A stretch of DNA of 64,000 nt from positions 496,001-560,000 of the forward strand of contig NC_013166.1 of NCBI RefSeq assembly GCF_000024085.1, given 5' to 3'. The position numbers were made by a program, and so were the translations under genes. This DNA comes from Kangiella koreensis DSM 16069. GTDB lineage: Bacteria; Pseudomonadota; Gammaproteobacteria; Enterobacterales; Kangiellaceae. Each line of letters opens with the position of its first letter. The first letter of the stretch is position 1. Below the pieces are notes generated by a model, which saw only the letters and a program-made list of their open reading frames with translations, was not told the origin of the DNA and made no database searches. This document shows, one piece after another, positions 1 to 64,000 of the stretch.

Positions 1-2
1 AC

Positions 3-491
3 AGAGAGTCGGCCAATAAAAAATATAAGCGTTTAGTCAAAGACGGAGAAGTGCGTCTGCGTAATGCTTATGTGATTAAAGCTAACGAAGCGATTCTGGA
101 CGAGAATGGCGAAGTTCAGGAACTTCATTGTACTTATGACCCAGATACTTTAGGCAAGAATCCGGAAGGTCGTAAAGTTCGTGGCGTCATTCACTGGGTT
201 TCAGCCAAGCACGGGAAAAAAGCAACCGTTCGTTTATACGATCGCTTATTTAATGTGCCTAACCCGGGAGCAATGGACAATTTCCTGGAAGCCCTCAATC
301 CAGATTCCTTTGCGGTGATTACGGCAATGGTTGAGCCGAGTCTGGCACAGGCTAATCCTGAAGATCGTTTCCAGTTTGAGCGTGAGGGATATTTTACTGC
401 GGATCGCTATGAGTTTTCGGCAGATAATCTGGTCTTTAATCGCACTGTAACTCTGCGCGACTCCTGGTCGGATAAAGACACTAACTCCTGA
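3..491 (+). CDS. glnS: Glutaminyl-tRNA synthetase, C-terminal part (cut by window start)
   Basis: This is the 3' end of glutaminyl-tRNA synthetase, which charges tRNA-Gln in the cytoplasm. The frame is open from base 3 and a GTG at 51 is internal, so the true start lies outside the window. Visible motifs are [52 protein letters not shown] and [12 protein letters not shown]. These follow the E. coli GlnS anticodon-binding beta-barrel closely and collinearly. The protein ends at the usual place for the family, and an intrinsic-type hairpin follows about 60 bases downstream. Confidence 0.96.
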
Positions 492-549
492 TATCTTTTT
501 AAATCAACATCCGAATCTAAGCTTTTAAGAATCTAAGCGAGAAAATAAA

Positions 550-580
550 AAGGCCAATCTTTCGATTGGCCTTAACTCTT
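550..580 (+). terminator. Terminator-like hairpin after glnS
   Basis: Perfect 10-bp stem AAGGCCAATC (550-559), loop TTTC and GATTGGCCTT (564-573). It is followed by a broken T-rich run (AACTCTTTTA), so the hairpin is strong but the U-tract is weak. Confidence 0.75.
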
Positions 581-588
581 TTAGGGGG

Positions 589-619
589 ACTAGGTCTGAG
601 GGTTCTAAGAACTAGGTCT
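589..619. repeat. Short direct repeat in the glnS-asmA gap
   Basis: ACTAGGTCT occurs at 589-597 and again at 611-619, separated by a segment holding the small palindrome TTCTAAGAA. It may be chance. Nothing else is evident in the remaining 574-787 gap apart from AT-rich sequence before the AsmA-family gene. Confidence 0.3.
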
Positions 620-787
620 AAAAGCTTGTCTAAAAAGTAACTTTCCATGAACTAACAATGACAACTTATCTGTTAAGTTTGTCACCTATTATTATGAAAA
701 GTTCAAAGTTTTTGGCAAAAGATGCGGGAACTATCAATAATTACTGTTAATCTAATGGTAACCGATTGATTTTTACAGGATTTAAAA

Positions 788-2635
788 ATGAAAACCTTAC
801 TAAAATGGAGCTTCAGGCTCGTGATAGCAGTGGTTGCCCTATTTATTGTAGCGGCCGTGGCTTTAATGATTTTTTTCAACAGTGATCAACTGAAAACAAC
901 ACTGACTAAGCAGGTTAATGAGAGAACAGGTGCTGAATTAGTGATTAAACAGGACTTAAGCTTATCGTTTTTCCCATGGTTGGCGATTGAAACTGGTGAT
1001 ATTAGCTTGTCGCAACCTCCTGCATTTCCACAAACAGACCCAGCTCTAACGATTGGCGCTGTGTCTGCCAGCATTAAATTAATGCCTTTATTCAGTGGTG
1101 ATATTGAAGTTGGTGCGGTCACTGTGAGCGATGCAACCTTGAATATGACTAGTGGCCCGCAAGGTAAATCAAACCTGCAAGCTTTTACTGAAGCGTTACA
1201 AAAAGCAGAGACTGCAGATACCGCTAAGGAAGCTTCTGATGCAAAGGCTTTAGATTTAAGTCTGCAAAAGCTGGAGCTTAATAACTTTACCGTTAATCAG
1301 TTTGATACCACTAACAAACAGAGCCAAAGCATCACCTTAGATCAGTTCATTATCCAAGATTTTCGTCCAGGGGAGTTCAGGCCGGTTAATGCCAGCGGTA
1401 AAATTTCAACCGAAGTGAATAAGCCGGCGATAGAATGGGCTCTTGAAGGGGATTTAAAAGTCAGTTCCGACTTTAAGCAGATTAATGTACAAAAGCTGGA
1501 TGCCAGTGTCGACAATGTTTCAAGTACAGTTCAGACCGTTGGGTTGACCGGAACTTTATCGGTGGCTATGGGCGGTAAGAGCACTTTGATTGAGCACCAG
1601 GGTGCGGTGACTCTCGATGACCAGTCGGTAACATTTAAAGCTTCGGCAGGCTTAGGGGATATGAATGACATTAAGGTCAGTATGAATGCGGACAGCCTGA
1701 CGCTTGATCTGTTGATGGCAACAAGTGGCAAAAAAGAAACCACAGCAAAAGGTGAAGCTGATTTTTCGCCAGTTGCCGACTTCCTGAAAAAGTCGCGTAT
1801 TCAGGGTGACCTGACAGTTGGCAGTTTGAACTTGAAAAACACCAGATTTACCCAGGTGTCAGCCAATATTTTTAATAAAGGTGCTACTTTACACCTTGAC
1901 CCATTTAAGGCTCAGGCTTTCCAAGGTGAGTTAGCCACCACTGCCAGTGTGGATTTTGCCAGCAAGCCACTAGCATTGGCCATCCAGCCTGATTTGAACA
2001 ATATTCAAATAGGAGACCTGCTAGCAGCTTTCTTTGGCTTTGAGCGCCTGTCTGGGCTTGGTGCTCTAGATCTTGATATGAAGACCAAAGGTGTAGACGT
2101 TAAGCAAATGCTACAAAACCTTAATGGTACCGGCCATATCAACTTATCAGACGGTGCCTTAATGGGCATTGATATCGAAAAACTGATTGCCTCAGGTTTA
2201 AGTCTGCAAACTTTGAACAAAGAAAGTTACAGTGGAAAAACAGTTTTTGCCGGTTTGAAAGGTGATTTGAAAGCCAATAATGGTGTCATTGACCTGTCAA
2301 ACTTTGCCATTAATTCACCAGTGTTTGATTTGCTCGGTAAGGCAACAACCGATGCCAACAAGGAATCTATTGGTGGCAGCTTTCAGTTGGTCCTAAAAGG
2401 TGCTTTAAAAGAGCAGGTGGAAGCGAAATACCCGAAATTGGCTGGGAAAAAGTTACCTTTTGAATTAAAAGGGACCTGGGCTGAGCCAAAAGCCAATATC
2501 GATTATGAAGCAATCCTCAAAGCGGAATATCAGGGGAAAATTGATGAGAAGAAAGAGGAATTGGAAGATAAGGTGAAAGACGAGCTTGAAGATAAACTTG
2601 GTGATTTCCTCAAGAAGAAAAAAGGAGACAAGTAG
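788..2635 (+). CDS. AsmA family protein
   Basis: This 615-residue protein of the AsmA/YhdU group probably lies on the periplasmic face of the inner membrane. The family is linked to outer-membrane biogenesis and belongs to the wider bridge-like lipid-transfer proteins. There is an N-terminal membrane anchor (about residues 7-30, VIAVVALFIVAAVALMIFF). The AsmA-type N-terminal domain follows (NERTGAELVIKQDLSLSFFP, LMPLFSGDIEVGAVTVSDATLNM). The C-terminal AsmA_2 region (about 430-560) carries NGTGHINLSDGALMGIDIEKL. Length equals E. coli AsmA (about 617). The last 40 residues are a Lys/Glu-rich probable coiled coil. An AGGA ribosome site precedes the ATG. It is a single-gene unit with its own terminator. 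Confidence 0.88.
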   Translation: MKTLLKWSFRLVIAVVALFIVAAVALMIFFNSDQLKTTLTKQVNERTGAELVIKQDLSLSFFPWLAIETGDISLSQPPAFPQTDPALTIGAVSASIKLMPLFSGDIEVGAVTVSDATLNMTSGPQGKSNLQAFTEALQKAETADTAKEASDAKALDLSLQKLELNNFTVNQFDTTNKQSQSITLDQFIIQDFRPGEFRPVNASGKISTEVNKPAIEWALEGDLKVSSDFKQINVQKLDASVDNVSSTVQTVGLTGTLSVAMGGKSTLIEHQGAVTLDDQSVTFKASAGLGDMNDIKVSMNADSLTLDLLMATSGKKETTAKGEADFSPVADFLKKSRIQGDLTVGSLNLKNTRFTQVSANIFNKGATLHLDPFKAQAFQGELATTASVDFASKPLALAIQPDLNNIQIGDLLAAFFGFERLSGLGALDLDMKTKGVDVKQMLQNLNGTGHINLSDGALMGIDIEKLIASGLSLQTLNKESYSGKTVFAGLKGDLKANNGVIDLSNFAINSPVFDLLGKATTDANKESIGGSFQLVLKGALKEQVEAKYPKLAGKKLPFELKGTWAEPKANIDYEAILKAEYQGKIDEKKEELEDKVKDELEDKLGDFLKKKKGDK

Positions 2636-2647
2636 CTCCGTGCTTAC

Positions 2648-2675
2648 AAAAGCCCTCTGCTGAGGGCTTTTTTTT
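2648..2675 (+). terminator. Intrinsic terminator of the AsmA-family gene
   Basis: Stem AAAAGCCCTC (2648-2657), loop TGCT, GAGGGCTTTT (2662-2671), running into a T8 tract. This is a canonical rho-independent terminator. Confidence 0.93.
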
Positions 2676-2752
2676 CAAATATTCAGTAAGTGACTAAACC
2701 CTTTGTCAGTAATTGGTATCCAATAGGTGTATTAACAAAATGAGGGTTAACA

Positions 2753-3511
2753 ATGAAAACATTAATTTACACAAGTGCCATAGTGGCTTTGTCAGTTTTT
2801 GGAACAGCTAGTCAGGCGGAAGAAAGCAAAAGCTTTTCGCAAACCTATGACTTCAATGCTACTGGCTCTGTATCCGTTGAAAATATTAACGGAAGTATTG
2901 AAGTTAGCGGTTGGGATAAAGATGAAATCGCTCTTGAATACGTCATAACTGCCGATAATGAGAAAGATTTGAAACGGATTGAAGTGATTATTGATCACAC
3001 TGACAAGGACTTTGATGTTGAAGTGGATTTCAAAAGTTCAGGTATGTTTAATTGGGGCGGTGGTTCTGGAGAAGTGGACTTTGTCTTGAAGGTGCCTAAT
3101 AAAGCTAAGCTGAATTCGATTGATTCGGTCAATGGAGCTATCACTATTGTTGGCATGCATAGCGATGTTCAGGCTGATGCAGTTAATGGCAAGATTACCA
3201 TTGAAGGCTCTTCTGGTGATGTATCTGCCGATACGGTAAATGGCAAGATTATTATCCGTATGGCTCGCTTAGGTTCTTCGCAAAGAATTAAAGCTGATAG
3301 CGTAAATGGTGATATAGCAGTTTATGCGCCTGCCGACTCTTCATTTAAATTGTCTTCAGAAACTTTAAATGGTGATCTGAGTAATGATTTTGGTATTGAA
3401 GTAGACGAAGGTGAATATGTTGGCGCCGAGATGAATGGTTCTTACAACGGTGGTGGTGCTAGCTTGTCATTCGATACGGTAAATGGTGATATTGAAATTT
3501 TGAAGAACTGA
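2753..3511 (+). CDS. Exported DUF4097-family beta-strand repeat protein
   Basis: 252 residues with a cleavable Sec signal peptide (MKTLIYTSAIVALSVFGTAS, probable cleavage after SQA near residue 22). The mature part is a DUF4097-type putative adhesin or right-handed beta solenoid. The ladder VNGxI recurs at least five times (SVENINGSIEVSG, DSVNGAITI, DAVNGKITIEG, DTVNGKIIIRM, DSVNGDIAVYA, DTVNGDIEI). Family members are usually periplasmic or surface proteins of unknown function. It stands alone between two terminators. The repeat pattern and fold class are clear, but the role is unknown. Confidence 0.85.
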   Translation: MKTLIYTSAIVALSVFGTASQAEESKSFSQTYDFNATGSVSVENINGSIEVSGWDKDEIALEYVITADNEKDLKRIEVIIDHTDKDFDVEVDFKSSGMFNWGGGSGEVDFVLKVPNKAKLNSIDSVNGAITIVGMHSDVQADAVNGKITIEGSSGDVSADTVNGKIIIRMARLGSSQRIKADSVNGDIAVYAPADSSFKLSSETLNGDLSNDFGIEVDEGEYVGAEMNGSYNGGGASLSFDTVNGDIEILKN

Positions 3512-3577
3512 AATTTTTTGAATTAAAGAGTTAAACACCCCTTAAATATCCTTTGGAACTTTGTTTGAAAGCTATTG

Positions 3578-3608
3578 GGCGGATTCTTGCAATGAGTCCG
3601 CCTTTTTT
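3578..3608 (+). terminator. Terminator of the DUF4097 gene
   Basis: Stem GGCGGATTC (3578-3586), loop TTGCAAT, GAGTCCGCC (3594-3602) with one wobble, then T6. It abuts the 3' end of the convergent methyltransferase gene. Confidence 0.9.
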
Positions 3609-4245
3609 ATGCTTTAAAAAGAAGTTGTGTGTCAGCCCCGATGAGTTTTAAGGTTAAATCCCATTGCTCTGCGATCCAGCGAAAGGTGTTGTCAGAGTAG
3701 AAGCAGACATGAGTTCGGTCGTTTTTATAATGCCAGCGACTAAAAGCGTCTTTATCTATCCAGCGCTTGGTCATGACGCCGAGCACTCCTTTAGGTTTGA
3801 GCATATTCACTAGCTGTGGAATCACCTTGGAAGGTTGGTATAAATGCTCAAAGACCTCGGTGGCGGTAATAAAGTCATATTGCTGCATAAGCAGCTCTGG
3901 CTGGTTGGCATAAAAAAGATCATAGTTATTCATAATAAAGCCACGCTCAGCCATCATTACTGAAATGGTAGGGCCTGGCCCGCAGCCAAAGTCGAGTCCT
4001 TGAGCGTTATTGGGAAGATATTCCGCTAATGGTAACAGTAAGCGATTTAAGAATTGGCGATAGCCCTCATCATCTGGTGAGTTCTGGTGGAGATCGTACT
4101 GATATTTTTCATCGTTTGCTGTGAGAAGTTGGTGTTGTGGCACAAAGACCAGATCGCACACCTCACAGTGTAGATAATCTCGCTGTTTGTCGGTATGAAA
4201 GTGCGAAGTTTGATGGTTCAAGCAAAGAGGGCAAGTCATCGGCAA
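3607..4245 (-). CDS. Zinc-ribbon class I SAM-dependent methyltransferase
   Basis: 212 residues. The N-terminus carries a two-pair Cys ribbon (CPLC near residue 5, CEVC near 28). A Rossmann methyltransferase domain follows, with the SAM-binding motif GLDFGCGPGPTI, the acidic motif NYDLFY and the post-motif TATEVFEHLYQP, as in the Methyltransf_23 group. The arrangement resembles stand-alone enzymes near uup in marine gammaproteobacteria. The substrate is unknown. The gene is transcribed away from uup, and the two share the short region 4246-4288 for divergent promoters. The Cys pairs suggest Zn-assisted binding of a macromolecular substrate, but this is an inference. Confidence 0.8.
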   Translation of the reverse strand: MPMTCPLCLNHQTSHFHTDKQRDYLHCEVCDLVFVPQHQLLTANDEKYQYDLHQNSPDDEGYRQFLNRLLLPLAEYLPNNAQGLDFGCGPGPTISVMMAERGFIMNNYDLFYANQPELLMQQYDFITATEVFEHLYQPSKVIPQLVNMLKPKGVLGVMTKRWIDKDAFSRWHYKNDRTHVCFYSDNTFRWIAEQWDLTLKLIGADTQLLFKA

Positions 4246-4288
4246 TCTTTTACGTTAAAATAGCGAAAACACCAAAAGTATCATTTTA

Positions 4289-6199
4289 ATGGCATTAGTA
4301 ACACTACAACAAGTTGAAGTCAGCTATGGCGGTCCTGCCTTGCTGAATAAAGTCGATTTTACCATGGAGCCCGGAGAAAGGGTTTGTCTGATTGGGCGTA
4401 ATGGCGTCGGCAAATCGACCCTACTTAAAGTCATCAACCGCGAAATTATCCCTGATGATGGTGATATTCGCTTTGTACAGGGCATAAAAGTCGCCAAACT
4501 GACTCAAGAAGTGCCATCCGGCACCAGTGGCAGCGTATTTGACGTTGTCGCGGAAGGTCTGGGCGAAGCGGGGGCGTTAATTCGAGAATTTCATCATTTA
4601 ATCCAATCCACTGACGATGCATCGATGCAGAAATTGGCGCGTGTTCAGGAAAAAATCGAAGAAATTAACGGCTGGGCAATGGATCAGAAAGTCGAGACCG
4701 TGATTAATCGCTTGAGTCTCGACGCCGAAAAATCTTTCGATGAGCTGTCCGGAGGTATGAAAAGACGAGTTCTTTTGGCTAAAGCGTTAGTGGAACAGCC
4801 GGACATTTTATTACTTGATGAGCCAACCAACCACCTGGATGTAGAGTCTATCGAATGGTTGGAAAACTTCCTGAAAGCCTACGAAGGCAGTTTGCTGTTT
4901 ATTACCCACGATCGTCGATTCCTGAAAAATCTGGCGACTCGAATCGTTGAAGTAGACCGCGGCAAATTGACCTCATGGCCTGGCGACTATGAAAACTTTC
5001 TGCGTCGAAAGGCGGAGCAGCTGGCGGCGGAAGAAAAGCAAAATCAGGATTTCGATAAAAAACTTGCTCAAGAAGAAGTCTGGATTCGTCAGGGGATCAA
5101 AGCTCGCCGTACTCGTAACGAGGGGCGTGTTCGCAGACTAGAAGCTGCGCGACAAGAGCGTGCGGAGCGCCGTAACCTGATTGGCAATGTAAAGCTGCAA
5201 GCACAAGATGTGGAAGCATCGGGTAAGAAGGTTATCGAAGCCAAAAATATCCACCATGGATATGAAGGACGAACCTTAGTCGATGATTTTTCGACTCTGA
5301 TTATGCGTGGTGATCGGATTGGTATTATTGGACCTAACGGTGTCGGTAAAACCACCCTGATCAATATTTTGCTAGGAGAGTTAAAGCCAGATGAGGGCGA
5401 CGTAAAATTAGGTACCAAATTAGAGATCGCTTATTTCGATCAGCATCGCGCCCAGTTGGATGAGAAGCAATCGGCTATGGACAATGTATCTGGTGGTAAA
5501 GACTTGATGACCATTAATGGTCAGCCACGTCATGTTATCAGCTATTTGCAGGATTTCCTGTTTACTCCTGAGCGTGCAAGAGCACCCATTACCGCTTTGT
5601 CAGGTGGTGAGCGAAATCGATTGCTGCTCGCTAAAATCATGGCTAAGCCCTCGAATTTATTAATTCTGGATGAGCCGACCAATGATCTGGATATTGAGAC
5701 ACTCGAATTGCTGGAAGAAATGTTGGATAACTATCCAGGTACTTTGATGCTGGTTTCTCACGATCGTGATTTTTTGAATAATGTGGTGACTAGCACAATC
5801 GCTTTTGAAGGAAATGGTATTGTTAAAGAGTACGTAGGCGGTTATGACGACTGGTTACGACAAAAGCCGCGTGATGCAGGCAGTACTTCGAGTGCTAAGT
5901 TGGCTCAGGAAAAACAAACAGACTCTGAACCAAAAACTAAAGCGTCAAACAAGGGTCAGAAGAAGCTCAAGAAGCTGAGTTATAAAGATCAGCTTGAGCT
6001 TGATAAGTTACCTGAATTGCTAGCAGATCTTGAGCAAAAAATTGAAGCGGTGCATAAGCAAATGAGCGATCCTGAATTTTATCAAAAGGATGGCGATACA
6101 ATTGCCGAAACCAAGCAAGCGCTGGAGCAACTTGAAGCAGAATTGGAGCAAAAGTTTGAGCGCTGGGAAGCTTTGGAAGAAATGAGAAATAGTCTGTAA
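4289..6199 (+). CDS. uup: ABC-F family ATPase Uup
   Basis: 636 residues, a soluble ABC-F protein with two nucleotide-binding domains and no membrane segments. Domain 1 has Walker A GRNGVGKST (about 36-44), signature LSGGMKRR and Walker B LLLLDEPTNHLD. Domain 2 has GPNGVGKTT, LSGGERNRLLLAK and LILDEPTNDLD. The linker QEEVWIRQGIKARRTRNEGR is the conserved Uup interdomain segment. A C-terminal coiled-coil DNA-binding domain (about 560-636, KLSYKDQLELDKLPELL) distinguishes Uup from EttA and YheS. Uup acts on ribosomes and on branched-DNA intermediates, limiting precise excision of transposons. The start ATG gives the usual MALVTLQQVEVSYGG N-terminus. Confidence 0.95.
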   Translation: MALVTLQQVEVSYGGPALLNKVDFTMEPGERVCLIGRNGVGKSTLLKVINREIIPDDGDIRFVQGIKVAKLTQEVPSGTSGSVFDVVAEGLGEAGALIREFHHLIQSTDDASMQKLARVQEKIEEINGWAMDQKVETVINRLSLDAEKSFDELSGGMKRRVLLAKALVEQPDILLLDEPTNHLDVESIEWLENFLKAYEGSLLFITHDRRFLKNLATRIVEVDRGKLTSWPGDYENFLRRKAEQLAAEEKQNQDFDKKLAQEEVWIRQGIKARRTRNEGRVRRLEAARQERAERRNLIGNVKLQAQDVEASGKKVIEAKNIHHGYEGRTLVDDFSTLIMRGDRIGIIGPNGVGKTTLINILLGELKPDEGDVKLGTKLEIAYFDQHRAQLDEKQSAMDNVSGGKDLMTINGQPRHVISYLQDFLFTPERARAPITALSGGERNRLLLAKIMAKPSNLLILDEPTNDLDIETLELLEEMLDNYPGTLMLVSHDRDFLNNVVTSTIAFEGNGIVKEYVGGYDDWLRQKPRDAGSTSSAKLAQEKQTDSEPKTKASNKGQKKLKKLSYKDQLELDKLPELLADLEQKIEAVHKQMSDPEFYQKDGDTIAETKQALEQLEAELEQKFERWEALEEMRNSL

Positions 6200-6223
6200 A
6201 TATTGCGTTAATTGAGGTGGTGT

Positions 6224-6817
6224 ATGTCACAAGATGATTTTGAGCTATTTAAAAAAGAGTTGTCCGACGTTCAGCGCCTTAAAAATGATCGGGTAAATTT
6301 GCATAAAGCCAATGAAGGCCCAAGTATCGCACAGCAGGCAAGGCGCGAAGCTGCTGTAGGTCGTAAGCCTAATGTGGATCCCAATTACCTGACTACAGAT
6401 TTTGTTGAGCCGGTGTTGCCAAATGATTGGCTTGAATATAAAAAAGACGGTGTTCAAGAGGGTGTCTATAAAAAGTTACGGCTTGGGAAATATACTATTG
6501 ATGCGCATATAGATTTACATCGACGCAGTGTGAATGAAGCGCGTGAAGATGTGTTTTATTTCCTGAGTGGTAGTTTTAAGCGTGGAAAACGCGCAGTATT
6601 AATCACTCACGGCAAAGGTGAACGTAGCCATCCACAGGCAGTTTTAAAAAGTCATGTCAATCATTGGTTGAAACAGCATAGTGCTGTGCTGGCATTCCAT
6701 TCGGCACAGAAGCAACATGGTGGTTTAGGCTCGGTTTATGTTTTGCTTAAAAAAAATGATGAAGAAAAACAAATTAATCGAGAATTATTTAATAAAGGTT
6801 TTGGAAAAAGACTGTAA
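6224..6817 (+). CDS. smrA: Smr-domain endonuclease, SmrA type
   Basis: Small MutS-related domain protein of 197 residues. An in-frame TTG lies at 6212, but GAGG at 6214-6217 sits correctly only for the ATG at 6224, giving MSQDDFELFKKEL. The Smr domain covers roughly residues 85-175 with the HGKGER motif (VLITHGKGERSHPQ), DLHRRSVNEA and the QKQHGGLGSVYVLL loop. The sequence GVQEGVYKKLRLGKY aligns better with E. coli SmrA (YdaL) than with ribosome-rescue SmrB. SmrA is reported to have DNA-nicking activity, and its physiological role is unsettled. It may be co-transcribed with uup (24-base gap). Confidence 0.85.
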   Translation: MSQDDFELFKKELSDVQRLKNDRVNLHKANEGPSIAQQARREAAVGRKPNVDPNYLTTDFVEPVLPNDWLEYKKDGVQEGVYKKLRLGKYTIDAHIDLHRRSVNEAREDVFYFLSGSFKRGKRAVLITHGKGERSHPQAVLKSHVNHWLKQHSAVLAFHSAQKQHGGLGSVYVLLKKNDEEKQINRELFNKGFGKRL

Positions 6818-6858
6818 TAAGACAAGTGGCCTAATTACAGCAAGGCGAGGACAATACA

Positions 6859-7290
6859 ATGGACAAACATTCTGATAATAAAGACTTGATCGAACTTGAT
6901 GCTGAGCATGAAGAAGATGATTCGAGTGTCAATAAAGATACCTGGGACAGAACCAGAGAGTTAATCCTATTGCAAGTCAAATTAGGCATAGACGCTATTC
7001 GCGATTTCGTCTTAATCCCAGTTGCACTCTTCTGCTATATTTTAGACTTTGGTGAGCGCGACAAGTCTAAGCCTTCCTATTGGGACCGATTGATGGCCTG
7101 GGGCCGACGTAGCGATCACCATATTAATTTATTTAAACATCGTCGTTCTTATAAAAAAGGGTATATGACGATAGATGATGCTATGAACATCGTCGAAGAA
7201 ACGATCCGCAAGGAAGTGAAAAATGGGGACTATTCTGAGCAAGTGGTTAATAAGGTTAAAGATAAATTCAAAAACCGAGGTAAGCACTAA
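6859..7290 (+). CDS. Conserved-looking hypothetical protein with one hydrophobic segment
   Basis: 143 residues, not recognised. It has an acidic N-terminus (IELDAEHEEDDSSVNKD) and a central hydrophobic helix (about 55-75, FVLIPVALFCYILDF). The basic C-terminal half (KHRRSYKKGYMTIDDAMNIV, then a charged helix) could bind nucleic acid or the membrane surface. There is no signal peptide. A GCGAGGA ribosome site precedes the ATG. It sits between smrA (41 bases upstream) and the LpxR-like gene (29 bases downstream), so a shared transcript is likely. The coding assignment is good but the function is unknown. Confidence 0.75.
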   Translation: MDKHSDNKDLIELDAEHEEDDSSVNKDTWDRTRELILLQVKLGIDAIRDFVLIPVALFCYILDFGERDKSKPSYWDRLMAWGRRSDHHINLFKHRRSYKKGYMTIDDAMNIVEETIRKEVKNGDYSEQVVNKVKDKFKNRGKH

Positions 7291-7319
7291 AATTTATAAT
7301 CCCAATAGAAGGATGTAGT

Positions 7320-8354
7320 ATGTCAGCTAAAACAATGCAGACTGCAGTTGCTACGCTTGCGTTATGCTTTATCCCATTATCTATCGCAGCTGGTGAGGTT
7401 CCTTTCGCTGAACAGGAATTAGATGACCCCGATACTTTTGTAACCATTACCGTTGAGAATGATTTATTTGCTGGTCGCGACGGTGGCTATACTAATGGCA
7501 TTGGTGTCAGTTGGGGACGAGGGCCTTTCCAGACCATGGAAGAGACCGATAGTCCAGAATGGCTACAATCAATGGCACACGCATTTGGTATTCACGATGA
7601 CACTCAGCATTTTAATGCTGCGACCTATAGTATCTTTCAGGGAATTCAGACACCTTCCGATATTACTAACTCTAATTTTGAGCCGAATGACTTGCCTTAT
7701 GCTGGGATTTTAGGTTGGCGTGGCACCATCCATTCCTGGACTGAAAGTCGTGCCGAACAATTTAGCCTGATACTCGGTATGGTTGGCCCTGCATCGCTTG
7801 CGGAGCAATCTCAAAAGGCTGTACATAAAATTACCGGTTCTGACGAGCCAATGGGCTGGGATTATCAGTTACATAATGAGCCAGTATTTGCCTTACAGGC
7901 ACGCCGCAGCTGGCGGCATGAAATCAGTAATGGCGATGGGCATGGTGTTGACTTTATCGGCATGCTTGAAGCAAGTGGTGGTAACTTTTCCTCGTATATC
8001 GCCGGAACTTACATGGTACGTTGGGGTTTAAACCTCCAGCGAAGCCATGCCTCCATCAGCGTATTGCCGGGACGTGAAATTAACCCTTTGGCGGGTACCA
8101 ATACTGAAGAGTATTACGTCTTCTTTGGTGTTCAACCGCGCTATGTCTTCAATGATATTTTTGTAGATGGAAATACGTTCCGAGATAGTCCTTCTGTTAC
8201 CATCAAGAACGAACGGCTGATCTACTCTACCGGCTTTGTCTGGAACTGGAAAAACTGGGGGCTGTTGTTTTCATTGGCAGAAACTACAAGCACTTTTGAA
8301 GAACGTAAAGGCAATGCCAAGTTTGGATCGGTCAGCATTAGCTATCGTTTGTAG
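7320..8354 (+). CDS. LpxR-family (DUF2219) outer-membrane lipid A deacylase-like protein
   Basis: 344 residues with a Sec signal peptide (cleavage near AAG, residue 24) and a predicted outer-membrane beta barrel ending in an aromatic/hydrophobic strand (SVSISYRL). The family signature VENDLFAGRDGGYTNGIGVS contains the conserved N, D and GxYTNG residues around the LpxR active site, and GWDYQLHNEP matches the second conserved region. LpxR removes the 3'-acyloxyacyl chain of lipid A in a Ca-dependent way. Activity here is inferred from the family, since many DUF2219 proteins are uncharacterised. AAGGATG provides the ribosome site. Confidence 0.85.
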   Translation: MSAKTMQTAVATLALCFIPLSIAAGEVPFAEQELDDPDTFVTITVENDLFAGRDGGYTNGIGVSWGRGPFQTMEETDSPEWLQSMAHAFGIHDDTQHFNAATYSIFQGIQTPSDITNSNFEPNDLPYAGILGWRGTIHSWTESRAEQFSLILGMVGPASLAEQSQKAVHKITGSDEPMGWDYQLHNEPVFALQARRSWRHEISNGDGHGVDFIGMLEASGGNFSSYIAGTYMVRWGLNLQRSHASISVLPGREINPLAGTNTEEYYVFFGVQPRYVFNDIFVDGNTFRDSPSVTIKNERLIYSTGFVWNWKNWGLLFSLAETTSTFEERKGNAKFGSVSISYRL

Positions 8355-8356
8355 TT

Positions 8357-8845
8357 TTAATCTTCATGCGGTGATGGGTATTCGATTCCCATAATCCAGA
8401 ACAGCTTTTCTCCATCTGGCAATCTTAGTTTAACTTCATCATCAATCTGTTTTTTTAACAGAGCGCGAGCCATCGGAGAATCGATGCTGATGTAATGTGG
8501 TTTGTGATCAAATTCGTCAGAACCAACCAGGCGGTAAATAATTTCCTGGCCATTCTCATCTTCTAATGAAACCTGAGCACCAAAGAATATTTTATCTTTC
8601 TCTTGTGGAGTGTGCTCTATAACTCTTAGATCAGCTGTGCGTTTCTGTAAGTAGCGCACCCGGCGATCAATTTCACGCAGTTGTTTTTTTCGGTAAATAT
8701 ATTCGGCATTTTCACTGCGGTCGCCTTCCGCTGCTGCCGCATTGATGGCGCGGGTAACTTCAGGACGCAGTGTTTTCCACAAGTAAGCAAGTTCATTGCG
8801 TAGGCGAACCGCACCTGCGGCGGTGATTAAGTTAGATCGTGGCAT
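8357..8845 (-). CDS. greB: Transcription elongation factor GreB
   Basis: 162 residues, typical GreB length. The N-terminal coiled coil carries the acidic tip AAAEGDRSENAEYIYRKKQL, whose Asp and Glu residues coordinate Mg in the RNA polymerase secondary channel to stimulate cleavage of backtracked RNA. The C-terminal FKBP-like domain has IYRLVGSDEFD and ISIDSPMARALLKK. GreB rather than GreA is supported by the N-terminus MPRSNLITAAGAVRLRNEL and the basic patch after the tip. It lies 8 bases downstream of a small lipoprotein gene on the same strand and ends 2 bases from the convergent LpxR-like gene. Confidence 0.94.
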   Translation of the reverse strand: MPRSNLITAAGAVRLRNELAYLWKTLRPEVTRAINAAAAEGDRSENAEYIYRKKQLREIDRRVRYLQKRTADLRVIEHTPQEKDKIFFGAQVSLEDENGQEIIYRLVGSDEFDHKPHYISIDSPMARALLKKQIDDEVKLRLPDGEKLFWIMGIEYPSPHED

Positions 8846-8853
8846 GGTAAGTT

Positions 8854-9066
8854 TTAGTTAGGTTGGTCGTCTTCTTTGTTTTCAGTGGCGTCTTTTAATT
8901 GTTGATCAAGGTTATCAACGCGCTTTTGCATTTCCTCCTCAACTTGCTTGGCTTTATCCAGCTGCTGGTTTTTATAGTCCGACAATAGCTTGTCGGACTC
9001 TTTTTCTTCGTTCGAGCATGCTGTTAGCGTTAAAGTGATCAGGATCAGTGAAAGCCATTTATACAT
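8854..9066 (-). CDS. Small lipoprotein
   Basis: 70 residues. The lipoprotein signal peptide ends in the lipobox LTLTAC (Cys17). The mature part is short, very polar and probably one amphipathic coiled coil (SDKLLSDYKNQQLDKAKQVE). The residues after the Cys (Ser, Asn) do not form an Asp+2 retention signal, so outer-membrane sorting is expected. An AGGAGTATCACG region precedes the ATG. It appears to form a two-gene unit with greB. The function is not recognised. Confidence 0.75.
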   Translation of the reverse strand: MYKWLSLILITLTLTACSNEEKESDKLLSDYKNQQLDKAKQVEEEMQKRVDNLDQQLKDATENKEDDQPN

Positions 9067-9204
9067 CGTGATACTCCTATAATTTCTCTAGTGTTTTATG
9101 ATAGCGCAGTTACTGGTAACAAGTCCCTATGCTGTGACTAATTATGCCCAATTAGGGGAATTCAATGTTATACATTATAATTTGCTAATGTAGAATCGAG
9201 AGTC

Positions 9205-10446
9205 GTGCCGACGATGCCACATTTTAACCAACAAATTATGACGCCACTGAGTTGGGGCAGGGGCTTTGCACTATTACTACAGGTACTTTACCTGTTTTGG
9301 CTGCAGCAAATGCCGTCCCCCGTGGTTTGGGTCATTCTGTCGGTGCAAACAGCCATACTGTTGCATACCCTCGTTATCAGCCGCGCAACCGTTAGTGAGC
9401 TGGGTATTTTTGTTGCGCTGCTACTTGATGCGCTGTTACTGATTGCATACGTCTATCTTACAGGCGGTATTGCCAACCCCTTGATTTCACTTTTGCTATT
9501 ACCGGTAGCTACCGCTTCTTTGATGCTCAAGTCGCGCTACGCACTAAGCTTGTTAGTGATCGCTATCGCAGGCTATAGCCTACTGTTAAGTGTGGTATCA
9601 GAACATCAAGCTCATCAAAGCTTCATTTCACACCTTATCGGCATGTGGCTGGTGTTTATTGCCAGTGCGCTGTTGCTGTATTACCTGGTCAGTCGTCTGG
9701 TGCGGGCAACCCGAGGCCAGCAGCTGGAGTTAGAACAGCAGAAGCAACGACAACTCAGAGATGATTATTTGCTGGCATTGGGTGTTTCGGCAGCTGATGC
9801 GGCACATCAACTGAATACTCCGCTTTCCAGTATGGCGGTGATGGTTGATGATATGCCCGTATCGGATGATAAAAAGTTAATGGAGCAGCAGATTAGTCGC
9901 TGCCAGAAGATTACGCAGAGTATTCAGGCGCAGTTCGAACAATTAAAGCAGCGCCAGTATCAAACGATCTCGGTGAGTGACTTGTTAAGTCAGGTTGCTT
10001 CCAGTTTCCGCTTGCTGCATCCGGAAGTCAGGTTGGAATTGGATGCTGGGTCTGACTGCAACAGCAATCTGTATCAGCTAAACAGCCACCTTGGTTTTAA
10101 CAGCGCCTTGCTTAATATCATGGATAACGCCGCTAAGGCTTCGGAGCTTAATCAACAGTCACGTATCAAGCTGGCCTGCGAGATTGATAAGAACCATGCT
10201 GGTCAGCCATCCCTTACTCTACAAATTTTTGATTATGGTGAAGGCCTGGCTAAGCATCAGCTAGAGAGTTACGGCTTTGTGCCTAATTTTAATTCACAGC
10301 AGGGTATGGGCACCGGTAGCCTGATATCCAGTGCCAGTATTGAATTGATGGATGGCACCATTCACATAGAAAATCATCCGCAAGGGGCTGTGGTGACAGT
10401 AAGTTTACCTATTAAGCAGCAAGTTACAGCGAAAACCAGGAGCTAG
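9205..10446 (+). CDS. regB: Redox-sensing histidine kinase, RegB/PrrB type
   Basis: 413 residues with about six N-terminal membrane helices (20-165). The quinone-sensing loop has the RegB signature TGGIANP (86-92). The dimerisation helix holds the phospho-acceptor His201 in AAHQLNTPLSS. Cys233 in ISRCQKI matches the redox-active Cys of the RegB family. The HATPase domain has N-box NIMDNAAKAS and G-boxes DYGEGL and GMGTG. RegB phosphorylates RegA under reducing conditions and controls respiratory and electron-transport genes. A GTG at 9205 or an ATG at 9214 could start translation; neither has a strong ribosome site. The response regulator follows 3 bases after the stop. Confidence 0.9.
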   Translation: MPTMPHFNQQIMTPLSWGRGFALLLQVLYLFWLQQMPSPVVWVILSVQTAILLHTLVISRATVSELGIFVALLLDALLLIAYVYLTGGIANPLISLLLLPVATASLMLKSRYALSLLVIAIAGYSLLLSVVSEHQAHQSFISHLIGMWLVFIASALLLYYLVSRLVRATRGQQLELEQQKQRQLRDDYLLALGVSAADAAHQLNTPLSSMAVMVDDMPVSDDKKLMEQQISRCQKITQSIQAQFEQLKQRQYQTISVSDLLSQVASSFRLLHPEVRLELDAGSDCNSNLYQLNSHLGFNSALLNIMDNAAKASELNQQSRIKLACEIDKNHAGQPSLTLQIFDYGEGLAKHQLESYGFVPNFNSQQGMGTGSLISSASIELMDGTIHIENHPQGAVVTVSLPIKQQVTAKTRS

Positions 10447-10449
10447 TTT

Positions 10450-11028
10450 ATGACCAGTAATTTGCTTCTGATCGAAGATGATGAGGTTTTTGCTCAGGTG
10501 CTGCAAAACTCGCTACAAAAGCGGGGAATAAGCTGCACTCATGTGAGTACTATCGAACAGGCGTCAGATCCTGAGCTGGGCAAGGATTTCGACTCGATAG
10601 TGCTGGACCTGTATCTGGATGGTGAGTCGGGCTTAAGCATTTTGCCGCAACTGCGCCAACGATATCCGCAGGCCAGTATTCTGGTGCTGACCGGTTATGC
10701 CAGCATAGCAACCACGGTACAGGCGATGAAGCTGGGCACAGATAACTACCTGCCCAAACCTGCCAATGCCACCCAGATACTGAATGCACTTACTCAAGAG
10801 TCAATTGAACTACCTGAGTCGAGTCAGCAGAAGGTTGTCGACCAATCGGAAAAGAGTAGTGATGCTGGGATGCAACAAGATGTTCTGTCGGTTGAGCGGT
10901 TACAGTGGGAGCATATCCAATCTGTCTTGGCCCAGCATCAGGGCAACATTTCTGCAACCGCCAGAGCCTTGGGGATGCATCGAAGAACCTTACAGCGGAA
11001 ATTGTCAAAAAAGCCTAAAAATAAATAA
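10450..11028 (+). CDS. regA: Response regulator RegA/PrrA/ActR type
   Basis: 192 residues: a receiver domain (1-115) with acidic pocket IEDD, phospho-acceptor Asp53 (IVLDLYLDGESG), VLTGYAS and the conserved Lys in LPKPAN. A linker and a Fis-type helix-turn-helix follow (about 165-190, NISATARALGMHRRTLQRKL). This is the RegA/PrrA architecture, pairing with the upstream kinase. The linker (about 118-155) is longer and less proline-rich than in alphaproteobacterial RegA. In other bacteria the pair activates cbb3 oxidase genes, so the cco operon at 46 kb is a plausible target, but I found no defined site there. Confidence 0.9.
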   Translation: MTSNLLLIEDDEVFAQVLQNSLQKRGISCTHVSTIEQASDPELGKDFDSIVLDLYLDGESGLSILPQLRQRYPQASILVLTGYASIATTVQAMKLGTDNYLPKPANATQILNALTQESIELPESSQQKVVDQSEKSSDAGMQQDVLSVERLQWEHIQSVLAQHQGNISATARALGMHRRTLQRKLSKKPKNK

Positions 11029-11036
11029 GAATGCTG

Positions 11037-11066
11037 TTGATAACTATTCTCATTTAGATTTATAAT
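11037..11066 (+). promoter_or_regulatory. Sigma-70 promoter with Fur-like operator for the TonB receptor
   Basis: -35 TTGATA (11037-11042), 18-base spacer, consensus -10 TATAAT (11061-11066). GATAACTATTCTCATTT (11039-11055) overlaps the -35 and spacer and resembles the Fur consensus GATAATGATAATCATTATC (about 11-12 of 19 matches). Iron repression of the receptor is an inference. Confidence 0.65.
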
Positions 11067-11101
11067 GCGCGCGTTGTTCACTTACAAACATAATACAGGG
11101 T

Positions 11102-13330
11102 ATGACAATGCAACCTCGTTTCTCTTTCAGCGCATTAACTGTTGCTATGACAATTGCGCTTACAGCATCTCAAGCAACTTTAGCCGACGACCTTAAAAAA
11201 GGTGATCAAGTCGAAACCATCCAAATCATTGGCGATAGCCAGGCAGCGCAAAAAGTGCCAGGTTCTGCACACGTGGTTTCAGAAACTGAGCTAGAAGAAT
11301 TCAAATATACCGACGTTAACCGTGCATTACAGCAAGTACCGGGCGTCTATATCCAACTGGAAGATGGCTTGGGTTTACGTCCAAATATCGGTATTCGTGG
11401 AACGGGAACGGGCCGCTCAGGTCGCGTTACCCTGATGGAGGATGGTGTGTTAATCGCTCCAGCGCCTTATTCAGCTTCGTCAGCTTATTATTTCCCAACC
11501 TTTGACCGTATTACTGGTATCGAGGTATTGAAAGGCCCAGCCGCTATTAAATACGGCCCATTCACTGTGGGCGGTGCTGTTAACCTGATTTCTCGTCAGA
11601 TTCCAGTCGATGCCCAGGGGCAGCTAAAATTAGAGCTTGGTGAGAACAATGAACGCCGTGCTTACGCTTATTATGGTGATAGCAGCGATAATTTTGGTTA
11701 CCTGATCGAAGCTAACAAACACGTTACTGATGGTTTCAAAACGATTGACCGTCATGGCGATGAAACAGGCTTCGACAAAGACGATTATGTTGCTAAGTTC
11801 CGTTTTAACTCAGATTACTCAGCTGACGTTTATCAGCAATTGGATGTCAAAATCCAGCACTCAACTGAAGATTCGGATCAGTCTTACTTAGGTTTGACCG
11901 ACGCTGATTTTGCCGCTAACCCATACCGCATGTATGGCGTTTCAGCGCTGGATAATTTTGACGGTGAGCATGACCAATATGTATTGAGCTACTACGCTGA
12001 TTTAAGCGACAGTTTTGACTTGCGTGTCACTGCGTATCGCAATGAAACGGCACGTAACTGGTATAAGACTGGTGCCTTCATTATGGATGACCCACTAAAC
12101 CCAGGTACTTCAACTCGTTATAGCTGGTCAAGCATTATCAATGAAATTAATACCGGTGGTAGCAATGCGACTTACTTCCAGTCTATTCTGGATGGTGCGG
12201 ATTCGCCTAATGACCGCATTGAAATTACAGACAATAATCGTAACTATATAAGCGAAGGCATTCAGGCCAGTTTCGAGTGGGATTTCACTGTTGGCGAAGC
12301 GCAACATGACTTGCAGTTAGGCTTGCGTGTTCATGAAGATGAAGAAGATCGCTTCCAGCGCAACAGCTACTTCATTCAGGAAAATGGCACATTAGTGTTG
12401 GATCAGGCAGATGCCTGGGGCACAGCCGGTAATCGTGTTTCTTCAGCAGAAGCAAACTCTTACTATTTAGTTGACACCATTACTTACGGTGACTGGATCT
12501 TTACACCTGGTGTTCGTTACGAAGACGTGGATTTAAAGCGCGAAGATTGGGCTAATGCAACCGACCGCAGCGCAGCGCCAAGTGTTCGCACAAACAGCGC
12601 CTCAGAAGTGCTGCCTGGCTTTGGTGCCTTGTGGTTATTAAGCGATAACACCAGTTTATTGTTTGGTGTGAATAAAGGTTTTGCACCTCCTGGAAACAGC
12701 CCTACGGACAAACCAGAAGAAAGCTGGAACTACGAAATGGGTGTGCGTTTTGCCGGAGAAAGCTATAACAGTGAGCTGATCGCTTTCTACAGTGATTATG
12801 ACAACCTGTTAGGCGAGTGTACTCTATCGAATAGTGGCTGTAGCATTGATGAAATCGGCGACCGATTCAACGGCGGTGCTGCTGAAGTAAAAGGTCTTGA
12901 GTTACGTGTTGTAGGCAAGTTCGCTGAGAACTGGCTGGGAAGTTTCAGCTACACCTACACCGACACTGAATTTGCTTCGACTTTTGATAGTAATGTCTGG
13001 GGCCCTGTGGAAAATGGTCAGCCAATTCCATACATCCCTGAAAATCAAATGCAATTATCGTTCGGTTATGACAACTCAGAGTGGAATATTTTCACTAACT
13101 TGAACTATGTTGATGGCACTTGTACTAAGCCAGCTTGTGGCGCCTTCCAACAAACAGACGATCGCTTTATCGTTGATTTAGCGTCTGAGTTTGATATCAA
13201 CGATAGCACCAGCATCTACGCAACAATTGACAACCTGTTAGACGATGACTCGATTGTTGCACGCGAGCCTTATGGAGCACGCCCTGATAAACCAAGAACT
13301 GCACGAGTTGGTGTGAAGTTTAACTTCTAA
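11102..13330 (+). CDS. TonB-dependent receptor, FecA-like
   Basis: 742 residues. The Sec signal peptide is cleaved near ATLA (about residue 28). A TonB-box-like segment VETIQIIG lies near residue 37. The plug domain (about 50-165) has VNRALQQVPGV, RPNIGIRGTG, LMEDGVLIAPAPY and VLKGPAAIKYGPFTVGGAVN, the last typical of FecA-type ferric-citrate receptors. The 22-strand barrel ends in the expected terminal Phe (VGVKFNF). It imports a ferric chelate, probably a carboxylate type, using TonB energy. There is no adjacent FecI/FecR pair and no N-terminal signalling extension, so simple Fur control is more likely than surface signalling. Confidence 0.88.
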   Translation: MTMQPRFSFSALTVAMTIALTASQATLADDLKKGDQVETIQIIGDSQAAQKVPGSAHVVSETELEEFKYTDVNRALQQVPGVYIQLEDGLGLRPNIGIRGTGTGRSGRVTLMEDGVLIAPAPYSASSAYYFPTFDRITGIEVLKGPAAIKYGPFTVGGAVNLISRQIPVDAQGQLKLELGENNERRAYAYYGDSSDNFGYLIEANKHVTDGFKTIDRHGDETGFDKDDYVAKFRFNSDYSADVYQQLDVKIQHSTEDSDQSYLGLTDADFAANPYRMYGVSALDNFDGEHDQYVLSYYADLSDSFDLRVTAYRNETARNWYKTGAFIMDDPLNPGTSTRYSWSSIINEINTGGSNATYFQSILDGADSPNDRIEITDNNRNYISEGIQASFEWDFTVGEAQHDLQLGLRVHEDEEDRFQRNSYFIQENGTLVLDQADAWGTAGNRVSSAEANSYYLVDTITYGDWIFTPGVRYEDVDLKREDWANATDRSAAPSVRTNSASEVLPGFGALWLLSDNTSLLFGVNKGFAPPGNSPTDKPEESWNYEMGVRFAGESYNSELIAFYSDYDNLLGECTLSNSGCSIDEIGDRFNGGAAEVKGLELRVVGKFAENWLGSFSYTYTDTEFASTFDSNVWGPVENGQPIPYIPENQMQLSFGYDNSEWNIFTNLNYVDGTCTKPACGAFQQTDDRFIVDLASEFDINDSTSIYATIDNLLDDDSIVAREPYGARPDKPRTARVGVKFNF

Positions 13331-13388
13331 GCAAATTGTCTTAGCTATAGGAAGTTATAATAACAATAACGATGTTAGTCTCTCCCTG

Positions 13389-13443
13389 GGCTCAAACTTG
13401 AAACTCAAAGGTCAATAGACCCTACGAGTGGTCAAATTGAGCC
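13389..13443 (+). other. Structured 3' UTR element (possible small RNA)
   Basis: Nested inverted repeats: GGCTCAA (13389-13395) pairs with TTGAGCC (13437-13443), enclosing GGTC-AATA-GACC (13410-13421). A canonical terminator begins 13 bases later. A lone TATAAT lies upstream at 13356-13361 without a good -35. This could be part of the receptor's 3' UTR or a separate or processed small RNA. Confidence 0.4.
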
Positions 13444-13455
13444 AATATGATACAG

Positions 13456-13478
13456 GCCCGCTTCGGCGGGCTTTTTTT
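13456..13478 (+). terminator. Intrinsic terminator after the TonB receptor
   Basis: Stem GCCCGC, tetraloop TTCG, GCGGGC, followed by T7. Canonical. Confidence 0.95.
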
Positions 13479-13568
13479 ATGTCCAGATTTTTATGCCCAA
13501 GCTTTTTTATGAAAGAACCAAACTAGGTTATGATAGTTTGAAGATGAAAACATTAATTGGCATCTGAT

Positions 13569-14144
13569 ATGGCGCTATCAAAACCAAACAATCGTAAACC
13601 GATTCATTATCGAAATATTCAATGCGACGGCTATCTGAGAGACGATGGCTTGTGGGATATTGAAGCGCACCTGACTGATGATAAAGGTTATCCGTTTCCA
13701 ACCCTGCAGCGCGGTGTGTTGCAACCGGGTGAATTAGTGCATGAACTGTGGTTAAGGTTAACTTTGGATGACCAGTTGGTGATAAAGAATATTGAGGCGG
13801 CCATGCCAATCACACCCTTTAGCATTTGCTCGCAGATTGAGGATAATTATAAAAGTCTAATCGGTCTGCAGGTTGGGCGTGGCTGGATGCAAAAAGCTAA
13901 GGAATTGGTAGGTGGTGTTGAAGGCTGCTCACACCTGTTAGAATTACTAAGACCAATGGCGACCACTGCAATTCAGACTATTTATCCATACTTGAACTTT
14001 TCAGAGGATGGTCGCTTTCCAATAAGTAATAACGTGTTGAATTCATGTCATAGTTTTTCAGATAGGAATAAAGTTATTAAGGAGTTCTGGCCTGACAAAT
14101 ATCAAGGACAGCGACTTGACGTTCAAGAGGTTAATGATGAGTAG
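13569..14144 (+). CDS. DUF2889 family protein
   Basis: 191 residues from the ATG at 13569; an in-frame TTG at 13557 is possible but neither has a clear ribosome site. The N-terminal signature YRNIQCDGYLRDDGLWDIEA, then HLTDDKGYPFPTL and PGELVHELWLRLTLDD, match DUF2889, a family of unknown function common in proteobacteria. There are two conserved Cys residues in the middle (SICSQI and VEGCSHLLELLRPMATTA, the latter a hallmark). No signal peptide or membrane helix is seen. It overlaps the yqcC start by 8 bases, implying translational coupling. Confidence 0.8.
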   Translation: MALSKPNNRKPIHYRNIQCDGYLRDDGLWDIEAHLTDDKGYPFPTLQRGVLQPGELVHELWLRLTLDDQLVIKNIEAAMPITPFSICSQIEDNYKSLIGLQVGRGWMQKAKELVGGVEGCSHLLELLRPMATTAIQTIYPYLNFSEDGRFPISNNVLNSCHSFSDRNKVIKEFWPDKYQGQRLDVQEVNDE

Positions 14145-14475
14145 TATCGATTGGCTTACTAAGTACATAGAAATATTTGATAGGATTGAAGAGCATATGC
14201 TTGAACTTGAGCTATGGTCAGAGTCACATCCAGGACATCATAAATTGCAGAGCAGCATGCCATTTTGTGTGGATACGTTGCAGCTAGAAGAGTGGTTACA
14301 GTTTGTGTTCCTGCCAAAAATGCGTGAGTATGTAGAAGAGGAGCGCTTGCCTCCAGGCCCAGCACAAATTACACCCATCGCAGAAGAGACTTATAAAGAC
14401 CAACCGGAACTGAAATCATTAATCGAATTGCTTAGAAAGTTTGATGAAATTTCCCATTTAAGCCATCTGCACTAA
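14137..14475 (+). CDS. YqcC family protein (DUF446)
   Basis: 112 residues from the second of two adjacent ATGs. AAGAGG at 14125-14130 is 6 bases from 14137 and only 3 from 14134, which favours 14137. The sequence has the YqcC pattern ELELWSESHPGHHKLQSSMPFCVDTLQLEEWLQFVFLPKM (helical, PFCxDTLxxxxWLQ core). YqcC is a small helical protein of unknown role, often near pseudouridine synthase truC. That neighbour is absent here, and the gene instead lies between a DUF2889 gene and a DksA-like gene. Confidence 0.82.
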   Translation: MSSIDWLTKYIEIFDRIEEHMLELELWSESHPGHHKLQSSMPFCVDTLQLEEWLQFVFLPKMREYVEEERLPPGPAQITPIAEETYKDQPELKSLIELLRKFDEISHLSHLH

Positions 14476-14490
14476 TATAGTAGGTGAATC

Positions 14491-14853
14491 ATGATCAACG
14501 ACAAGAAAACTGCTCATTACCGAGAAGAGTTACTGCTTATCCAAAAAGAGTTAGTAGAAGCTTTGGGATTGGCTGAAGAAGTCGGTGAAAAAGTGGAGTT
14601 AGACCAGGCGCGTTTTGGACGTGTTTCGCGGGGTACTGCGTTGATGGATCAGGCCATGTCCGAAGCAAGTGTTGAGCGTGATAAAAAACGATTAGTTGCA
14701 GTGAGAAAAGCACTTAAGCGTATAGAGGAAGGACAGTATGGTTTTTGTCTTGAATGTGATGAGCCGATCAGCGCGAAGCGCCTAGAAGTCGCACCTGAAA
14801 CAGAGTTGTGCCTTGATTGCCAATCGTTCAAAGAAGAACATGACCGAAAATAG
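14491..14853 (+). CDS. DksA/TraR-type C4 zinc-finger protein
   Basis: 120 residues: an N-terminal helical hairpin (about 10-75) and a C-terminal zinc finger CLECDEPI...CLDC (Cys-x2-Cys-x17-Cys-x2-Cys). Genuine DksA carries an acidic DxxDxA tip in its coiled coil, which I do not see here, so this is a shorter DksA-family paralogue. Such proteins may enter the RNA polymerase secondary channel as GreB does, but the effect cannot be predicted. AGGTGA precedes the ATG. Confidence 0.82.
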   Translation: MINDKKTAHYREELLLIQKELVEALGLAEEVGEKVELDQARFGRVSRGTALMDQAMSEASVERDKKRLVAVRKALKRIEEGQYGFCLECDEPISAKRLEVAPETELCLDCQSFKEEHDRK

Positions 14854-14864
14854 TCGCTGGCTCA

Positions 14865-15272
14865 TTACTTAAAGAATTCTTCTGCGGCAATGTCACCCTC
14901 ATCGTTTGGATGCGGTGACCAGAAACAATCTGCTGGGGCCTTACCTTTGACAAACTTTACCCCTTCCTTTTTTAATCGTTTTTCTTGCTCAGAGTAATAA
15001 GCACTGTCAGCATGAAAAGCGATTCTTCCATCCGAGCCAATCACTCGAAACCAGGGAAGGTCTAAGTCACTATGCGCTAAACCAAGTGCTTTGCTGACAT
15101 GTCGAGCGTGACGTGGAAAGCCAGCCAGCTTTGCAATTCGACCATAGCTACTGACTTTACCAACAGGGATTTGTTTAACCCAGTAATACACCTGCTGCCG
15201 AAAGTGCTGCATTCGATCCTGGGTGGGTGCCTCTAATTTTTGTTGTGCAATCTTTTTTGATTTGGCTGGCAT
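14865..15272 (-). CDS. Alkyltransferase-like (ATL) DNA-binding protein, MGMT family
   Basis: 135 residues with only the DNA-binding domain of O6-alkylguanine-DNA alkyltransferase: VYYWVKQIPVGKVSSYGRIA, then the winged helix GFPRHARHVSKALG. Where a true repair enzyme has PCHRV, this protein has PWFRV, so the alkyl-accepting Cys is replaced by Trp as in ATL proteins. ATLs bind O6-alkylguanine, flip it and hand the lesion to nucleotide excision repair. E. coli Atl has PWHR, so Phe at the third position is a further variation. It has an unusually long Lys/Gln-rich N-terminal extension (about 20 residues). Confidence 0.87.
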   Translation of the reverse strand: MPAKSKKIAQQKLEAPTQDRMQHFRQQVYYWVKQIPVGKVSSYGRIAKLAGFPRHARHVSKALGLAHSDLDLPWFRVIGSDGRIAFHADSAYYSEQEKRLKKEGVKFVKGKAPADCFWSPHPNDEGDIAAEEFFK

Positions 15273-15400
15273 ATCAATAAGTTGACCTAAGTCAGGAGCT
15301 AAGGAGGTGCTATTAATGGGGTTTGATTATATCGATTTTCAGGAATATAGTGGAGTTATAAAGTTCAAATTCTGACCTTAAGTTGGAGCAGGAGAAAGCA

Positions 15401-15940
15401 ATGATAACACTGATGGAGCTCATATTTGGTAATGATGATCGGCCAACGGATCAAAGGCCATTGCAGGAAATTGGTGTTAAATATAACTTACACCAGGAGC
15501 AGCTACATCGGGTGATGGAGCTATATCTGCAGGCAATGCTTAAAGGTTTGCAGGATAATGTTAGTTACGGTGGGCTGGATGCTTTAATGGATGCCCTGGG
15601 TCGCAATAAGAGCGAAGAGTTTTTGAAGTACCCTCATCAGATCATAGAGTCAAAAGCGGTCGATAACGGTAACTATATTCTGGGTCATATACTTAAAGAA
15701 AAAGATGTTAGCCGTGACCTGGCAACCAGTGTTTCACGAAGAACAGGCATTGATCAGGACACTCTGGAAATTGTTTTACCGATTACTGCAACTTTCATGA
15801 TGGGGCGTTTGGGTCTGTATCTTGATGATATCGAAGATAGTCAGAAGCGAGATACTTTGCTGGATATTTTACAAATTGAAGAAGGCACCAGTTTGCGCGA
15901 AATGATTGTGCAAAAGCAGAAGCAACTGTATGGGGAGTAG
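15401..15940 (+). CDS. DUF937 family protein
   Basis: 179 residues from the ATG at 15401, which has AGGAG 7 bases upstream; the in-frame TTG at 15383 is less likely. The sequence fits DUF937 (YidB-like): a first helical repeat, then GNYILGHILKEKDVSRDLATSVSRRTGIDQDTLEIVLPITATFMMG, which carries the family's G-x-ILGHI and LP-x-x-x-x-MMG motifs. Members are small cytoplasmic helical proteins of unknown function, some implicated in stress or envelope phenotypes. No transmembrane segment is evident. Confidence 0.78.
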   Translation: MITLMELIFGNDDRPTDQRPLQEIGVKYNLHQEQLHRVMELYLQAMLKGLQDNVSYGGLDALMDALGRNKSEEFLKYPHQIIESKAVDNGNYILGHILKEKDVSRDLATSVSRRTGIDQDTLEIVLPITATFMMGRLGLYLDDIEDSQKRDTLLDILQIEEGTSLREMIVQKQKQLYGE

Positions 15941-16252
15941 GTACAACATATAAACAGGCCCCGACCTAAAGTCTATTAATGTTGCTGTTGAAATATGATT
16001 CCCAATTTTAGGAAAAATATAACTCCATAATATTCTTATGATTTTTCTATCAGTCAGTGATATTTAGTGATTTCTGGATAATTAATGTTTCAAAAGTGGA
16101 ACAGCCAAATGCTTCCTAACTAGCTGTTTTTAAGCGCTTTCCATTATGTGAACAATAAGCTGTACCATATCTGCAACTGATACTACGAATCACCCATTCA
16201 AAAAACTCATCTTTAATGAACCTTTTTCTTACTTTTAAAACACTTACCATTT
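15941..16252 (+). other. Intergenic region upstream of the sigma-54 promoter
   Basis: AT-rich gap without a gene. The only structure I see is the 5+5 inverted repeat TATCA-GTCAG-TGATA (16048-16062), about 220 bases before the promoter. That is a reasonable distance for an enhancer-binding activator site, but it may be chance. Confidence 0.3.
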
Positions 16253-16269
16253 TTGGCACGCTCCTTGCT
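16253..16269 (+). promoter_or_regulatory. Sigma-54 (-24/-12) promoter
   Basis: TTGGCACG-CTCC-TTGCT matches the RpoN consensus TTGGCACG-N4-TTGCW essentially perfectly, with invariant GG (16255-16256) and GC (16267-16268) separated by 10 bases. Transcription should start near 16280, about 75 bases before the ATG at 16354, which has AAAGGAG as ribosome site. It implies obligatory activation by an AAA+ enhancer-binding protein, and one is encoded 4 kb away. Confidence 0.88.
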
Positions 16270-16353
16270 TGTATTACTTGTGTCTGACCTGGAATCGACG
16301 ACGTCGACTACTGGAAGGTCGGTATTCATAGGATCAAAAAAGGAGAATTTACT

Positions 16354-18081
16354 ATGAACATTAAACGATGGACGCTTGCCTGTTCAATGGCGTTATTTAC
16401 GGCAACCAGTGCTTTTGCATTGGACCCGGCGGATAGCGTGGAATTGGATGGTAATGCGATAAAAGACACAGCTCTGGATGACTGGCAAAATATCAATTTA
16501 GGCGTAAGTTCTGCCGCAGTGGCTACTGGCGTGGTCAGTGATTTACCACCGGCAACCATATTCTGGAAAGGTGGTTCGAAAGACACTGAAGATGTTACGC
16601 AATGGTGGTACAAAGATGGTTCTGTACCTGATAAGGATGATCTGAGAAATGGTTATGCAGCGGCTTATTTTCTTCCAAAAATGGGCGGCGGTAATGATTT
16701 GGTCTTTTACTTCGGTGCAGAGCGTTACGCGAATAATGGTGATGCCATTATGGGGTTCTGGTTCTTTCAGGATCAGGTCGGCCCTGATGGTAACAACCGT
16801 TTTACCGGAGAGCATAAAGAAAATGATTTATTTATTGTGATGGAATACCCACAAGGCACTAATGCTCAGCCTTTCGTACAAGTAATGCGCTGGGTGAATA
16901 GTGGTGGTGACGTCGATGATAATCTACAACTGTTATATTCATCAGGCGACGCAGGTTCCAAATGTAATACGGCTACCGACTCTGGTGTAGCCTGTGCAAT
17001 TACCAATGACAACCAAGAGTTGGCAGGAGTGGCTAACGGTCTGTGGCCTTATGAGAACAAATCAGGAATCCCTGATGCCTATCCTCATGAATCACTGTTT
17101 GAAGGAAGGTTAAATGTGACTCAGGCCCTGTTGAACGCTGGAGTAAACGAAGCTCCTTGTTTCAGTAGTTTCCTAATTGAAACACGTTCTTCACGTTCTG
17201 AGACTGCACAGTTGAAAGACTTCCTCGGAGGTCAGTTCCCATTGTGTAGTATTGAGGTGGCAAAAACCTGTAGTGCTTCTGCCTTAACCGCCGATAACAA
17301 GTTCACGATTGATTATACAATCAGCTTGACCAATAGCGGTGTTGGTAGCATTGGCGCTGGTGAAGTCATTACTATTGATGACCAACCTAGTGACGGTGCT
17401 GCATTCCAGTTGACACCTGCGGTAAGCAGCTTGACTGGTGGTGCTGATGGCTGGGCTCCTAACGAAGTGCTGCAAGTGTCGGGGCAATATGTCTCTGACG
17501 TTAACGGCGGTATGAACACTGTCGATGCGTTCGTGACATTTGGCAGCTCAAGCATTACGGCAGATCAATATACGACTGGTTGTGATTCGCTATCACTCTC
17601 TCCAGCGATCTCAGTCAATAAGCTTTGCGATTTGTCGTTAACACAAACAGGCAACCTGGTAGCTGTGCAAAAAGACTATTCAGTGGATGTCTGTAACACC
17701 GGTGATACACCACTTGATGTCATATTAACTGATAATAAGGATTTGGCCTTGAATGAAAGCTTCTCGCTGGATTTCCCAAAAACCTGTCTGATTGACGTTG
17801 ATTGTGGTGCAGGTTATACCTGTAATGCTGGTGGTTTCTGTGAGGACGGAGACGGATTCCTGGAAGGTAACTTCGGTGGAAGTGTCTGTGCAACTCGTAC
17901 AGGAACGTATCTACCATCAGAGCTACCGGTAGGTAGTGATGGTAACTTGACTAACCAAGCTTCGGTTTCTGCGACATCTCCTGTTGCAGCCCCTGGCGAT
18001 ATCGGCTCTGACTCGAACCCTATCCAGGATTCCGATTCAGCAACCTGTGACTTGTGCCCTCTACCTCAACCAGAGGAGTAG
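16354..18081 (+). CDS. Secreted protein of unknown function under sigma-54 control
   Basis: 575 residues with a Sec signal peptide (cleavage about residue 22, SAFA/LDP). The N-terminal half (about 25-280) is rich in Trp, Tyr and Asp (WWYKDGSVPDKDDLRNGYAA, FYFGAERYANNGDAIMGFWF, NDLFIVMEY) and resembles exported beta-sandwich modules. The second half has two DUF11-like repeats, CSIEVAKTCSA...YTISLTNSG and ISVNKLCDLSLTQ...YSVDVCNTG, and ends CDLCPLPQPEE. About 18 Cys residues suggest disulfides. I see no membrane anchor or sorting signal. Its own sigma-54 promoter and terminator make it a monocistronic regulated unit. Surface matrix or biofilm roles are possible but unproven. Confidence 0.8.
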   Translation: MNIKRWTLACSMALFTATSAFALDPADSVELDGNAIKDTALDDWQNINLGVSSAAVATGVVSDLPPATIFWKGGSKDTEDVTQWWYKDGSVPDKDDLRNGYAAAYFLPKMGGGNDLVFYFGAERYANNGDAIMGFWFFQDQVGPDGNNRFTGEHKENDLFIVMEYPQGTNAQPFVQVMRWVNSGGDVDDNLQLLYSSGDAGSKCNTATDSGVACAITNDNQELAGVANGLWPYENKSGIPDAYPHESLFEGRLNVTQALLNAGVNEAPCFSSFLIETRSSRSETAQLKDFLGGQFPLCSIEVAKTCSASALTADNKFTIDYTISLTNSGVGSIGAGEVITIDDQPSDGAAFQLTPAVSSLTGGADGWAPNEVLQVSGQYVSDVNGGMNTVDAFVTFGSSSITADQYTTGCDSLSLSPAISVNKLCDLSLTQTGNLVAVQKDYSVDVCNTGDTPLDVILTDNKDLALNESFSLDFPKTCLIDVDCGAGYTCNAGGFCEDGDGFLEGNFGGSVCATRTGTYLPSELPVGSDGNLTNQASVSATSPVAAPGDIGSDSNPIQDSDSATCDLCPLPQPEE

Positions 18082-18098
18082 GATTCCAGGCGCAGCAC

Positions 18099-18126
18099 AA
18101 CGGGGGCTTCGGCCCCCGTTTCTTTT
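18099..18126 (+). terminator. Terminator of the sigma-54-regulated gene
   Basis: Stem AACGGGGGC (18099-18107), TTCG loop, GCCCCCGTT (18112-18120), followed by TCTTTT. Confidence 0.92.
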
Positions 18127-18142
18127 GTCTTAAAAGTTGGCT

Positions 18143-20158
18143 TTATTTATTTTTGCCGCCACCTTTACCACCGCCTTTACCTCCCCCTGTAGTAGTATCG
18201 GAGTTGTCACCATCATTAGTACTATTCTCAAGGCTGATCTGAACCAATGCCGTCGAAGTTAGCTGCCCATCGCTGATGGTATAGCTGAAACCGTCGCTGT
18301 CTTTAAAGGGCTTACCAGGAATATAGGTTAAGCTATTGTCGGCATTTAGAATGACATCACCTTTCGAACCTTGCTCAACTCCTATGATCGTAAGGTTATC
18401 GCCATCAGGGTCATAGTCATTAGCCAATGGGAAAAAGGTCATGCTGGTTTTGCCAGGCAATATGACCGCATCGTTTTCAGCAACCGGTGCAGTATTACTG
18501 GCAACTGTCTGCTCCTCGACAGTAACCGAAGCATTATGTTGGTCATTTTGTAACGTCTGACCATGAGATACTTTACTGGTAACTGCATAGTCGCCTGATG
18601 GAGCATTAGCATCAACCGCAAGCCATAAGCTGACTTCCTGACTTGCACCCGGAGCAAGAGTTACACTCGAATAATTAAAGTCACCATTGATATAGCTATC
18701 CATGGTTGAAGACAGATTAAAGTTCGAAGAGCTACACTCGGAGCTATCACGATTGGTAACCTTGTAAACAATTTCAAAGTTGCTGCCAGCATTGGTCGCA
18801 ATAGATGTATTGCTGAGTGGTTCAATAGACGGAACCTGGTTTTGACAAATAGCAGGTGTCTGTCCGTAATTAACCTGCATCACGGCACTGCTCGCATCGC
18901 TTGCAGCCAGAGTTATGCTGACGTCATTAGCAGAGTCATGATAAGTTTGCCCCGGTTGCAGGGTGATATCTGTCCAGCTCAATGTCTCAGGTGTAGTGTC
19001 TAAAAGATAACTGTCGTTAGGAGCATGATCAGTTCCTTCACGCAAACGAATACCCGTTAAAAATAGCGGGTAACTGTCCGCAAGATGAGTATCAAAACCA
19101 ATCGCCTGACGATATTCAACGTAGTACCACTCGTTCTGACCACTGGTTTTAGTCTGCTTAAAAATTTTCGCAATCTTAGTATTATCGTCATTGGTTTCTA
19201 ATGGCGACAGCACCACTTCACTGCTTTGTGTGATGGTGGCAACTTTGTTATTCATCCAGCCTAACTGTTCTTTCTGGAAGGCATTAAAATGATTCGTTTC
19301 ACGAGCGTTGCCCATGCCACTGATGTAGTCACCATAATCACCAACCGCACAACCAGAGTCTGCCGTAACTTGAGTTCCGCAGTCTTTGCTGTGCGCATGA
19401 TATAAGCCAAGGTTATGTCCCAGCTCATGATGAATAACATCGGACTCAAAACGTTTAATCCATGATAATGAGCCTTGCACATTAGCTTTACCTGACCAGG
19501 TACAATTAGGGTGTGTTGGAATGACGTACATCACGTGATCATAATTTGCTGGCTCATAACCACGCTGACGAATAATCGCATCAGCAGCATTGCTGATAGC
19601 ATAAGTATCGCAGGTGCTGACATCGACATCCACCGTAACAGGCTCGAGCGCAAGCCCAGACAAACCAAATTGCTGGTAAGAGCTTTCTAAGAAATATTGA
19701 TTCGCGGTATTGAATAGTGCATCGAACAGCTGTGCTGAGGTAAAACGCACAATCGGATTGATGGCAAAGTTGACTTCAGCCACCAATAATTGATGAGTAC
19801 CGGTTACCGCAATTGCTTCAGTCGTAGCTTGTATAGATGAACCGGAAGACTCATCCAGTAACAGACTGACTGAGTCAGAAGAAGCTTTTAACTTACCTTT
19901 ATCATTTAGCTGGCCATGAACTCTGACTTTTTGACTGGAGGCTAACCAATGTGGAACTTTATCAAAGATTACCTCGGTCGCTTTGCCCTGACTGTTGACC
20001 AGACGGTAGGACAGTTCACTTCGTTTGTTGACGAAGTCATCTTCAATGTTAATGGTAATGGTTCCTTCCACGACATTATCCTTTGCTAAGCTCCCTGCAC
20101 TAAATAAAGACACAAAGATGCCCGCAGACGCCAGCGCGCCTTTTAAAAGATAATTCAT
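18143..20158 (-). CDS. Secreted zinc metalloprotease, M11 (gametolysin)-like, with cadherin-like domain
   Basis: 671 residues. The Sec signal peptide is cleaved near residue 25 (GSLA). A propeptide-like N-terminal part is followed by a catalytic metzincin domain with HELGHNLGLYH (244-254; three zinc His and the catalytic Glu) and a Met-turn at GMG (281-283). The context WSGKANVQGS and the domain order resemble peptidase family M11. After the catalytic part come a CARDB-like segment (about 435-545) and a cadherin-like module (about 555-645, DYDPDGDNLTIIG, FSYTISDGQ). The protein ends in a Gly/Lys tail (GGGKGGGKGGGKNK). It converges on the sigma-54-regulated gene and lies just downstream of the activator gene. 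Its substrate is unknown. Confidence 0.85.
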   Translation of the reverse strand: MNYLLKGALASAGIFVSLFSAGSLAKDNVVEGTITINIEDDFVNKRSELSYRLVNSQGKATEVIFDKVPHWLASSQKVRVHGQLNDKGKLKASSDSVSLLLDESSGSSIQATTEAIAVTGTHQLLVAEVNFAINPIVRFTSAQLFDALFNTANQYFLESSYQQFGLSGLALEPVTVDVDVSTCDTYAISNAADAIIRQRGYEPANYDHVMYVIPTHPNCTWSGKANVQGSLSWIKRFESDVIHHELGHNLGLYHAHSKDCGTQVTADSGCAVGDYGDYISGMGNARETNHFNAFQKEQLGWMNNKVATITQSSEVVLSPLETNDDNTKIAKIFKQTKTSGQNEWYYVEYRQAIGFDTHLADSYPLFLTGIRLREGTDHAPNDSYLLDTTPETLSWTDITLQPGQTYHDSANDVSITLAASDASSAVMQVNYGQTPAICQNQVPSIEPLSNTSIATNAGSNFEIVYKVTNRDSSECSSSNFNLSSTMDSYINGDFNYSSVTLAPGASQEVSLWLAVDANAPSGDYAVTSKVSHGQTLQNDQHNASVTVEEQTVASNTAPVAENDAVILPGKTSMTFFPLANDYDPDGDNLTIIGVEQGSKGDVILNADNSLTYIPGKPFKDSDGFSYTISDGQLTSTALVQISLENSTNDGDNSDTTTGGGKGGGKGGGKNK

Positions 20159-20323
20159 GTTTAACCTCTTGTAGGTGATTGGATAGGATGATTCACGGAG
20201 CCAATCATAGGTAGGTCAGGTGTAAAAATAAATGACAGAATCGAACAATTGATTGAATTTTGTACAAAGTGAGAGGTGGCCTGAGAGAGGCTTGTGATGG
20301 TTAAGACATTTTTCCCAATTTTG

Positions 20324-21670
20324 TTACATAGGGATGTTGTGTTTATTTAACAGCCGGTAAAGACTGGTTCTTGAGATGCCTAGATTTTTAGCGGCTAGGG
20401 TGTGATTATAGCCAGATTTTTCAATTGACAGAATGAGGGTTTCTTTCTCCGCTTTGTCTTTAGCTTCTTTCAAACTGACAATGTTCTGATGGTTGCTAAA
20501 TGACAAGTCCATGTGCTTTTCAGTAATTAAATTTCCTTCAGACAGAATCACAGCACGGCGGATTCGATTCATCAGTTCGCGGACATTACCAGGCCAACGG
20601 TATTGATTCATGGCATTCAAGCAACGCTGAGTAAAAGTTTTGTGCATATGTCCTTCACAAAACTGACTTAAAAAGTGATTTGCCAGTTCAGGTATGTCTT
20701 GACGGCGATGGCGTAAAGCTGGCATATGCAGAGTGAGAACATTAATGCGATGGTAAAGGTCTTCGCGAAAGTTACCTTCTTCGACAGCTTTTTCAAGATT
20801 GACATTAGTTGCCACGACAATACGGCAGTCAACGGTAATACTTTTGACACTGCCCAATCGTTCGATTTGGTTCAACTCAAGAAAGCGTAACAAGTTAACC
20901 TGAAGATTCAGTGGAAGATCGCCAATTTCATCCAGAAACACAGTGCCGCCATCTGCAGCTTCGATACGGCCAATTTTTTTAGTATCTGCATTAGTAAAGG
21001 CACCTTTTTCGTGACCAAACAATTCTGAATAAAATAAAGTTTCAGGAATTGCGGCGCAATTAATGGCAATAAATGGGCCTTGCTTACGACGCGAACGTTG
21101 ATGGATTTTGCGGGCGGCAAGCTCCTTTCCTGTACCGCTTTCACCGGTAATTAAAACGGTGGCATCTTCCATGGAAATTTTGTTGATGGTGCGTTTAATT
21201 TGTACTGTTGATGGAGAGCGGCCAATAATATCATCGCTATCCTGTGGCACCTGCAGTTGATTGAGCTGCTTATTTTGTAATTCGGCCATACCGAAAGCAT
21301 GCCCAACAGTAGCTAAAAAGTAATCGTAGCGAAGCGGTTCTCGATGGTAGTCGTAGAATAAATGTGAGAAGAGAAAGTTGGGGTGATCTTCTAACCAGTT
21401 TTCGTGAGGTATAATAGCAATCCACTTGGTTGCCATGTTCATTGACGCCATTTCTTCGTATTCTGTAATGGCCGGCTCTGACTCTACTGATAAAAAAATG
21501 ACAACAACTTCAAACAGGTGGTGTTGAAATAGTTTTTTAAACTGACTTTTTTCCTGAGTAAAAAAGATTTGCCAGCCGTTATTTTTCAACTGTTCGCTGA
21601 GTTCTTGTGCGGAATCGCCCTTCCCAAATACCAGGATTGAGCGACTATCATGTGGAGAGTGGTCGAGCAT
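20324..21670 (-). CDS. Sigma-54-dependent transcriptional activator with degenerate receiver domain
   Basis: 448 residues. The N-terminal receiver-like domain (about 10-130) lacks a phospho-acceptor Asp (EVVVIFLSVES at the expected strand) and ends HAFGMAELQ; it recalls VpsR-type biofilm regulators. The AAA+ domain has Walker A GESGTGKE (176-183), Walker B GGTVFLDEIGD and the sigma-54 contact loop GAFTNA (223-228) instead of GAFTGA. A Fis-type HTH (about 424-442, TLAAKNLGISRTSLYRLL) binds enhancers. Control by a small ligand such as cyclic di-GMP, rather than by phosphorylation, is an inference from VpsR. The sigma-54 promoter at 16253-16269 is the obvious target. GGGAGGCAAGGA precedes the ATG. 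Confidence 0.9.
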   Translation of the reverse strand: MLDHSPHDSRSILVFGKGDSAQELSEQLKNNGWQIFFTQEKSQFKKLFQHHLFEVVVIFLSVESEPAITEYEEMASMNMATKWIAIIPHENWLEDHPNFLFSHLFYDYHREPLRYDYFLATVGHAFGMAELQNKQLNQLQVPQDSDDIIGRSPSTVQIKRTINKISMEDATVLITGESGTGKELAARKIHQRSRRKQGPFIAINCAAIPETLFYSELFGHEKGAFTNADTKKIGRIEAADGGTVFLDEIGDLPLNLQVNLLRFLELNQIERLGSVKSITVDCRIVVATNVNLEKAVEEGNFREDLYHRINVLTLHMPALRHRRQDIPELANHFLSQFCEGHMHKTFTQRCLNAMNQYRWPGNVRELMNRIRRAVILSEGNLITEKHMDLSFSNHQNIVSLKEAKDKAEKETLILSIEKSGYNHTLAAKNLGISRTSLYRLLNKHNIPM

Positions 21671-21925
21671 TCCTTGCCTCCCAACCTGAAAATAATCACA
21701 CTAAAAAAAGCTTGTGAAAGCTAGTAATAATAGTTTAACAAGTTTAAAGGAGTATTATATCAAATCTCATTTAAAATGACCTAGAAATAGATCGATAAAC
21801 GCAAGTTTCAAGCAAAAAAAGTTTAGGGAATAGTGTCAGTTTGTTTTACTTAAAGCGGTATACAAGTTGAAAATCTTTACAGACAAAATATGAGTTTTTG
21901 AAATTGATTATTGATAGGATAAATT
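21671..21925 (-). promoter_or_regulatory. Upstream region of the sigma-54 activator, with extended -10 promoter
   Basis: AT-rich intergenic DNA. On the minus strand TGATATAAT (21762 to 21754) is an extended -10 (TGnTATAAT) about 85 bases from the activator start; no good -35 is needed or seen. I found no RpoN site here, so the activator itself is probably expressed from sigma-70. Confidence 0.5.
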
Positions 21926-21955
21926 AAAAGGCTTCCATATGATAAGAAGCCTTTT
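21926..21955 (-). terminator. Terminator of the cytochrome b561 gene
   Basis: Stem AAAAGGCTTC/GAAGCCTTTT (21926-21935 with 21946-21955) with a 10-base loop. On the minus strand it is followed by TTTAATTTATCC. The hairpin is near-symmetrical and could act in both directions. Confidence 0.8.
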
Positions 21956-21986
21956 AAAAGTGTATGAGATCGCAACATATTTGTGA

Positions 21987-22517
21987 TTATAGCATCCGTC
22001 TTAAAACATCAGTGTCAGATCCTTTATCAAACCAGCGGTGTTTGATTGTTCCTGCCAAGTGTAAAATAATTAATAATAAAAGTGAGTAAGCAAGGACTTC
22101 GTGGAACTCATGCATCAGATGTGCAGTATCCTCGTTATCAGCAACTAAGCTCGGAATTGGGACTCCAAACCACTCAACTTCAAAGCCCTGATAATCTGAT
22201 GAGAGATATCCAACTATCGGAATCGCAATCATTAATACATAGAACAGGAAGTGGGTAATTTTGGTCAGCCATTTTTCCCAGGTTGCCAGACCAGCAGGTA
22301 AGGGTGGGTTCTTTGATAATAGCCTTACGATGATTCTTATAATCACCAGTCCCAGTACCGTGATACCGAAAGATTTATGGACTGGATAGATTTCATATTT
22401 GATTTCACTTTCCATTGGCAAGCTGGCCATATACCAGCCAACGCCTATCATTACCAGCAGCATCAGTCCGATCAGCCAGTGCAGTATCCGCATCGTCAGT
22501 GAGTATTTTTCTTGCAT
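21987..22517 (-). CDS. Cytochrome b561 family membrane protein
   Basis: 176 residues with four predicted membrane helices. The N-terminal MQEKYSLTMRILHWLIGLML has the first haem-ligand His (HW motif). VHKSFGITVLGLVIIRIIVR contains the second, HEFHEVLAYSLLLLIILHLAGTIKH the others. This is the bacterial cytochrome b561 (CybB/YceJ) fold, a quinol-linked di-haem electron carrier, in some cases a superoxide:quinone oxidoreductase. It stands alone with its own terminator. The exact electron partner cannot be inferred. Confidence 0.88.
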   Translation of the reverse strand: MQEKYSLTMRILHWLIGLMLLVMIGVGWYMASLPMESEIKYEIYPVHKSFGITVLGLVIIRIIVRLLSKNPPLPAGLATWEKWLTKITHFLFYVLMIAIPIVGYLSSDYQGFEVEWFGVPIPSLVADNEDTAHLMHEFHEVLAYSLLLLIILHLAGTIKHRWFDKGSDTDVLRRML

Positions 22518-22658
22518 AACGTTTTCCCCATTTGGTTATGAAGCATCAATATAAAATGCTTCATGGGAAAATAGCAAGTAAAGAGAGTGAGGAGGTTGTT
22601 GTGAGTTAATCAGGCTGGATTAATTATTGAAGTCGTAAACCCAGCCAAAAGGTTCAAA

Positions 22659-23510
22659 TTATTTTTTATAAGCTATCGGTTGGCCCATAACCGTTGGCGC
22701 ATAGGCCTTCATATTTTTGTGCCACTCAAGAGTATCTTTAGGGAATAACAGGACAATGGTAGAGCCTAGTTTAAAGCGGCCCATTTCTTCACCTTTCTTA
22801 AGACTAACTTCGCCTTTATCGTAATCCCAGCTTTGCACTTCTTTGCGTGTTGGCGGGGTGACCGTGCCATGCCAAACTGTTTCAACACTACCCACAATGG
22901 TTGCGCCGACTAAAACCATCGCCATAGGGCCAAGTTCAGTATCAAACATGGCAACTACACGCTCGTTGCGGGCGAACAGGTTAGGTACTTTGCGTGCGGT
23001 AAGTGGGTTAACACTAAATAAATTTCCTGGTACATGAATCATTCTAGTAAGCTCACCGTCAATCGGCATATGCAGGCGGTGATAATCTTTTGGAGCAAGA
23101 TAAACAGTTGCGAATTCTCCATCTTGAAAGGGGGCGGCTAATTCTGCGTCGCCACCAAGTAATGTTTTAGCGGAATAAGTATGACCCTTGGCCTGGAAAA
23201 TATAACCATTGTCGATCTTTCCTAATTGGCTGACAGCGCCATCGGCAGGATGAACAATTGATTTCTCGTCAGAATCAATCGGTCTGACCTCAGACTTTAA
23301 TGAGCGGGTGAAAAAATCATTGAAGGTTTTATAGTCTTCTGGGTTTTCGCGTTCGGCTATGCTCATATCAATGCCGTATTTTTTGATAAACCATTTAATA
23401 AAAGCATTCTTTATTCTTATATTTTCGCTTTCGGCAATCTTTCCCATCAGCAAAGAAATTCCATGTTGCGGGATAAGGTATTGAGTTAAGACTTTTAATG
23501 TATCGGACAT
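22659..23510 (-). CDS. psd: Phosphatidylserine decarboxylase proenzyme
   Basis: 283 residues. It converts phosphatidylserine to phosphatidylethanolamine at the inner membrane. The self-cleavage motif LGST ([11 protein letters not shown], about residue 251) generates the pyruvoyl group. The catalytic region has [17 protein letters not shown] and [11 protein letters not shown]. Length and motif positions fit the bacterial type I enzyme. The order psd-rsgA with orn divergent is conserved in E. coli, where rsgA also adjoins psd. The gap to rsgA is 104 bases. Confidence 0.95.
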
Positions 23511-23614
23511 AAGTTTAATAGTTCCGTGGAAATTGGCGACATTGTAGCCTAAATATAATCGTTAGACTATCTGGCGGCTAGGAGCTGTGGTCGTTGGATA
23601 ATCACAGCGCCAGC

Positions 23615-24622
23615 CTATATATAGGGTTGATCAAAGTGCTGGATCAAGTGCTGATAATTCTTTAACCGGCTCGCGGCAATGGCTCCATCTTTAGCGGCAG
23701 CAAGTACAGCACACCCTGGTTCATTTAGGTGCTTACAATCGCGAAATTTACACTGCTCACCAATGGTTGAAATTTCAATAAAGCCCTGCTTAATATCGTG
23801 ATCTTCGAGATGCCATAAGCCAAATTCACGAACACCTGGAGAGTCAACCAGATAGGTGGCTGCGTCGAGACGGTAAAGCCTGGAGGCGGTGGTGGTATGA
23901 GTACCAAGCCCCGAGGTACCTGAAACTTCACCGGTGGCAATTTCCATATTAGGGAATAGATAACCAATCAAGGTTGATTTGCCCACCCCCGACTGACCGG
24001 CCAACAATAATTGTTTGCCAGTTAAGTTTCTAACCAACTGCTCAACGCCTTCGCCTGTATTGGCACTAATATAATAAATGGGATACCCAAGATCTTGGTA
24101 AAGCTGCAGACGTTTTTTGATGGACTCTTTTTCTTCATTATCCACCGTGTCCCACTTATTCATAATGATCCACACTGGCAGCTCACTGGACTGTGCGGCT
24201 ACCAGGTAACGGTCTAGCAGAACTTCTGAGAATGCAGGCTCCGGTGCTAATAGCAACGCAATTAAATCAATGTTCGCTGCTACGGGTTTAACTCCGTGAT
24301 GTGGAGTGGGGCGTTTCAGTAGTGAGCGTCGTGGTTCGAGTTCAACCAGAACCCCGGTGGGTAGTTCCTTCTGACGTCGAAACCAGGCTCGATCACCGAC
24401 GACCGGCACTTCATTAGATTTACGCAAGAAGCAACGAATGGTCTCGAAATTCTCATCAGCAATATCAACCTGTTGACCGAAGCGACTGATCACAATGCCT
24501 TGCTCAGGATCGAGCAGACTTTCTTCGTCAATATTTCGGTCAACCTTTTCTTTTATATAGGTAGCTTGCTTGTCTGGTTTTTTACGCCAACGTTTTGAGG
24601 ATTTCTTTTCAGGTTTTGCCAA
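23615..24622 (-). CDS. rsgA: Ribosome small-subunit GTPase RsgA
   Basis: 335 residues. A basic N-terminal tail (KKSSKRWRKKPDKQA) and an OB fold (about 40-105) are followed by a circularly permuted GTPase with G4 IIMNKWDTVD before the P-loop GQSGVGKSTLIG and G3 DSPGVREFGL. The C-terminal zinc module is CKFRDCKHLNEPGC. RsgA acts late in 30S assembly and hydrolyses GTP on the ribosome. The start ATG gives the usual basic N-terminus. Confidence 0.95.
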   Translation of the reverse strand: MAKPEKKSSKRWRKKPDKQATYIKEKVDRNIDEESLLDPEQGIVISRFGQQVDIADENFETIRCFLRKSNEVPVVGDRAWFRRQKELPTGVLVELEPRRSLLKRPTPHHGVKPVAANIDLIALLLAPEPAFSEVLLDRYLVAAQSSELPVWIIMNKWDTVDNEEKESIKKRLQLYQDLGYPIYYISANTGEGVEQLVRNLTGKQLLLAGQSGVGKSTLIGYLFPNMEIATGEVSGTSGLGTHTTTASRLYRLDAATYLVDSPGVREFGLWHLEDHDIKQGFIEISTIGEQCKFRDCKHLNEPGCAVLAAAKDGAIAASRLKNYQHLIQHFDQPYI

Positions 24623-24658
24623 GACAAGTTACCTTCTTTAAGTGAAATTGAACGGTGA

Positions 24659-25027
24659 TTAGTCGTCTAAAAAATTCGGGCCGAAAGTGCCGTTATTATC
24701 TAAGGCATCAATATGTGCTGCGCAAATTAAATCATTCATACAGACGCTGTTACCGGCATCATGAGTGGTGTAGCGTACCAGGCAATGACCATAACTTACT
24801 TCAAGATCAGGATGATGTGCTTGTTTATTCGCAATCCATGCAACAGCATTAACAAAGGCCATAGTGTGATAATAGTTTTTGAATTTAAATTTGCGATAGA
24901 TAGCGCCGGTTTTATCATCAAATTGCCAGTTGCTTAATTGCTCACTCATCAACTGTTGGCGTTTTTCATTATCAAGCGGGCTTCTTGCTTCATCATTGTG
25001 AACACATTGCTGTTGTGCAAGTTGCAT
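24659..25027 (-). CDS. phhB: Pterin-4a-carbinolamine dehydratase
   Basis: 122 residues from ATG 25027 (AGGAGAT immediately upstream); an earlier in-frame TTG at 25051 is rejected. The PCD/DCoH fold shows FKNYYHTMAFVNAVAWIA, then the catalytic HHPDLEVSYGHCLVRYTTHDAG. The enzyme dehydrates 4a-hydroxytetrahydropterin, recycling the cofactor of phenylalanine hydroxylase. No phhA is nearby. It is inserted between rsgA and orn, and may share a transcript with rsgA (36-base gap). Confidence 0.92.
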   Translation of the reverse strand: MQLAQQQCVHNDEARSPLDNEKRQQLMSEQLSNWQFDDKTGAIYRKFKFKNYYHTMAFVNAVAWIANKQAHHPDLEVSYGHCLVRYTTHDAGNSVCMNDLICAAHIDALDNNGTFGPNFLDD

Positions 25028-25196
25028 AGTATCTCCTGTTAAATAGTTCAAACCGTAGTGTAAATAAGCTTAACTTGCTTAATACAATAAGCAAATCTGC
25101 TTACTCACGCGCTTCCATACAAGCGCAAAAACTGCGACTATAATAGCTGAAAAACTCACTAGTATGGAGCTAAGCTGAGTATAATGACTATTATTG

Positions 25197-25222
25197 TAAC
25201 GATTAGGCGTAACGATTAGGAG
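25197..25222. repeat. Tandem 13-bp repeat containing the orn ribosome binding site
   Basis: TAACGATTAGGCG (25197-25209) is immediately followed by TAACGATTAGGAG (25210-25222). The second copy ends in the AGGAG-like ribosome site of orn, so the gene has two near-identical SD-like segments. Confidence 0.8.
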
Positions 25223-25228
25223 CTGGTT

Positions 25229-25777
25229 TTGACAAAAAATGACGATAATTTGATTTGGGTTGACCTAGAGATGACTGGTCTTGACCCAGAAACGGATGTA
25301 GTGATTGAAATTGCCACCATTGTTACTGATAAGGATTTGAATATTCTTGAGGAAGGCCCGGTAATCGCGATTCATCAGTCTGATGAAGTGCTCGACAATA
25401 TGAATGAATGGTGTGTGGTTCAGCATGGCAAGTCGGGCCTGACCGAGCGAGTGCGTCAAAGTAGCATCAATGAAGACCAAGCCAGCGATCTGACCTTGGA
25501 ATTTCTAAAGAAGTGGATTGATGAAGGCAAGTCACCGATGTGTGGTAATAGTATCTGTCAGGATCGACGCTTCATGGTTAAACATATGCCAAAACTGGAA
25601 GCTTATTTCCACTATCGTCATATCGATGTCAGCACCTTAAAAGAATTAGCGCGTCGTTGGAAGCCATCAATCCTCAATGGATTAACTAAAGGTGCGACAC
25701 ATTTGGCCTTAGATGATATTCGCGAGTCGATTGAAGAATGCCGCTATTATCGAGAGCACTTTATCGACCTTAATTAG
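25229..25777 (+). CDS. orn: Oligoribonuclease
   Basis: 182 residues starting at TTG (25229) after TTAGGAGC. The N-terminus [20 protein letters not shown] matches E. coli Orn, supporting this start. It is a DEDDh 3'-5' exonuclease: IWVDLEMTG (Asp, Glu), [11 protein letters not shown] (Asp) and [11 protein letters not shown] (Asp), with the general-base His in the preceding segment. Orn degrades di- to pentaribonucleotides, including pGpG from cyclic di-GMP turnover, and is usually essential in gammaproteobacteria. Confidence 0.95.
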
Positions 25778-25800
25778 ATTTAACTGGCTAAGGATAGTTT

Positions 25801-27309
25801 ATGCATCCCGTATTTAAAGCAGACAGCATTAAAGTGATAGAGCAGGCGGCTGCTAAAGCGCAAGGCTTTGCTCTGTTTGAGTTGATGCAAAGAGCGGGGC
25901 GTGCAGCTTACGACTGTCTGGAAAGAGAGTGGCCTTTGGCCCATCGCATAGTGGTGGTGACTGGTTCTGGCAATAATGCGGGCGACGGTTTGGTGCTGGC
26001 TCGATTGGCCACTGAAGCGGGAATGCAGGTCACGCTGGTGCCTATCAAACCATTGGACGAATTAAGAGGTGATGCCGCAACGGCCTGGAAGCAACTTGAG
26101 TCATTGAACCTAACTCAACGCGAACCAGATGCAATGATATTTGAACAGGCTGACGTGATTGTTGATGCCCTGCTCGGAACTGGGTTCAATGGTCAGTTGC
26201 GCGACAATTATGCGGAAGTTATCGAACAAATCAATCAAGCCGGAATACCCGTGTTAGCACTGGATTTACCAAGTGGCGTTTACGCGGATTCCGGCTTGTG
26301 TAGTGAGCCGCATATTCAAGCCGACCATACGGTGAGTTTTATTTTCTACAAGGTGTGCCAGGTCATCAATGAAGGTCTGGCGGCTCAAGGTGAACTGCAT
26401 TTGGCATCACTGGGCGTCAGTCAGTCGCATTTTCATCAACAACAACCCGTCGCCTGGAAGCAGTCTTATTCCGATGTGATTGATGAGATCCCTGAGCGCA
26501 GCGCCACGGCTTACAAGCATGCTTGTGGCCACTTGTTATGTGTGGGTAGTGATTTCACCATGGGCGGAGCCATTATGTTGGCAACAGAAACAGCACTCCG
26601 CAGTGGAGCTGGATTAGTAACGACTTTCTTACATCCCGATAATCGAAGTGCGGCGCTGGGATTTTGTCCAGAAGCCATGTGGCATGGTGTGGCGTTTGAA
26701 GAGCTGAGTTTTAATAGTCTGATTGATGCCAACCCGAAACATTTTGATGCCATGGTTTTGGGGCCTGGTCTTGGTCGTAGTGAATGGGGGCGGCAGGTAT
26801 TTGAGCAGTCTTTTGCATTCGCTAGACAGCAAAAAATGCCTTGCCTGATTGATGGTGATGGTCTGTATTGGCTTCAGCTGTTTCTTGAACAAGAGCCAAA
26901 GTTGGAGTTGCCACAGCCACTGATTGTAACGCCGCACGTTGGCGAAGCCGCTCGCCTGTTAAGCTGGGATACAGCCAAAGTCAGCGAGGATAGAATTAGT
27001 GCCGCTCAAGCTATCGCCGATGGTTATAATTGCATCTGTTTGTTAAAAGGCGCAGGAACGATTTTAGCGGATGGGCAGCAGGTGGTGATTGCTGGTGGTG
27101 CTCACCCAGCGATGGCAACCGCAGGTTTAGGGGATGTGTTGAGTGGATTGATCGGTTCATTGATAGTGCAAGGCATGTCGCCCTGGGATGCTACCCGAGT
27201 TGCGACATCCATCCACTTTACTGCCGGCGTTGAAGTAGCCAGAGACAGAGTGCGCGGCATGTTGGCCTCGGAATTAATTGAAAGTATCCATTATTGGGTC
27301 AACCGTTAA
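25801..27309 (+). CDS. nnr: Bifunctional NAD(P)H-hydrate repair enzyme
   Basis: 502 residues. The N-terminal YjeF/AIBP epimerase domain (about 1-215) has GSGNNAGDGLVLARLA and LLGTGFNGQL. The C-terminal ribokinase-like ADP-dependent dehydratase domain (about 225-500) has LGPGLGRSEW, LLKGAGTILAD and the catalytic GMATAGLGDVLSGLIG (here AMATAGLGDVLSG). Together they repair R- and S-NADHX. The nnr-tsaE-ami-mutL-miaA-hfq-hflX order is the classic gammaproteobacterial cluster. It follows orn by 23 bases. Confidence 0.94.
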   Translation: MHPVFKADSIKVIEQAAAKAQGFALFELMQRAGRAAYDCLEREWPLAHRIVVVTGSGNNAGDGLVLARLATEAGMQVTLVPIKPLDELRGDAATAWKQLESLNLTQREPDAMIFEQADVIVDALLGTGFNGQLRDNYAEVIEQINQAGIPVLALDLPSGVYADSGLCSEPHIQADHTVSFIFYKVCQVINEGLAAQGELHLASLGVSQSHFHQQQPVAWKQSYSDVIDEIPERSATAYKHACGHLLCVGSDFTMGGAIMLATETALRSGAGLVTTFLHPDNRSAALGFCPEAMWHGVAFEELSFNSLIDANPKHFDAMVLGPGLGRSEWGRQVFEQSFAFARQQKMPCLIDGDGLYWLQLFLEQEPKLELPQPLIVTPHVGEAARLLSWDTAKVSEDRISAAQAIADGYNCICLLKGAGTILADGQQVVIAGGAHPAMATAGLGDVLSGLIGSLIVQGMSPWDATRVATSIHFTAGVEVARDRVRGMLASELIESIHYWVNR

Positions 27310-27339
27310 CTTATAGAGCTGGAGCTCAGGTTTAAATTG

Positions 27340-27819
27340 ATGCAGAACATTCGAGTAGATTTATCAGATGAATCACAAACGGTATTGATGGGGCAGAAGT
27401 TAGCTGCTTGTATCAAGGCACCGATGACGATCTATTTTAAAGGTGAGCTGGGCGCTGGTAAGACAACCCTGGTGCGGGGGATTTTACGTGGCTTTGGTTA
27501 TCAGGGCGCAACCAAGAGTCCGACCTATACCTTGGTTGAACCTTATGAACTAGTGGACGTCACAATTTATCACTTTGATTTGTACCGTTTATCCGATCCT
27601 GAAGAACTGGAATTTATTGGTATTCGAGAGTATCAACAGCCAGATTCGATCATGCTGATTGAATGGCCCGATAAAGGCAAAGGCATGATTCCAAAGCCTG
27701 ATTTAGTGATAGAACTGGATTATAACGATGAAGGGAGAAGGGTTAACCTTTCGTCTGAACACACAGAGTTAATGCAAAAACTGGCAAAAAGCTGTGATTT
27801 TATGCCAAAATCGGGGTAG
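27340..27819 (+). CDS. tsaE: tRNA t6A biosynthesis ATPase TsaE
   Basis: 159 residues from the ATG at 27340. P-loop GELGAGKTTLVRGIL, then TKSPTYTLVEPYEL, the invariant HFDLYRLSDPEELE and EWPDKGKGMIP. TsaE powers the TsaB-TsaD complex that makes N6-threonylcarbamoyladenosine at position 37 of ANN-decoding tRNAs. The usual neighbours nnr and ami flank it. Confidence 0.95.
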   Translation: MQNIRVDLSDESQTVLMGQKLAACIKAPMTIYFKGELGAGKTTLVRGILRGFGYQGATKSPTYTLVEPYELVDVTIYHFDLYRLSDPEELEFIGIREYQQPDSIMLIEWPDKGKGMIPKPDLVIELDYNDEGRRVNLSSEHTELMQKLAKSCDFMPKSG

Positions 27820-27871
27820 TGCACGGGAAGTTGCATACCAACAGACATTAGAGAAATGACATAAAGATAAT

Positions 27872-29194
27872 ATGATGAGAAAGTGGCTGACAGTTTTAGC
27901 AAGCGTGTTTATGCTCGCGCTGAGTATATCGGTTGCTGAGGCATCGATTATAAAGAGTATGCGGTTCTGGCAATCGCCGGAATCAACCCGTGTTGTCCTT
28001 GATTTATCCTCTCCTGTTACTCATGAAGTCAGTATTCTTAAAAATCCTGATCGTATTGTGGTTGATATTCCCGGTGCTAATGTCAACGTCGACCTCAATC
28101 AATTGGATATTCAAAGTGATTTAGTCAAACGTGTACGACAAAGTACGCCGCCAAGAGATGGCGTTCTACGCTTGGTGCTAGACCTCAACAAAGCAGCTCA
28201 ACCGAAAAGTTTCTCGTTAAAACCCTACCAAGAGTACGGCGATCGTCTGGTGATTGATTTGTTCGATGAAAATCGCCAGGAAGTAAAGCCACCAGCTGTG
28301 AATCGATCCGGTGATCGTGACATTGTTGTGGCCGTTGATGCTGGTCATGGTGGTGAGGACCCAGGAGCCATGGGCGGGCGAGGCACTAAGGAAAAGGATG
28401 TTGTATTGGCTTTATCCAAAGAGTTAGTCGCTGAGCTTAATAAAACGCAAGGGGTTAAAGCCTTCTTGACCAGAACCGGCGATTATTATTTACCCCATCG
28501 CAAGAGAACCGATTTAGCGAGATTGCAGCGAGCAGATTTATTCGTGTCGGTTCATGCTGATGGCTTTAAAAGTCCTAAGGCAAAAGGTGCTTCGGTTTGG
28601 GTCTTGAACTTGCATGGCGCAAAGTCGGAAGTGGCGCGTTGGATGCAGATGCAGGAAGAAAAATCTGAACTGCTGGGTGGTGTTGATAGTTCAGTGGTTT
28701 TATCCAATTATGATAATTCGGTTAAGTCAGTATTGCTCGATTTGCAAATGGAAAACTCGATTACCGAAAGTACTAAGGTGGCTAAAATTGTACACGGCGC
28801 TATGAGTAAAGTGGTGCCGAAAATGCATAAAAAACATGTTGAAGAAAACTCTTTGCTGGTATTAAAAAACCCAGATATCCCATCTATTTTGGTTGAGTTA
28901 GGATTTATCACCAACCCTGAAGAAGAGGCGTTGATGAAAACAGCCTCCTATCGCAAGAAGTTAGCCAGAGGTGTTGGCGATGGTATCGTCGATTACTTTA
29001 AGAGACATGCTCCTGATGGCACTTTATTCGCCTCACTGTATCGTCAAAACATTTATCATGTACAACGTGGCGATAGCCTAATCAAAGTGGCAAGACGCTT
29101 TAACGTGTCAGTGCGTGATTTGAAAACGGCTAATAAATTATCCACTAACGTGGTGAAGATTGGGCAAAAACTCGTTATTCCAACTGCTGAATAG
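27872..29194 (+). CDS. N-acetylmuramoyl-L-alanine amidase, AmiB/AmiC type with LysM
   Basis: 440 residues: signal peptide (cleavage near residue 24, AEA), an AMIN domain (about 25-125) for septal localisation, and an amidase_3 domain (about 150-380). The zinc ligands are visible in DAGHGGEDPGA (His), KEKDVVLALSKEL (Glu) and FVSVHADGFKSP (His), and the catalytic Glu in ILVELGFITNPEE. A C-terminal LysM (about 393-437, YHVQRGDSLIKVARRFNVS) binds peptidoglycan. It cleaves septal murein for daughter-cell separation. The position between tsaE and mutL and the LysM match AmiB of E. coli. Confidence 0.93.
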   Translation: MMRKWLTVLASVFMLALSISVAEASIIKSMRFWQSPESTRVVLDLSSPVTHEVSILKNPDRIVVDIPGANVNVDLNQLDIQSDLVKRVRQSTPPRDGVLRLVLDLNKAAQPKSFSLKPYQEYGDRLVIDLFDENRQEVKPPAVNRSGDRDIVVAVDAGHGGEDPGAMGGRGTKEKDVVLALSKELVAELNKTQGVKAFLTRTGDYYLPHRKRTDLARLQRADLFVSVHADGFKSPKAKGASVWVLNLHGAKSEVARWMQMQEEKSELLGGVDSSVVLSNYDNSVKSVLLDLQMENSITESTKVAKIVHGAMSKVVPKMHKKHVEENSLLVLKNPDIPSILVELGFITNPEEEALMKTASYRKKLARGVGDGIVDYFKRHAPDGTLFASLYRQNIYHVQRGDSLIKVARRFNVSVRDLKTANKLSTNVVKIGQKLVIPTAE

Positions 29195-29241
29195 TGTGTG
29201 TATCAGCAGATGCATTTACCTACTAACTTTGAATTCTTTTA

Positions 29242-31002
29242 ATGGCTATTCATAAGCTCTCACCTTTAGTTGCTAACCAGATTGCTGCTGGCGAAGTGGT
29301 CGAGCGGCCAGCATCGGTTGTTAAAGAGCTACTGGAAAATGCGATTGACGCCAAGGCAGATCGTATTCAAATTGATATCGAACGAGGTGGAACACGCCTT
29401 ATTCGCGTCACTGATAACGGCGAAGGCATCAGTCGTGATGAATTAGAACTTGCTTTGGCGCGCCATGCGACGAGTAAGATTGAGCATTCCGATGATTTGA
29501 AAGCTATTTATACTTTAGGCTTCCGCGGTGAGGCATTAGCCAGTATTAGTTCGGTTGCTAAATTAAAGCTAAGTTCAAGACCACAGGCCCAGGACATGGG
29601 GTGGTCAGCGATTGCCGAAGGTCTGGATATGCAGGTTAAGTTGCAGCCGCAATCATTGCCAGCAGGCACTATTGTTGAAGTGCGCGATCTGTTTTTTAAT
29701 ACTCCCGCCCGTCAAAAGTTCCTGCGTGCCGAGCGCACCGAGTTTGTGCATATTGAAGAAACGGTTAAAAGAATTGCTTTGGGTTCACCTCATGTCGCGA
29801 TTACCTTAAGGCACAACAGTAAAGTGGTGAAGCGGGTTCCTGCAGCCCATAATTCTGAGCAACATCAACAACGCATTGGCTCCATTCTCGGAGCATCTTT
29901 TTTACGTGAAGCCATCAAGTTAGACAGTACTATTGATGCTACTCGCCTTTATGGTTGGTTATCACCAGTGGACTGGCATCAAAGTTCTAGTCTTGGTCAA
30001 TATGTTTTTGTGAATGGCCGTGCCGTACGTGATCGCACATTAAATCATGCCATTCGCCAGGCATACCATGACCGCTTACCAGCGGGGCGTATGCCAGCTT
30101 ACGTTTTGTATCTTGAACTGGAAGCGTCGCAGGTTGATGTGAATGTGCATCCGACTAAGCACGAAGTCCGATTTTCCAATGGTCGCCAGGTACATGACTT
30201 TATGAGTCATGCCGTTGAAGAGGCTCTGCTGGAGCAAGGCGAGATGCTTGAGCTTAATCAGCATGCGGTGGGCGATAATGAAGAGCTGGTTTATATGCGG
30301 CCGTCACACTCAGTCGCTCAACCTACGACAAAAGATGATCCTTATTTCACGCCACGCCATAAGGCGGGTGCCTTCTCACAACAGAGAGCTGATCATGTTG
30401 CTGATAGCAGTCCTGCTCAATATCGTCCGCAGCAAAGTTGTCAGTGGCCACAAAAGCCGAAAGTTAGTTCTAAATTAGCATCAGGGAATAGCTGGGTATT
30501 GCATGATCGTTTACTGCTGCAACAAACGGAGGAAGGCATCAAAGCCCTCGATTTAAAAGCTTACTTTTGTCAGCACATTAGTGACTGTCTACATAGTGAA
30601 TGGCAACAAGGTGAAGTGAAACAACGACTTATGCTGTTTCCACTCAGGTTAGGAATTCCAGCTGATAATGTCAGTGATGAATTTATTAATCAGTGGCAGA
30701 AAGCTGGTTTTGAAATGACATTAACCGGCCCGAAAACGCTAGTGGTCAGAAAAGTGCCCAGTTGTGTCTTGCACATCGATTTACAGCAGTGGTTGCAAGA
30801 AGTTGTTTATCAGGCGGTCAGTAAAAACTTATCGACAGCTGATTGGCAAAAACAACTTATGAAAAGCTTACAGCAGTACTGGGCACCGGACAGTCAGACC
30901 CACTGGCTTGAGGAGTTAGCTCATTTACCCTGGACCAAATCTAGCTTTTGCAAACGTTATACCGCTGAGCAGCTATTAGAGCTGTTAGTGAGTCCTCATT
31001 AA
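29242..31002 (+). CDS. mutL: DNA mismatch repair protein MutL
   Basis: 586 residues. GHKL ATPase N-terminal domain with VANQIAAGEVVERP, ENAIDAKAD, VTDNGEGI, YTLGFRGEALASIS and FFNTPARQKFL. A transducer domain follows (about 215-330, YVFVNGRAVRD, DVNVHPTKHEVRF). A variable linker (about 340-400) precedes the C-terminal dimerisation domain. No DQHA(X)2E(X)4E endonuclease motif is visible, so this is the non-nicking MutL that works with MutH. It links MutS to downstream excision. Confidence 0.95.
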   Translation: MAIHKLSPLVANQIAAGEVVERPASVVKELLENAIDAKADRIQIDIERGGTRLIRVTDNGEGISRDELELALARHATSKIEHSDDLKAIYTLGFRGEALASISSVAKLKLSSRPQAQDMGWSAIAEGLDMQVKLQPQSLPAGTIVEVRDLFFNTPARQKFLRAERTEFVHIEETVKRIALGSPHVAITLRHNSKVVKRVPAAHNSEQHQQRIGSILGASFLREAIKLDSTIDATRLYGWLSPVDWHQSSSLGQYVFVNGRAVRDRTLNHAIRQAYHDRLPAGRMPAYVLYLELEASQVDVNVHPTKHEVRFSNGRQVHDFMSHAVEEALLEQGEMLELNQHAVGDNEELVYMRPSHSVAQPTTKDDPYFTPRHKAGAFSQQRADHVADSSPAQYRPQQSCQWPQKPKVSSKLASGNSWVLHDRLLLQQTEEGIKALDLKAYFCQHISDCLHSEWQQGEVKQRLMLFPLRLGIPADNVSDEFINQWQKAGFEMTLTGPKTLVVRKVPSCVLHIDLQQWLQEVVYQAVSKNLSTADWQKQLMKSLQQYWAPDSQTHWLEELAHLPWTKSSFCKRYTAEQLLELLVSPH

Positions 31003-31040
31003 CGGTCTTTAATCGGTATATTATTAAGTAAGGTGTCTGA

Positions 31041-31994
31041 ATGCATTCTTCCAGCGAATCACCACAAAAACCGCTAGCCCTATTTTTGATGGGGCCCACT
31101 GCATCAGGCAAAACCGATCTGGCAATTGAATTGGTTGAGCAGCTTAATGCTGAAATCATCAGTGTTGACTCAGCCATGGTCTATAAAGGTATGGACATAG
31201 GTTCAGCCAAACCTTCTGCACAAGAACTGGCGCGCGCACCTCATCGCTTGATTGATATTTGTGATCCCGCTGATCCTTATTCAGCAGCACGTTTTCGCGA
31301 TGATGCCTTGCGCGAGATGGGCGACATCTCAAGTCAGGGAAAAATGCCGCTTTTGGTTGGCGGCACTATGCTGTACTACAAAACCTTGTTGGAAGGGATG
31401 CATAATCTACCAGACTCCGATCCGACAGTACGTGCTGGTTTACAGGAGAGGTTGAACAATGAAGGCTTGGCCAAGCTTCACCAGGAGTTAGCAGAAGTTG
31501 ATCCGGTTTCAGCCAAACGGATTCATGAAAACGATCCGCAACGCACCTTGCGGGCGTTAGAAGTTTTCGCCATTACCGGTAAGCCGCTCAGCCAACTCCA
31601 CGCCGAGCAAGACAATAATGATTTTCCCTATCGAACCCTGCAAATCGCGTTAGCACCGCAAGATCGCGCCTACTTGCATCAGCGTATTGAAAAGCGATTT
31701 CATCAAATGATGGAGCAAGGATTTTTGCAGGAAGTACAGTCGCTATACGAGCGTGGTGATCTAAACCCTGACTTACCATCCATTAAGTCAGTTGGTTATC
31801 GTCAGATGTGGCAATACCTTGCAGGCGAATTGTCATTAGAGGAAGCCATTGAGCGGGGCATTATCGCAACTCGTCAATTAGCCAAGCGTCAGTTTACTTG
31901 GTTGAGAAGCTGGAAAGACCTGCACTGGCTCGATTCAAAGCAGCCAAAAGGTACACTATTTAAAGAAACTGTCCAATTGTTAAATTCTATGTAA
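31041..31994 (+). CDS. miaA: tRNA dimethylallyltransferase
   Basis: 317 residues. P-loop [14 protein letters not shown], then [52 protein letters not shown] and the C-terminal [15 protein letters not shown]. MiaA adds dimethylallyl to A37 of tRNAs reading UNN codons. It begins 39 bases after mutL; in E. coli the mutL-miaA-hfq operon is the same. The downstream gap (187 bases) contains hfq promoters in E. coli, but I identified no convincing -10/-35 here. Confidence 0.95.
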
Positions 31995-32181
31995 TGTGAC
32001 GCTATCCTATTGATATATCTCGATCTGGTTGATTAATTGATGTACACTTTTAGCGAGCTTGAACTTTTAAAAGCTTGATTCATCCGATTTGATTTGTAGA
32101 TATATAAATGAGTTATTGAACAAGGCCTGAGTTAGAAGCGGCCGCAATAATGAAAACACATAAAATATACAGGAGAGAGCT

Positions 32182-32526
32182 ATGTCAAAAGGGCAATCAC
32201 TACAAGACCCTTTCTTGAACGCATTACGTCGTGAGAAAGTGCCTGTCTCAATTTACCTGGTGAACGGCATTAAACTTCAAGGCCAGATTGAATCATTCGA
32301 TCAATTTGTCATTTTGTTGAAAAATACTGTCAGCCAAATGGTTTATAAGCACGCAGTTTCTACCGTTGTTCCGATTCGCAATGTTCGCGGCCATTATGGT
32401 CAGAACGGTGATAACGGCAATGGTGGTCCTGATAATGATCACAACATGGGTCCTCAAGGCGGCGGTATGGGCCCGGGTCCTATGACTGGTGGTGGTTACG
32501 GTAGCGGACCAATGGGCGGGATGTAG
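32182..32526 (+). CDS. hfq: RNA chaperone Hfq
   Basis: 114 residues. Sm1 motif and proximal face in [20 protein letters not shown] and [20 protein letters not shown]; Sm2 is [15 protein letters not shown] with the YKHA uridine pocket. The disordered tail after residue 73 is Gly/Met-rich ([20 protein letters not shown]) with an Asn/Asp-rich linker, unlike the polar E. coli tail. Hfq forms hexamers that pair small RNAs with mRNAs. GGAGAGAG is the ribosome site. A terminator follows. Confidence 0.96.
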
Positions 32527-32563
32527 TTTTTAAATCCCACTTAAGCTAGTCTTTTTAGTACAA

Positions 32564-32602
32564 AAGCCATCTTCCGATAGCTATCGGTAGGTGGCTTTGT
32601 TG
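32564..32602 (+). terminator. Terminator after hfq
   Basis: AAGCCA (32564-32569) pairs with TGGCTT (32592-32597), with a wobble, two further pairs, one mismatch and CCGATAG/CTATCGG inside, followed by TTGTTGTCTT. It probably terminates only part of hfq transcription into hflX. Confidence 0.75.
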
Positions 32603-32687
32603 TCTTAATTTCTTTATTATTAGGGCTGTTGACCCTGACCTTTCTATTATTATCACAGCGAACAAGTTCGCATGTTGAGGTGGTTTC

Positions 32688-33989
32688 TTGTTTGACCGAC
32701 ACAGTGGTGGCGAATCTGCCATCTTGGTACATATCGATTTTCAGCAATCTGCTAGTCAAGATAAACATCAGGAAGATCTACAGGAATTTGTAGAGCTAGT
32801 CCGCTCCGCTGGACTGGATGTGATGGACATCATCACCGCTAAGCGCGCCAGTCCCGATCCGAAGTTTTTTATTGGCAGCGGTAAGATTGATGAAATCAAA
32901 AGCGTTAAACAAGCCACTGACGCTAATGTCATCATTTTTAATCACAACTTGTCCCCTGCTCAGGAGCGCAATATTGAGCGGGCAGTAGAAGCTCGTGTGA
33001 TTGACCGTATTGGCTTGATTCTGGATATTTTTGCTCAACGAGCGTCGACCTTTGAGGGCAAGTTGCAGGTTGAACTGGCTCAGTTGCGCCACTTGTCGAC
33101 ACGTTTGATTCGAGGTTGGACTCACCTGGAGCGACAAAAAGGTGGTATTGGTCTGCGTGGTCCAGGTGAAACACAGCTGGAAACTGACCGCCGTTTGTTA
33201 CGTGAGCGTTTGAAATATATTGATAAGCGGCTGGAAAAGGTTTCCAAACAGCGTGAACAGGGACGCCGTTCAAGAAAGCGGGCCAATATTAAGACGGTTT
33301 CCATTGTTGGTTACACCAATGCTGGAAAATCAACCTTATTCAATTACTTAACCACAGCCGGCGTACTAGCTGAGGATAAACTGTTCGCGACTCTTGATCC
33401 GACACTACGTCGCATCAGTTTGCCGCAAGGCACAGATGTGATTATTGCTGATACGGTGGGGTTTATTCGTCACCTGCCCCATGAGTTGGTCGCGGCTTTC
33501 CGAGCGACTCTTGAAGAGTCGGTTGAAGCTGATGTGTTGTTGCACGTAATAGATGCAGCCAGTGACCGTCGCGATGAGAATATGGAGCAGGTAGAAGAAG
33601 TTCTAACGGAAATCGGCGCAGAGACTATTCCTAGACTTGAGATTTATAATAAAATCGATTTGATAGAAGGTGCAGAGCCCCATATCGACCGTGATGATAA
33701 AGGCCGTCCTATTCGTGTCTGGATCTCGGTGATTAAAGAGCAGGGGATTGAGCTGTTGCGCGAAGCGATTGAAGAGTTGGCGCAGGAAGAACAGTTTAAT
33801 GCCGAGCTTCGAATTCCACCACAGCAGGGACGGTTACGCGGTTTACTCTATGAGTTACAAGCTGTTGAAGCAGAAAACGCTGGGGATAATGGCGACATTT
33901 TATTGACGGTCAGTCTGCCAAAATCAGACTGGATTCGTCTGGGACGTCAGCTTGAGAAAGACCTTACTCCTTTTGTGGTGAATCCATGA
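32688..33989 (+). CDS. hflX: Ribosome-associated GTPase HflX
   Basis: 433 residues, TTG start at 32688 supported by GTTGAGGTGG upstream and the conserved N-terminus FDRHSGGESAILVHIDF. The HflX domain has LSPAQERNIER and RLIRGWTHLERQKGG; the GTPase domain has GYTNAGKSTLFN, TLDPTLRRISLP, DTVGFIRHLP and NKID. HflX splits stalled 70S ribosomes after heat or antibiotic stress. The C-terminal domain closes the protein. hflK-hflC follow on the same strand after an 87-base gap that shows no clear terminator. Confidence 0.95.
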   Translation: MFDRHSGGESAILVHIDFQQSASQDKHQEDLQEFVELVRSAGLDVMDIITAKRASPDPKFFIGSGKIDEIKSVKQATDANVIIFNHNLSPAQERNIERAVEARVIDRIGLILDIFAQRASTFEGKLQVELAQLRHLSTRLIRGWTHLERQKGGIGLRGPGETQLETDRRLLRERLKYIDKRLEKVSKQREQGRRSRKRANIKTVSIVGYTNAGKSTLFNYLTTAGVLAEDKLFATLDPTLRRISLPQGTDVIIADTVGFIRHLPHELVAAFRATLEESVEADVLLHVIDAASDRRDENMEQVEEVLTEIGAETIPRLEIYNKIDLIEGAEPHIDRDDKGRPIRVWISVIKEQGIELLREAIEELAQEEQFNAELRIPPQQGRLRGLLYELQAVEAENAGDNGDILLTVSLPKSDWIRLGRQLEKDLTPFVVNP

Positions 33990-34082
33990 ATTTGTAACAT
34001 AATGCCCGATTTGCCTTGAAAGGGTGCGGACTGCTCCCTACAATTCGGGATAGATTTTTTTAATAGTGAACTGGAGATGACT

Positions 34083-35150
34083 ATGGCCTGGAATGAACCG
34101 GGTAATAACAACGATCAAGACCCATGGGGCAAAAAGCGTCCTAATAATCAAAATGAACTTGATAAGTTGCTGAAACAAGCCGGAGAAAAATTCGGTGGTA
34201 TATTTGGTGGTGGCAAGGGCGGCGGTAAAGGTGGCTCAGGAAAAAACAGCAATGCCTCTTTTATCATCGGCTTTTTGATATTGGTTGCGATTTATTTATT
34301 TAAATCAGCTTATACCGTCGATGAAAAGCAAAATGCGATCGTTCTAACATTAGGTAAGCACACTAGAACCGATACGGCAGGTTTACACTTTGCTTTCCCG
34401 CCAATCCAACAAGTTTACTTGATTGATGTAGAGAGCATTAAAGATGTCGAAGTTGAAGGCATCATGTTGACCAAAGATGACAATGTGGCAACCGTCAAAG
34501 TTAAGGTTCAATATCGAGTAAAGGACCCATTGAATTATAAATTTAATGTGGTGGACCCGGTTGAAACATTGAAGCATGCAACTGAAGCGGCTCTACGTCA
34601 GGTCATCGGCCACACTCGTCTACAAGATGCGCGAACAGATAAGAAAGAAGATGTTCGTAAGAACGTTGAAAATGAGCTGAAATCAATTCTCGAGCCTTAT
34701 GATGCAGGTATAGAAATTTTCCGATTAAACTTAATTGGTAACGTGGATGTTCCTCCTTCAGTGAAGCCAGCCTTTGATGACGCGATTAAAGCGGAAGAAG
34801 ATCAGCGAGCTTATATTGAACAAGGTGAAGCCTATCGTAGTAAGCAAGTACCTTTAGCGGAAGGTCAGGCGCAACAACTGATACAGCAAGCAAATTCTTA
34901 CCGTGCCCGCATTATCGAAAAGGCTGCTGGTGAAGTTGCCCGATTTGAGAAGTTGTTACCAGAATACATGGCTGCTCCAGGGGTTACGCGTCAGCGTTTG
35001 TATCTCGAAACGATAGAAAGCGTATTGAGCAAGTCCAGCAAAATCATGCTGGATGTAGAGGGTAGTAACAATATGACCTATATCCCGCTCGACAGTATTT
35101 TGAAGCGCAATAAGACTTCAAATACTGAAACTGATAGCCAAAAGCAGTAA
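34083..35150 (+). CDS. hflK: FtsH protease regulator HflK
   Basis: 355 residues from the ATG at 34083; GGAG at 34073-34076 is 6 bases upstream, so the ATG at 34077 is unlikely. The N-terminus MAWNEPGNNN matches HflK. A Gly/Lys-rich cytoplasmic segment (GGGKGGGKGGSGKN, about 45-60), one membrane helix (about 62-80) and an SPFH/band 7 domain (about 85-280) follow, then a helical tail. HflK and HflC form a cage around FtsH hexamers in the inner membrane and restrict access of substrates. hflC starts 12 bases downstream. Confidence 0.95.
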   Translation: MAWNEPGNNNDQDPWGKKRPNNQNELDKLLKQAGEKFGGIFGGGKGGGKGGSGKNSNASFIIGFLILVAIYLFKSAYTVDEKQNAIVLTLGKHTRTDTAGLHFAFPPIQQVYLIDVESIKDVEVEGIMLTKDDNVATVKVKVQYRVKDPLNYKFNVVDPVETLKHATEAALRQVIGHTRLQDARTDKKEDVRKNVENELKSILEPYDAGIEIFRLNLIGNVDVPPSVKPAFDDAIKAEEDQRAYIEQGEAYRSKQVPLAEGQAQQLIQQANSYRARIIEKAAGEVARFEKLLPEYMAAPGVTRQRLYLETIESVLSKSSKIMLDVEGSNNMTYIPLDSILKRNKTSNTETDSQKQ

Positions 35151-35162
35151 TAGGAGACGAAC

Positions 35163-36047
35163 ATGAATAAGCTAATTTCGTTAATTGTAGTACTTATCAT
35201 TGCTGCTATCGTAATCATGACCTGTACCTTCAAGGTTAAAGAGTGGGAAACATCGATTGTCTTGCAGTTTGGTGATATCAAGAAGAATGAAGATGGAACA
35301 GCAAAACTGTATCAGCGCGGCTTCCACTTTAAATGGCCTGTTGCAGATCAAGTTATCACAATGGATAACCGTATCCAGACTTTTGATGGTGAGTCAGATC
35401 GCATCGCAACCTCTGAGCAGAAAGATTTAATCGTTGACAGCTATATTAAATGGCGCATTAAAGACTTCGATCATTTCTACCGTCGTACCGGTGCTAATTA
35501 TCGTGTAGCGGAAAGATTATTGGATAACACGGTAGAGAATGCTTTACGTGAAGAGTTTGGTAAGCGTACTCGTACGCAAGTTGTTTCCGGCGAGCGTGAA
35601 GAAGTGATGGGTTTAATGCTTACAGAAACGCAAAAAATTGCACCAGACTTGGGTATTGAGGTGGTGGATATTCGCGTGAAAACAATCAACCTGCCAACTG
35701 AAGTCAGCGAGTCGATTTATAACCGTATGCGTAATGAGCGTGTCAAGATTGCCAATGCTCACCGTGCGGAAGGTGAAAAAGACCGCCAGATTATTATTGC
35801 AGAAACGGATGTTCAGATTCAGCGTATCCTAGCTGGAGCGGATCGCGAGGCTCGTGAGATTCGAGGTCAAGCTGACGCAGAAGCTGCTGAGGTCTATGCG
35901 AAAACTTATGGTAAGAATCCTGAGTTTTATTCTTTCTTACGAAGCTTGGATGCTTATAAAGAGTCATTCAAGAACGAAGATGATGTAATAGTTATCAAGC
36001 CGGACAGCGATTTCTTTAAGTATTTCAAAAATGCAGATGGCAAATAA
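35163..36047 (+). CDS. hflC: FtsH protease regulator HflC
   Basis: 294 residues. N-terminal membrane helix (about 4-22, LISLIVVLIIAAIVIMTC), then a periplasmic SPFH domain with FKVKEWETSIVLQFGDI, KRTRTQVVSGEREEVM and GIEVVDIRVKTINLP. A long coiled-coil helix follows (about 190-250, RAEGEKDRQIIIAETDVQIQ). It pairs with HflK. AGGAGACGAAC precedes the ATG. It is the last gene of this operon: a strong terminator follows 18 bases after the stop. Confidence 0.95.
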   Translation: MNKLISLIVVLIIAAIVIMTCTFKVKEWETSIVLQFGDIKKNEDGTAKLYQRGFHFKWPVADQVITMDNRIQTFDGESDRIATSEQKDLIVDSYIKWRIKDFDHFYRRTGANYRVAERLLDNTVENALREEFGKRTRTQVVSGEREEVMGLMLTETQKIAPDLGIEVVDIRVKTINLPTEVSESIYNRMRNERVKIANAHRAEGEKDRQIIIAETDVQIQRILAGADREAREIRGQADAEAAEVYAKTYGKNPEFYSFLRSLDAYKESFKNEDDVIVIKPDSDFFKYFKNADGK

Positions 36048-36065
36048 TCGCACTGTACATTCTAG

Positions 36066-36088
36066 GGCCAGCTTAGCTGGCCTTTTTT
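36066..36088 (+). terminator. Terminator after hflC
   Basis: Stem GGCCAGC, loop TTA, GCTGGCC, then T6. Confidence 0.94.
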
Positions 36089-36150
36089 AATCCAGGGGTA
36101 CTCACTCTCCTTGGAATTTGCTATTGCAGATTGCTAAAGAGGAAATATCA

Positions 36151-36336
36151 ATGTCACAAGAAATCATGATTGCGCTAGGTTTGTTATTAGTTCTGGAAGG
36201 TTTTCTACCGGCAGTGATGCCAAAAGCGTGGAAACGTATGATGTGGGAAATCATGAAACAGCCTGATAATAGCGTTCGAATTGGCGGCTTTTTCAGTATG
36301 CTCGCAGGATTGTTGTGGATTATCTGGGTGATATAG
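36151..36336 (+). CDS. Small membrane protein, DUF2065 (YjeT type)
   Basis: 61 residues from the ATG at 36151 (AAGAGG upstream); an upstream in-frame TTG is unlikely. Two hydrophobic segments (EIMIALGLLLVLEGFLPAVMP and IGGFFSMLAGLLWIIWVI) around a basic loop give a two-helix inner-membrane protein. DUF2065 sits between hflC and purA in E. coli (yjeT) as well, and the role is unknown. Confidence 0.88.
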   Translation: MSQEIMIALGLLLVLEGFLPAVMPKAWKRMMWEIMKQPDNSVRIGGFFSMLAGLLWIIWVI

Positions 36337-36401
36337 CTTCACTGAGCTATCTAAAACCTAGAAACTATCTGATTTTAATGGCTAACTCATTGATATTAAA
36401 T

Positions 36402-36439
36402 GCCTCAGCGAGGCTTTTTCGAGTCGAACTCGATTTTTT
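36402..36439 (+). terminator. Tandem terminators before purA
   Basis: First hairpin GCCTC-AGC-GAGGC (36402-36414) with T5; second TCGAGT-CGA-ACTCGA (36419-36433) with T6. The two lie back to back. They isolate purA from upstream transcription. Confidence 0.7.
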
Positions 36440-36527
36440 CAAAAAAAGGGGGATTTTCGCGTTTTTTGACGGTAAAATGCGCGGTTTCCTGTCCTTTTTC
36501 GTGGCAATAAACCGATCAATCTACTAA

Positions 36528-37847
<1,320 letters not shown>

Positions 37848-37860
37848 TTGGTAAATATCC

Positions 37861-37887
37861 AAAGCGACCTGCGGGTCGCTTTTTTTA
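37861..37887 (+). terminator. Terminator of purA
   Basis: Stem AAAGCGACC, loop TGCG, GGTCGCTTT, continuing into T7. Confidence 0.94.
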
Positions 37888-37920
37888 TGGGCTAATAACT
37901 AATAAGAAGAAGGAATCATT

Positions 37921-39093
37921 ATGTTTCTTACTAGCAATGGCAGAATTGCGAGTCTCGATTTAATGCGTGGCGTGGTCATATTGATGATACTGATCATTAA
38001 TATTAATTATTTTTCCACTCCAAGTTTATTGCGCTATAACCCATTGGCATTTGCAGAGTTTTCTAGCATCGACAAATGGGTCTGGTTTTTTGAGTATGCA
38101 TTTGTAAAACAGCGTTTCATGACTATGCTGGCGATTTTGTACGGTGCTGGTATTGTTTTGTTTACCAATAAGTACCTTAAGCAAGGTGTTTCACCAACTA
38201 AGCCATTTATTTTACGCTCACTGTTGTTGATTATATTTGGTTTGATGCATGCCTATTTGATCTGGGATGGCGATATTTTAGTGGCCTACGCTGTCTGTGG
38301 ACTCATCGTATATTGGCTACGTAATCTTAAACCGATTTTATTGATCAGCATTGGTTTCATTTTAGCATTTGGTGCTACCGCTCCCGACATGTATGCGTCA
38401 GTACTGGCAATTTTCAACCCGCCAGAGACAAGTCCTTATTGGTTTGCAGACACCGAAGCTCAACAACAAATGCTAACAGCTTATCAAGGCTCATGGTGGC
38501 AATTAACACCAGGCCGGATTGAAGCAGCATTTGATCGTCAAACCTGGGACTTTTTATATTTTACCCTGTGGCGCTGTTCCGGATTAATGATGATCGGTAT
38601 GGGCTTGATTAAGACTGGCTTCTTTAGTGGGGAACGCAACCATAAGGCGATTATGGGGTGGTGCTTGCTGATAGGTATTCCGGTGTCAGCGGCAACCGCA
38701 TGGTTCTATATTGAATCAGGCTTTTCATATCAATTCTTTATGAGCTATTTATCCATTAGCTTTTATATTGGCAGTCTTGTTCTAGCAATCGGCTATTTGT
38801 GTTTGTTTATCGTTTGGTCACAATCCAATCTGGCGAGAAGTTTGCAAGATTTGATGGCACAAGTGGGGCGCATGGCTTTCACTCTGTACATTATGCAAAG
38901 CATTATTTGCAGTTTTATTTTTTATGGTTATGGATTAGATATGTATGGCAAAGTATCACGAAGCGAACTGGCTTTAGTGACAGTAGCAATCTGGGCTGTG
39001 CAGATACTGTTTGTTAAATTATGGTTCAGTTACTTTAAGCAAGGTCCGCTAGAAGCGTTATGGCGGAAAGGCTACAGCTGGGGGCAACGTTAA
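37921..39093 (+). CDS. DUF418 family membrane protein
   Basis: 390 residues with roughly ten membrane helices. The N-terminal RIASLDLMRGVVILMILIIN is the DUF418/HGSNAT-like start (SLDxxRG), and the C-terminal DUF418 block includes GRMAFTLYIMQSIICSF and LWFSYFKQGPLEALWRKG. These proteins, related to acyltransferase-3-like membrane proteins, are of unknown function in bacteria. AGAAGGAATC upstream is the ribosome site. It overlaps the next gene by one base (TAATG). Confidence 0.87.
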   Translation: MFLTSNGRIASLDLMRGVVILMILIININYFSTPSLLRYNPLAFAEFSSIDKWVWFFEYAFVKQRFMTMLAILYGAGIVLFTNKYLKQGVSPTKPFILRSLLLIIFGLMHAYLIWDGDILVAYAVCGLIVYWLRNLKPILLISIGFILAFGATAPDMYASVLAIFNPPETSPYWFADTEAQQQMLTAYQGSWWQLTPGRIEAAFDRQTWDFLYFTLWRCSGLMMIGMGLIKTGFFSGERNHKAIMGWCLLIGIPVSAATAWFYIESGFSYQFFMSYLSISFYIGSLVLAIGYLCLFIVWSQSNLARSLQDLMAQVGRMAFTLYIMQSIICSFIFYGYGLDMYGKVSRSELALVTVAIWAVQILFVKLWFSYFKQGPLEALWRKGYSWGQR

Positions 39094-39314
39094 TGAGTAA
39101 AGATTTACCTAAAGGAACTTACAAACATTACAAAGGCAAACTGTATGAAGTGTTGGACGTGGCGCGTCACTCAGAGACACTGGCATATTTCGTGGTTTAC
39201 AAAACTTTGTATGGTGATTTCGATACCTGGATTCGGCCTCTTGAAATGTTTACCGAGTCGATTGAAGTTGATGGTGTGAAGGTTAAGCGTTTTCAGTCAG
39301 TTGAAGAAAAATAA
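39093..39314 (+). CDS. DUF1653 family small protein
   Basis: 73 residues from the ATG that shares one base with the DUF418 stop (TAATG). The signature PKGTYKHYKGKLYEVLDVARHSETL, then VVYKTLYGDFDTWIRPLEMF, is the DUF1653 pattern. It is a small cytoplasmic beta-barrel-like protein of unknown function. Translational coupling to the upstream gene is expected. The longer frame from 39060 is rejected because the coupled ATG gives the family N-terminus. Confidence 0.85.
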   Translation: MSKDLPKGTYKHYKGKLYEVLDVARHSETLAYFVVYKTLYGDFDTWIRPLEMFTESIEVDGVKVKRFQSVEEK

Positions 39315-39324
39315 CAGCTCAGCA

Positions 39325-40128
39325 TCAACCCCAAATAAAGCAACTCGCTTTTTTGCCCATCACTTCAAAGCTGAGTCGCTTGTGCGCTGGTTTCTGCGCT
39401 AGGCCATAACAAATGTGCAGTGGTATCAAATGCTCTTCGCGAGGATGGCAATAAAGTGCGCCTGGTGCATTTTGCCATTCCATCAAACGTTCAGCGCGTT
39501 CAAACTCATGCAGCGAAGCGCTCAAACAAGTTTCGGTCAGCCATTCATCAAAAGACTCATTAAGCAGTCGTGACTGTTGATCCGAAGCACCAAAAAAAGC
39601 TTTTAAATTATGAAATGAAAAACCTGAGCCAATGATCAATATATTGTCAGACAAAAGGGGCCTGAGTGCGCGTCCTAATTTTATGTGTTCCTCAGGATTC
39701 AGCCCATTAAGCAATGACACTTGTACGGTTGGGATATCCGCTTGGGGATACATAATCTTGAGGGGAACAAAAACCCCATGATCTAAACCACGATTATCTT
39801 CCATGTGGCATGATATTTTTTTGTGGGCCAGCAGCGATTGAATTTTGCTGGCTAGTTCTGGGCTGCCAGTTATAGGATACTGAATATGGTAGGACTCTTC
39901 CGGGAACCCATAATAGTCGTAATAAAGTGAAGGCTTTTGGCTTGATGTAATGCTAACTTCTGATGCTTCCCAGTGGGCACTGAAAACAATTATTGCTTCA
40001 GGCTTGGGTAACTCTTTGGCTAAGGATTGTAAGCTCGTAACCATTTCTTGATGGGCAGCATCGCCCAACAGCGGTAAAGGGCCACCGCCATGAGAAAGAA
40101 ATGCAATTGTCGCTTTTTGCTCAGCCAT
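39325..40128 (-). CDS. ygiD: Extradiol dioxygenase family protein, YgiD/DODA type
   Basis: 267 residues from the ATG at 40128; an in-frame TTG lies at 40146. LigB-like class III extradiol dioxygenase fold: FLSHGGGPLPLLGD (His ligand), VFSAHWEASEVSITSS (His), DNRGLDHGVFVPLKIMYPQA (His and general base) and ILIIGSGFSFHNL. E. coli YgiD is a 4,5-DOPA extradiol dioxygenase in vitro; the physiological substrate is unknown. It converges with the DUF1653 gene, 10 bases apart. Confidence 0.85.
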   Translation of the reverse strand: MAEQKATIAFLSHGGGPLPLLGDAAHQEMVTSLQSLAKELPKPEAIIVFSAHWEASEVSITSSQKPSLYYDYYGFPEESYHIQYPITGSPELASKIQSLLAHKKISCHMEDNRGLDHGVFVPLKIMYPQADIPTVQVSLLNGLNPEEHIKLGRALRPLLSDNILIIGSGFSFHNLKAFFGASDQQSRLLNESFDEWLTETCLSASLHEFERAERLMEWQNAPGALYCHPREEHLIPLHICYGLAQKPAHKRLSFEVMGKKASCFIWG

Positions 40129-40230
40129 GTTAAATCCGCTAATCAACTTACAATGTATGTTAAGTCCATGGTATCTGACAAACAGGAGTTGGGACTATAA
40201 CCCAATGCACATAGTCACTGTGCGCTAATG

Positions 40231-40899
40231 TTATAACTGAAGATATTTGTGAATGAGTTGTGACATAGTTTCAGGTTGTGTTTGCAGAAGCATATGGGTT
40301 GCTTCGACCACTTCAACTTGTAGGCTACTGCAGAGCTCTTCAAATGCTTTGAGGTTATACGCACTAACCAGGTTATCCATGGTGCCCTGTACATAGACAC
40401 AAGGCACATCGATAAGCTGAGTGGGTTTTTGATGAGTCGCGATAGTTTTAAGACGTTTTTTCAGGTTTGGAAAGTCGACTGATGCAACCGCTTTGTGAAA
40501 TAGCGCAATTAATTCGGGTGATGACCAGCGATTAAATAGAATACGCGAAAGTAGTTTGTCAGGAATAACATTCAACAGACGAACTGGAAGAAAGCGGCCA
40601 ATCTTGCCTATGAAACTAGGCGGCTGCAGGAAGCAACCAAAGAAAAAGATTTGCTTGATACGAATCTTATTACGCTTTGCCAACTCATAAGCAAGTAAGC
40701 CTGAATAAGACTCAACAATCAGAATAATCTCCTCATCACCGACGGCCTGCTCAATAATCGAAACCTGATTCAAAATACTTTGATCAGAATCCTCGGTCAG
40801 TGGCATCACCTCGACCGGAACATCAGCTTTAAAAGTATTAACAAAAGGCTCAAATAAAATGCCCGTGCCATCAACACCGGGTAACAGAATGATTTTCAT
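40231..40899 (-). CDS. Alpha/beta hydrolase
   Basis: 222 residues. The start KIILLPGVDGTGILFEPF gives the oxyanion turn PGVDGTG. The nucleophile elbow is VESYSG (a variant of GxSxG with Glu at the first Gly), the catalytic Asp lies in QGTMDNLVS and His in EATHMLL. Last gene of a four-gene operon; its start overlaps the upstream stop by 4 bases (ATGA). The substrate is unknown. A close fit is the thioesterase-like alpha/beta hydrolases with PGxDGTG. Confidence 0.82.
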   Translation of the reverse strand: MKIILLPGVDGTGILFEPFVNTFKADVPVEVMPLTEDSDQSILNQVSIIEQAVGDEEIILIVESYSGLLAYELAKRNKIRIKQIFFFGCFLQPPSFIGKIGRFLPVRLLNVIPDKLLSRILFNRWSSPELIALFHKAVASVDFPNLKKRLKTIATHQKPTQLIDVPCVYVQGTMDNLVSAYNLKAFEELCSSLQVEVVEATHMLLQTQPETMSQLIHKYLQL

Positions 40900-41300
40900 A
40901 GCGCTCTCTCAGTGGAAGAATCGTCGGTCATGTAGTGAAGAATGAAGATTAGCATAATTATGGGGAGATTTTTGCTAAGCGGCCCAAAAGGATGTAGCCA
41001 ATAGGAGGGCTCTATCATAGTCAATAGGATGGTATAACTTGTTATAACTATTATTTGTACGACATAGCATAGCTTCATCTTTGTATTATTAAGTATCCAG
41101 AGTCCTAAGCCAATATCTAAAATGGCACCACTGTAAATTAAAGTGAGAGTAATTGAGTCATTAAAGCCAAAATTAATCAGGAGTTCATGACCTGTTTGAT
41201 AATCAAAGTATACAGAAGTTAAGCCTGTAAATATCCAAAGAAAGGCTAGCGAGTAACGCGCTAAAGCAAGCAATGTATGGATCTTCATCTGCTTAGTCAT
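40896..41300 (-). CDS. DoxX-like membrane protein
   Basis: 134 residues, four predicted membrane helices. LARYSLAFLWIFTGLTSVYF, then LIYSGAILDIGLGLWIL fit the DoxX-like family (PF13781 type). The ATG overlaps the DUF2269 stop by four bases. Family members are small quinone- or electron-carrier-associated membrane proteins, with no defined role here. It belongs to the operon with the saccharopine-dehydrogenase-like gene. Confidence 0.75.
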   Translation of the reverse strand: MTKQMKIHTLLALARYSLAFLWIFTGLTSVYFDYQTGHELLINFGFNDSITLTLIYSGAILDIGLGLWILNNTKMKLCYVVQIIVITSYTILLTMIEPSYWLHPFGPLSKNLPIIMLIFILHYMTDDSSTERAL

Positions 41301-41770
41301 ACGATAGGGAAAGGCTTAAAGACCATAATAAAAAGTAACCCTATAATAGCAAGGAATGCTGGAATACCAAGACTGATCCACCACACCATATATCGGTTAA
41401 ACTTGTCGGTAAGCTTGCCTTGGGATAATGAAAGCTTAGCTTGCGAAAATAGTAGATATTGAATACGGATTACTGGAACCCAACAAGCTCCGATAAAAAT
41501 AAACAAGCCAACAACCCAATAGAACCAGAGCGATGTGTAAGAGTAATTAAGTTTTTCCATCAACAGTAAACCAGTCACAAACTGAATTATTACTGCAGGA
41601 AAGGTAAAAATCCAATCTCCCAGAATAACATTTCTGGCTGTGACAGAAATTGCCTGCATGTTTTTGGAGCGGTAGGCCATGAACATAAAAAATGCAATAC
41701 CAGCACCAGTACCCATGACCATTATGGCTGATAAAATATGCAGCAGTTTCAAAAGAAGGTAGCTATCCAA
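41297..41770 (-). CDS. DUF2269 family membrane protein
   Basis: 157 residues if translation starts at TTG 41770, which has GGGAG upstream by about 7 bases and overlaps the upstream stop (ATTGGATAG). A longer frame reaching 41824 would extend into the previous gene. Four membrane helices: LLKLLHILSAIMVMGTGAGIAF, ILGDWIFTFPAVIIQFVTGLLL, FYWVVGLFIFIGACWVP and LGIPAFLAIIGLLFIMV. The conserved His in LLKLLHILSA is typical of DUF2269. The function is unknown. Confidence 0.8.
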   Translation of the reverse strand: MDSYLLLKLLHILSAIMVMGTGAGIAFFMFMAYRSKNMQAISVTARNVILGDWIFTFPAVIIQFVTGLLLMEKLNYSYTSLWFYWVVGLFIFIGACWVPVIRIQYLLFSQAKLSLSQGKLTDKFNRYMVWWISLGIPAFLAIIGLLFIMVFKPFPIV

Positions 41771-42884
41771 TAGTGTGCTCCCGGATTTGAAGATCCAATT
41801 GTGTTGCATAGGGCAAAAACTCATCCAAAGTATAAAGCCCCAGGCAAGGCATGGCGCCTCGCAGATCTATCTTATTGTTTATCAATTTTTTGGCAATGAT
41901 TATAGCGGACAGAGTGGGGATGTAAGGGCCAATACCTTTGTCCGCAGTAAGGATCCACTTGATTGTCTTATGTTTGAGTCGTAGATCCTTTCCTTCAATA
42001 ACGACTCGCATATAACCACGATCAGTACCAAGTACTTTCAATAGATTGCTTGCTTTCATTATGGGCTTAGTCAGAGGCGCCCAGTTCTTAACAATGTTCT
42101 TTTTCGCAAGCCAGGCCATAAATACCATGGTTTGGTGTAACAGGTTTAGCTCAAGACCAGCTTGAAACTTCACTGTGTTGGTTACTGAATATCTGTCTGG
42201 GAATAGTTCTAAATCTGGCACATCCACGTTCGCCAGTGGGCGACTATCATTGTCATCATCAAAGTTGATCTTGCGTGAATCCATCCAACCATATCCGTTT
42301 ACCCAGTTGCCACCTTTAAAGATCGGAAAAGGGTGGCCTGTATAGGAAAGAATGCCGCGAATGGTGGCTTCGCCTCTTTCGGCTTTATTGCCCGGTGCAA
42401 TGGCAATATCAATAGTATCGATTTCTGAAAAACCGGAATAATAATGGTCAAGAATAACGGATGATAAACCAGGCACAGAACTAGCACCACTTACAACTAA
42501 GACATGCTTTTTATTGGCCTTAGTATCAAGCTGTTTAATATCACAAACAAATCGTCGGTCATCAGCCAAATCGATGTAATGCGCCCCGATATCAATACAG
42601 ACTTCGGGTACATGGTAATCTTGTCCTTGAAACGGCCCGCTGGTATGAATGACTAGGAAAGGGTTTAATGCTTGAAGTTGTGCCTGGAAATTATTAGCAG
42701 TTATATCAATGGGTAAAGGCAATAACTCTGCTTTTGACTGGCTCGAAAGCTTGTTTATAAGGTGGTTGGCTTTTTGTGCATCCCGTCCAGCAACGTAAAT
42801 TACAGCATCAGTTAGTTGAGTAAGTTCCTCAACGATGCGCTTGCCAAAATTACCATAGCCACCAAGAACAACAATTGTCTTCAT
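41763..42884 (-). CDS. Saccharopine dehydrogenase-like NAD(P)-binding protein
   Basis: 373 residues. N-terminal Rossmann fold with VVLGGYGNFGKRIVEEL and VYVAGRDAQKAN, then DLADDRRFVCDI and VVSGASSVPGLSSVILDHY. The C-terminal domain (about 130-340) is the saccharopine dehydrogenase-like catalytic part (RGEATIRGILSYTGHPFP). This is the group of uncharacterised SDR-like reductases, not lysine-pathway saccharopine dehydrogenase. It heads a four-gene coupled operon with DUF2269, DoxX-like and hydrolase genes. The membrane partners suggest a lipid or quinone substrate, but this is only an inference. Confidence 0.82.
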   Translation of the reverse strand: MKTIVVLGGYGNFGKRIVEELTQLTDAVIYVAGRDAQKANHLINKLSSQSKAELLPLPIDITANNFQAQLQALNPFLVIHTSGPFQGQDYHVPEVCIDIGAHYIDLADDRRFVCDIKQLDTKANKKHVLVVSGASSVPGLSSVILDHYYSGFSEIDTIDIAIAPGNKAERGEATIRGILSYTGHPFPIFKGGNWVNGYGWMDSRKINFDDDNDSRPLANVDVPDLELFPDRYSVTNTVKFQAGLELNLLHQTMVFMAWLAKKNIVKNWAPLTKPIMKASNLLKVLGTDRGYMRVVIEGKDLRLKHKTIKWILTADKGIGPYIPTLSAIIIAKKLINNKIDLRGAMPCLGLYTLDEFLPYATQLDLQIREHTIG

Positions 42885-42960
42885 TAGAAATCATAAGCAT
42901 TAATTTTATAAAATCATCCTACACTAACTGATGCTTAAATATAAATCAGAAAGCGCGGAA

Positions 42961-43530
42961 TTAATCCGCGCGGCTCATAAATTTCTTTTCTTCGACGTTG
43001 ATTTTAACTTTTTCACCATTGGCAATGTATTCTGGAACCTGAATGGTTAAGCCAGTTGCGAAAGTTGCTGGTTTTGTACGAGCTGTGGCTGAAGCACCTT
43101 TGATCGAAGGATCAGTTTGCTCAATGACCATTTCAACCGATTGTGGTAGCTCAAGGCCAATCACTTTGTCGTTGACTAAAACGACGCGCAAATCTTCGAT
43201 ACCTTCCGTGATGAACAACAACTCATCTTCGATGTCTTCTTTGTTGAAGGTGTACTGGCTGTAATCTTCACTGTCCATGAAAATAACGCTGTCGCCTTCA
43301 GTGTACGAGAAAGTTGCTGGACGTTTGGTTAAATCAACGGTGGTGATCTGGTCATCACCTTTGAAACGTTCTTCGACTTTCAGGCCAGTCTGAACATCGG
43401 TGAAACGCATTTTATACAAGGTTGCGGCACCGCGCGCGCTGGGGCTGCTGACTTCAATGTTCTTTACTACTAACAACTTGCCATTGTATTCAACGGCCAT
43501 ATTGCGTTTTACATCACTTGCTTTTGCCAT
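42961..43530 (-). CDS. yeiP: Elongation factor P-like protein EfpL (YeiP)
   Basis: 189 residues with three EF-P beta-barrel domains. YeiP rather than EF-P is shown by [24 protein letters not shown]: the loop tip carries Arg (SARGAATL) where EF-P has a modifiable Lys. [20 protein letters not shown] and the C-terminal [14 protein letters not shown] match YeiP. It relieves ribosome stalling at some polyproline and related motifs. Canonical efp with its lysyl modification genes is not in this window. Confidence 0.93.
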
Positions 43531-43643
43531 GATTCAATCTCAATGAATAGAGGTTAAAAATTGGGCATATTGTATGAGGATGACAGGGTATTGGGAATAG
43601 GGGAGTACAAATAAATGAGGGTGGTAGGTATTACGCAAGGTAG

Positions 43644-43665
43644 GGGCGACCCAGTGTGGTCGCCC
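43644..43665. repeat. GC-rich inverted repeat
   Basis: GGGCGACC (43644-43651), loop CAGTGT, GGTCGCCC (43658-43665): a perfect 8-bp stem between efpL and the S10 peptidase gene. It has no T-run on either side, so it is not a standard intrinsic terminator. It could end S10 peptidase transcription or be REP-like. Confidence 0.6.
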
Positions 43666-43691
43666 GATTGCATTACAAGGACAAGAATGTC

Positions 43692-45185
43692 TTACAGCGA
43701 CTTCTTGAAGAACTCGGTTAAATCTTTCTTCAATTTAATCAGGTCATGCTCGCGGATATACATCATGTGGCCTGATTCGTAGTAACTCATATGAACATTG
43801 TCTTTTAACTGTTTTGGCAAGCCCATGTGCGAAAAAGTGTATTCGGTGGCGAAGAAGGGCGTTGCGAAGTCATAATAACCATTGCCGACATAAACCTGCA
43901 TATCTGGGTTGCGTAGCATCGCTGCAGTCAGCTTGTCGCTGATGTCGCGATTTTGGCGATAAAAATCTTCATAGTTCCAGCTTTTTACGCCGCCGCCTAA
44001 AATGTAGTAGGGCAAGTCAGACTTATAATTCAGCTCAGTAGAAAGGTAGGTCATCAGGTTTTCGGTGTAGGTGCCGTGAATCGCCATATAGCTTGGGTCG
44101 CGATAGCCCTGTTTATTCAATGCATCCAGTTCTGGCGTGGTAAAACGACTATCCAGGCGACCAATGGTTTCACCTTCTTTGCGTTTGATGTTGTGCACAA
44201 AGTCATTCAGCGAAATGCGCAAATCTTTCTCCATCACCAAATCAACTGATAGACCGGTCAACTCTGCTACTCGTTCAGCGATGGCGCGTTTTTTACGAGG
44301 TTCAAGATTATCGCCCTGCAGCAAAGCCAGTGCGTATTCGTTTAAAGCAAACTCTTTGGCCTGTGCAATGGCATTTTGCAAATTGTCAGCCAATGGTGCT
44401 TTCAGTTTTTTGTGATACCAGGCGGCGGCAGTGTAGCTAGGTAACATGGTGACGGGTGGCAGCAGATCCATCTGGTCATTAAAATCATCCAGTTGGAAAT
44501 TGAGGACGCTGGACACCAGCATAATACCGTTGAAGTATACACCGTGGTTCTGGCCCATGTGGTAAGCGATACCGGCTGAACGAGTGGTACCGTAGCTTTC
44601 GCCAATCAGAAACTTGGGCGAGCTCCAACGTTCGTTGCGAGTCATATACAGACGAATAAACTCAGAGACCGTAGAAATATCTTCCCACACACCGTGGAAG
44701 TCTTTATCAGTGCCTTTGTCATGCGCGCGACTGTAACCCGTGCCTACCGGATCGATAAACACGATATCCGTTAGATCCAGTAAGGAATATTCATTATCGA
44801 TCATGTCGAACGGCGGCTTTAATGGAAAACCTTCTTTATCCATCACCACACGTTTCGGCCCAAGCGTACCCATATGTAACCAGACCGAGGCTGAGCCAGG
44901 ACCACCATTGTAGGCAAAGGTAATCGGACGATTTTTCGCTTTTGCGCCTTTCTGGGTGTAAGCAGTGAAGAAGATTGAGCCGATGACTTCGTTTTTGTCG
45001 TTATAAACAAAAGAATTACCGGTCTCGGCCTTATAGTTGATGGTTTTACCGCCAACTTTGGTCGAATGCTCAGTAATAACGGTTTTCTCTTCAGGATACG
45101 GATTTGGTGCTTCTGACTTATCTTCAGCGGCAAATGCGCTAAAAGACAAGGACATACTCAATAACAGGACTGCAATTTTCATCAA
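43692..45185 (-). CDS. Secreted serine carboxypeptidase, S10 family
   Basis: 497 residues with a signal peptide (cleavage about residue 19, AFAAEDK). S10 motifs: substrate-binding FAYNGGPGSASVWLHMGTLGP, nucleophile in LIGESYGTTRSAG, Asp in VGNGYYDFATPF and catalytic His in MSYYESGHMMYI. These enzymes cleave C-terminal residues at acidic pH and are uncommon in bacteria outside some gammaproteobacteria and Xanthomonadales. It is monocistronic, and the periplasmic or extracellular location is inferred from the signal peptide. Confidence 0.92.
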   Translation of the reverse strand: MMKIAVLLLSMSLSFSAFAAEDKSEAPNPYPEEKTVITEHSTKVGGKTINYKAETGNSFVYNDKNEVIGSIFFTAYTQKGAKAKNRPITFAYNGGPGSASVWLHMGTLGPKRVVMDKEGFPLKPPFDMIDNEYSLLDLTDIVFIDPVGTGYSRAHDKGTDKDFHGVWEDISTVSEFIRLYMTRNERWSSPKFLIGESYGTTRSAGIAYHMGQNHGVYFNGIMLVSSVLNFQLDDFNDQMDLLPPVTMLPSYTAAAWYHKKLKAPLADNLQNAIAQAKEFALNEYALALLQGDNLEPRKKRAIAERVAELTGLSVDLVMEKDLRISLNDFVHNIKRKEGETIGRLDSRFTTPELDALNKQGYRDPSYMAIHGTYTENLMTYLSTELNYKSDLPYYILGGGVKSWNYEDFYRQNRDISDKLTAAMLRNPDMQVYVGNGYYDFATPFFATEYTFSHMGLPKQLKDNVHMSYYESGHMMYIREHDLIKLKKDLTEFFKKSL

Positions 45186-45387
45186 AACTCCCCCAATAAC
45201 AACACATGAAAAAAACTTAACTCAACAGCCTAGCAATATTAGTCAATTGAGCAAGCAGGGATTTGTAAGAAATGTTATCGAGAATAGTGTCTTGGTTGTA
45301 GGTTCCTGTCTTTTAATTACCCAACTGAAGCAATATACTCAGGTAAAATTTGATAACTTAGAACTCAAGAATATAAAAGGGAAAAAC

Positions 45388-45891
45388 ATGAAACCAATTC
45401 ATTACTTGGGGTTAGCGGTTCGACTTTTTGCGATTTGCTTGATGGTCTATGGGGTATTTAATCTTGCGGCATTTATAACTTCATTTTATTACTCCTCTGA
45501 GTTTGGTGGATTTTCTATGAGGTCATTACCGCTCTTGTTGGTGATTGTTGCGCTTCCAATGTTGATATCATTTCTTTTATGGTTTTTTCCTTTGACCGTT
45601 GCTTATAAGTTGTTGGGTAACGAAGAACGAGAGTTCGAGCCCATAAGCCCCATTAACCTTCTCTCAATTCTGATTGCATCAATTGGTTTGTTTTTCTTGT
45701 ATCTATCATTTATGGATAGTGTTTATTGGTTTACTTCTTATAATTTCCTTTCAACGATGTCGTCTACTTTTTCCTTTGGACCTGAACAAATGGCGCAAAT
45801 CATGTCAACGGGTGTTGAGCTAGTCTTTGCACTTATTCTAACTTTAAGGTGTAAGTCGATTGCAAAGTTAATAGCACGTATTGCTCGATAA
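45388..45891 (+). CDS. Hypothetical inner-membrane protein
   Basis: 167 residues from the ATG at 45388 with AAAGG upstream. The long open frame reaching back to 45037 is antisense to the peptidase gene and is not used. Four predicted membrane helices: YLGLAVRLFAICLMVYGVFN, SLPLLLVIVALPMLISFLLWF, INLLSILIASIGLFFLYL and IMSTGVELVFALILTL. No domain was recognised. Its isolated position and AT-rich composition resemble an accessory gene. Coding status is reasonable; the function is unknown. Confidence 0.65.
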   Translation: MKPIHYLGLAVRLFAICLMVYGVFNLAAFITSFYYSSEFGGFSMRSLPLLLVIVALPMLISFLLWFFPLTVAYKLLGNEEREFEPISPINLLSILIASIGLFFLYLSFMDSVYWFTSYNFLSTMSSTFSFGPEQMAQIMSTGVELVFALILTLRCKSIAKLIARIAR

Positions 45892-45919
45892 ACTTTCACT
45901 TCATTTAAAATTGAACATT

Positions 45920-45958
45920 CCGCTATTTTGAAAGCATTAACACGCTGCAAAACAGCGG
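45920..45958. repeat. Inverted repeat next to a Fur-like box
   Basis: CCGCTATTTTG (45920-45930) and CAAAACAGCGG (45948-45958) form an 11-bp stem with one mismatch on the plus strand; on the minus strand it is a G-U wobble. The 17-base loop and lack of a T-run make it doubtful as a terminator. Confidence 0.5.
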
Positions 45959-45961
45959 GAT

Positions 45962-45998
45962 GATAATCATTTTCATTACGTTTAATTATTTCTAGAAT
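45962..45998 (+). promoter_or_regulatory. Fur-like operator with overlapping promoter upstream of the cco operon
   Basis: GATAATCATTTTCATTACG (45962-45980) matches the 19-base Fur consensus GATAATGATAATCATTATC at about 14 positions. A plausible promoter has -35 TTTTCA (45970-45975) and -10 TAGAAT (45993-45998), so the box would cover the -35. No gene begins before ccoN at 46374. The remaining 45999-46274 holds a short inverted repeat GTAGAG/CTCTAC (46184-46207) and no credible gene. Confidence 0.6.
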
Positions 45999-46274
45999 AA
46001 GTAATCATTCTCGCTTCTAATCCTTAGTTATTCTCGTGTGAATAGTGGCTTGTAAAAATGCCAATCCAATACTTCTTATATTAGAATCTTATGTTATCCT
46101 GATTAGCGATGGTAATGACTCGACGCTAACGCTTAGGGATATGTCTTTATGAAAGAGTGACTTAAGGTTCATGTATGAATGCGGTAGAGAGGGAAGTTTG
46201 CCTCTACAGTTATCACTGATTAGTTATTACCTATCACTTCATATATGAATTAAATCAGGCCTTTATGGATTCGC

Positions 46275-46316
46275 TTGATCCAGATCAAGTATTCAATATC
46301 GGTCCTTCCTTATGAT
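46275..46316 (+). promoter_or_regulatory. Class II FNR-dependent promoter of the cco operon
   Basis: A perfect FNR box TTGAT-CCAG-ATCAA (46275-46288, centre 46281.5) and -10 TATGAT (46311-46316). A start near 46323 places the box at -41.5, the class II activation geometry. The transcript would lead into ccoN about 50 bases later. Confidence 0.92.
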
Positions 46317-46373
46317 CACACTGCTAAAACACCCTGAGTTTATGTAAGTCCTTGGTTTATAAGGAAGGTTATA

Positions 46374-47804
46374 ATGAGTGAGCTTAAAAAAGATAATTAT
46401 AACTATAAGGTCATAAGGCAGTTTGCCATTATGTCTGTAGTTTGGGGAATTGTCGGCATGGCGGTTGGGGTTTTAATCGCTGCCCAGTTGATGTTCCCAG
46501 CATTGAATTTCGATACCTCTTGGCTGTCATTCGGCCGTCTCCGTCCTCTGCACACTAACGCTGTTGTTTTTGCGTTCGGCGGCTGTGTGTTGATGGCAAC
46601 GTCATTGCACTGTGTTCAACGTACCAGTTATGCACGCCTGATCAGCGATAAGCTGGCAGCGTTTGTATTCTGGGGTTGGCAGCTAGTGATTGTGTTGGCG
46701 GCGATTACATTACCAATGGGGTTAACCTCCACTAAAGAATACGCTGAGCTAGAGTGGCCAATTGATATCTTAATTGCTATCGTCTGGGTCTCTTACGCCA
46801 TATTATTCTTCGGCACCATTATGAAGCGTAAGGTATCGCACATCTATGTAGCGAACTGGTTCTTTGGCGCATTCATTATCACCATTGCGGTGTTGCACAT
46901 CGTTAACAGTGCGGCACTTCCTATAGATTGGACTTCATGGAAATCTTACTCGGTTTACTCGGGTGCGATTGATGCGATGGTTCAGTGGTGGTACGGCCAT
47001 AACGCGGTTGGTTTCTATCTGACTGCTGGCTTTCTGGGCATCATGTACTACTATGTTCCTAAGCAGGCGGGTCGTCCGATTTACTCTTATCGTTTATCGA
47101 TTGTGCATTTCTGGGCCTTGATTGCGATTTATATGTGGGCGGGTCCTCACCACTTGCATTACAGCTCATTGCCAGACTGGGCTCAGTCATTAGGTATGGT
47201 CTTCTCATTGATTCTGCTTGCTCCATCATGGGGTGGCATGATCAACGGTATCATGACCTTATCCGGCGCATGGCATAAGTTGCGTACCGACCCAATCATC
47301 AAATTCCTGATCGTTTCTCTTTCCTTCTACGGCATGTCGACGTTCGAAGGCCCGATGATGTCCATCAAGACAGTGAATGCCTTATCGCATAACACTGACT
47401 GGACGGTGGGCCACGTTCACGCTGGTGCTCTTGGTTGGGTAGCGATGGTTTCGATTGGTGCACTGTACGCCATGATTCCTTCTATTTTCGGTAAAGAAAA
47501 AATGCATAGCATCAGCTTGATCAATATGCACTTCTGGCTGTCGACTATTGGTGTGGTGCTTTATATCGCAGCAATGTGGATTGCGGGTGTGACTCAAGGC
47601 TTGATGTGGCGTGCAACCAACTCTGACGGAACCTTGACTTACTCGTTCGTGCAGAGCTTAGAAGCGACCTATCCTTACTATGGTATTCGTTTACTCGGCG
47701 GCATCATCTTCCTGGCCGGTATGTTCGTAATGGCATACAACGTGATGAAGACTATTTCCGGCGCTAAAAATGCGGATACTCGTATCCCACAACCAGCGCA
47801 CTAG
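46374..47804 (+). CDS. ccoN: cbb3 cytochrome oxidase subunit I
   Basis: 476 residues, the catalytic 12-helix haem-copper oxidase subunit. It has the His ligands of the low-spin haem and Cu-B site in [50 protein letters not shown] and [18 protein letters not shown]. CcoN pumps protons and reduces oxygen at low concentrations. The gene heads ccoNOQP-GHIS and follows the FNR promoter directly. AAGGAAGGT is the ribosome site. CcoO starts 12 bases after the stop. Confidence 0.97.
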
Positions 47805-47816
47805 GAGGGCACACAG

Positions 47817-48440
47817 ATGAATCATGAAAAAGTCGAAAAGAATGTTGGTTTAATGGGTATTCTAATTGTGGTTGCCATCAGTTTTGGTGGCCTGGCAGAA
47901 ATCGTGCCCTTATTTTTCCTTAAAGATACCACGCAGCCTATTTCAACTTTGCGCCCTTATACTGCGCTTGAGTTGGAAGGTCGCGATATTTATATCCGTG
48001 AAGGGTGCCACGTCTGTCATACCCAGATGGTGCGTCCTTTCCGTGCGGAAACGGAGCGCTATGGTCACTATTCGGTAGCGGGCGAAGACGTCTATGAGTT
48101 TCCATTCCTGTGGGGCTCAAAACGTACGGGTCCCGATTTGGCACGAGTCGGTGGTCGCTATTCGGATGAATGGCATTACGTTCACCTGATGAATCCTCGC
48201 GATCCAGTTCCTGAGTCGAACATGCCATCTTTCCCATGGTTAGATGAAAATATTCTTGATGGTGAGAAGACCGCTGCCAAGATGAAAACCATGCGCAAGT
48301 TAGGCGTTCCCTATACTGACGAAGAAATTGCTAACGCCAAAGATCAGGTTGCAGGCGAAAAAGAAATCACTGCCTTGATTGCGTATTTGCAATCGCTTGG
48401 TCATGAGCATGGCACAGTACAAGATTCAGGAGGTGAATAA
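47817..48440 (+). CDS. ccoO: cbb3 oxidase mono-haem cytochrome c subunit
   Basis: 207 residues, an N-terminal membrane anchor ([23 protein letters not shown]) and a periplasmic cytochrome c domain with CHVCH (haem) and an axial Met in SNMPSFPWL. The family hallmark is [21 protein letters not shown]. It passes electrons from CcoP to CcoN. The stop TAA overlaps the ccoQ ATG (TAATG). Confidence 0.97.
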
Positions 48441-48628
48441 TGGATATTAATATTTTTCGTGGCGTTATGACCCTGATTATTATGCTGCTGTTTATTGGCC
48501 TCTGTATTTGGGTTTACTCGAAAAAACGTAAGCCAATGTATGAAGATGCGGCGCGTATGGCTTTGGATGAGGATGATAGAGACTCTGGCTCATCCAGCAA
48601 TCGTAAAGAGGCGGTGACTCATGAGTAA
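48440..48628 (+). CDS. ccoQ: cbb3 oxidase small subunit CcoQ
   Basis: 62 residues with one membrane helix (FRGVMTLIIMLLFIGLCIWVY) and a charged cytoplasmic tail with SKKRKPMYEDAARMALD. This matches CcoQ/FixQ, which stabilises the complex. It overlaps ccoO by one base and ccoP by 8 bases. Confidence 0.93.
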   Translation: MDINIFRGVMTLIIMLLFIGLCIWVYSKKRKPMYEDAARMALDEDDRDSGSSSNRKEAVTHE

Positions 48629-49532
48629 TGCACTAAGTTTTTATATTATTCTGATCGTTGCCATCAATATTCTTGGTTGCGTGGCACTACTCTTTTTCAC
48701 TCGTAAGAAGAAGCAAAGTGGTGAACAGGGAAAAACTACCGGGCATGTATACGATGGTATTGAAGAGTATGACAATCCCATGCCACGTTGGTGGTTATGG
48801 TTGTTCTATATCACCATTGTGTTTGCGGTTATCTATCTGATTTTGTATCCAGGCTTAGGTAAGTTCAAGGGTGTATTAGGTTGGTCGCAAATCGGTCAAT
48901 ATGAAGAGGAAGTGGCGGAAGCCGACGCTAAGTATATGCCTCTCTTTGAAAAGTATGCGGCTATGTCTGTGGAAACTTTGCAGGATGAGCCTGAAGCGTT
49001 GCAAATGGGCCAGTCAATCTTTGCTAACACCTGTTTTGGTTGTCATGGTGCTGATGGCCGCGGTGGTATCGGCTTCCCTAATCTGACTGATGATGACTGG
49101 CTATATGGTGGCACACCTGATGACATCATGTATTCAATTATGGAAGGTCGTAAAGGTGCGATGCCTGCCTGGGGTGGTGCTTTAGGTGAAGAAGGTGTTT
49201 CGCAAGTGGTTCACTATATTTTGAGTGAAAACGAAGTGGAGCGTACTTTTAAACCAGAATTAGTGAATGAAGGTAAAACTAAGTACGAAGCCATGTGTGC
49301 TGTTTGCCACTCAAAAGACCTGACTGGCAATACAGCGATGGGTGCTCCGAACCTGAAAGACACAACCTGGTTACATGGTGGTTCCATTAGCATGATTAAA
49401 GATGTGATTGAGAATGGTATTCAAGCCAACATGCCAGCTCATGATAAAATCTTAGGTAAACAAAAAGCGCACCTGGTTACTGCCTATGTGTATAGCTTGT
49501 CCCATGCAGACGATGAGCAAAGCCAACAGTAA
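48621..49532 (+). CDS. ccoP: cbb3 oxidase di-haem cytochrome c subunit
   Basis: 303 residues, an N-terminal helix pair (about 5-25 and 58-80, with YDNPMPRWWLWLFYITIVF) and two periplasmic cytochrome c domains: CFGCH (about 138-142) and CAVCH (about 226-230). The Met ligands lie in KGAMPAWGGAL and QANMPAHDKIL. It receives electrons from the cytochrome c pool or bc1. The start ATG overlaps the end of ccoQ. Confidence 0.97.
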   Translation: MSNALSFYIILIVAINILGCVALLFFTRKKKQSGEQGKTTGHVYDGIEEYDNPMPRWWLWLFYITIVFAVIYLILYPGLGKFKGVLGWSQIGQYEEEVAEADAKYMPLFEKYAAMSVETLQDEPEALQMGQSIFANTCFGCHGADGRGGIGFPNLTDDDWLYGGTPDDIMYSIMEGRKGAMPAWGGALGEEGVSQVVHYILSENEVERTFKPELVNEGKTKYEAMCAVCHSKDLTGNTAMGAPNLKDTTWLHGGSISMIKDVIENGIQANMPAHDKILGKQKAHLVTAYVYSLSHADDEQSQQ

Positions 49533-49573
49533 AAAAGGTAATATTGATCCAAACATTAATGCAGGTTTGAGCA

Positions 49574-50983
49574 ATGAGCGAACAACAAGATACGTACGTC
49601 GTCGGTGACGAGCAAGACCTCTATGAAAAACGTAAAAAAGTTTTTTCGAAGAGTGTGTCGGGGCGTTTTAATAACCTCCGGGTCTTGTCTGTATGGTTGT
49701 TGCTTGGCCTGTATTATGGTCTTCCATGGTTAAGTTGGAACGGTCAGCAGGCCGTTCTATTTGATCTCCCTGCTCGAAAATTTCATTTGTTCGGGCTAAC
49801 GTTTTTCCCACAAGATTTTATTTTCCTGACGTTGCTATTAATCATCGCTGCCATGGCGCTGTTCTTTTTTACCACAGTGGCTGGTCGCTTATGGTGTGGT
49901 TATGCCTGCCCACAGACGGTCTGGACTGAAGTATTTATCTGGATGGAGCGTTTAGCAGAAGGTGATAGAAACAAGCAGCTTAAACTTGATAAGCAGCCGT
50001 GGAATTTTGAAAAAATTCGTAAGCGACTATTCAAGCATACTTTATGGATAGTCTTTGCACTCTTTACGGGTTATACCTTCGTTGGCTATTTCACGCCAAT
50101 CACAGAGTTAACCGATAAAATATTAACGTTAAGTACAGGCCCCTGGGAAACTTTCTGGGTGTTATTTTACAGCTTTGCAACTTGGGGCAACGCTGGCATG
50201 TTACGTGAACAGGTCTGTATTTACATGTGTCCGTACGCGCGCTTCCAAAGTTCGATGTTTGATAAAGACACGCTGATCATTGCCTATGATGAAGAGCGTG
50301 GTGAAGATCGTGGGCCACGTAAAAAAGATATGCCCAAGGAAGAATATGAAGCGAAAGGGCTAGGCGATTGTATTGACTGCTTGCAGTGTGTCCATGTATG
50401 CCCGACTGGTATCGATATCCGTGATGGCTTGCAGTACGAATGTATCGCCTGCGCAGCCTGTATTGATGCCTGTGATGAAGTGATGGATAAGATGGGCTAT
50501 GAGCCGGGGTTGATCCGTTACACCACGGAAAATCGCGATAACGGTAAAGAAGTAAAACTAATACGCGGCAAGACCATAGGTTATGGAGCCGTGCTACTGT
50601 TAATGAGTTTGATTTTTGTTTTGGCAGTATGGTTGCGTACACCGTTGGAGCTCGACATCATTAAAGACCGTAACCGATTATATCTAACAACTGCTGAAGG
50701 CTTCATCGAGAATATTTACAATCTAAGAATCGTTAATAAAGATCAAGCAGAGCACACTTTTACTATTGAAATTACCGGTCATTCTGAGCTGGTGTATCAG
50801 GGGCCAAAAACAGTTACTGTGGCTGCTGGCGCTGCCATGACAGTTCCGGTGCGTGTATCGATTGACCCATTTAATTTAACTGGTACTACTGAGAAGCTGA
50901 CAGTTCGTATGCAAAGTGTGGATGACGAGTCCATAGCTATCAATCAATCGACCAATTTTATTGGCCCTGTTAAAAGACGCTAA
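49574..50983 (+). CDS. ccoG: cbb3 assembly protein CcoG (RdxA)
   Basis: 469 residues with several membrane helices (about 35-55, 75-95, 150-175, 190-205, 335-355) and two 4Fe-4S ferredoxin motifs in the loop (CIDCLQCVHVCPTG and CIACAACIDACDEVM), plus GRLWCGYACPQTVWTE. CcoG acts as a cupric reductase supplying Cu(I) for cbb3 assembly. The C-terminal Ig-like domain (about 360-465) is periplasmic. The 41-base gap after ccoP is the largest in the cco cluster. Confidence 0.95.
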   Translation: MSEQQDTYVVGDEQDLYEKRKKVFSKSVSGRFNNLRVLSVWLLLGLYYGLPWLSWNGQQAVLFDLPARKFHLFGLTFFPQDFIFLTLLLIIAAMALFFFTTVAGRLWCGYACPQTVWTEVFIWMERLAEGDRNKQLKLDKQPWNFEKIRKRLFKHTLWIVFALFTGYTFVGYFTPITELTDKILTLSTGPWETFWVLFYSFATWGNAGMLREQVCIYMCPYARFQSSMFDKDTLIIAYDEERGEDRGPRKKDMPKEEYEAKGLGDCIDCLQCVHVCPTGIDIRDGLQYECIACAACIDACDEVMDKMGYEPGLIRYTTENRDNGKEVKLIRGKTIGYGAVLLLMSLIFVLAVWLRTPLELDIIKDRNRLYLTTAEGFIENIYNLRIVNKDQAEHTFTIEITGHSELVYQGPKTVTVAAGAAMTVPVRVSIDPFNLTGTTEKLTVRMQSVDDESIAINQSTNFIGPVKRR

Positions 50984-50998
50984 TCGCGCGGAACCTAC

Positions 50999-51511
50999 AT
51001 GAATCAAGTGCAAGAACAAGATACTAAACCTTGGTATAAACAATTTTGGCCCTGGTTTGTTATTGCCATTCCCGCTAGCTCGGTGGTAACTGGAATATTG
51101 TTGGTGACGATTGCCGTCAACAATCCAGCGAGTATGGTCAAAGATGATTATTACAAGCAAGGTTTGGCGATCAATCAGGTTCTGGAAAAGCGTCAGCTGG
51201 CAAAAGAGATGGGAATTCGTGCCGATATCGATCTGACTGGGCAGCGCTTAGAAATCCGATTAGCATCAAATCAACCAATTGGTGATAGTCTGTTTTTAGA
51301 TTTCCGCCATGCAACTTTAGAAGAGCGTGATTTTTCTTTGGCATTAAAACAAAATGCCAATGGTGTTTACTTTGCAGAGTTGACCAATGATGGGTCAGAA
51401 AAAGATACGCAAGGTAAATGGCATGTCACTTTACGCCCATACGGAGATGAATGGGAACTGGAACAGATATGGACCTTACCCACTAAGCGTGAATTAACAC
51501 TGGGTTATTGA
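50999..51511 (+). CDS. ccoH: cbb3 assembly protein FixH/CcoH
   Basis: 170 residues with one N-terminal membrane helix (WPWFVIAIPASSVVTGILLVTIA) and a periplasmic FixH domain with NPASMVKDDYYKQGLAIN, typical of FixH. It assists insertion of copper or haem into cbb3. It lies between ccoG and ccoI, 1 base before the latter, in the standard order. Confidence 0.92.
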   Translation: MNQVQEQDTKPWYKQFWPWFVIAIPASSVVTGILLVTIAVNNPASMVKDDYYKQGLAINQVLEKRQLAKEMGIRADIDLTGQRLEIRLASNQPIGDSLFLDFRHATLEERDFSLALKQNANGVYFAELTNDGSEKDTQGKWHVTLRPYGDEWELEQIWTLPTKRELTLGY

Positions 51512-51512
51512 T

Positions 51513-53948
51513 ATGGACGCAAAAGTCCGTGGCGAGTGTTTTCACTGTGGCCTGCCTATTCCGGCAAATTATCATCAGACACTTGAAGTGCTTAATAAAG
51601 AGCGAGAGTTTTGTTGTGCTGGCTGTTATTCGGTGGCAGAAACTATCGTTAATAATGGCCTGACCGATTACTATCAGTTTAGGACCGAACAGGCTATTCG
51701 TCCTGACCAGGAGCTTCCTCCCGAATTAATCGCTTTTGATGAAGAGGATATTCAAGCCGAATATCTGGTCGGTGAAAATAATAACTCCGCTACCAACGAC
51801 AAATCTTCTTCGATTATTTTATTATCCGAATCAATTCGCTGTAGTGCCTGTGCCTGGCTGATTGAGCGAACCTTAAGAAAGCTGACTGGCGTTACCGGCG
51901 CGCAGGTCAATGTAGCGGCACAGACCATTAATCTTCAATGGCAGCCTGAAACCATTGAGTTAAGCAAAATATTAAAACGCTTACATCAGCTGGGTTATGC
52001 GGCGTTGCCTTATAAACCTGAGCAAGCTCTGGCCATCAATATCAAGCAACAGAAAAGCTGGTTACGTCGTTTAGGCATGGCCGGGCTGGGCATGATGCAG
52101 GTGATGATGTATGCGGTGGGCTTATATCTTGGCGCATGGGATGACGTCAATCAACAGCATGGTCATTTCTTACGTTGGGTAAGCTTTTTTATTGCCACTC
52201 CCGTTTTATTCTATGCTGGATTCCCTTTTTATTTTAGCGCTATTCAATCATTGAGACAGTTCCGTCTGAACATGGATGTGCCGATTACATTAGCTTTATT
52301 TTTAGCTTATAGCGCCAGCATCTGGGCAGTGATTACGCAAAGTGGTGAAGTCTATTTTGATTCGGTAACCATGTTTGTTTTTTTCCTCCTGATTGGACGC
52401 TACCTGGAGTTTAGAGCACGACAACAGGTCAGCGAAAAAGTGTATAAAGGTCAAAACACTTTGCCGGTCTATGCAGAAAAAATTGATTATGAACAATCGC
52501 AAGGAAAGATGATCTCTCTGAAAAAATTGCAGCAAAGTGATGAGATTCTGATTCGCCCCGGTGCGACTGTACCCATTGATGGTGAGTTAATTACTGAACA
52601 GGCGGAAGTTAACGAAGCCATGCTCAATGGTGAGTTTCTACCACGACAAAAGCACCAAGGACAGATGGTGATGGCCGGTAGTGTTAATACGCATCAAGCA
52701 ATTCGCATTAAAGTTACAAGTAACGCTAGCAACAGCTATTGGACAAAGCTATTGAGCATGCAAGAGGCGGCGCTATTGGAGAAACCAAAGATCGGTTTGC
52801 TGGCTGATACGGTAGCGCGTTACTTTGTGTTGTTTATCTTGTTGTTGGCAACGGTCGTCGCCTGGTATTGGTTACGCCATGAACCGCAGGAAGCGCTTTG
52901 GATTACACTTTCGGTGCTGGTGGTCAGTTGTCCGTGCGCGCTTGGTTTAGCTACCCCGATTGCTATGACTTGTGGTGCCTTGGCCCATAACCAACGAAAC
53001 GTATTAATCAAAGGCCAGCACTTTCTACAAAATACCAGTCATATCACCGATGTGATCTTTGATAAAACAGGAACCCTGACCGAAGGGACTTTTACCGTTG
53101 ATAAGGTTGAGCTTTTTGCTGACCGTTCAAAGGAACAGGTATTAGCTATTATTGCAGCACTGGAAGTTCAGTCGGAGCATCCTATCGCGCTAGCTTTTTA
53201 CGAGTATCAGTCTAAAGATGTTGTTGCTAATGACATCGAGCATCATTCCTTTGCTGGTGTGTCTGGAAAAATTGGCGGGCAACAATATTGGTTTGGCAAT
53301 CGTCAGTTCATCGAGTCTCGTGGAGCTACTATTGAGTTACCTTCTGATAGTGGTTTGTGGCTCTATGATGGACAGCATCTAATAGCACATATTGTGTTAA
53401 CCGATAAAATTCGGCAGCAGGCCAAGTCCATGGTTGAGCAATTGAAAGACAAAGGGTATCGACTGCATATTTTAAGTGGCGATCCGAGTGAGCAAACTGA
53501 AAAGGTCGCAAAGCAGTTGGGGATTGAGCTCTGGAGCCATGCCATGCTCCCCGAGCAGAAGTTATCGTATGTAAAGTCATTGCAGACCAATGGCGCGCGA
53601 GTATTGATGGTTGGTGATGGACTGAATGATGCACCAGTAATGTCAGCTGCCGATTCATCGATTGCTATGGCAAAGGCTTCAGACTTAACGCGCACCACAG
53701 CTGATGCTTATTTGTTGTCAGAAAAGTTATTGGATATACCTTTTGTCTTGAGGAAAAGCCGTCAAACTCAGTCAGTGATCAAACAGAACATTAGTTGGGC
53801 ATTGGCTTATAACACGGTCATGATCCCGTTCGCAGCAATGGGCTATATTCCACCTTATTTGGCCGCCATTGGTATGTCACTCAGCTCGATTGTAGTGGTG
53901 CTTAATTCACTGAAGCTTAAACGCGAAAGCAAACAGGCCATGAGTTAA
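51513..53948 (+). CDS. ccoI: Copper-transporting P-type ATPase for cbb3 assembly
   Basis: 811 residues. An N-terminal Cys-rich region (CFHCGLPIP...FCCAGCYSV) comes before a heavy-metal-associated domain with CSACAWLIE. Eight membrane helices follow with the metal motif SCPCALGLATPIA. The phosphorylation site is DKTGTLTEG, with HP motif EHPIALA and hinge GDGLNDAPVM. This matches FixI/CcoI, which exports Cu to the periplasm for cbb3 biogenesis rather than for copper resistance. The gene starts one base after ccoH stops. Confidence 0.95.
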   Translation: MDAKVRGECFHCGLPIPANYHQTLEVLNKEREFCCAGCYSVAETIVNNGLTDYYQFRTEQAIRPDQELPPELIAFDEEDIQAEYLVGENNNSATNDKSSSIILLSESIRCSACAWLIERTLRKLTGVTGAQVNVAAQTINLQWQPETIELSKILKRLHQLGYAALPYKPEQALAINIKQQKSWLRRLGMAGLGMMQVMMYAVGLYLGAWDDVNQQHGHFLRWVSFFIATPVLFYAGFPFYFSAIQSLRQFRLNMDVPITLALFLAYSASIWAVITQSGEVYFDSVTMFVFFLLIGRYLEFRARQQVSEKVYKGQNTLPVYAEKIDYEQSQGKMISLKKLQQSDEILIRPGATVPIDGELITEQAEVNEAMLNGEFLPRQKHQGQMVMAGSVNTHQAIRIKVTSNASNSYWTKLLSMQEAALLEKPKIGLLADTVARYFVLFILLLATVVAWYWLRHEPQEALWITLSVLVVSCPCALGLATPIAMTCGALAHNQRNVLIKGQHFLQNTSHITDVIFDKTGTLTEGTFTVDKVELFADRSKEQVLAIIAALEVQSEHPIALAFYEYQSKDVVANDIEHHSFAGVSGKIGGQQYWFGNRQFIESRGATIELPSDSGLWLYDGQHLIAHIVLTDKIRQQAKSMVEQLKDKGYRLHILSGDPSEQTEKVAKQLGIELWSHAMLPEQKLSYVKSLQTNGARVLMVGDGLNDAPVMSAADSSIAMAKASDLTRTTADAYLLSEKLLDIPFVLRKSRQTQSVIKQNISWALAYNTVMIPFAAMGYIPPYLAAIGMSLSSIVVVLNSLKLKRESKQAMS

Positions 53949-53950
53949 TT

Positions 53951-54157
53951 ATGGACGCAATTTATTTATTGATCCCACTAACCTTAGTTTTATTAGCTAT
54001 AGCCATTGGTATCTTTTTCTGGGCGGTAAATTCCGATCAGTATTCCGACTTGGATAAAGAGGCGAGTCGCATTCTTTTTGAGGAACATAACAAAGATGAT
54101 ACCGACACTGATCAAGTTGCCAAAGAAAATGATAAACCATCAGAGAAAAAGAAATGA
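53951..54157 (+). CDS. ccoS: cbb3 assembly protein CcoS
   Basis: 68 residues: one membrane helix (YLLIPLTLVLLAIAIGIFFWAV), then NSDQYSDLDKEASRILF, the CcoS/FixS motif, and an unusually long acidic tail (EEHNKDDTDTDQVAKENDKP). CcoS is needed for a functional oxidase. It shares ATGA with the following gene. Confidence 0.93.
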   Translation: MDAIYLLIPLTLVLLAIAIGIFFWAVNSDQYSDLDKEASRILFEEHNKDDTDTDQVAKENDKPSEKKK

Positions 54158-54882
54158 TCAGTGATCAAGAACTAACCGCTTTAGTATCTGCCTTTGCCAT
54201 GGGTTTCTTAGGCTCTACTCATTGTATTGGTATGTGTGGTGGCTTAACCGTTGCACTGAATACCGGTAATGCAAAAGAAAAATCAATACGTCTTTCCTTC
54301 ACTTACCAGATATTCCGCGTTCTCAGTTACGGTATTCTCGGCGCGCTTGCAGGTGGTTTTGGTTACCTGTTTAGCAAGTGGACTAACTTCCCAGTATTAA
54401 TCGTGTTGGGTGGCATCATGCTGATCATGATGGGATTTTATCTATTAAGCTGGCAGAACTTTCTGATCTATTTTGAAAGTATCGGTCGTAAGTTGTGGAA
54501 GAAGGTTTCGCCGGTGCAAAGCCGTTTTCTACCCATCAAGAAATTTCATCAGGCTGCTGTAGTCGGTTTGCTATGGGGGTTGTTACCTTGTGGATTGGTT
54601 TACAGTGCTCTAGCTATGGCCAGTACTTCAGGAACAGCAATAGGTGGTTTCACCAGTATGGTGGCCTTTGGGCTAGGGACTTTACCAGCCATGTTCGCGG
54701 TAGGTGTGTTCAGTAATAAACTAGTCAATTTCTTCCGTAACCCAAAGGTACGTGCTGTCTTTGGTCTGTTATTCATTCTCTGGGGTAGCTTCTATATTTA
54801 TCAAGCAGTTACTAAAATCTCGAACGGACAGGGTGGCCATCAGCACCATCAGATGCAAACAGAAATAAATCATGACCACTAA
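54154..54882 (+). CDS. Sulfite exporter TauE/SafE-like membrane protein (cbb3-linked)
   Basis: 242 residues with about six membrane helices. The conserved FLGSTHCIGMCGGL has the Cys-containing motif of the DsbD_2-like group often linked to cco operons. GGMLMGFYLLSW and GLLPCGLVYSALAMAS repeat the pattern. The C-terminal GHQHHQMQTEINHDH is a His cluster that may bind Cu or another metal. It is last in the cco operon and translationally coupled to ccoS. A role in Cu handling or thiol transfer for oxidase assembly is an inference. Confidence 0.88.
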   Translation: MISDQELTALVSAFAMGFLGSTHCIGMCGGLTVALNTGNAKEKSIRLSFTYQIFRVLSYGILGALAGGFGYLFSKWTNFPVLIVLGGIMLIMMGFYLLSWQNFLIYFESIGRKLWKKVSPVQSRFLPIKKFHQAAVVGLLWGLLPCGLVYSALAMASTSGTAIGGFTSMVAFGLGTLPAMFAVGVFSNKLVNFFRNPKVRAVFGLLFILWGSFYIYQAVTKISNGQGGHQHHQMQTEINHDH

Positions 54883-54912
54883 GAGTTATAACTAAATAAT
54901 CTTAAAAAAAGG

Positions 54913-54941
54913 TTTACACATCAGAACTATCGTTGTAGATT
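54913..54941 (+). promoter_or_regulatory. Candidate promoter of the arginine operon
   Basis: -35 TTTACA (54913-54918), 17-base spacer, -10 TAGATT (54936-54941). The start would be near 54948, giving a leader RNA of about 220 bases before argF'. I saw no good ArgR box (TGAAT-N4-ATTCA type) around it. Confidence 0.55.
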
Positions 54942-54979
54942 TGCCTGCAATGAACAACACATTTAGCAAATTTTAACCA

Positions 54980-55060
54980 ATGAAACATACTTTAGTTTTA
55001 ATCGCACAACTACGACGTCGCAGCTTTCGTATTCGGAAGGCTGGGGTCTATAGCGCGTAA
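54980..55060 (+). CDS. Arg-rich leader peptide of the arginine operon (candidate)
   Basis: A 26-codon frame, ATG to TAA: MKHTLVLIAQLRRRSFRIRK followed by AGVYSA. Five of 26 codons are Arg: CGA, CGT, CGC in a row (codons 12-14), CGT (17) and CGG (19). It precedes mutually exclusive hairpins and a terminator. An in-frame stop lies two codons before the ATG, so this start is the only one. No strong ribosome site precedes it (AAATTTTAACCA), which lowers confidence in efficient translation. It would serve as an arginine sensor, not as a functional protein. Confidence 0.7.
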   Translation: MKHTLVLIAQLRRRSFRIRKAGVYSA

Positions 55061-55110
55061 AAAAAGTATCTAACTAGATTTTGAAACCCAGCCATCGGCT
55101 GGGTTTTTTT
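55021..55110 (+). promoter_or_regulatory. Transcription attenuator with alternative hairpins
   Basis: Hairpin 1:2: CAGCTTTC (55021-55028) with GAAGGCTG (55036-55043), 8 pairs with one wobble. Antiterminator 2:3: GGCTGGG (55039-55045) with CCCAGCC (55087-55093). Terminator 3:4: AAACCCAGCC (55084-55093), loop ATC, GGCTGGGTTT (55097-55106), then T-run to 55110. Region 2 and region 4 share GGCTGGG, so structures are mutually exclusive. A ribosome stalled at Arg codons 12-14 would cover region 1 and free region 2. Confidence 0.8.
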
Positions 55111-55169
55111 ATGCCTGCATAAAAACCTGCCGTTGGCTCTGAGCAAAGGCAATTAAAAGGTAAATTAAC

Positions 55170-56177
55170 ATGCAGCACTTTCTAACCACAGAGCATTGGT
55201 CAAAACCGGATCTGCAACAGATTCTGGACTTTGCCAAAGATCTGAAACAATCTCCAATCCAACCTTTGTTAAAAAACAAAAGTATAGCGCTATTGTTTTT
55301 TAATCCATCATTGAGAACCCGTACCAGCTTTGAAATTGGGATCGAACAACTTGGCGGCCATGCGGTGGTGTTGCAGCCGGGTAAAGATGCCTGGCCAATC
55401 GAATTTGAGTTGGGTTCAGTTATGGATGGCGAAGCTGAAGAGCATGTTAAAGAAGTCGCTCAGGTGCTTTCCAGTTATTGTGATCTTATTGCCATTAGAG
55501 CTTTCCCAAAATTCGTTGATTGGCAAAAAGACAAGCTGGATACACTGCTAAATAGCTTTGCCCAGTTTGCCAGCGTACCAGTCATTAATATGGAAACCAT
55601 CACCCATCCCTGTCAGGAGCTGGCACACATTATGACCTTGCAGGAAAAGTTGGGAGACCTGCAAGGAAAAAAATATGTGTTGACCTGGACCTATCATCCA
55701 AAGCCACTCAATACCGCAGTTGCAAATTCAGCGCTCATGATCGCTAGTAAATTTGGTATGGATGTCACTCTGCTGTGCCCGACACCTGATTATGTCTTAG
55801 ATGAACACTATATGCAGTCAGCCCAGAACAACTGCAACCAGAATCATCAGAACTTAACCGTAACGCATAATATAGAAGAGGCCTATACCGGGGCTGAGAT
55901 TGTTTATGCCAAAAGTTGGGGTGCCTTGCCATATTTCGGGCAGTGGGAAAAAGAAAAGATAATTCGTGACCAGTACAAACACTTTATTGTCGACGAGAAA
56001 AAAATGGCAATGACCAATCAAGGACTATTCAGCCACTGCTTGCCTTTGAGGCGTAATGTCAAAGCAACCGATGCCGTTATGGATGCTGATTATTGCGTTG
56101 CCATTCAGGAAGCTGAAAACCGTCTGCATGTACAAAAGTCATTAATGAATTCTTTAGTCAATCATCATTCCTCTTGA
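55170..56177 (+). CDS. argF': N-acetylornithine carbamoyltransferase
   Basis: 335 residues. It converts N-acetylornithine and carbamoyl phosphate to N-acetylcitrulline, as in Xanthomonas. Carbamoyl-phosphate motif NPSLRTRTSFE (about 45-55), then the AOTCase-specific HAVVLQPGKDAWPIEF, THPCQELAH, YVLTWTYHPKPLNTAVANSA and HCLPLRRNVKATDAV, whose Lys is the carboxylated residue in the X. campestris enzyme. Glu90 in MDGEAEEH corresponds to the specificity Glu92 of that enzyme, favouring acetyl- over succinyl-ornithine. An ordinary ornithine carbamoyltransferase lacks these segments. First gene of the operon behind the attenuator. Confidence 0.95.
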   Translation: MQHFLTTEHWSKPDLQQILDFAKDLKQSPIQPLLKNKSIALLFFNPSLRTRTSFEIGIEQLGGHAVVLQPGKDAWPIEFELGSVMDGEAEEHVKEVAQVLSSYCDLIAIRAFPKFVDWQKDKLDTLLNSFAQFASVPVINMETITHPCQELAHIMTLQEKLGDLQGKKYVLTWTYHPKPLNTAVANSALMIASKFGMDVTLLCPTPDYVLDEHYMQSAQNNCNQNHQNLTVTHNIEEAYTGAEIVYAKSWGALPYFGQWEKEKIIRDQYKHFIVDEKKMAMTNQGLFSHCLPLRRNVKATDAVMDADYCVAIQEAENRLHVQKSLMNSLVNHHSS

Positions 56178-56200
56178 ATGAACAGCCATAGGTAATAGTC

Positions 56201-57412
56201 ATGAGTCAAAAGAAAGTCGTTCTAGCATTCTCAGGTGGTTTGGATACCAGCTTTTGTGTGCCCTACTTAATGGAAAAAGGGTATGAGGTTCACACCTTAT
56301 TTGTTAACACGGGTGGTGTCAGCCGTGAAAAGTGTCATCAGATCGAAAAGCGTGCGTTGGGGTTAGGAGCGAAACAGCATTGGCAAGTCGACGCACAACA
56401 GATGTTATGGGAAGAAATTATCACGCCACTGGTGTGGGGCAATTCAAAATATCAGGGGCAGTATCCACTGCTGTGTGCTGATCGTTATCTGATCGTCAAA
56501 GAATCTATCAAACTGTGTCAGCAGCTCAACACAAACATTGTTGCTCACGGTTGCACCGGCATGGGCAATGATCAGGTGCGATTCGATATATCGATCAAGG
56601 CATTGGGTGAATACACCATTTTATCGCCAATTCGGGATATTCAGCAGCAGGTTAAAGATGTTAGACATTATGAAATTGAATATTTGCAGGAAAAAGGATT
56701 TAAAACATCAACGGAACATAAAAAATACAGCATTAATGAAAATCTGCTGGGTGTAACCATTTCCGGTTCCGAAATTGATCAGTGGCAAGAGCCGCAAGAT
56801 GATACATACGTGTTAACCAATCATTATCATGACTTCCCAGAAGAATCTCTGAAGCTAAGAATTGAGTTTAAACAAGGACAAGCAGTAGCCATTAATGGAG
56901 AGCCAAAGACAGGTGTCGAAGTTATGCAATACCTGAATAAGATACTGGGTCAGTATGGTGTAGGTAGAAGTATCTATACCGGCGACACAGTCATTGGTTT
57001 GAAAGGACGTATTGTTTTTGAAGCACCGGCACTGTTTGGTTTGCTGAAAGCGCATCAGGCCATTGAAGAGGTGGTACTGACTCAATGGCAAAACCAATTC
57101 AAACCACAGGTTGCGGATAAATGGACAGAGCTGGTTTATAAAGGCTTCTACTTTGATCCTTTGTGCAACGATTTGTATCAGTTCCTCGCCTCGACACAAC
57201 AGCACGTTAATGGTTCGGTTGAGTTGTTAGTGTATGCAGGACAGCTTCAAGTAGTTGCGGTTAACAGCCCATCACTATTAGTAAGTAAAGATGCCAGTTA
57301 CGCTCAAACTGCCAGCTGGGGAATTGAAGAGGCAGTAGGCTTTATTCAATTGTATGGCAACAGCACTGCAACTTGGGCCAAAGTTATGCAAGAGCAGGAT
57401 GGTGCTGCATGA
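56201..57412 (+). CDS. argG: Argininosuccinate synthase
   Basis: 403 residues. The ATP-pyrophosphatase signature VVLAFSGGLDTSFCVPYLM, then HGCTGMGNDQVRFDI and ENLLGVTISGSEIDQW. It condenses citrulline with aspartate. It follows argF' in the Xanthomonas-type order and overlaps the next gene by four bases (ATGA). Confidence 0.95.
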   Translation: MSQKKVVLAFSGGLDTSFCVPYLMEKGYEVHTLFVNTGGVSREKCHQIEKRALGLGAKQHWQVDAQQMLWEEIITPLVWGNSKYQGQYPLLCADRYLIVKESIKLCQQLNTNIVAHGCTGMGNDQVRFDISIKALGEYTILSPIRDIQQQVKDVRHYEIEYLQEKGFKTSTEHKKYSINENLLGVTISGSEIDQWQEPQDDTYVLTNHYHDFPEESLKLRIEFKQGQAVAINGEPKTGVEVMQYLNKILGQYGVGRSIYTGDTVIGLKGRIVFEAPALFGLLKAHQAIEEVVLTQWQNQFKPQVADKWTELVYKGFYFDPLCNDLYQFLASTQQHVNGSVELLVYAGQLQVVAVNSPSLLVSKDASYAQTASWGIEEAVGFIQLYGNSTATWAKVMQEQDGAA

Positions 57413-58512
57413 CCTCAATACTTCTAGAAAACACTCTTAAACATTTGCAAGCATTAGTAGCTTTTAACACTGGCAATCCTCCACGCCAAATTCATGAGTC
57501 TGGAATCATTGATTATTTGACTGAGCAATTAAGCGATGGACAAGTGGAGGTCATGGATTATGGCGATGGCTCTATTAATGTTTGGGCAGTAAAAGGGCAG
57601 CCTAAATATTTATTCAATTTTCATATCGACACAGTGCCAGTGGCGCAAGGATGGGAAACCGATCCTTTTGCATTAATCATAAAAGATGACAAGGCGTTTG
57701 GTTTAGGAAGTTGTGACATCAAAGGTGCCGCAGCCTGCTTTCTGGCTTGTGTTGAGCAGGGACTGAATGATTATGCGGTACTTTTTTCTTCGGATGAGGA
57801 ATATGGCAACAGCCTGTGTGTTAAATCATTTTTACAGCAACAGCATGACTATGAAGGTGTCGTAGTTGCAGAGCCAACACAGTGCAAAGCCGTTTTAGCA
57901 CATCGTGGTGTTGCTACTGCTGAGATCTTGTTCACGGCAAAAAGCGGGCACAGTTCTGAACCAAGAGCACTCACAGAAAATGCTATCCATCAAGCCACAA
58001 GCTGGATGAGTCAGGCAATTGAATGGGCTACAGGTCAGTTGCAATCAAGCTACTATAATCTGCAAGGAGCTTGTCTTAATCTTGGCAAGATCGAAGGTGG
58101 AATCAAACCTAACATTATTGCCCCTCATGTCACGTTGCAAATGGGGATCAGGCCATTGCCAGGTGATGATCCCGAGCATCTATTGCAAGAGATGGTCAGC
58201 TCAATAGACATGAGTCAACCAGTTACTGTCACGCCTAAATTTATGGCACCTTCGTTTCCTGCCACAAAGACCAGCGAACATTCAGATGAGCAACAAACGG
58301 ACAATGTTAGTCTAGCAAACAAACTGGGTTTAGAGTTGAGTGAACCGGTGAATTTCTGGACCGAAGCGGCGTTGTTTTCAGCGGCAGGTTATGCAGCAAT
58401 TGTCTATGGACCCGGTAATATTGATAAGGCTCATACTGCGAATGAATGGGTGGCAATAAGTGATCTGGAAACAGTGGTTATGAATTACTGGAGGATACTT
58501 GGCGATGACTAA
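57409..58512 (+). CDS. argE': N-acetylcitrulline deacetylase, M20 peptidase family
   Basis: 367 residues from the ATG at 57409 that overlaps the argG stop; an earlier in-frame TTG would intrude into argG. M20 zinc-peptidase motifs: FHIDTVPVAQGWETDPF (His, Asp), LGSCDIKGAAAC (bridging Asp), SSDEEYGN (catalytic Glu) and VAEPTQ. Length matches the Xanthomonas acetylcitrulline deacetylase (about 366), and the context with acetylornithine carbamoyltransferase makes citrulline release the expected step, rather than ornithine release as in ArgE. Substrate assignment rests on context. Confidence 0.9.
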   Translation: MTSILLENTLKHLQALVAFNTGNPPRQIHESGIIDYLTEQLSDGQVEVMDYGDGSINVWAVKGQPKYLFNFHIDTVPVAQGWETDPFALIIKDDKAFGLGSCDIKGAAACFLACVEQGLNDYAVLFSSDEEYGNSLCVKSFLQQQHDYEGVVVAEPTQCKAVLAHRGVATAEILFTAKSGHSSEPRALTENAIHQATSWMSQAIEWATGQLQSSYYNLQGACLNLGKIEGGIKPNIIAPHVTLQMGIRPLPGDDPEHLLQEMVSSIDMSQPVTVTPKFMAPSFPATKTSEHSDEQQTDNVSLANKLGLELSEPVNFWTEAALFSAAGYAAIVYGPGNIDKAHTANEWVAISDLETVVMNYWRILGDD

Positions 58513-59827
58513 TCACAAAGTCAAAGAGACCATTGTTCGGTTGCTTAATAACATGGGCAGTGAAAGTGAAATCCGCAAATACCTGAAACGTTTTTCCAGT
58601 AATGAAGGAATGAAGTTTGCCATCATCAAAGTGGGTGGAGCTATTTTAAAAGATGACATAGATAACCTGGTGTCATCCTTATCTTTTTTGCAGCAGGTTG
58701 GTTTGACACCCATTGTGGTGCATGGCGCTGGTCCACAACTTAATGCGCAACTGGAGCAGGAAAAAATAGAGGCTGAGTTTATTGAGGGTAAACGCGTTAC
58801 TAATTCAGAGGTTCTAAAAGTAGCGCGCAAGGTGTTTATCTCTGAGAATCATAATCTGGTGAATACTTTGAAAAATGCTGGAGTCGATGCCGCTTCTTTT
58901 TATTCTGGTATTTTTGAATGTGAACTGGAAAATGAAACCTTGGGTCTGGTTGGAACAATCCAGTCCGTGCATGATCATGACTTGATTGAAAGTGTTAGGA
59001 ATGGCGCCATTCCGGTAGTCAGTCCTTTGGGTGAAACGGAGCAAGGCCAGATTGTTAACATTAACGCAGATACTGCTACCCTTGCATTAGCAAAGGCCAT
59101 TGAGCCCTATAAGGTGGTCTTTTTGACGGGAACAGGTGGCATACTGGGTGCAGATGAAACACTGATTCCAGCCATTAGTTTACAAAATGACTACGACTAT
59201 CTGATGCAACAGAGCTGGCTGCATTCGGGAATGAAATTAAAGCTGCAACAGATTTACGAGCTATTAAATCATGTGTCAAACGCAACTTCGGTTTCAATTA
59301 CCAAACCCAGCCTTGTCGCTAAAGAATTGTTTACCGACCGTGGCTCAGGAACTTTGGTCAATAAGGGCGAAAAGATACACCAGTTTAATGACTGGCAACA
59401 TCTTGCTCAAGATAAATTAACCGGTTTAATTGAGTCATCTTTTGGGCATCATTTACAGCGACATTATTTTGAACAAACACAGCTGCACAGAGCTTATGTG
59501 ACAGAGTGCTATAGAGCCGCAACTATTGTCACCAATGATTATGCCGTTCCTTATCTGGATAAATTTGTGGTGGAAGACTCTGCTAAAGGTGAGGGGTTAG
59601 GCACCGCCGTCTGGAATACGATGCTACACGACAATCCACAGTTATTCTGGCGTGCTTCTTCTCACAATCCGATCAATAAATTTTATTTCTCAATGGCGGA
59701 TGGATTTATTAGAGGAAATGAGTGGAATGTCTTTTGGCGAGGCGTTGATGATTTCTCATTAATTCAATCCTGTGTGCAACAGGCAATAAACAGACCCCGT
59801 ACCGTTAATTCCGGAGAATTGTCATGA
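58505..59827 (+). CDS. argB: Bifunctional N-acetylglutamate kinase/synthase fusion
   Basis: 440 residues from the ATG at 58505 (overlapping the argE' stop). The N-terminal amino-acid kinase domain (about 35-285) has FAIIKVGGAILKDD, VVHGAGPQLNAQL, VNINADTATLALA and FLTGTGGIL. A C-terminal GNAT domain (about 300-435, RAATIVTNDYAVPYLDKFVV, AKGEGLGTAVWNTML, FYFSMADGFIRGNEWNVFW) supplies N-acetylglutamate synthase. This matches the vertebrate-like NAGS/K of Xanthomonas and differs from E. coli ArgA, whose GNAT is of another subtype. It does the first two steps of the pathway and is probably feedback-controlled by arginine. It overlaps argC (ATGA). Confidence 0.93.
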   Translation: MTNHKVKETIVRLLNNMGSESEIRKYLKRFSSNEGMKFAIIKVGGAILKDDIDNLVSSLSFLQQVGLTPIVVHGAGPQLNAQLEQEKIEAEFIEGKRVTNSEVLKVARKVFISENHNLVNTLKNAGVDAASFYSGIFECELENETLGLVGTIQSVHDHDLIESVRNGAIPVVSPLGETEQGQIVNINADTATLALAKAIEPYKVVFLTGTGGILGADETLIPAISLQNDYDYLMQQSWLHSGMKLKLQQIYELLNHVSNATSVSITKPSLVAKELFTDRGSGTLVNKGEKIHQFNDWQHLAQDKLTGLIESSFGHHLQRHYFEQTQLHRAYVTECYRAATIVTNDYAVPYLDKFVVEDSAKGEGLGTAVWNTMLHDNPQLFWRASSHNPINKFYFSMADGFIRGNEWNVFWRGVDDFSLIQSCVQQAINRPRTVNSGELS

Positions 59828-60774
59828 GCCATTCAAACAGCCAACCAATCAGCGTTGCCCTGATTGGTGCCAGAGGTTATGTCGGCGAAGAATTAATCAG
59901 ACTACTAAACCAGCATCCTGTTTTTGAATTAGCGCTTGCGGTTTCACGCAGTAAGCAGGGGCAGGCGGTTAATGGATATAGCAACAATACTCTCTACTAT
60001 CAGGATGCTACACCCGCACAGGTGGCCGAAGGGAATTATGATTTGATATTTCTAGCGCTGCCTAATGGCCTTGCTCAATCCTATGTTACAGAAATTGATA
60101 GATTGTCCAGTCAGTCGGTGATTGTTGACCTAAGCGCAGACTATCGCTTCGACAAGAGCTGGTATTACAGCTTACCTGAGCTGAGTCAAACAACAGATCA
60201 AATACGGATCAGTAATCCCGGTTGTTATGCTACTGCAATGCAGCTGTCTTTGGCACCATTAACTCCAGTTATTGATGGGGCAGCGCACTGTTTTGGAGTG
60301 TCCGGTTACAGTGGCGCAGGAACCAACCCGAGTGATAAGAACAATCTTGAACTACTAAAAGATAACCTAATTCCCTATCAACTGTCAGAGCATCTTCATG
60401 AAAAAGAAGTGAGTCATCATTTAGATACAGACGTGAAGTTTACGCCTCACGTAGCCAGTTTCTTTCGCGGCATTTCCATGACTACTCATATTAGCTTGCA
60501 GCAGCCAATGACTCTTGAAGAAGTGATTGAGAAGTTTAAAAAGCTCTACCAGCATCATCCTTTGATTGAAGTGCGCGAGACTATTCCATTGGTAAAAGAT
60601 ATTCAGGGTAAGGTCGGCGCGATTGTTGGAGGTTTCAAGCTCGATAAAAGTGGCTGTCACTTAGTGGTGTGCTGTGCTCTCGATAACCTGCTCAAAGGTG
60701 CTGCGGTTCAGGCGCTACAAAATGCCAATCAAGCATTCAATCTTAATTCTTTAGAGGCAATCAATTATGACTAA
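59824..60774 (+). CDS. argC: N-acetyl-gamma-glutamyl-phosphate reductase
   Basis: 316 residues. NADP-binding ALIGARGYVGEELIRLL (about 11-27), catalytic Cys in ISNPGCYATAM, VSGYSGAGTNPSDKN and the late FTPHVASFFRGISMT with the catalytic His. It makes acetylglutamate semialdehyde. The shared ATGA with argB and the 8-base overlap with argH show tight coupling. The enzyme is of the longer bacterial type related to Xanthomonas ArgC. Confidence 0.94.
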   Translation: MSHSNSQPISVALIGARGYVGEELIRLLNQHPVFELALAVSRSKQGQAVNGYSNNTLYYQDATPAQVAEGNYDLIFLALPNGLAQSYVTEIDRLSSQSVIVDLSADYRFDKSWYYSLPELSQTTDQIRISNPGCYATAMQLSLAPLTPVIDGAAHCFGVSGYSGAGTNPSDKNNLELLKDNLIPYQLSEHLHEKEVSHHLDTDVKFTPHVASFFRGISMTTHISLQQPMTLEEVIEKFKKLYQHHPLIEVRETIPLVKDIQGKVGAIVGGFKLDKSGCHLVVCCALDNLLKGAAVQALQNANQAFNLNSLEAINYD

Positions 60775-62098
60775 GCCACCCATTTCAAAAAAAGTACTGT
60801 CAGACAAATTATGGTCAACAGTTCAGAGCAGCGACAAGACAGCCATTCAAAAAAAGGTAGAACAGTTCATGTCCGGCGAGGATGTGCTGCTTGATCAGCA
60901 TCTATTTGCATTTGATATTCAGGCCAGCAAAGTTCATGCACAAGGATTGCAACGTATTGATATCTTATCTCACGCTGAGCTTGAGCAAATCACAGTCAGT
61001 TTGGATGACTTGCTATATCAGTTCAAAAAGGGGCTGTTTGTTTTGGACCAGTCATTCGAAGATGGCCATTCTGCCATCGAATATTTTTTAACAGAGCAGC
61101 TAGGTGACCTAGGAAAGAAAATTCACACGGGACGTAGTCGTAATGATCAGGTGGCCGTTGCAACCCGGTTGTATTGTAAGCAGGCTTTGCTGGATCTAAA
61201 GCAAATCAATGTGCAGATTGCGCAAGTCTGTTTAACCCAGGCTGAGCAGCACAAAGATAGCATCATGCCGGGCTATACTCACATTCAAAGGGCGGTGGTA
61301 TCCAGCTGGGGCTTATGGTTTGCCAGCTTTGCTGAGTCGTTTTGCGATAACTCGCAACTGGCACAACAGACGCTCGACTGGATTGATGCAAACCCGTTAG
61401 GCACTGCCGCGGGTTATGGTGTGAATCTGGAGCTTGATCGGGATTTCACGACTGAAGCTTTGGGCTTTGCCCGGATGCAGGTTAACCCGATGTATGTGCA
61501 AAACAGTCGCGGCAAATTTGAGCTACAGGTTTTAATGGCCTTTAAACAGGCCATGCTGGATATCCGGCGTTTGGCGTGGGATCTGAGCCTGTTTACCAGT
61601 GCTGAGTTTAATCTGGTGAAATTACCCGACCTGTTTAGTACCGGCTCATCCATTATGCCCAACAAACGTAACCCCGATACGGTGGAGTTGATGCGAGCGC
61701 ACTATGCAAAGCTAGTCGGAGTTTACAATGAAATTGAGTCATTATTGTCATTGCCCAGCGGCTATCAGCGTGATTTGCAAAATACTAAGGCACCATTAAT
61801 CAATGGTATAACTGAATCATTGTTATGTCTCGCATTAGTGCCTGAACTGCTGTCAGGTGTTGATATTTGTCATGCCAATTGTGAAAAGGCGATCGAACCA
61901 GCCATGTTTGCTACCGATAAGGCGATTGAGCTGGCTCGTGAAGGAGTACCGTTCAGACAAGCCTACCAACAGTTAAAAGACAATTATCAAGATCTGGCCC
62001 AAAGGTCACCGCTTCAAGCCCTGCGCGATCGGGTTTCGCCAGGTGCCTGCGCTAACTTAAAGTTATCCGAAATGGCCGATCGATTAGAAAATGTGTAA
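60767..62098 (+). CDS. argH: Argininosuccinate lyase
   Basis: 443 residues, fumarase/aspartase superfamily. HSAIEYFLTEQLGDLGKKIHTGRSRNDQVAV (His, Arg) and the signature GSSIMPNKRNPDTVELMR containing the catalytic Ser loop, with GYTHIQRAVVSSWGLWF. It splits argininosuccinate into arginine and fumarate. It is the last operon gene; no convincing terminator appears in the 56 bases before the hemN promoter. Confidence 0.95.
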   Translation: MTKPPISKKVLSDKLWSTVQSSDKTAIQKKVEQFMSGEDVLLDQHLFAFDIQASKVHAQGLQRIDILSHAELEQITVSLDDLLYQFKKGLFVLDQSFEDGHSAIEYFLTEQLGDLGKKIHTGRSRNDQVAVATRLYCKQALLDLKQINVQIAQVCLTQAEQHKDSIMPGYTHIQRAVVSSWGLWFASFAESFCDNSQLAQQTLDWIDANPLGTAAGYGVNLELDRDFTTEALGFARMQVNPMYVQNSRGKFELQVLMAFKQAMLDIRRLAWDLSLFTSAEFNLVKLPDLFSTGSSIMPNKRNPDTVELMRAHYAKLVGVYNEIESLLSLPSGYQRDLQNTKAPLINGITESLLCLALVPELLSGVDICHANCEKAIEPAMFATDKAIELAREGVPFRQAYQQLKDNYQDLAQRSPLQALRDRVSPGACANLKLSEMADRLENV

Positions 62099-62154
62099 AA
62101 AATACATCTTTTCAACTGATTGAGTTTATTGAATTAAATTTGACTGGGTGCGGG

Positions 62155-62196
62155 TTGATCTAGATCAATCCGCTTGCTCATCAAATTGCCTATCCT
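62155..62196 (+). promoter_or_regulatory. Class II FNR-dependent promoter of hemN
   Basis: Perfect palindromic FNR box TTGAT-CTAG-ATCAA (62155-62168, centre 62161.5), with -10 TATCCT (62191-62196). The box-to--10 spacing equals that at ccoN, placing FNR at -41.5 from a start near 62203. Confidence 0.9.
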
Positions 62197-62228
62197 GTAT
62201 CCATCGTAAAACAAAATAGGTGCAGGCC

Positions 62229-63605
62229 ATGCCTAAATCATCAATCTGGAACCGCGAACTTGTTGAAAAGTACAACATCGCAGGCCCTCGTTATACTTCC
62301 TATCCAACCGCATTGCAATTTAGCGATGATTTTGGCGTTGAGGATTTCAAAAAGACATTAAAAACATCCAATGTTGGCAAGCCGTTGTCGCTCTATTTAC
62401 ACATCCCATTCTGTGAAAATATCTGTTACTACTGTGCCTGTAATAAAGTCATCACCAAAGACAGATCGAAAGCGGATCGCTATCTGAAAGCCCTGGTTAA
62501 AGAAGCTGAGATGATTGCGCCCTATGTCAAAGGTCGTAAAGTGACTCAGATCCATTGGGGCGGTGGTACACCAACCTTCCTATCGAATGAGCAGATTGAA
62601 GGGCTGGTCAGCAAATTACGAGAGTTATTTGAGTTTGATGATGACAACGGTGAGTTTTCAATCGAAATTGATCCGCGCAGCGTCGACCACAAAACCATGG
62701 CCAGTCTGGCTCATGCGGGATTTAATCGTTTAAGCATGGGTGTGCAGGATTTCAATCCTGAAGTACAAAAAGCAGTAAATCGTATTCAGCCAGAAGAAGA
62801 CACTCGCCATTTATTATTGCAGGCGCGTCGTCATGGCTTTAACTCAATCAATATCGATTTGATTTATGGTTTGCCACATCAGACAGTCGAGAGCTTTAAT
62901 GAAACGATCGATAAAATAATCACCATGGCTCCTGACCGTTTATCGGTCTTTAACTATGCCCATTTGCCGCATCGTTTTAAGCCACAACGCCGAATAAACT
63001 CTTATGACTTGCCATCTGCTTCAGAAAAATTGCGCATCCTTGAGTCCTGCATTAAAAAACTAACCGAAGCGGGCTATGTGTATATCGGCATGGACCACTT
63101 TGCGTTGCCACATGACGAGTTGACTCAAGCTCAAGAAGAAGGCGATTTGCACCGTAATTTCCAGGGCTATACCACTCATGCAGAATGTGATTTAGTCGGT
63201 TTGGGCGTGTCTTCAATCGGTCAGGTTGGCAATAGTTATAGTCAAAGCATGCGCGGTCTTGATGAGTATTACGAAAAAGTTGAAGCTGGCGAATTGCCAG
63301 TGTGGCGCGGTTGTTACTTGACGGACGATGATCTGCTGCGCCGTGAAGTCATTATGCAACTGATTTGCCATTTCAGACTGGACTTTAGTCAAATTGAAAA
63401 AGCCTTTAATATCAACTTCAAAGAGTACTTTGCTGAAGAGTTGGAATCGCTGGTGCGTTTTGAAGAAGACGGACTGCTCAATGTGAACGAGGATAGCATT
63501 CAGGTTAATGATGCCGGACGTTTGCTCATTCGCAACATTTGCATGGTTTTTGACGCTTATTTCAAGGAAATTAACCTTATTCAGAGCTTTTCTAAGGCGA
63601 TTTGA
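62229..63605 (+). CDS. hemN: Oxygen-independent coproporphyrinogen III oxidase
   Basis: 458 residues from the ATG at 62229 (AGGTG upstream); GTG at 62220 is the alternative. Radical SAM enzyme with CxxxCxxC in PFCENICYYCACNK, a GGGTPT SAM motif and DFNPEVQKAVNRIQPEE. C-terminal HemN domain LHRNFQGYTTHAECDLVGLG and GRLLIRNICMVFDAY. It makes protoporphyrinogen IX without oxygen. FNR control fits. It sits between the arg operon and fnr. Confidence 0.95.
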   Translation: MPKSSIWNRELVEKYNIAGPRYTSYPTALQFSDDFGVEDFKKTLKTSNVGKPLSLYLHIPFCENICYYCACNKVITKDRSKADRYLKALVKEAEMIAPYVKGRKVTQIHWGGGTPTFLSNEQIEGLVSKLRELFEFDDDNGEFSIEIDPRSVDHKTMASLAHAGFNRLSMGVQDFNPEVQKAVNRIQPEEDTRHLLLQARRHGFNSINIDLIYGLPHQTVESFNETIDKIITMAPDRLSVFNYAHLPHRFKPQRRINSYDLPSASEKLRILESCIKKLTEAGYVYIGMDHFALPHDELTQAQEEGDLHRNFQGYTTHAECDLVGLGVSSIGQVGNSYSQSMRGLDEYYEKVEAGELPVWRGCYLTDDDLLRREVIMQLICHFRLDFSQIEKAFNINFKEYFAEELESLVRFEEDGLLNVNEDSIQVNDAGRLLIRNICMVFDAYFKEINLIQSFSKAI

Positions 63606-63678
63606 TTGCACCTAAATTGATTTAAAAAATGGGCAGAATGTACTACACTGGGGAAAATATTTAAGGTGTGTGAATCTT

Positions 63679-64000
63679 ATGGCATTGCCATCAATTAAGT
63701 GTCAAAGTTGTAGTATCAACCAGTTATGTTTGCCGGTGATGCTAGCTGAATCTGAAGTAGAGCATTTGGACAGCATCATTCAGCGCAAAAAGCCTCTCAC
63801 TAAGAATGAGATGCTTTTTCGTTCCGGTGAAGAGTTCCACGCTATTTATGCAGTTCGTTCGGGCTGCATTAAATCTTATACCATTTCTGAAACTGGCGAA
63901 GAGCAGATCACGGGTTTCCACCTTGCGGGTGAAATCATTGGTCTTGATGCCATCAGTTCCGGCAAGCATCCAAGCATGGCAAAAGCATTGGAAACGTCAA
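63679..64000 (+). CDS. fnr: Fumarate/nitrate reduction regulator FNR, N-terminal part (cut by window end)
   Basis: Visible 107 codons of FNR, the oxygen-sensing 4Fe-4S activator of the CRP family. The N-terminal Cys cluster [11 protein letters not shown] (C-x2-C-x5-C) supplies three ligands. The beta-roll shows [42 protein letters not shown] and [14 protein letters not shown]. The fourth Cys and the HTH lie beyond the edge. AAGGTGTG is upstream of the ATG. It is the probable activator of the ccoN and hemN promoters. Confidence 0.95.

Follow-up and report, generated by a model that had tools for sequence, protein, structure and literature searches.

A predicted arginine leader-peptide attenuator in front of the arg operon of Kangiella koreensis, with related leaders in other bacteria

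The arg operon of the marine bacterium Kangiella koreensis is preceded by a short leader with the layout of an amino-acid attenuator, and its sequence makes it very likely that the operon is controlled by ribosome-mediated transcription attenuation in response to the supply of charged tRNA-Arg. A recognisably related switch appears to front the same genes in many bacteria without the usual arginine repressor. The first-pass annotation had proposed an arginine leader-peptide attenuator at this site. This reading is supported by the anatomy of the leader, its conservation, matching alleles of its pairing regions and the spacing between Arg codons and region 2, which together point to a probable response to arginine. 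Throughout, the window is the whole stretch of DNA that was analysed, 64,000 nucleotides at positions 496001-560000 of a genome of 2,852,073 bases in one contig.

Anatomy and folding of the leader

Six genes follow the leader in the order argF'-argG-argE-argB-argC-argH. The features of the locus are, in window coordinates:

54913..54941, + strand: predicted promoter TTTACA-17-TAGATT, a consensus match (9/12); also present in K. aquimarina (L002)
54950..54976, + strand: 8-codon mini-ORF MNNTFSKF, its stop 3 nt before the leader ATG
54980..55060, + strand: leader peptide ORF of 26 codons, MKHTLVLIAQLRRRSFRIRKAGVYSA; ATG at 54980, stop at 55058-55060
55013..55021, + strand: proposed regulatory Arg codons CGA CGT CGC, from relatives' sequences
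55021..55028, + strand: region 1, from folding
55036..55045, + strand: region 2, GAAGGCTGGG, its GGCTGGG part pairing with region 3; from folding and relatives
55087..55093, + strand: region 3, CCCAGCC; from folding and relatives
55097..55110, + strand: region 4 (GGCTGGG) and T-run (55104-55110), the predicted intrinsic terminator
55170..56177, + strand: argF', N-acetylornithine carbamoyltransferase (NF003384)
56201..57412, + strand: argG, argininosuccinate synthase (NF003385)
57373..58512, + strand: argE-type acetylornithine deacetylase (NF006439), start codon as given by the ORF finder
58499..59827, + strand: argB-type acetylglutamate kinase (NF003387)
59824..60774, + strand: argC, N-acetyl-gamma-glutamyl-phosphate reductase (TIGR01850)
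60767..62098, + strand: argH, argininosuccinate lyase (TIGR00838)

The first-pass annotation had described a 26-codon frame with five Arg codons, three of them consecutive, followed by three mutually exclusive hairpins and a terminator with a T-run before argF', and all of these elements lie where it had placed them. Arg codons occupy positions 12, 13, 14, 17 and 19 (CGA CGT CGC, CGT and CGG), and the T-run ends upstream of the argF' ATG at 55170. Folding gave stem 1:2 (55021-55028 with 55036-55043) an energy of -10.0 kcal/mol, stem 2:3 (55039-55045 with 55087-55093) a hairpin of -14.6 kcal/mol and stem 3:4 (55084-55093 with 55097-55106) -15.6 kcal/mol. Comparing these pairings, as had been proposed, favours 1:2 plus 3:4, which at -33.5 kcal/mol lies about 10 kcal/mol below the 2:3 state (-23.9 kcal/mol, both over 55016-55110), so termination should be the default. 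The claim that region 2 is repeated as region 4 also proved exact, GGCTGGG being identical in the two.

Compared with its shuffles, the whole leader folds only moderately better (z -2.19; 5/200 shuffles at least as good). A search of both window strands for a region-2/3/4 repeat of a 6-mer or longer followed by a T-run returned a single occurrence, the arg leader, and the count was zero in 40 order-1 Markov shuffles of the window's + strand. The leader terminator was not among the calls of a generic terminator scan of the window, we think because the rule of that scan extends the stem into the T-run. In Rfam, no family matched the window above its cut-off, the best leader family being Phe_leader at 25.2 bits against a cut-off of 55.

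The leader in relatives

Of 210 argF' loci found, 80 were kept; one of them, with 92 bases upstream (L001), was dropped, leaving 79 assessable. An Arg-rich leader ORF precedes argF' in 71 of these: 61 leaders of a Xanthomonadales type, seven in Kangiella (L002-L008), one in a Kangiellaceae metagenome-assembled genome (MAG; L041) and two in MAGs labelled Chromatiales (L064 and L031). No such leader was found at the other eight assessable loci (L013, L017, L037, L047, L048, L056, L068 and L069), five of which are from Parvularculaceae. All 71 leaders tested have an intrinsic terminator upstream of argF'. The window's argF' is 95-96% identical to those of K. aquimarina and a Kangiella MAG, and the run CGA-CGT/CGC-CGC is common to the window, the seven Kangiella relatives with sufficient upstream sequence (L002-L008) and L123. 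Further arg leaders were identified at L089, L090, L127-L134, L140 and L141, and all five argF' genomes in the window's order (the window and L123-L126) carry one. The leader of L141, IRRLRRPRTGNRAG, looks intermediate between the Xanthomonadales type and the type with an Arg run. Conservation in relatives, on which the first-pass annotation had staked its reading, was thus found: Arg codons and alternative pairings are kept in Kangiella, and variant forms occur far beyond it.

A covariance model built from Xanthomonadales-type leaders (R1) strongly matches held-out leaders of that type and in Kangiella mostly the terminator alone; with many terminator-like matches in the K. koreensis genome, it was rejected as evidence for the window. 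Class-wide, R1 matched in 5/274 genomes. Two of these matches are arg leaders, and those at L091-L093 were read and are not. Among eight weaker matches read in the Xanthomonas-containing order, L140 and L141 are arg leaders and L135-L139 and L142 are not. Acquisition of the Kangiella operon from Xanthomonadales is not supported, as the argF' tree (midpoint root) has no such nesting. Two oddities of labelling were seen. The argF' and leader of L049, on a contig labelled as a Rhizobium MAG, are almost identical to those of Arenimonas (L051, L055), and the contig is probably mis-binned; L013 and L017, on MAG contigs labelled planctomycete and alphaproteobacterium, have argF' genes about 70% identical and no leader.

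The pairing regions vary together. Across 71 leaders (window included, L031 excluded), regions 2, 3 and 4 match at their variable base in 63, as C/G/C in 33 and T/A/T in 30. The other eight comprise two without the region 2 motif (L029 and L038) and six with mixed alleles; four of these six retain G-U pairs, and in the remaining two, L033 and L043, stem 2:3 contains a C:A mismatch. In L030 the region 2 motif that was counted lies after the stop and may be a chance match. A third allele, GTCGGG/CCCGAC/GTCGGG, is changed in all three regions of L126. We counted pairs on 21 of the 61 Xanthomonadales-type leaders, picked by terminator loop length. In these, 2:3 is paired in 98.6% of cells and 3:4 in 100%, versus at most 55.8% and 62.5%, respectively, in slid controls. 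In the same 21 sequences, the covariation score and percentage paired exceed 500/500 shuffles, and measures that count pairs or pair types show no excess over shuffles. In 2:3 a single pair changes on both sides, and in 3:4 two pairs do. Mapped onto the argF' tree (79 rows), region 2 requires 7 allele changes, region 3 requires 6 and region 4 requires 8; for region 3, branches with good support force only three. Sign tests that used independent pairs had too few of them to reach significance. The covariation is consistent, but few independent events lie behind it.

The distance between Arg codons and region 2 is tightly bounded, at 18-24 nt from the core Arg codon in 68/69 leaders. In the Xanthomonadales type, counted from the Arg codon at position 7 of the conserved core described below, it is 18-24 nt in 58/59 leaders and 21 nt in 44 of them; from the third Arg codon of the run, it is 18 or 21 nt in 10/10 run-type leaders. 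The stop codon is more variable. It directly follows region 2 in 49/59 Xanthomonadales-type leaders, lies 9-27 nt past the start of region 2 in the Kangiella leaders and precedes region 2 in L064. In four of the Kangiella leaders the stop is at the far end of the 9-27 nt range, and a ribosome positioned there would leave region 2 unmasked. The conserved quantity is the distance from the stall site to region 2. As a ribosome shields about 12 nt downstream of the codon in its A site, region 2, 18-24 nt away, would stay free.

These data suggest a model in which transcription would start near 54948 and the leader ORF would be translated behind RNA polymerase. With ample arginine, the ribosome would pass the Arg codons, region 2 would be tied up in 1:2 or covered by the ribosome, and 3:4 would form and end transcription at 55104-55110. 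Under a shortage of charged tRNA-Arg, the ribosome would stall with an Arg codon of 55013-55021 in the A site and cover region 1. Region 2, beginning 20-27 nt after the start of the Arg codons, would be left free, 2:3 would form and the operon would be transcribed.

The hairpin might instead be nothing more than the terminator of the upstream gene (54154-54882), behind which it lies by about 200 nt on the same strand, with the Arg-rich frame a chance ORF. We regard this as very improbable: region 2 repeats region 4, an Arg-rich ORF is found before argF' across several families, and in Xanthomonas the homologous leader corresponds to a transcript with its own mapped 5' end.

Translation of the leader, its peptide and sRNA Xoo5

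That transcript is sRNA Xoo5. The Rfam family Xoo5 (RF02242) matches the Xanthomonas massiliensis leader (L052:2747-2870) with 97.3 bits at a cut-off of 50, and the match begins 2 nt before the leader AUG. The cut-off is passed by 16/24 other loci (15/20 chosen from those at hand and 1/4 in another set), and every Xoo5-matching locus that was read lies upstream of argF'. The window leader has no Xoo5 match up to E 10, let alone one at the gathering cut-off. The 5' end of Xoo5 was mapped by RACE, and the RNA has a length of 124 nt (PMC3039613). Because both lengths are 124, we take position 1 of the Rfam model to correspond to this RACE end. On this match, the homologous leader in Xanthomonas is the mapped transcript. 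In L052 the full terminated RNA is predicted to be 157 nt, and the cloned Xoo5 stops short of the predicted terminator at its 3' end, possibly through trimming or processing. Xoo5 and the arg leader thus share a locus in Xanthomonadaceae and differ in that RF02242 is filed as an sRNA, has a model that stops before the terminator and shows another consensus fold. With a model that opens 2 nt ahead of the leader AUG and leaves out the attenuator's terminator, RF02242 probably needs revision in Rfam, both in type and in extent.

In the available part of its source paper, Xoo5 is given no function (PMC3039613). It appears there as a discrete RNA, with Northern bands of about 130 and about 100 nt, both present in early growth and only the shorter one later (PMC3039613), which would suit a small RNA acting in trans, as which it was first described. 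However, its level is unchanged in an hfq mutant (PMC3039613), the matching loci read are all upstream of argF', and what is conserved is an ORF with alternative pairings. That the leader RNA is primarily a trans-acting small RNA therefore seems to us highly doubtful, although it may have a secondary role in trans.

For the window leader, the first-pass annotation had named the lack of an obvious ribosome site as its weak point, and this objection stands: there is no Shine-Dalgarno sequence at the leader ATG, where the anti-Shine-Dalgarno duplex has an energy of +1.3 kcal/mol versus -4.0 kcal/mol for argF'. From the end of the predicted -10 box it is 38 nt to the leader ATG and 8 nt to the mini-ORF ATG. 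Possibly, and this is only an idea, the mini-ORF offers a leaderless start that feeds re-initiation and so offsets the missing ribosome site; the idea is weakened by K. aquimarina, where the mini-ORF ATG reads CTG. There the mini-ORF frame terminates at a TGA overlapping the ATG of the leader. In the Xanthomonadales type, the -10 box, taken as the best sigma-70-like consensus match in related sequences without a shuffled control and with the leader ATG picked automatically, ends 6-13 nt before the leader ATG in 38/61 loci, 20-27 nt before it in 16 (mostly Rhodanobacteraceae) and elsewhere in seven. In L033 and L053 the leader start is probably misassigned. The 6-13 nt class predicts a leaderless or near-leaderless mRNA, in agreement with the 5' end of Xoo5.

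The 61 Xanthomonadales-type leaders share a 13-residue core, A-x-x-A-[AST]-G-M-T-S-R-A-R-R at codons -5 to 7, with a pN/pS (uncorrected proportions over all pairs) of 0.20, and of 0.225 for the part before the Arg codons, whereas its two flanks in the leader have 1.13 and 1.17. The core value is close to that of a 100-codon argF' block (0.21; 50 loci). None of the 61 leaders departs from A(-2), G(0) or T(2), and each of these residues is encoded by four different codons. Codon 7 is CGA in 60/61, whereas CGA makes up 1.65% of Arg codons in argF' of those loci, which suggests an additional constraint at the level of codons. Purifying selection on the core implies that Xanthomonadales-type leaders are translated. 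The core was not seen in run-type leaders, the window's included, and the Arg run alone is shared. NCBIfam and Pfam have no model for the four leader peptides tested.

The low pN/pS of the core beside its flanks and its three invariant residues, each spelled by four codons, could also be taken to mean that the peptide itself is the sensor, arresting the ribosome on free arginine or a pathway metabolite in the way SpeFL responds to ornithine, with arginine needed as residues and not as codons. We consider this improbable for the window, as what its leader has in common with the other run-type leaders is the Arg run and not the core, and as codon 7 is held at CGA though this codon is rare in argF'. 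Attenuation by tRNA-Arg charging remains the preferred reading. Arg codons suffice for a starvation sensor and the residues before them are not needed, so a contribution of the nascent chain is a real possibility in the Xanthomonadales-type clade. We tentatively consider, as a minority view, that the Xanthomonadales leader may be a hybrid sensor in which a conserved nascent chain and tRNA-Arg charging jointly decide termination, the Kangiella Arg-run form being a simpler version. In many species that chain would come from a near-leaderless mRNA, and it would tune or trigger stalling at the near-invariant CGA. The sharply bounded core makes nascent-chain help in starvation attenuators directly testable.

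Among the branched-chain genes of Xanthomonadaceae, ilvC (L160, L162, L167, L169 and L171) has an upstream leader ORF with a Leu/Val/Ile run, for example SILVLVLITQPTGAGR, followed by a GC-rich hairpin and a T-run; this is apparently an ordinary branched-chain attenuator. In these five leaders, one family drawn from 12 loci and compared by eye, only the Leu-Val-Ile run and the stretch following it are kept, with no counterpart of the sharply bounded core.

ArgR and known systems

The arginine regulator described for Proteobacteria is ArgR (PMC5343134), and the first-pass annotation had expected ArgR repression as the standard. This expectation fails in K. koreensis, whose genome has no match to ArgR (PF01316), while 9/14 control genomes were positive; the attenuator would stand in for the missing repressor. 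In the window's order, 42/59 genomes have ArgR, 5/59 have argF' and 12/59 have neither. ArgR was not found in any of the five argF' genomes, all of which have the leader. Two of three other genomes of the window's genus (G378 and G402), which are among these 12, have neither argF' (at E 1e-60) nor ArgR, so lack of ArgR does not require a leader switch. We take the order of genome G012 to be that of Xanthomonas, because its leaders match Xoo5. There, 38/101 genomes have a leader match at E <= 1e-6, ten of them read as sequence; ArgR was found in 8/101 and in none of the 38. Class-wide, only 24/274 evenly drawn genomes have ArgR. As its lack is this common, the association between leader and missing ArgR is not proof of replacement. 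If the reading is correct, it offers an explanation of how some ArgR-less Gammaproteobacteria regulate arginine synthesis, connects an RNA switch with genomes that lack ArgR and suggests what sRNA Xoo5 probably does.

T-boxes are the only RNA-based control of arginine synthesis mentioned in the accessible text of PMC1262725. The available portion of PMC1183508 contains no case of an arginine attenuator, and arginine is absent from those of PMC2965389 and PMC10219788. Titles and abstract openings in the open-licence full-text literature, a scope that mostly leaves out subscription papers, yielded no arginine attenuator of an arg operon. The proteobacterial attenuators surveyed by Vitreschak and colleagues in 2004 reportedly include no arginine case.

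The His, Trp, Leu, Thr and Phe attenuators, represented in Rfam by Phe_leader, Leu_leader and other families, combine a run of codons for the end product, mutually exclusive pairings 1:2, 2:3 and 3:4, a region 2 that equals region 4 and a terminator before the operon. The window leader has these anatomical features in common with the proteobacterial examples and is read as sensing arginine. Arginine T-boxes of Firmicutes likewise place arginine genes under RNA-level control, and T-boxes bind tRNA directly, without a leader peptide. The SpeFL nascent peptide arrests the ribosome in response to ornithine. Its gene, orf34 in the speF leader, is a gammaproteobacterial leader ORF in which consecutive Arg codons mediate a response to arginine; unlike the leader described here, which precedes an arg biosynthetic operon, it acts on ornithine decarboxylase, by way of Rho-dependent termination, RNase G and translation (PMC6386406).
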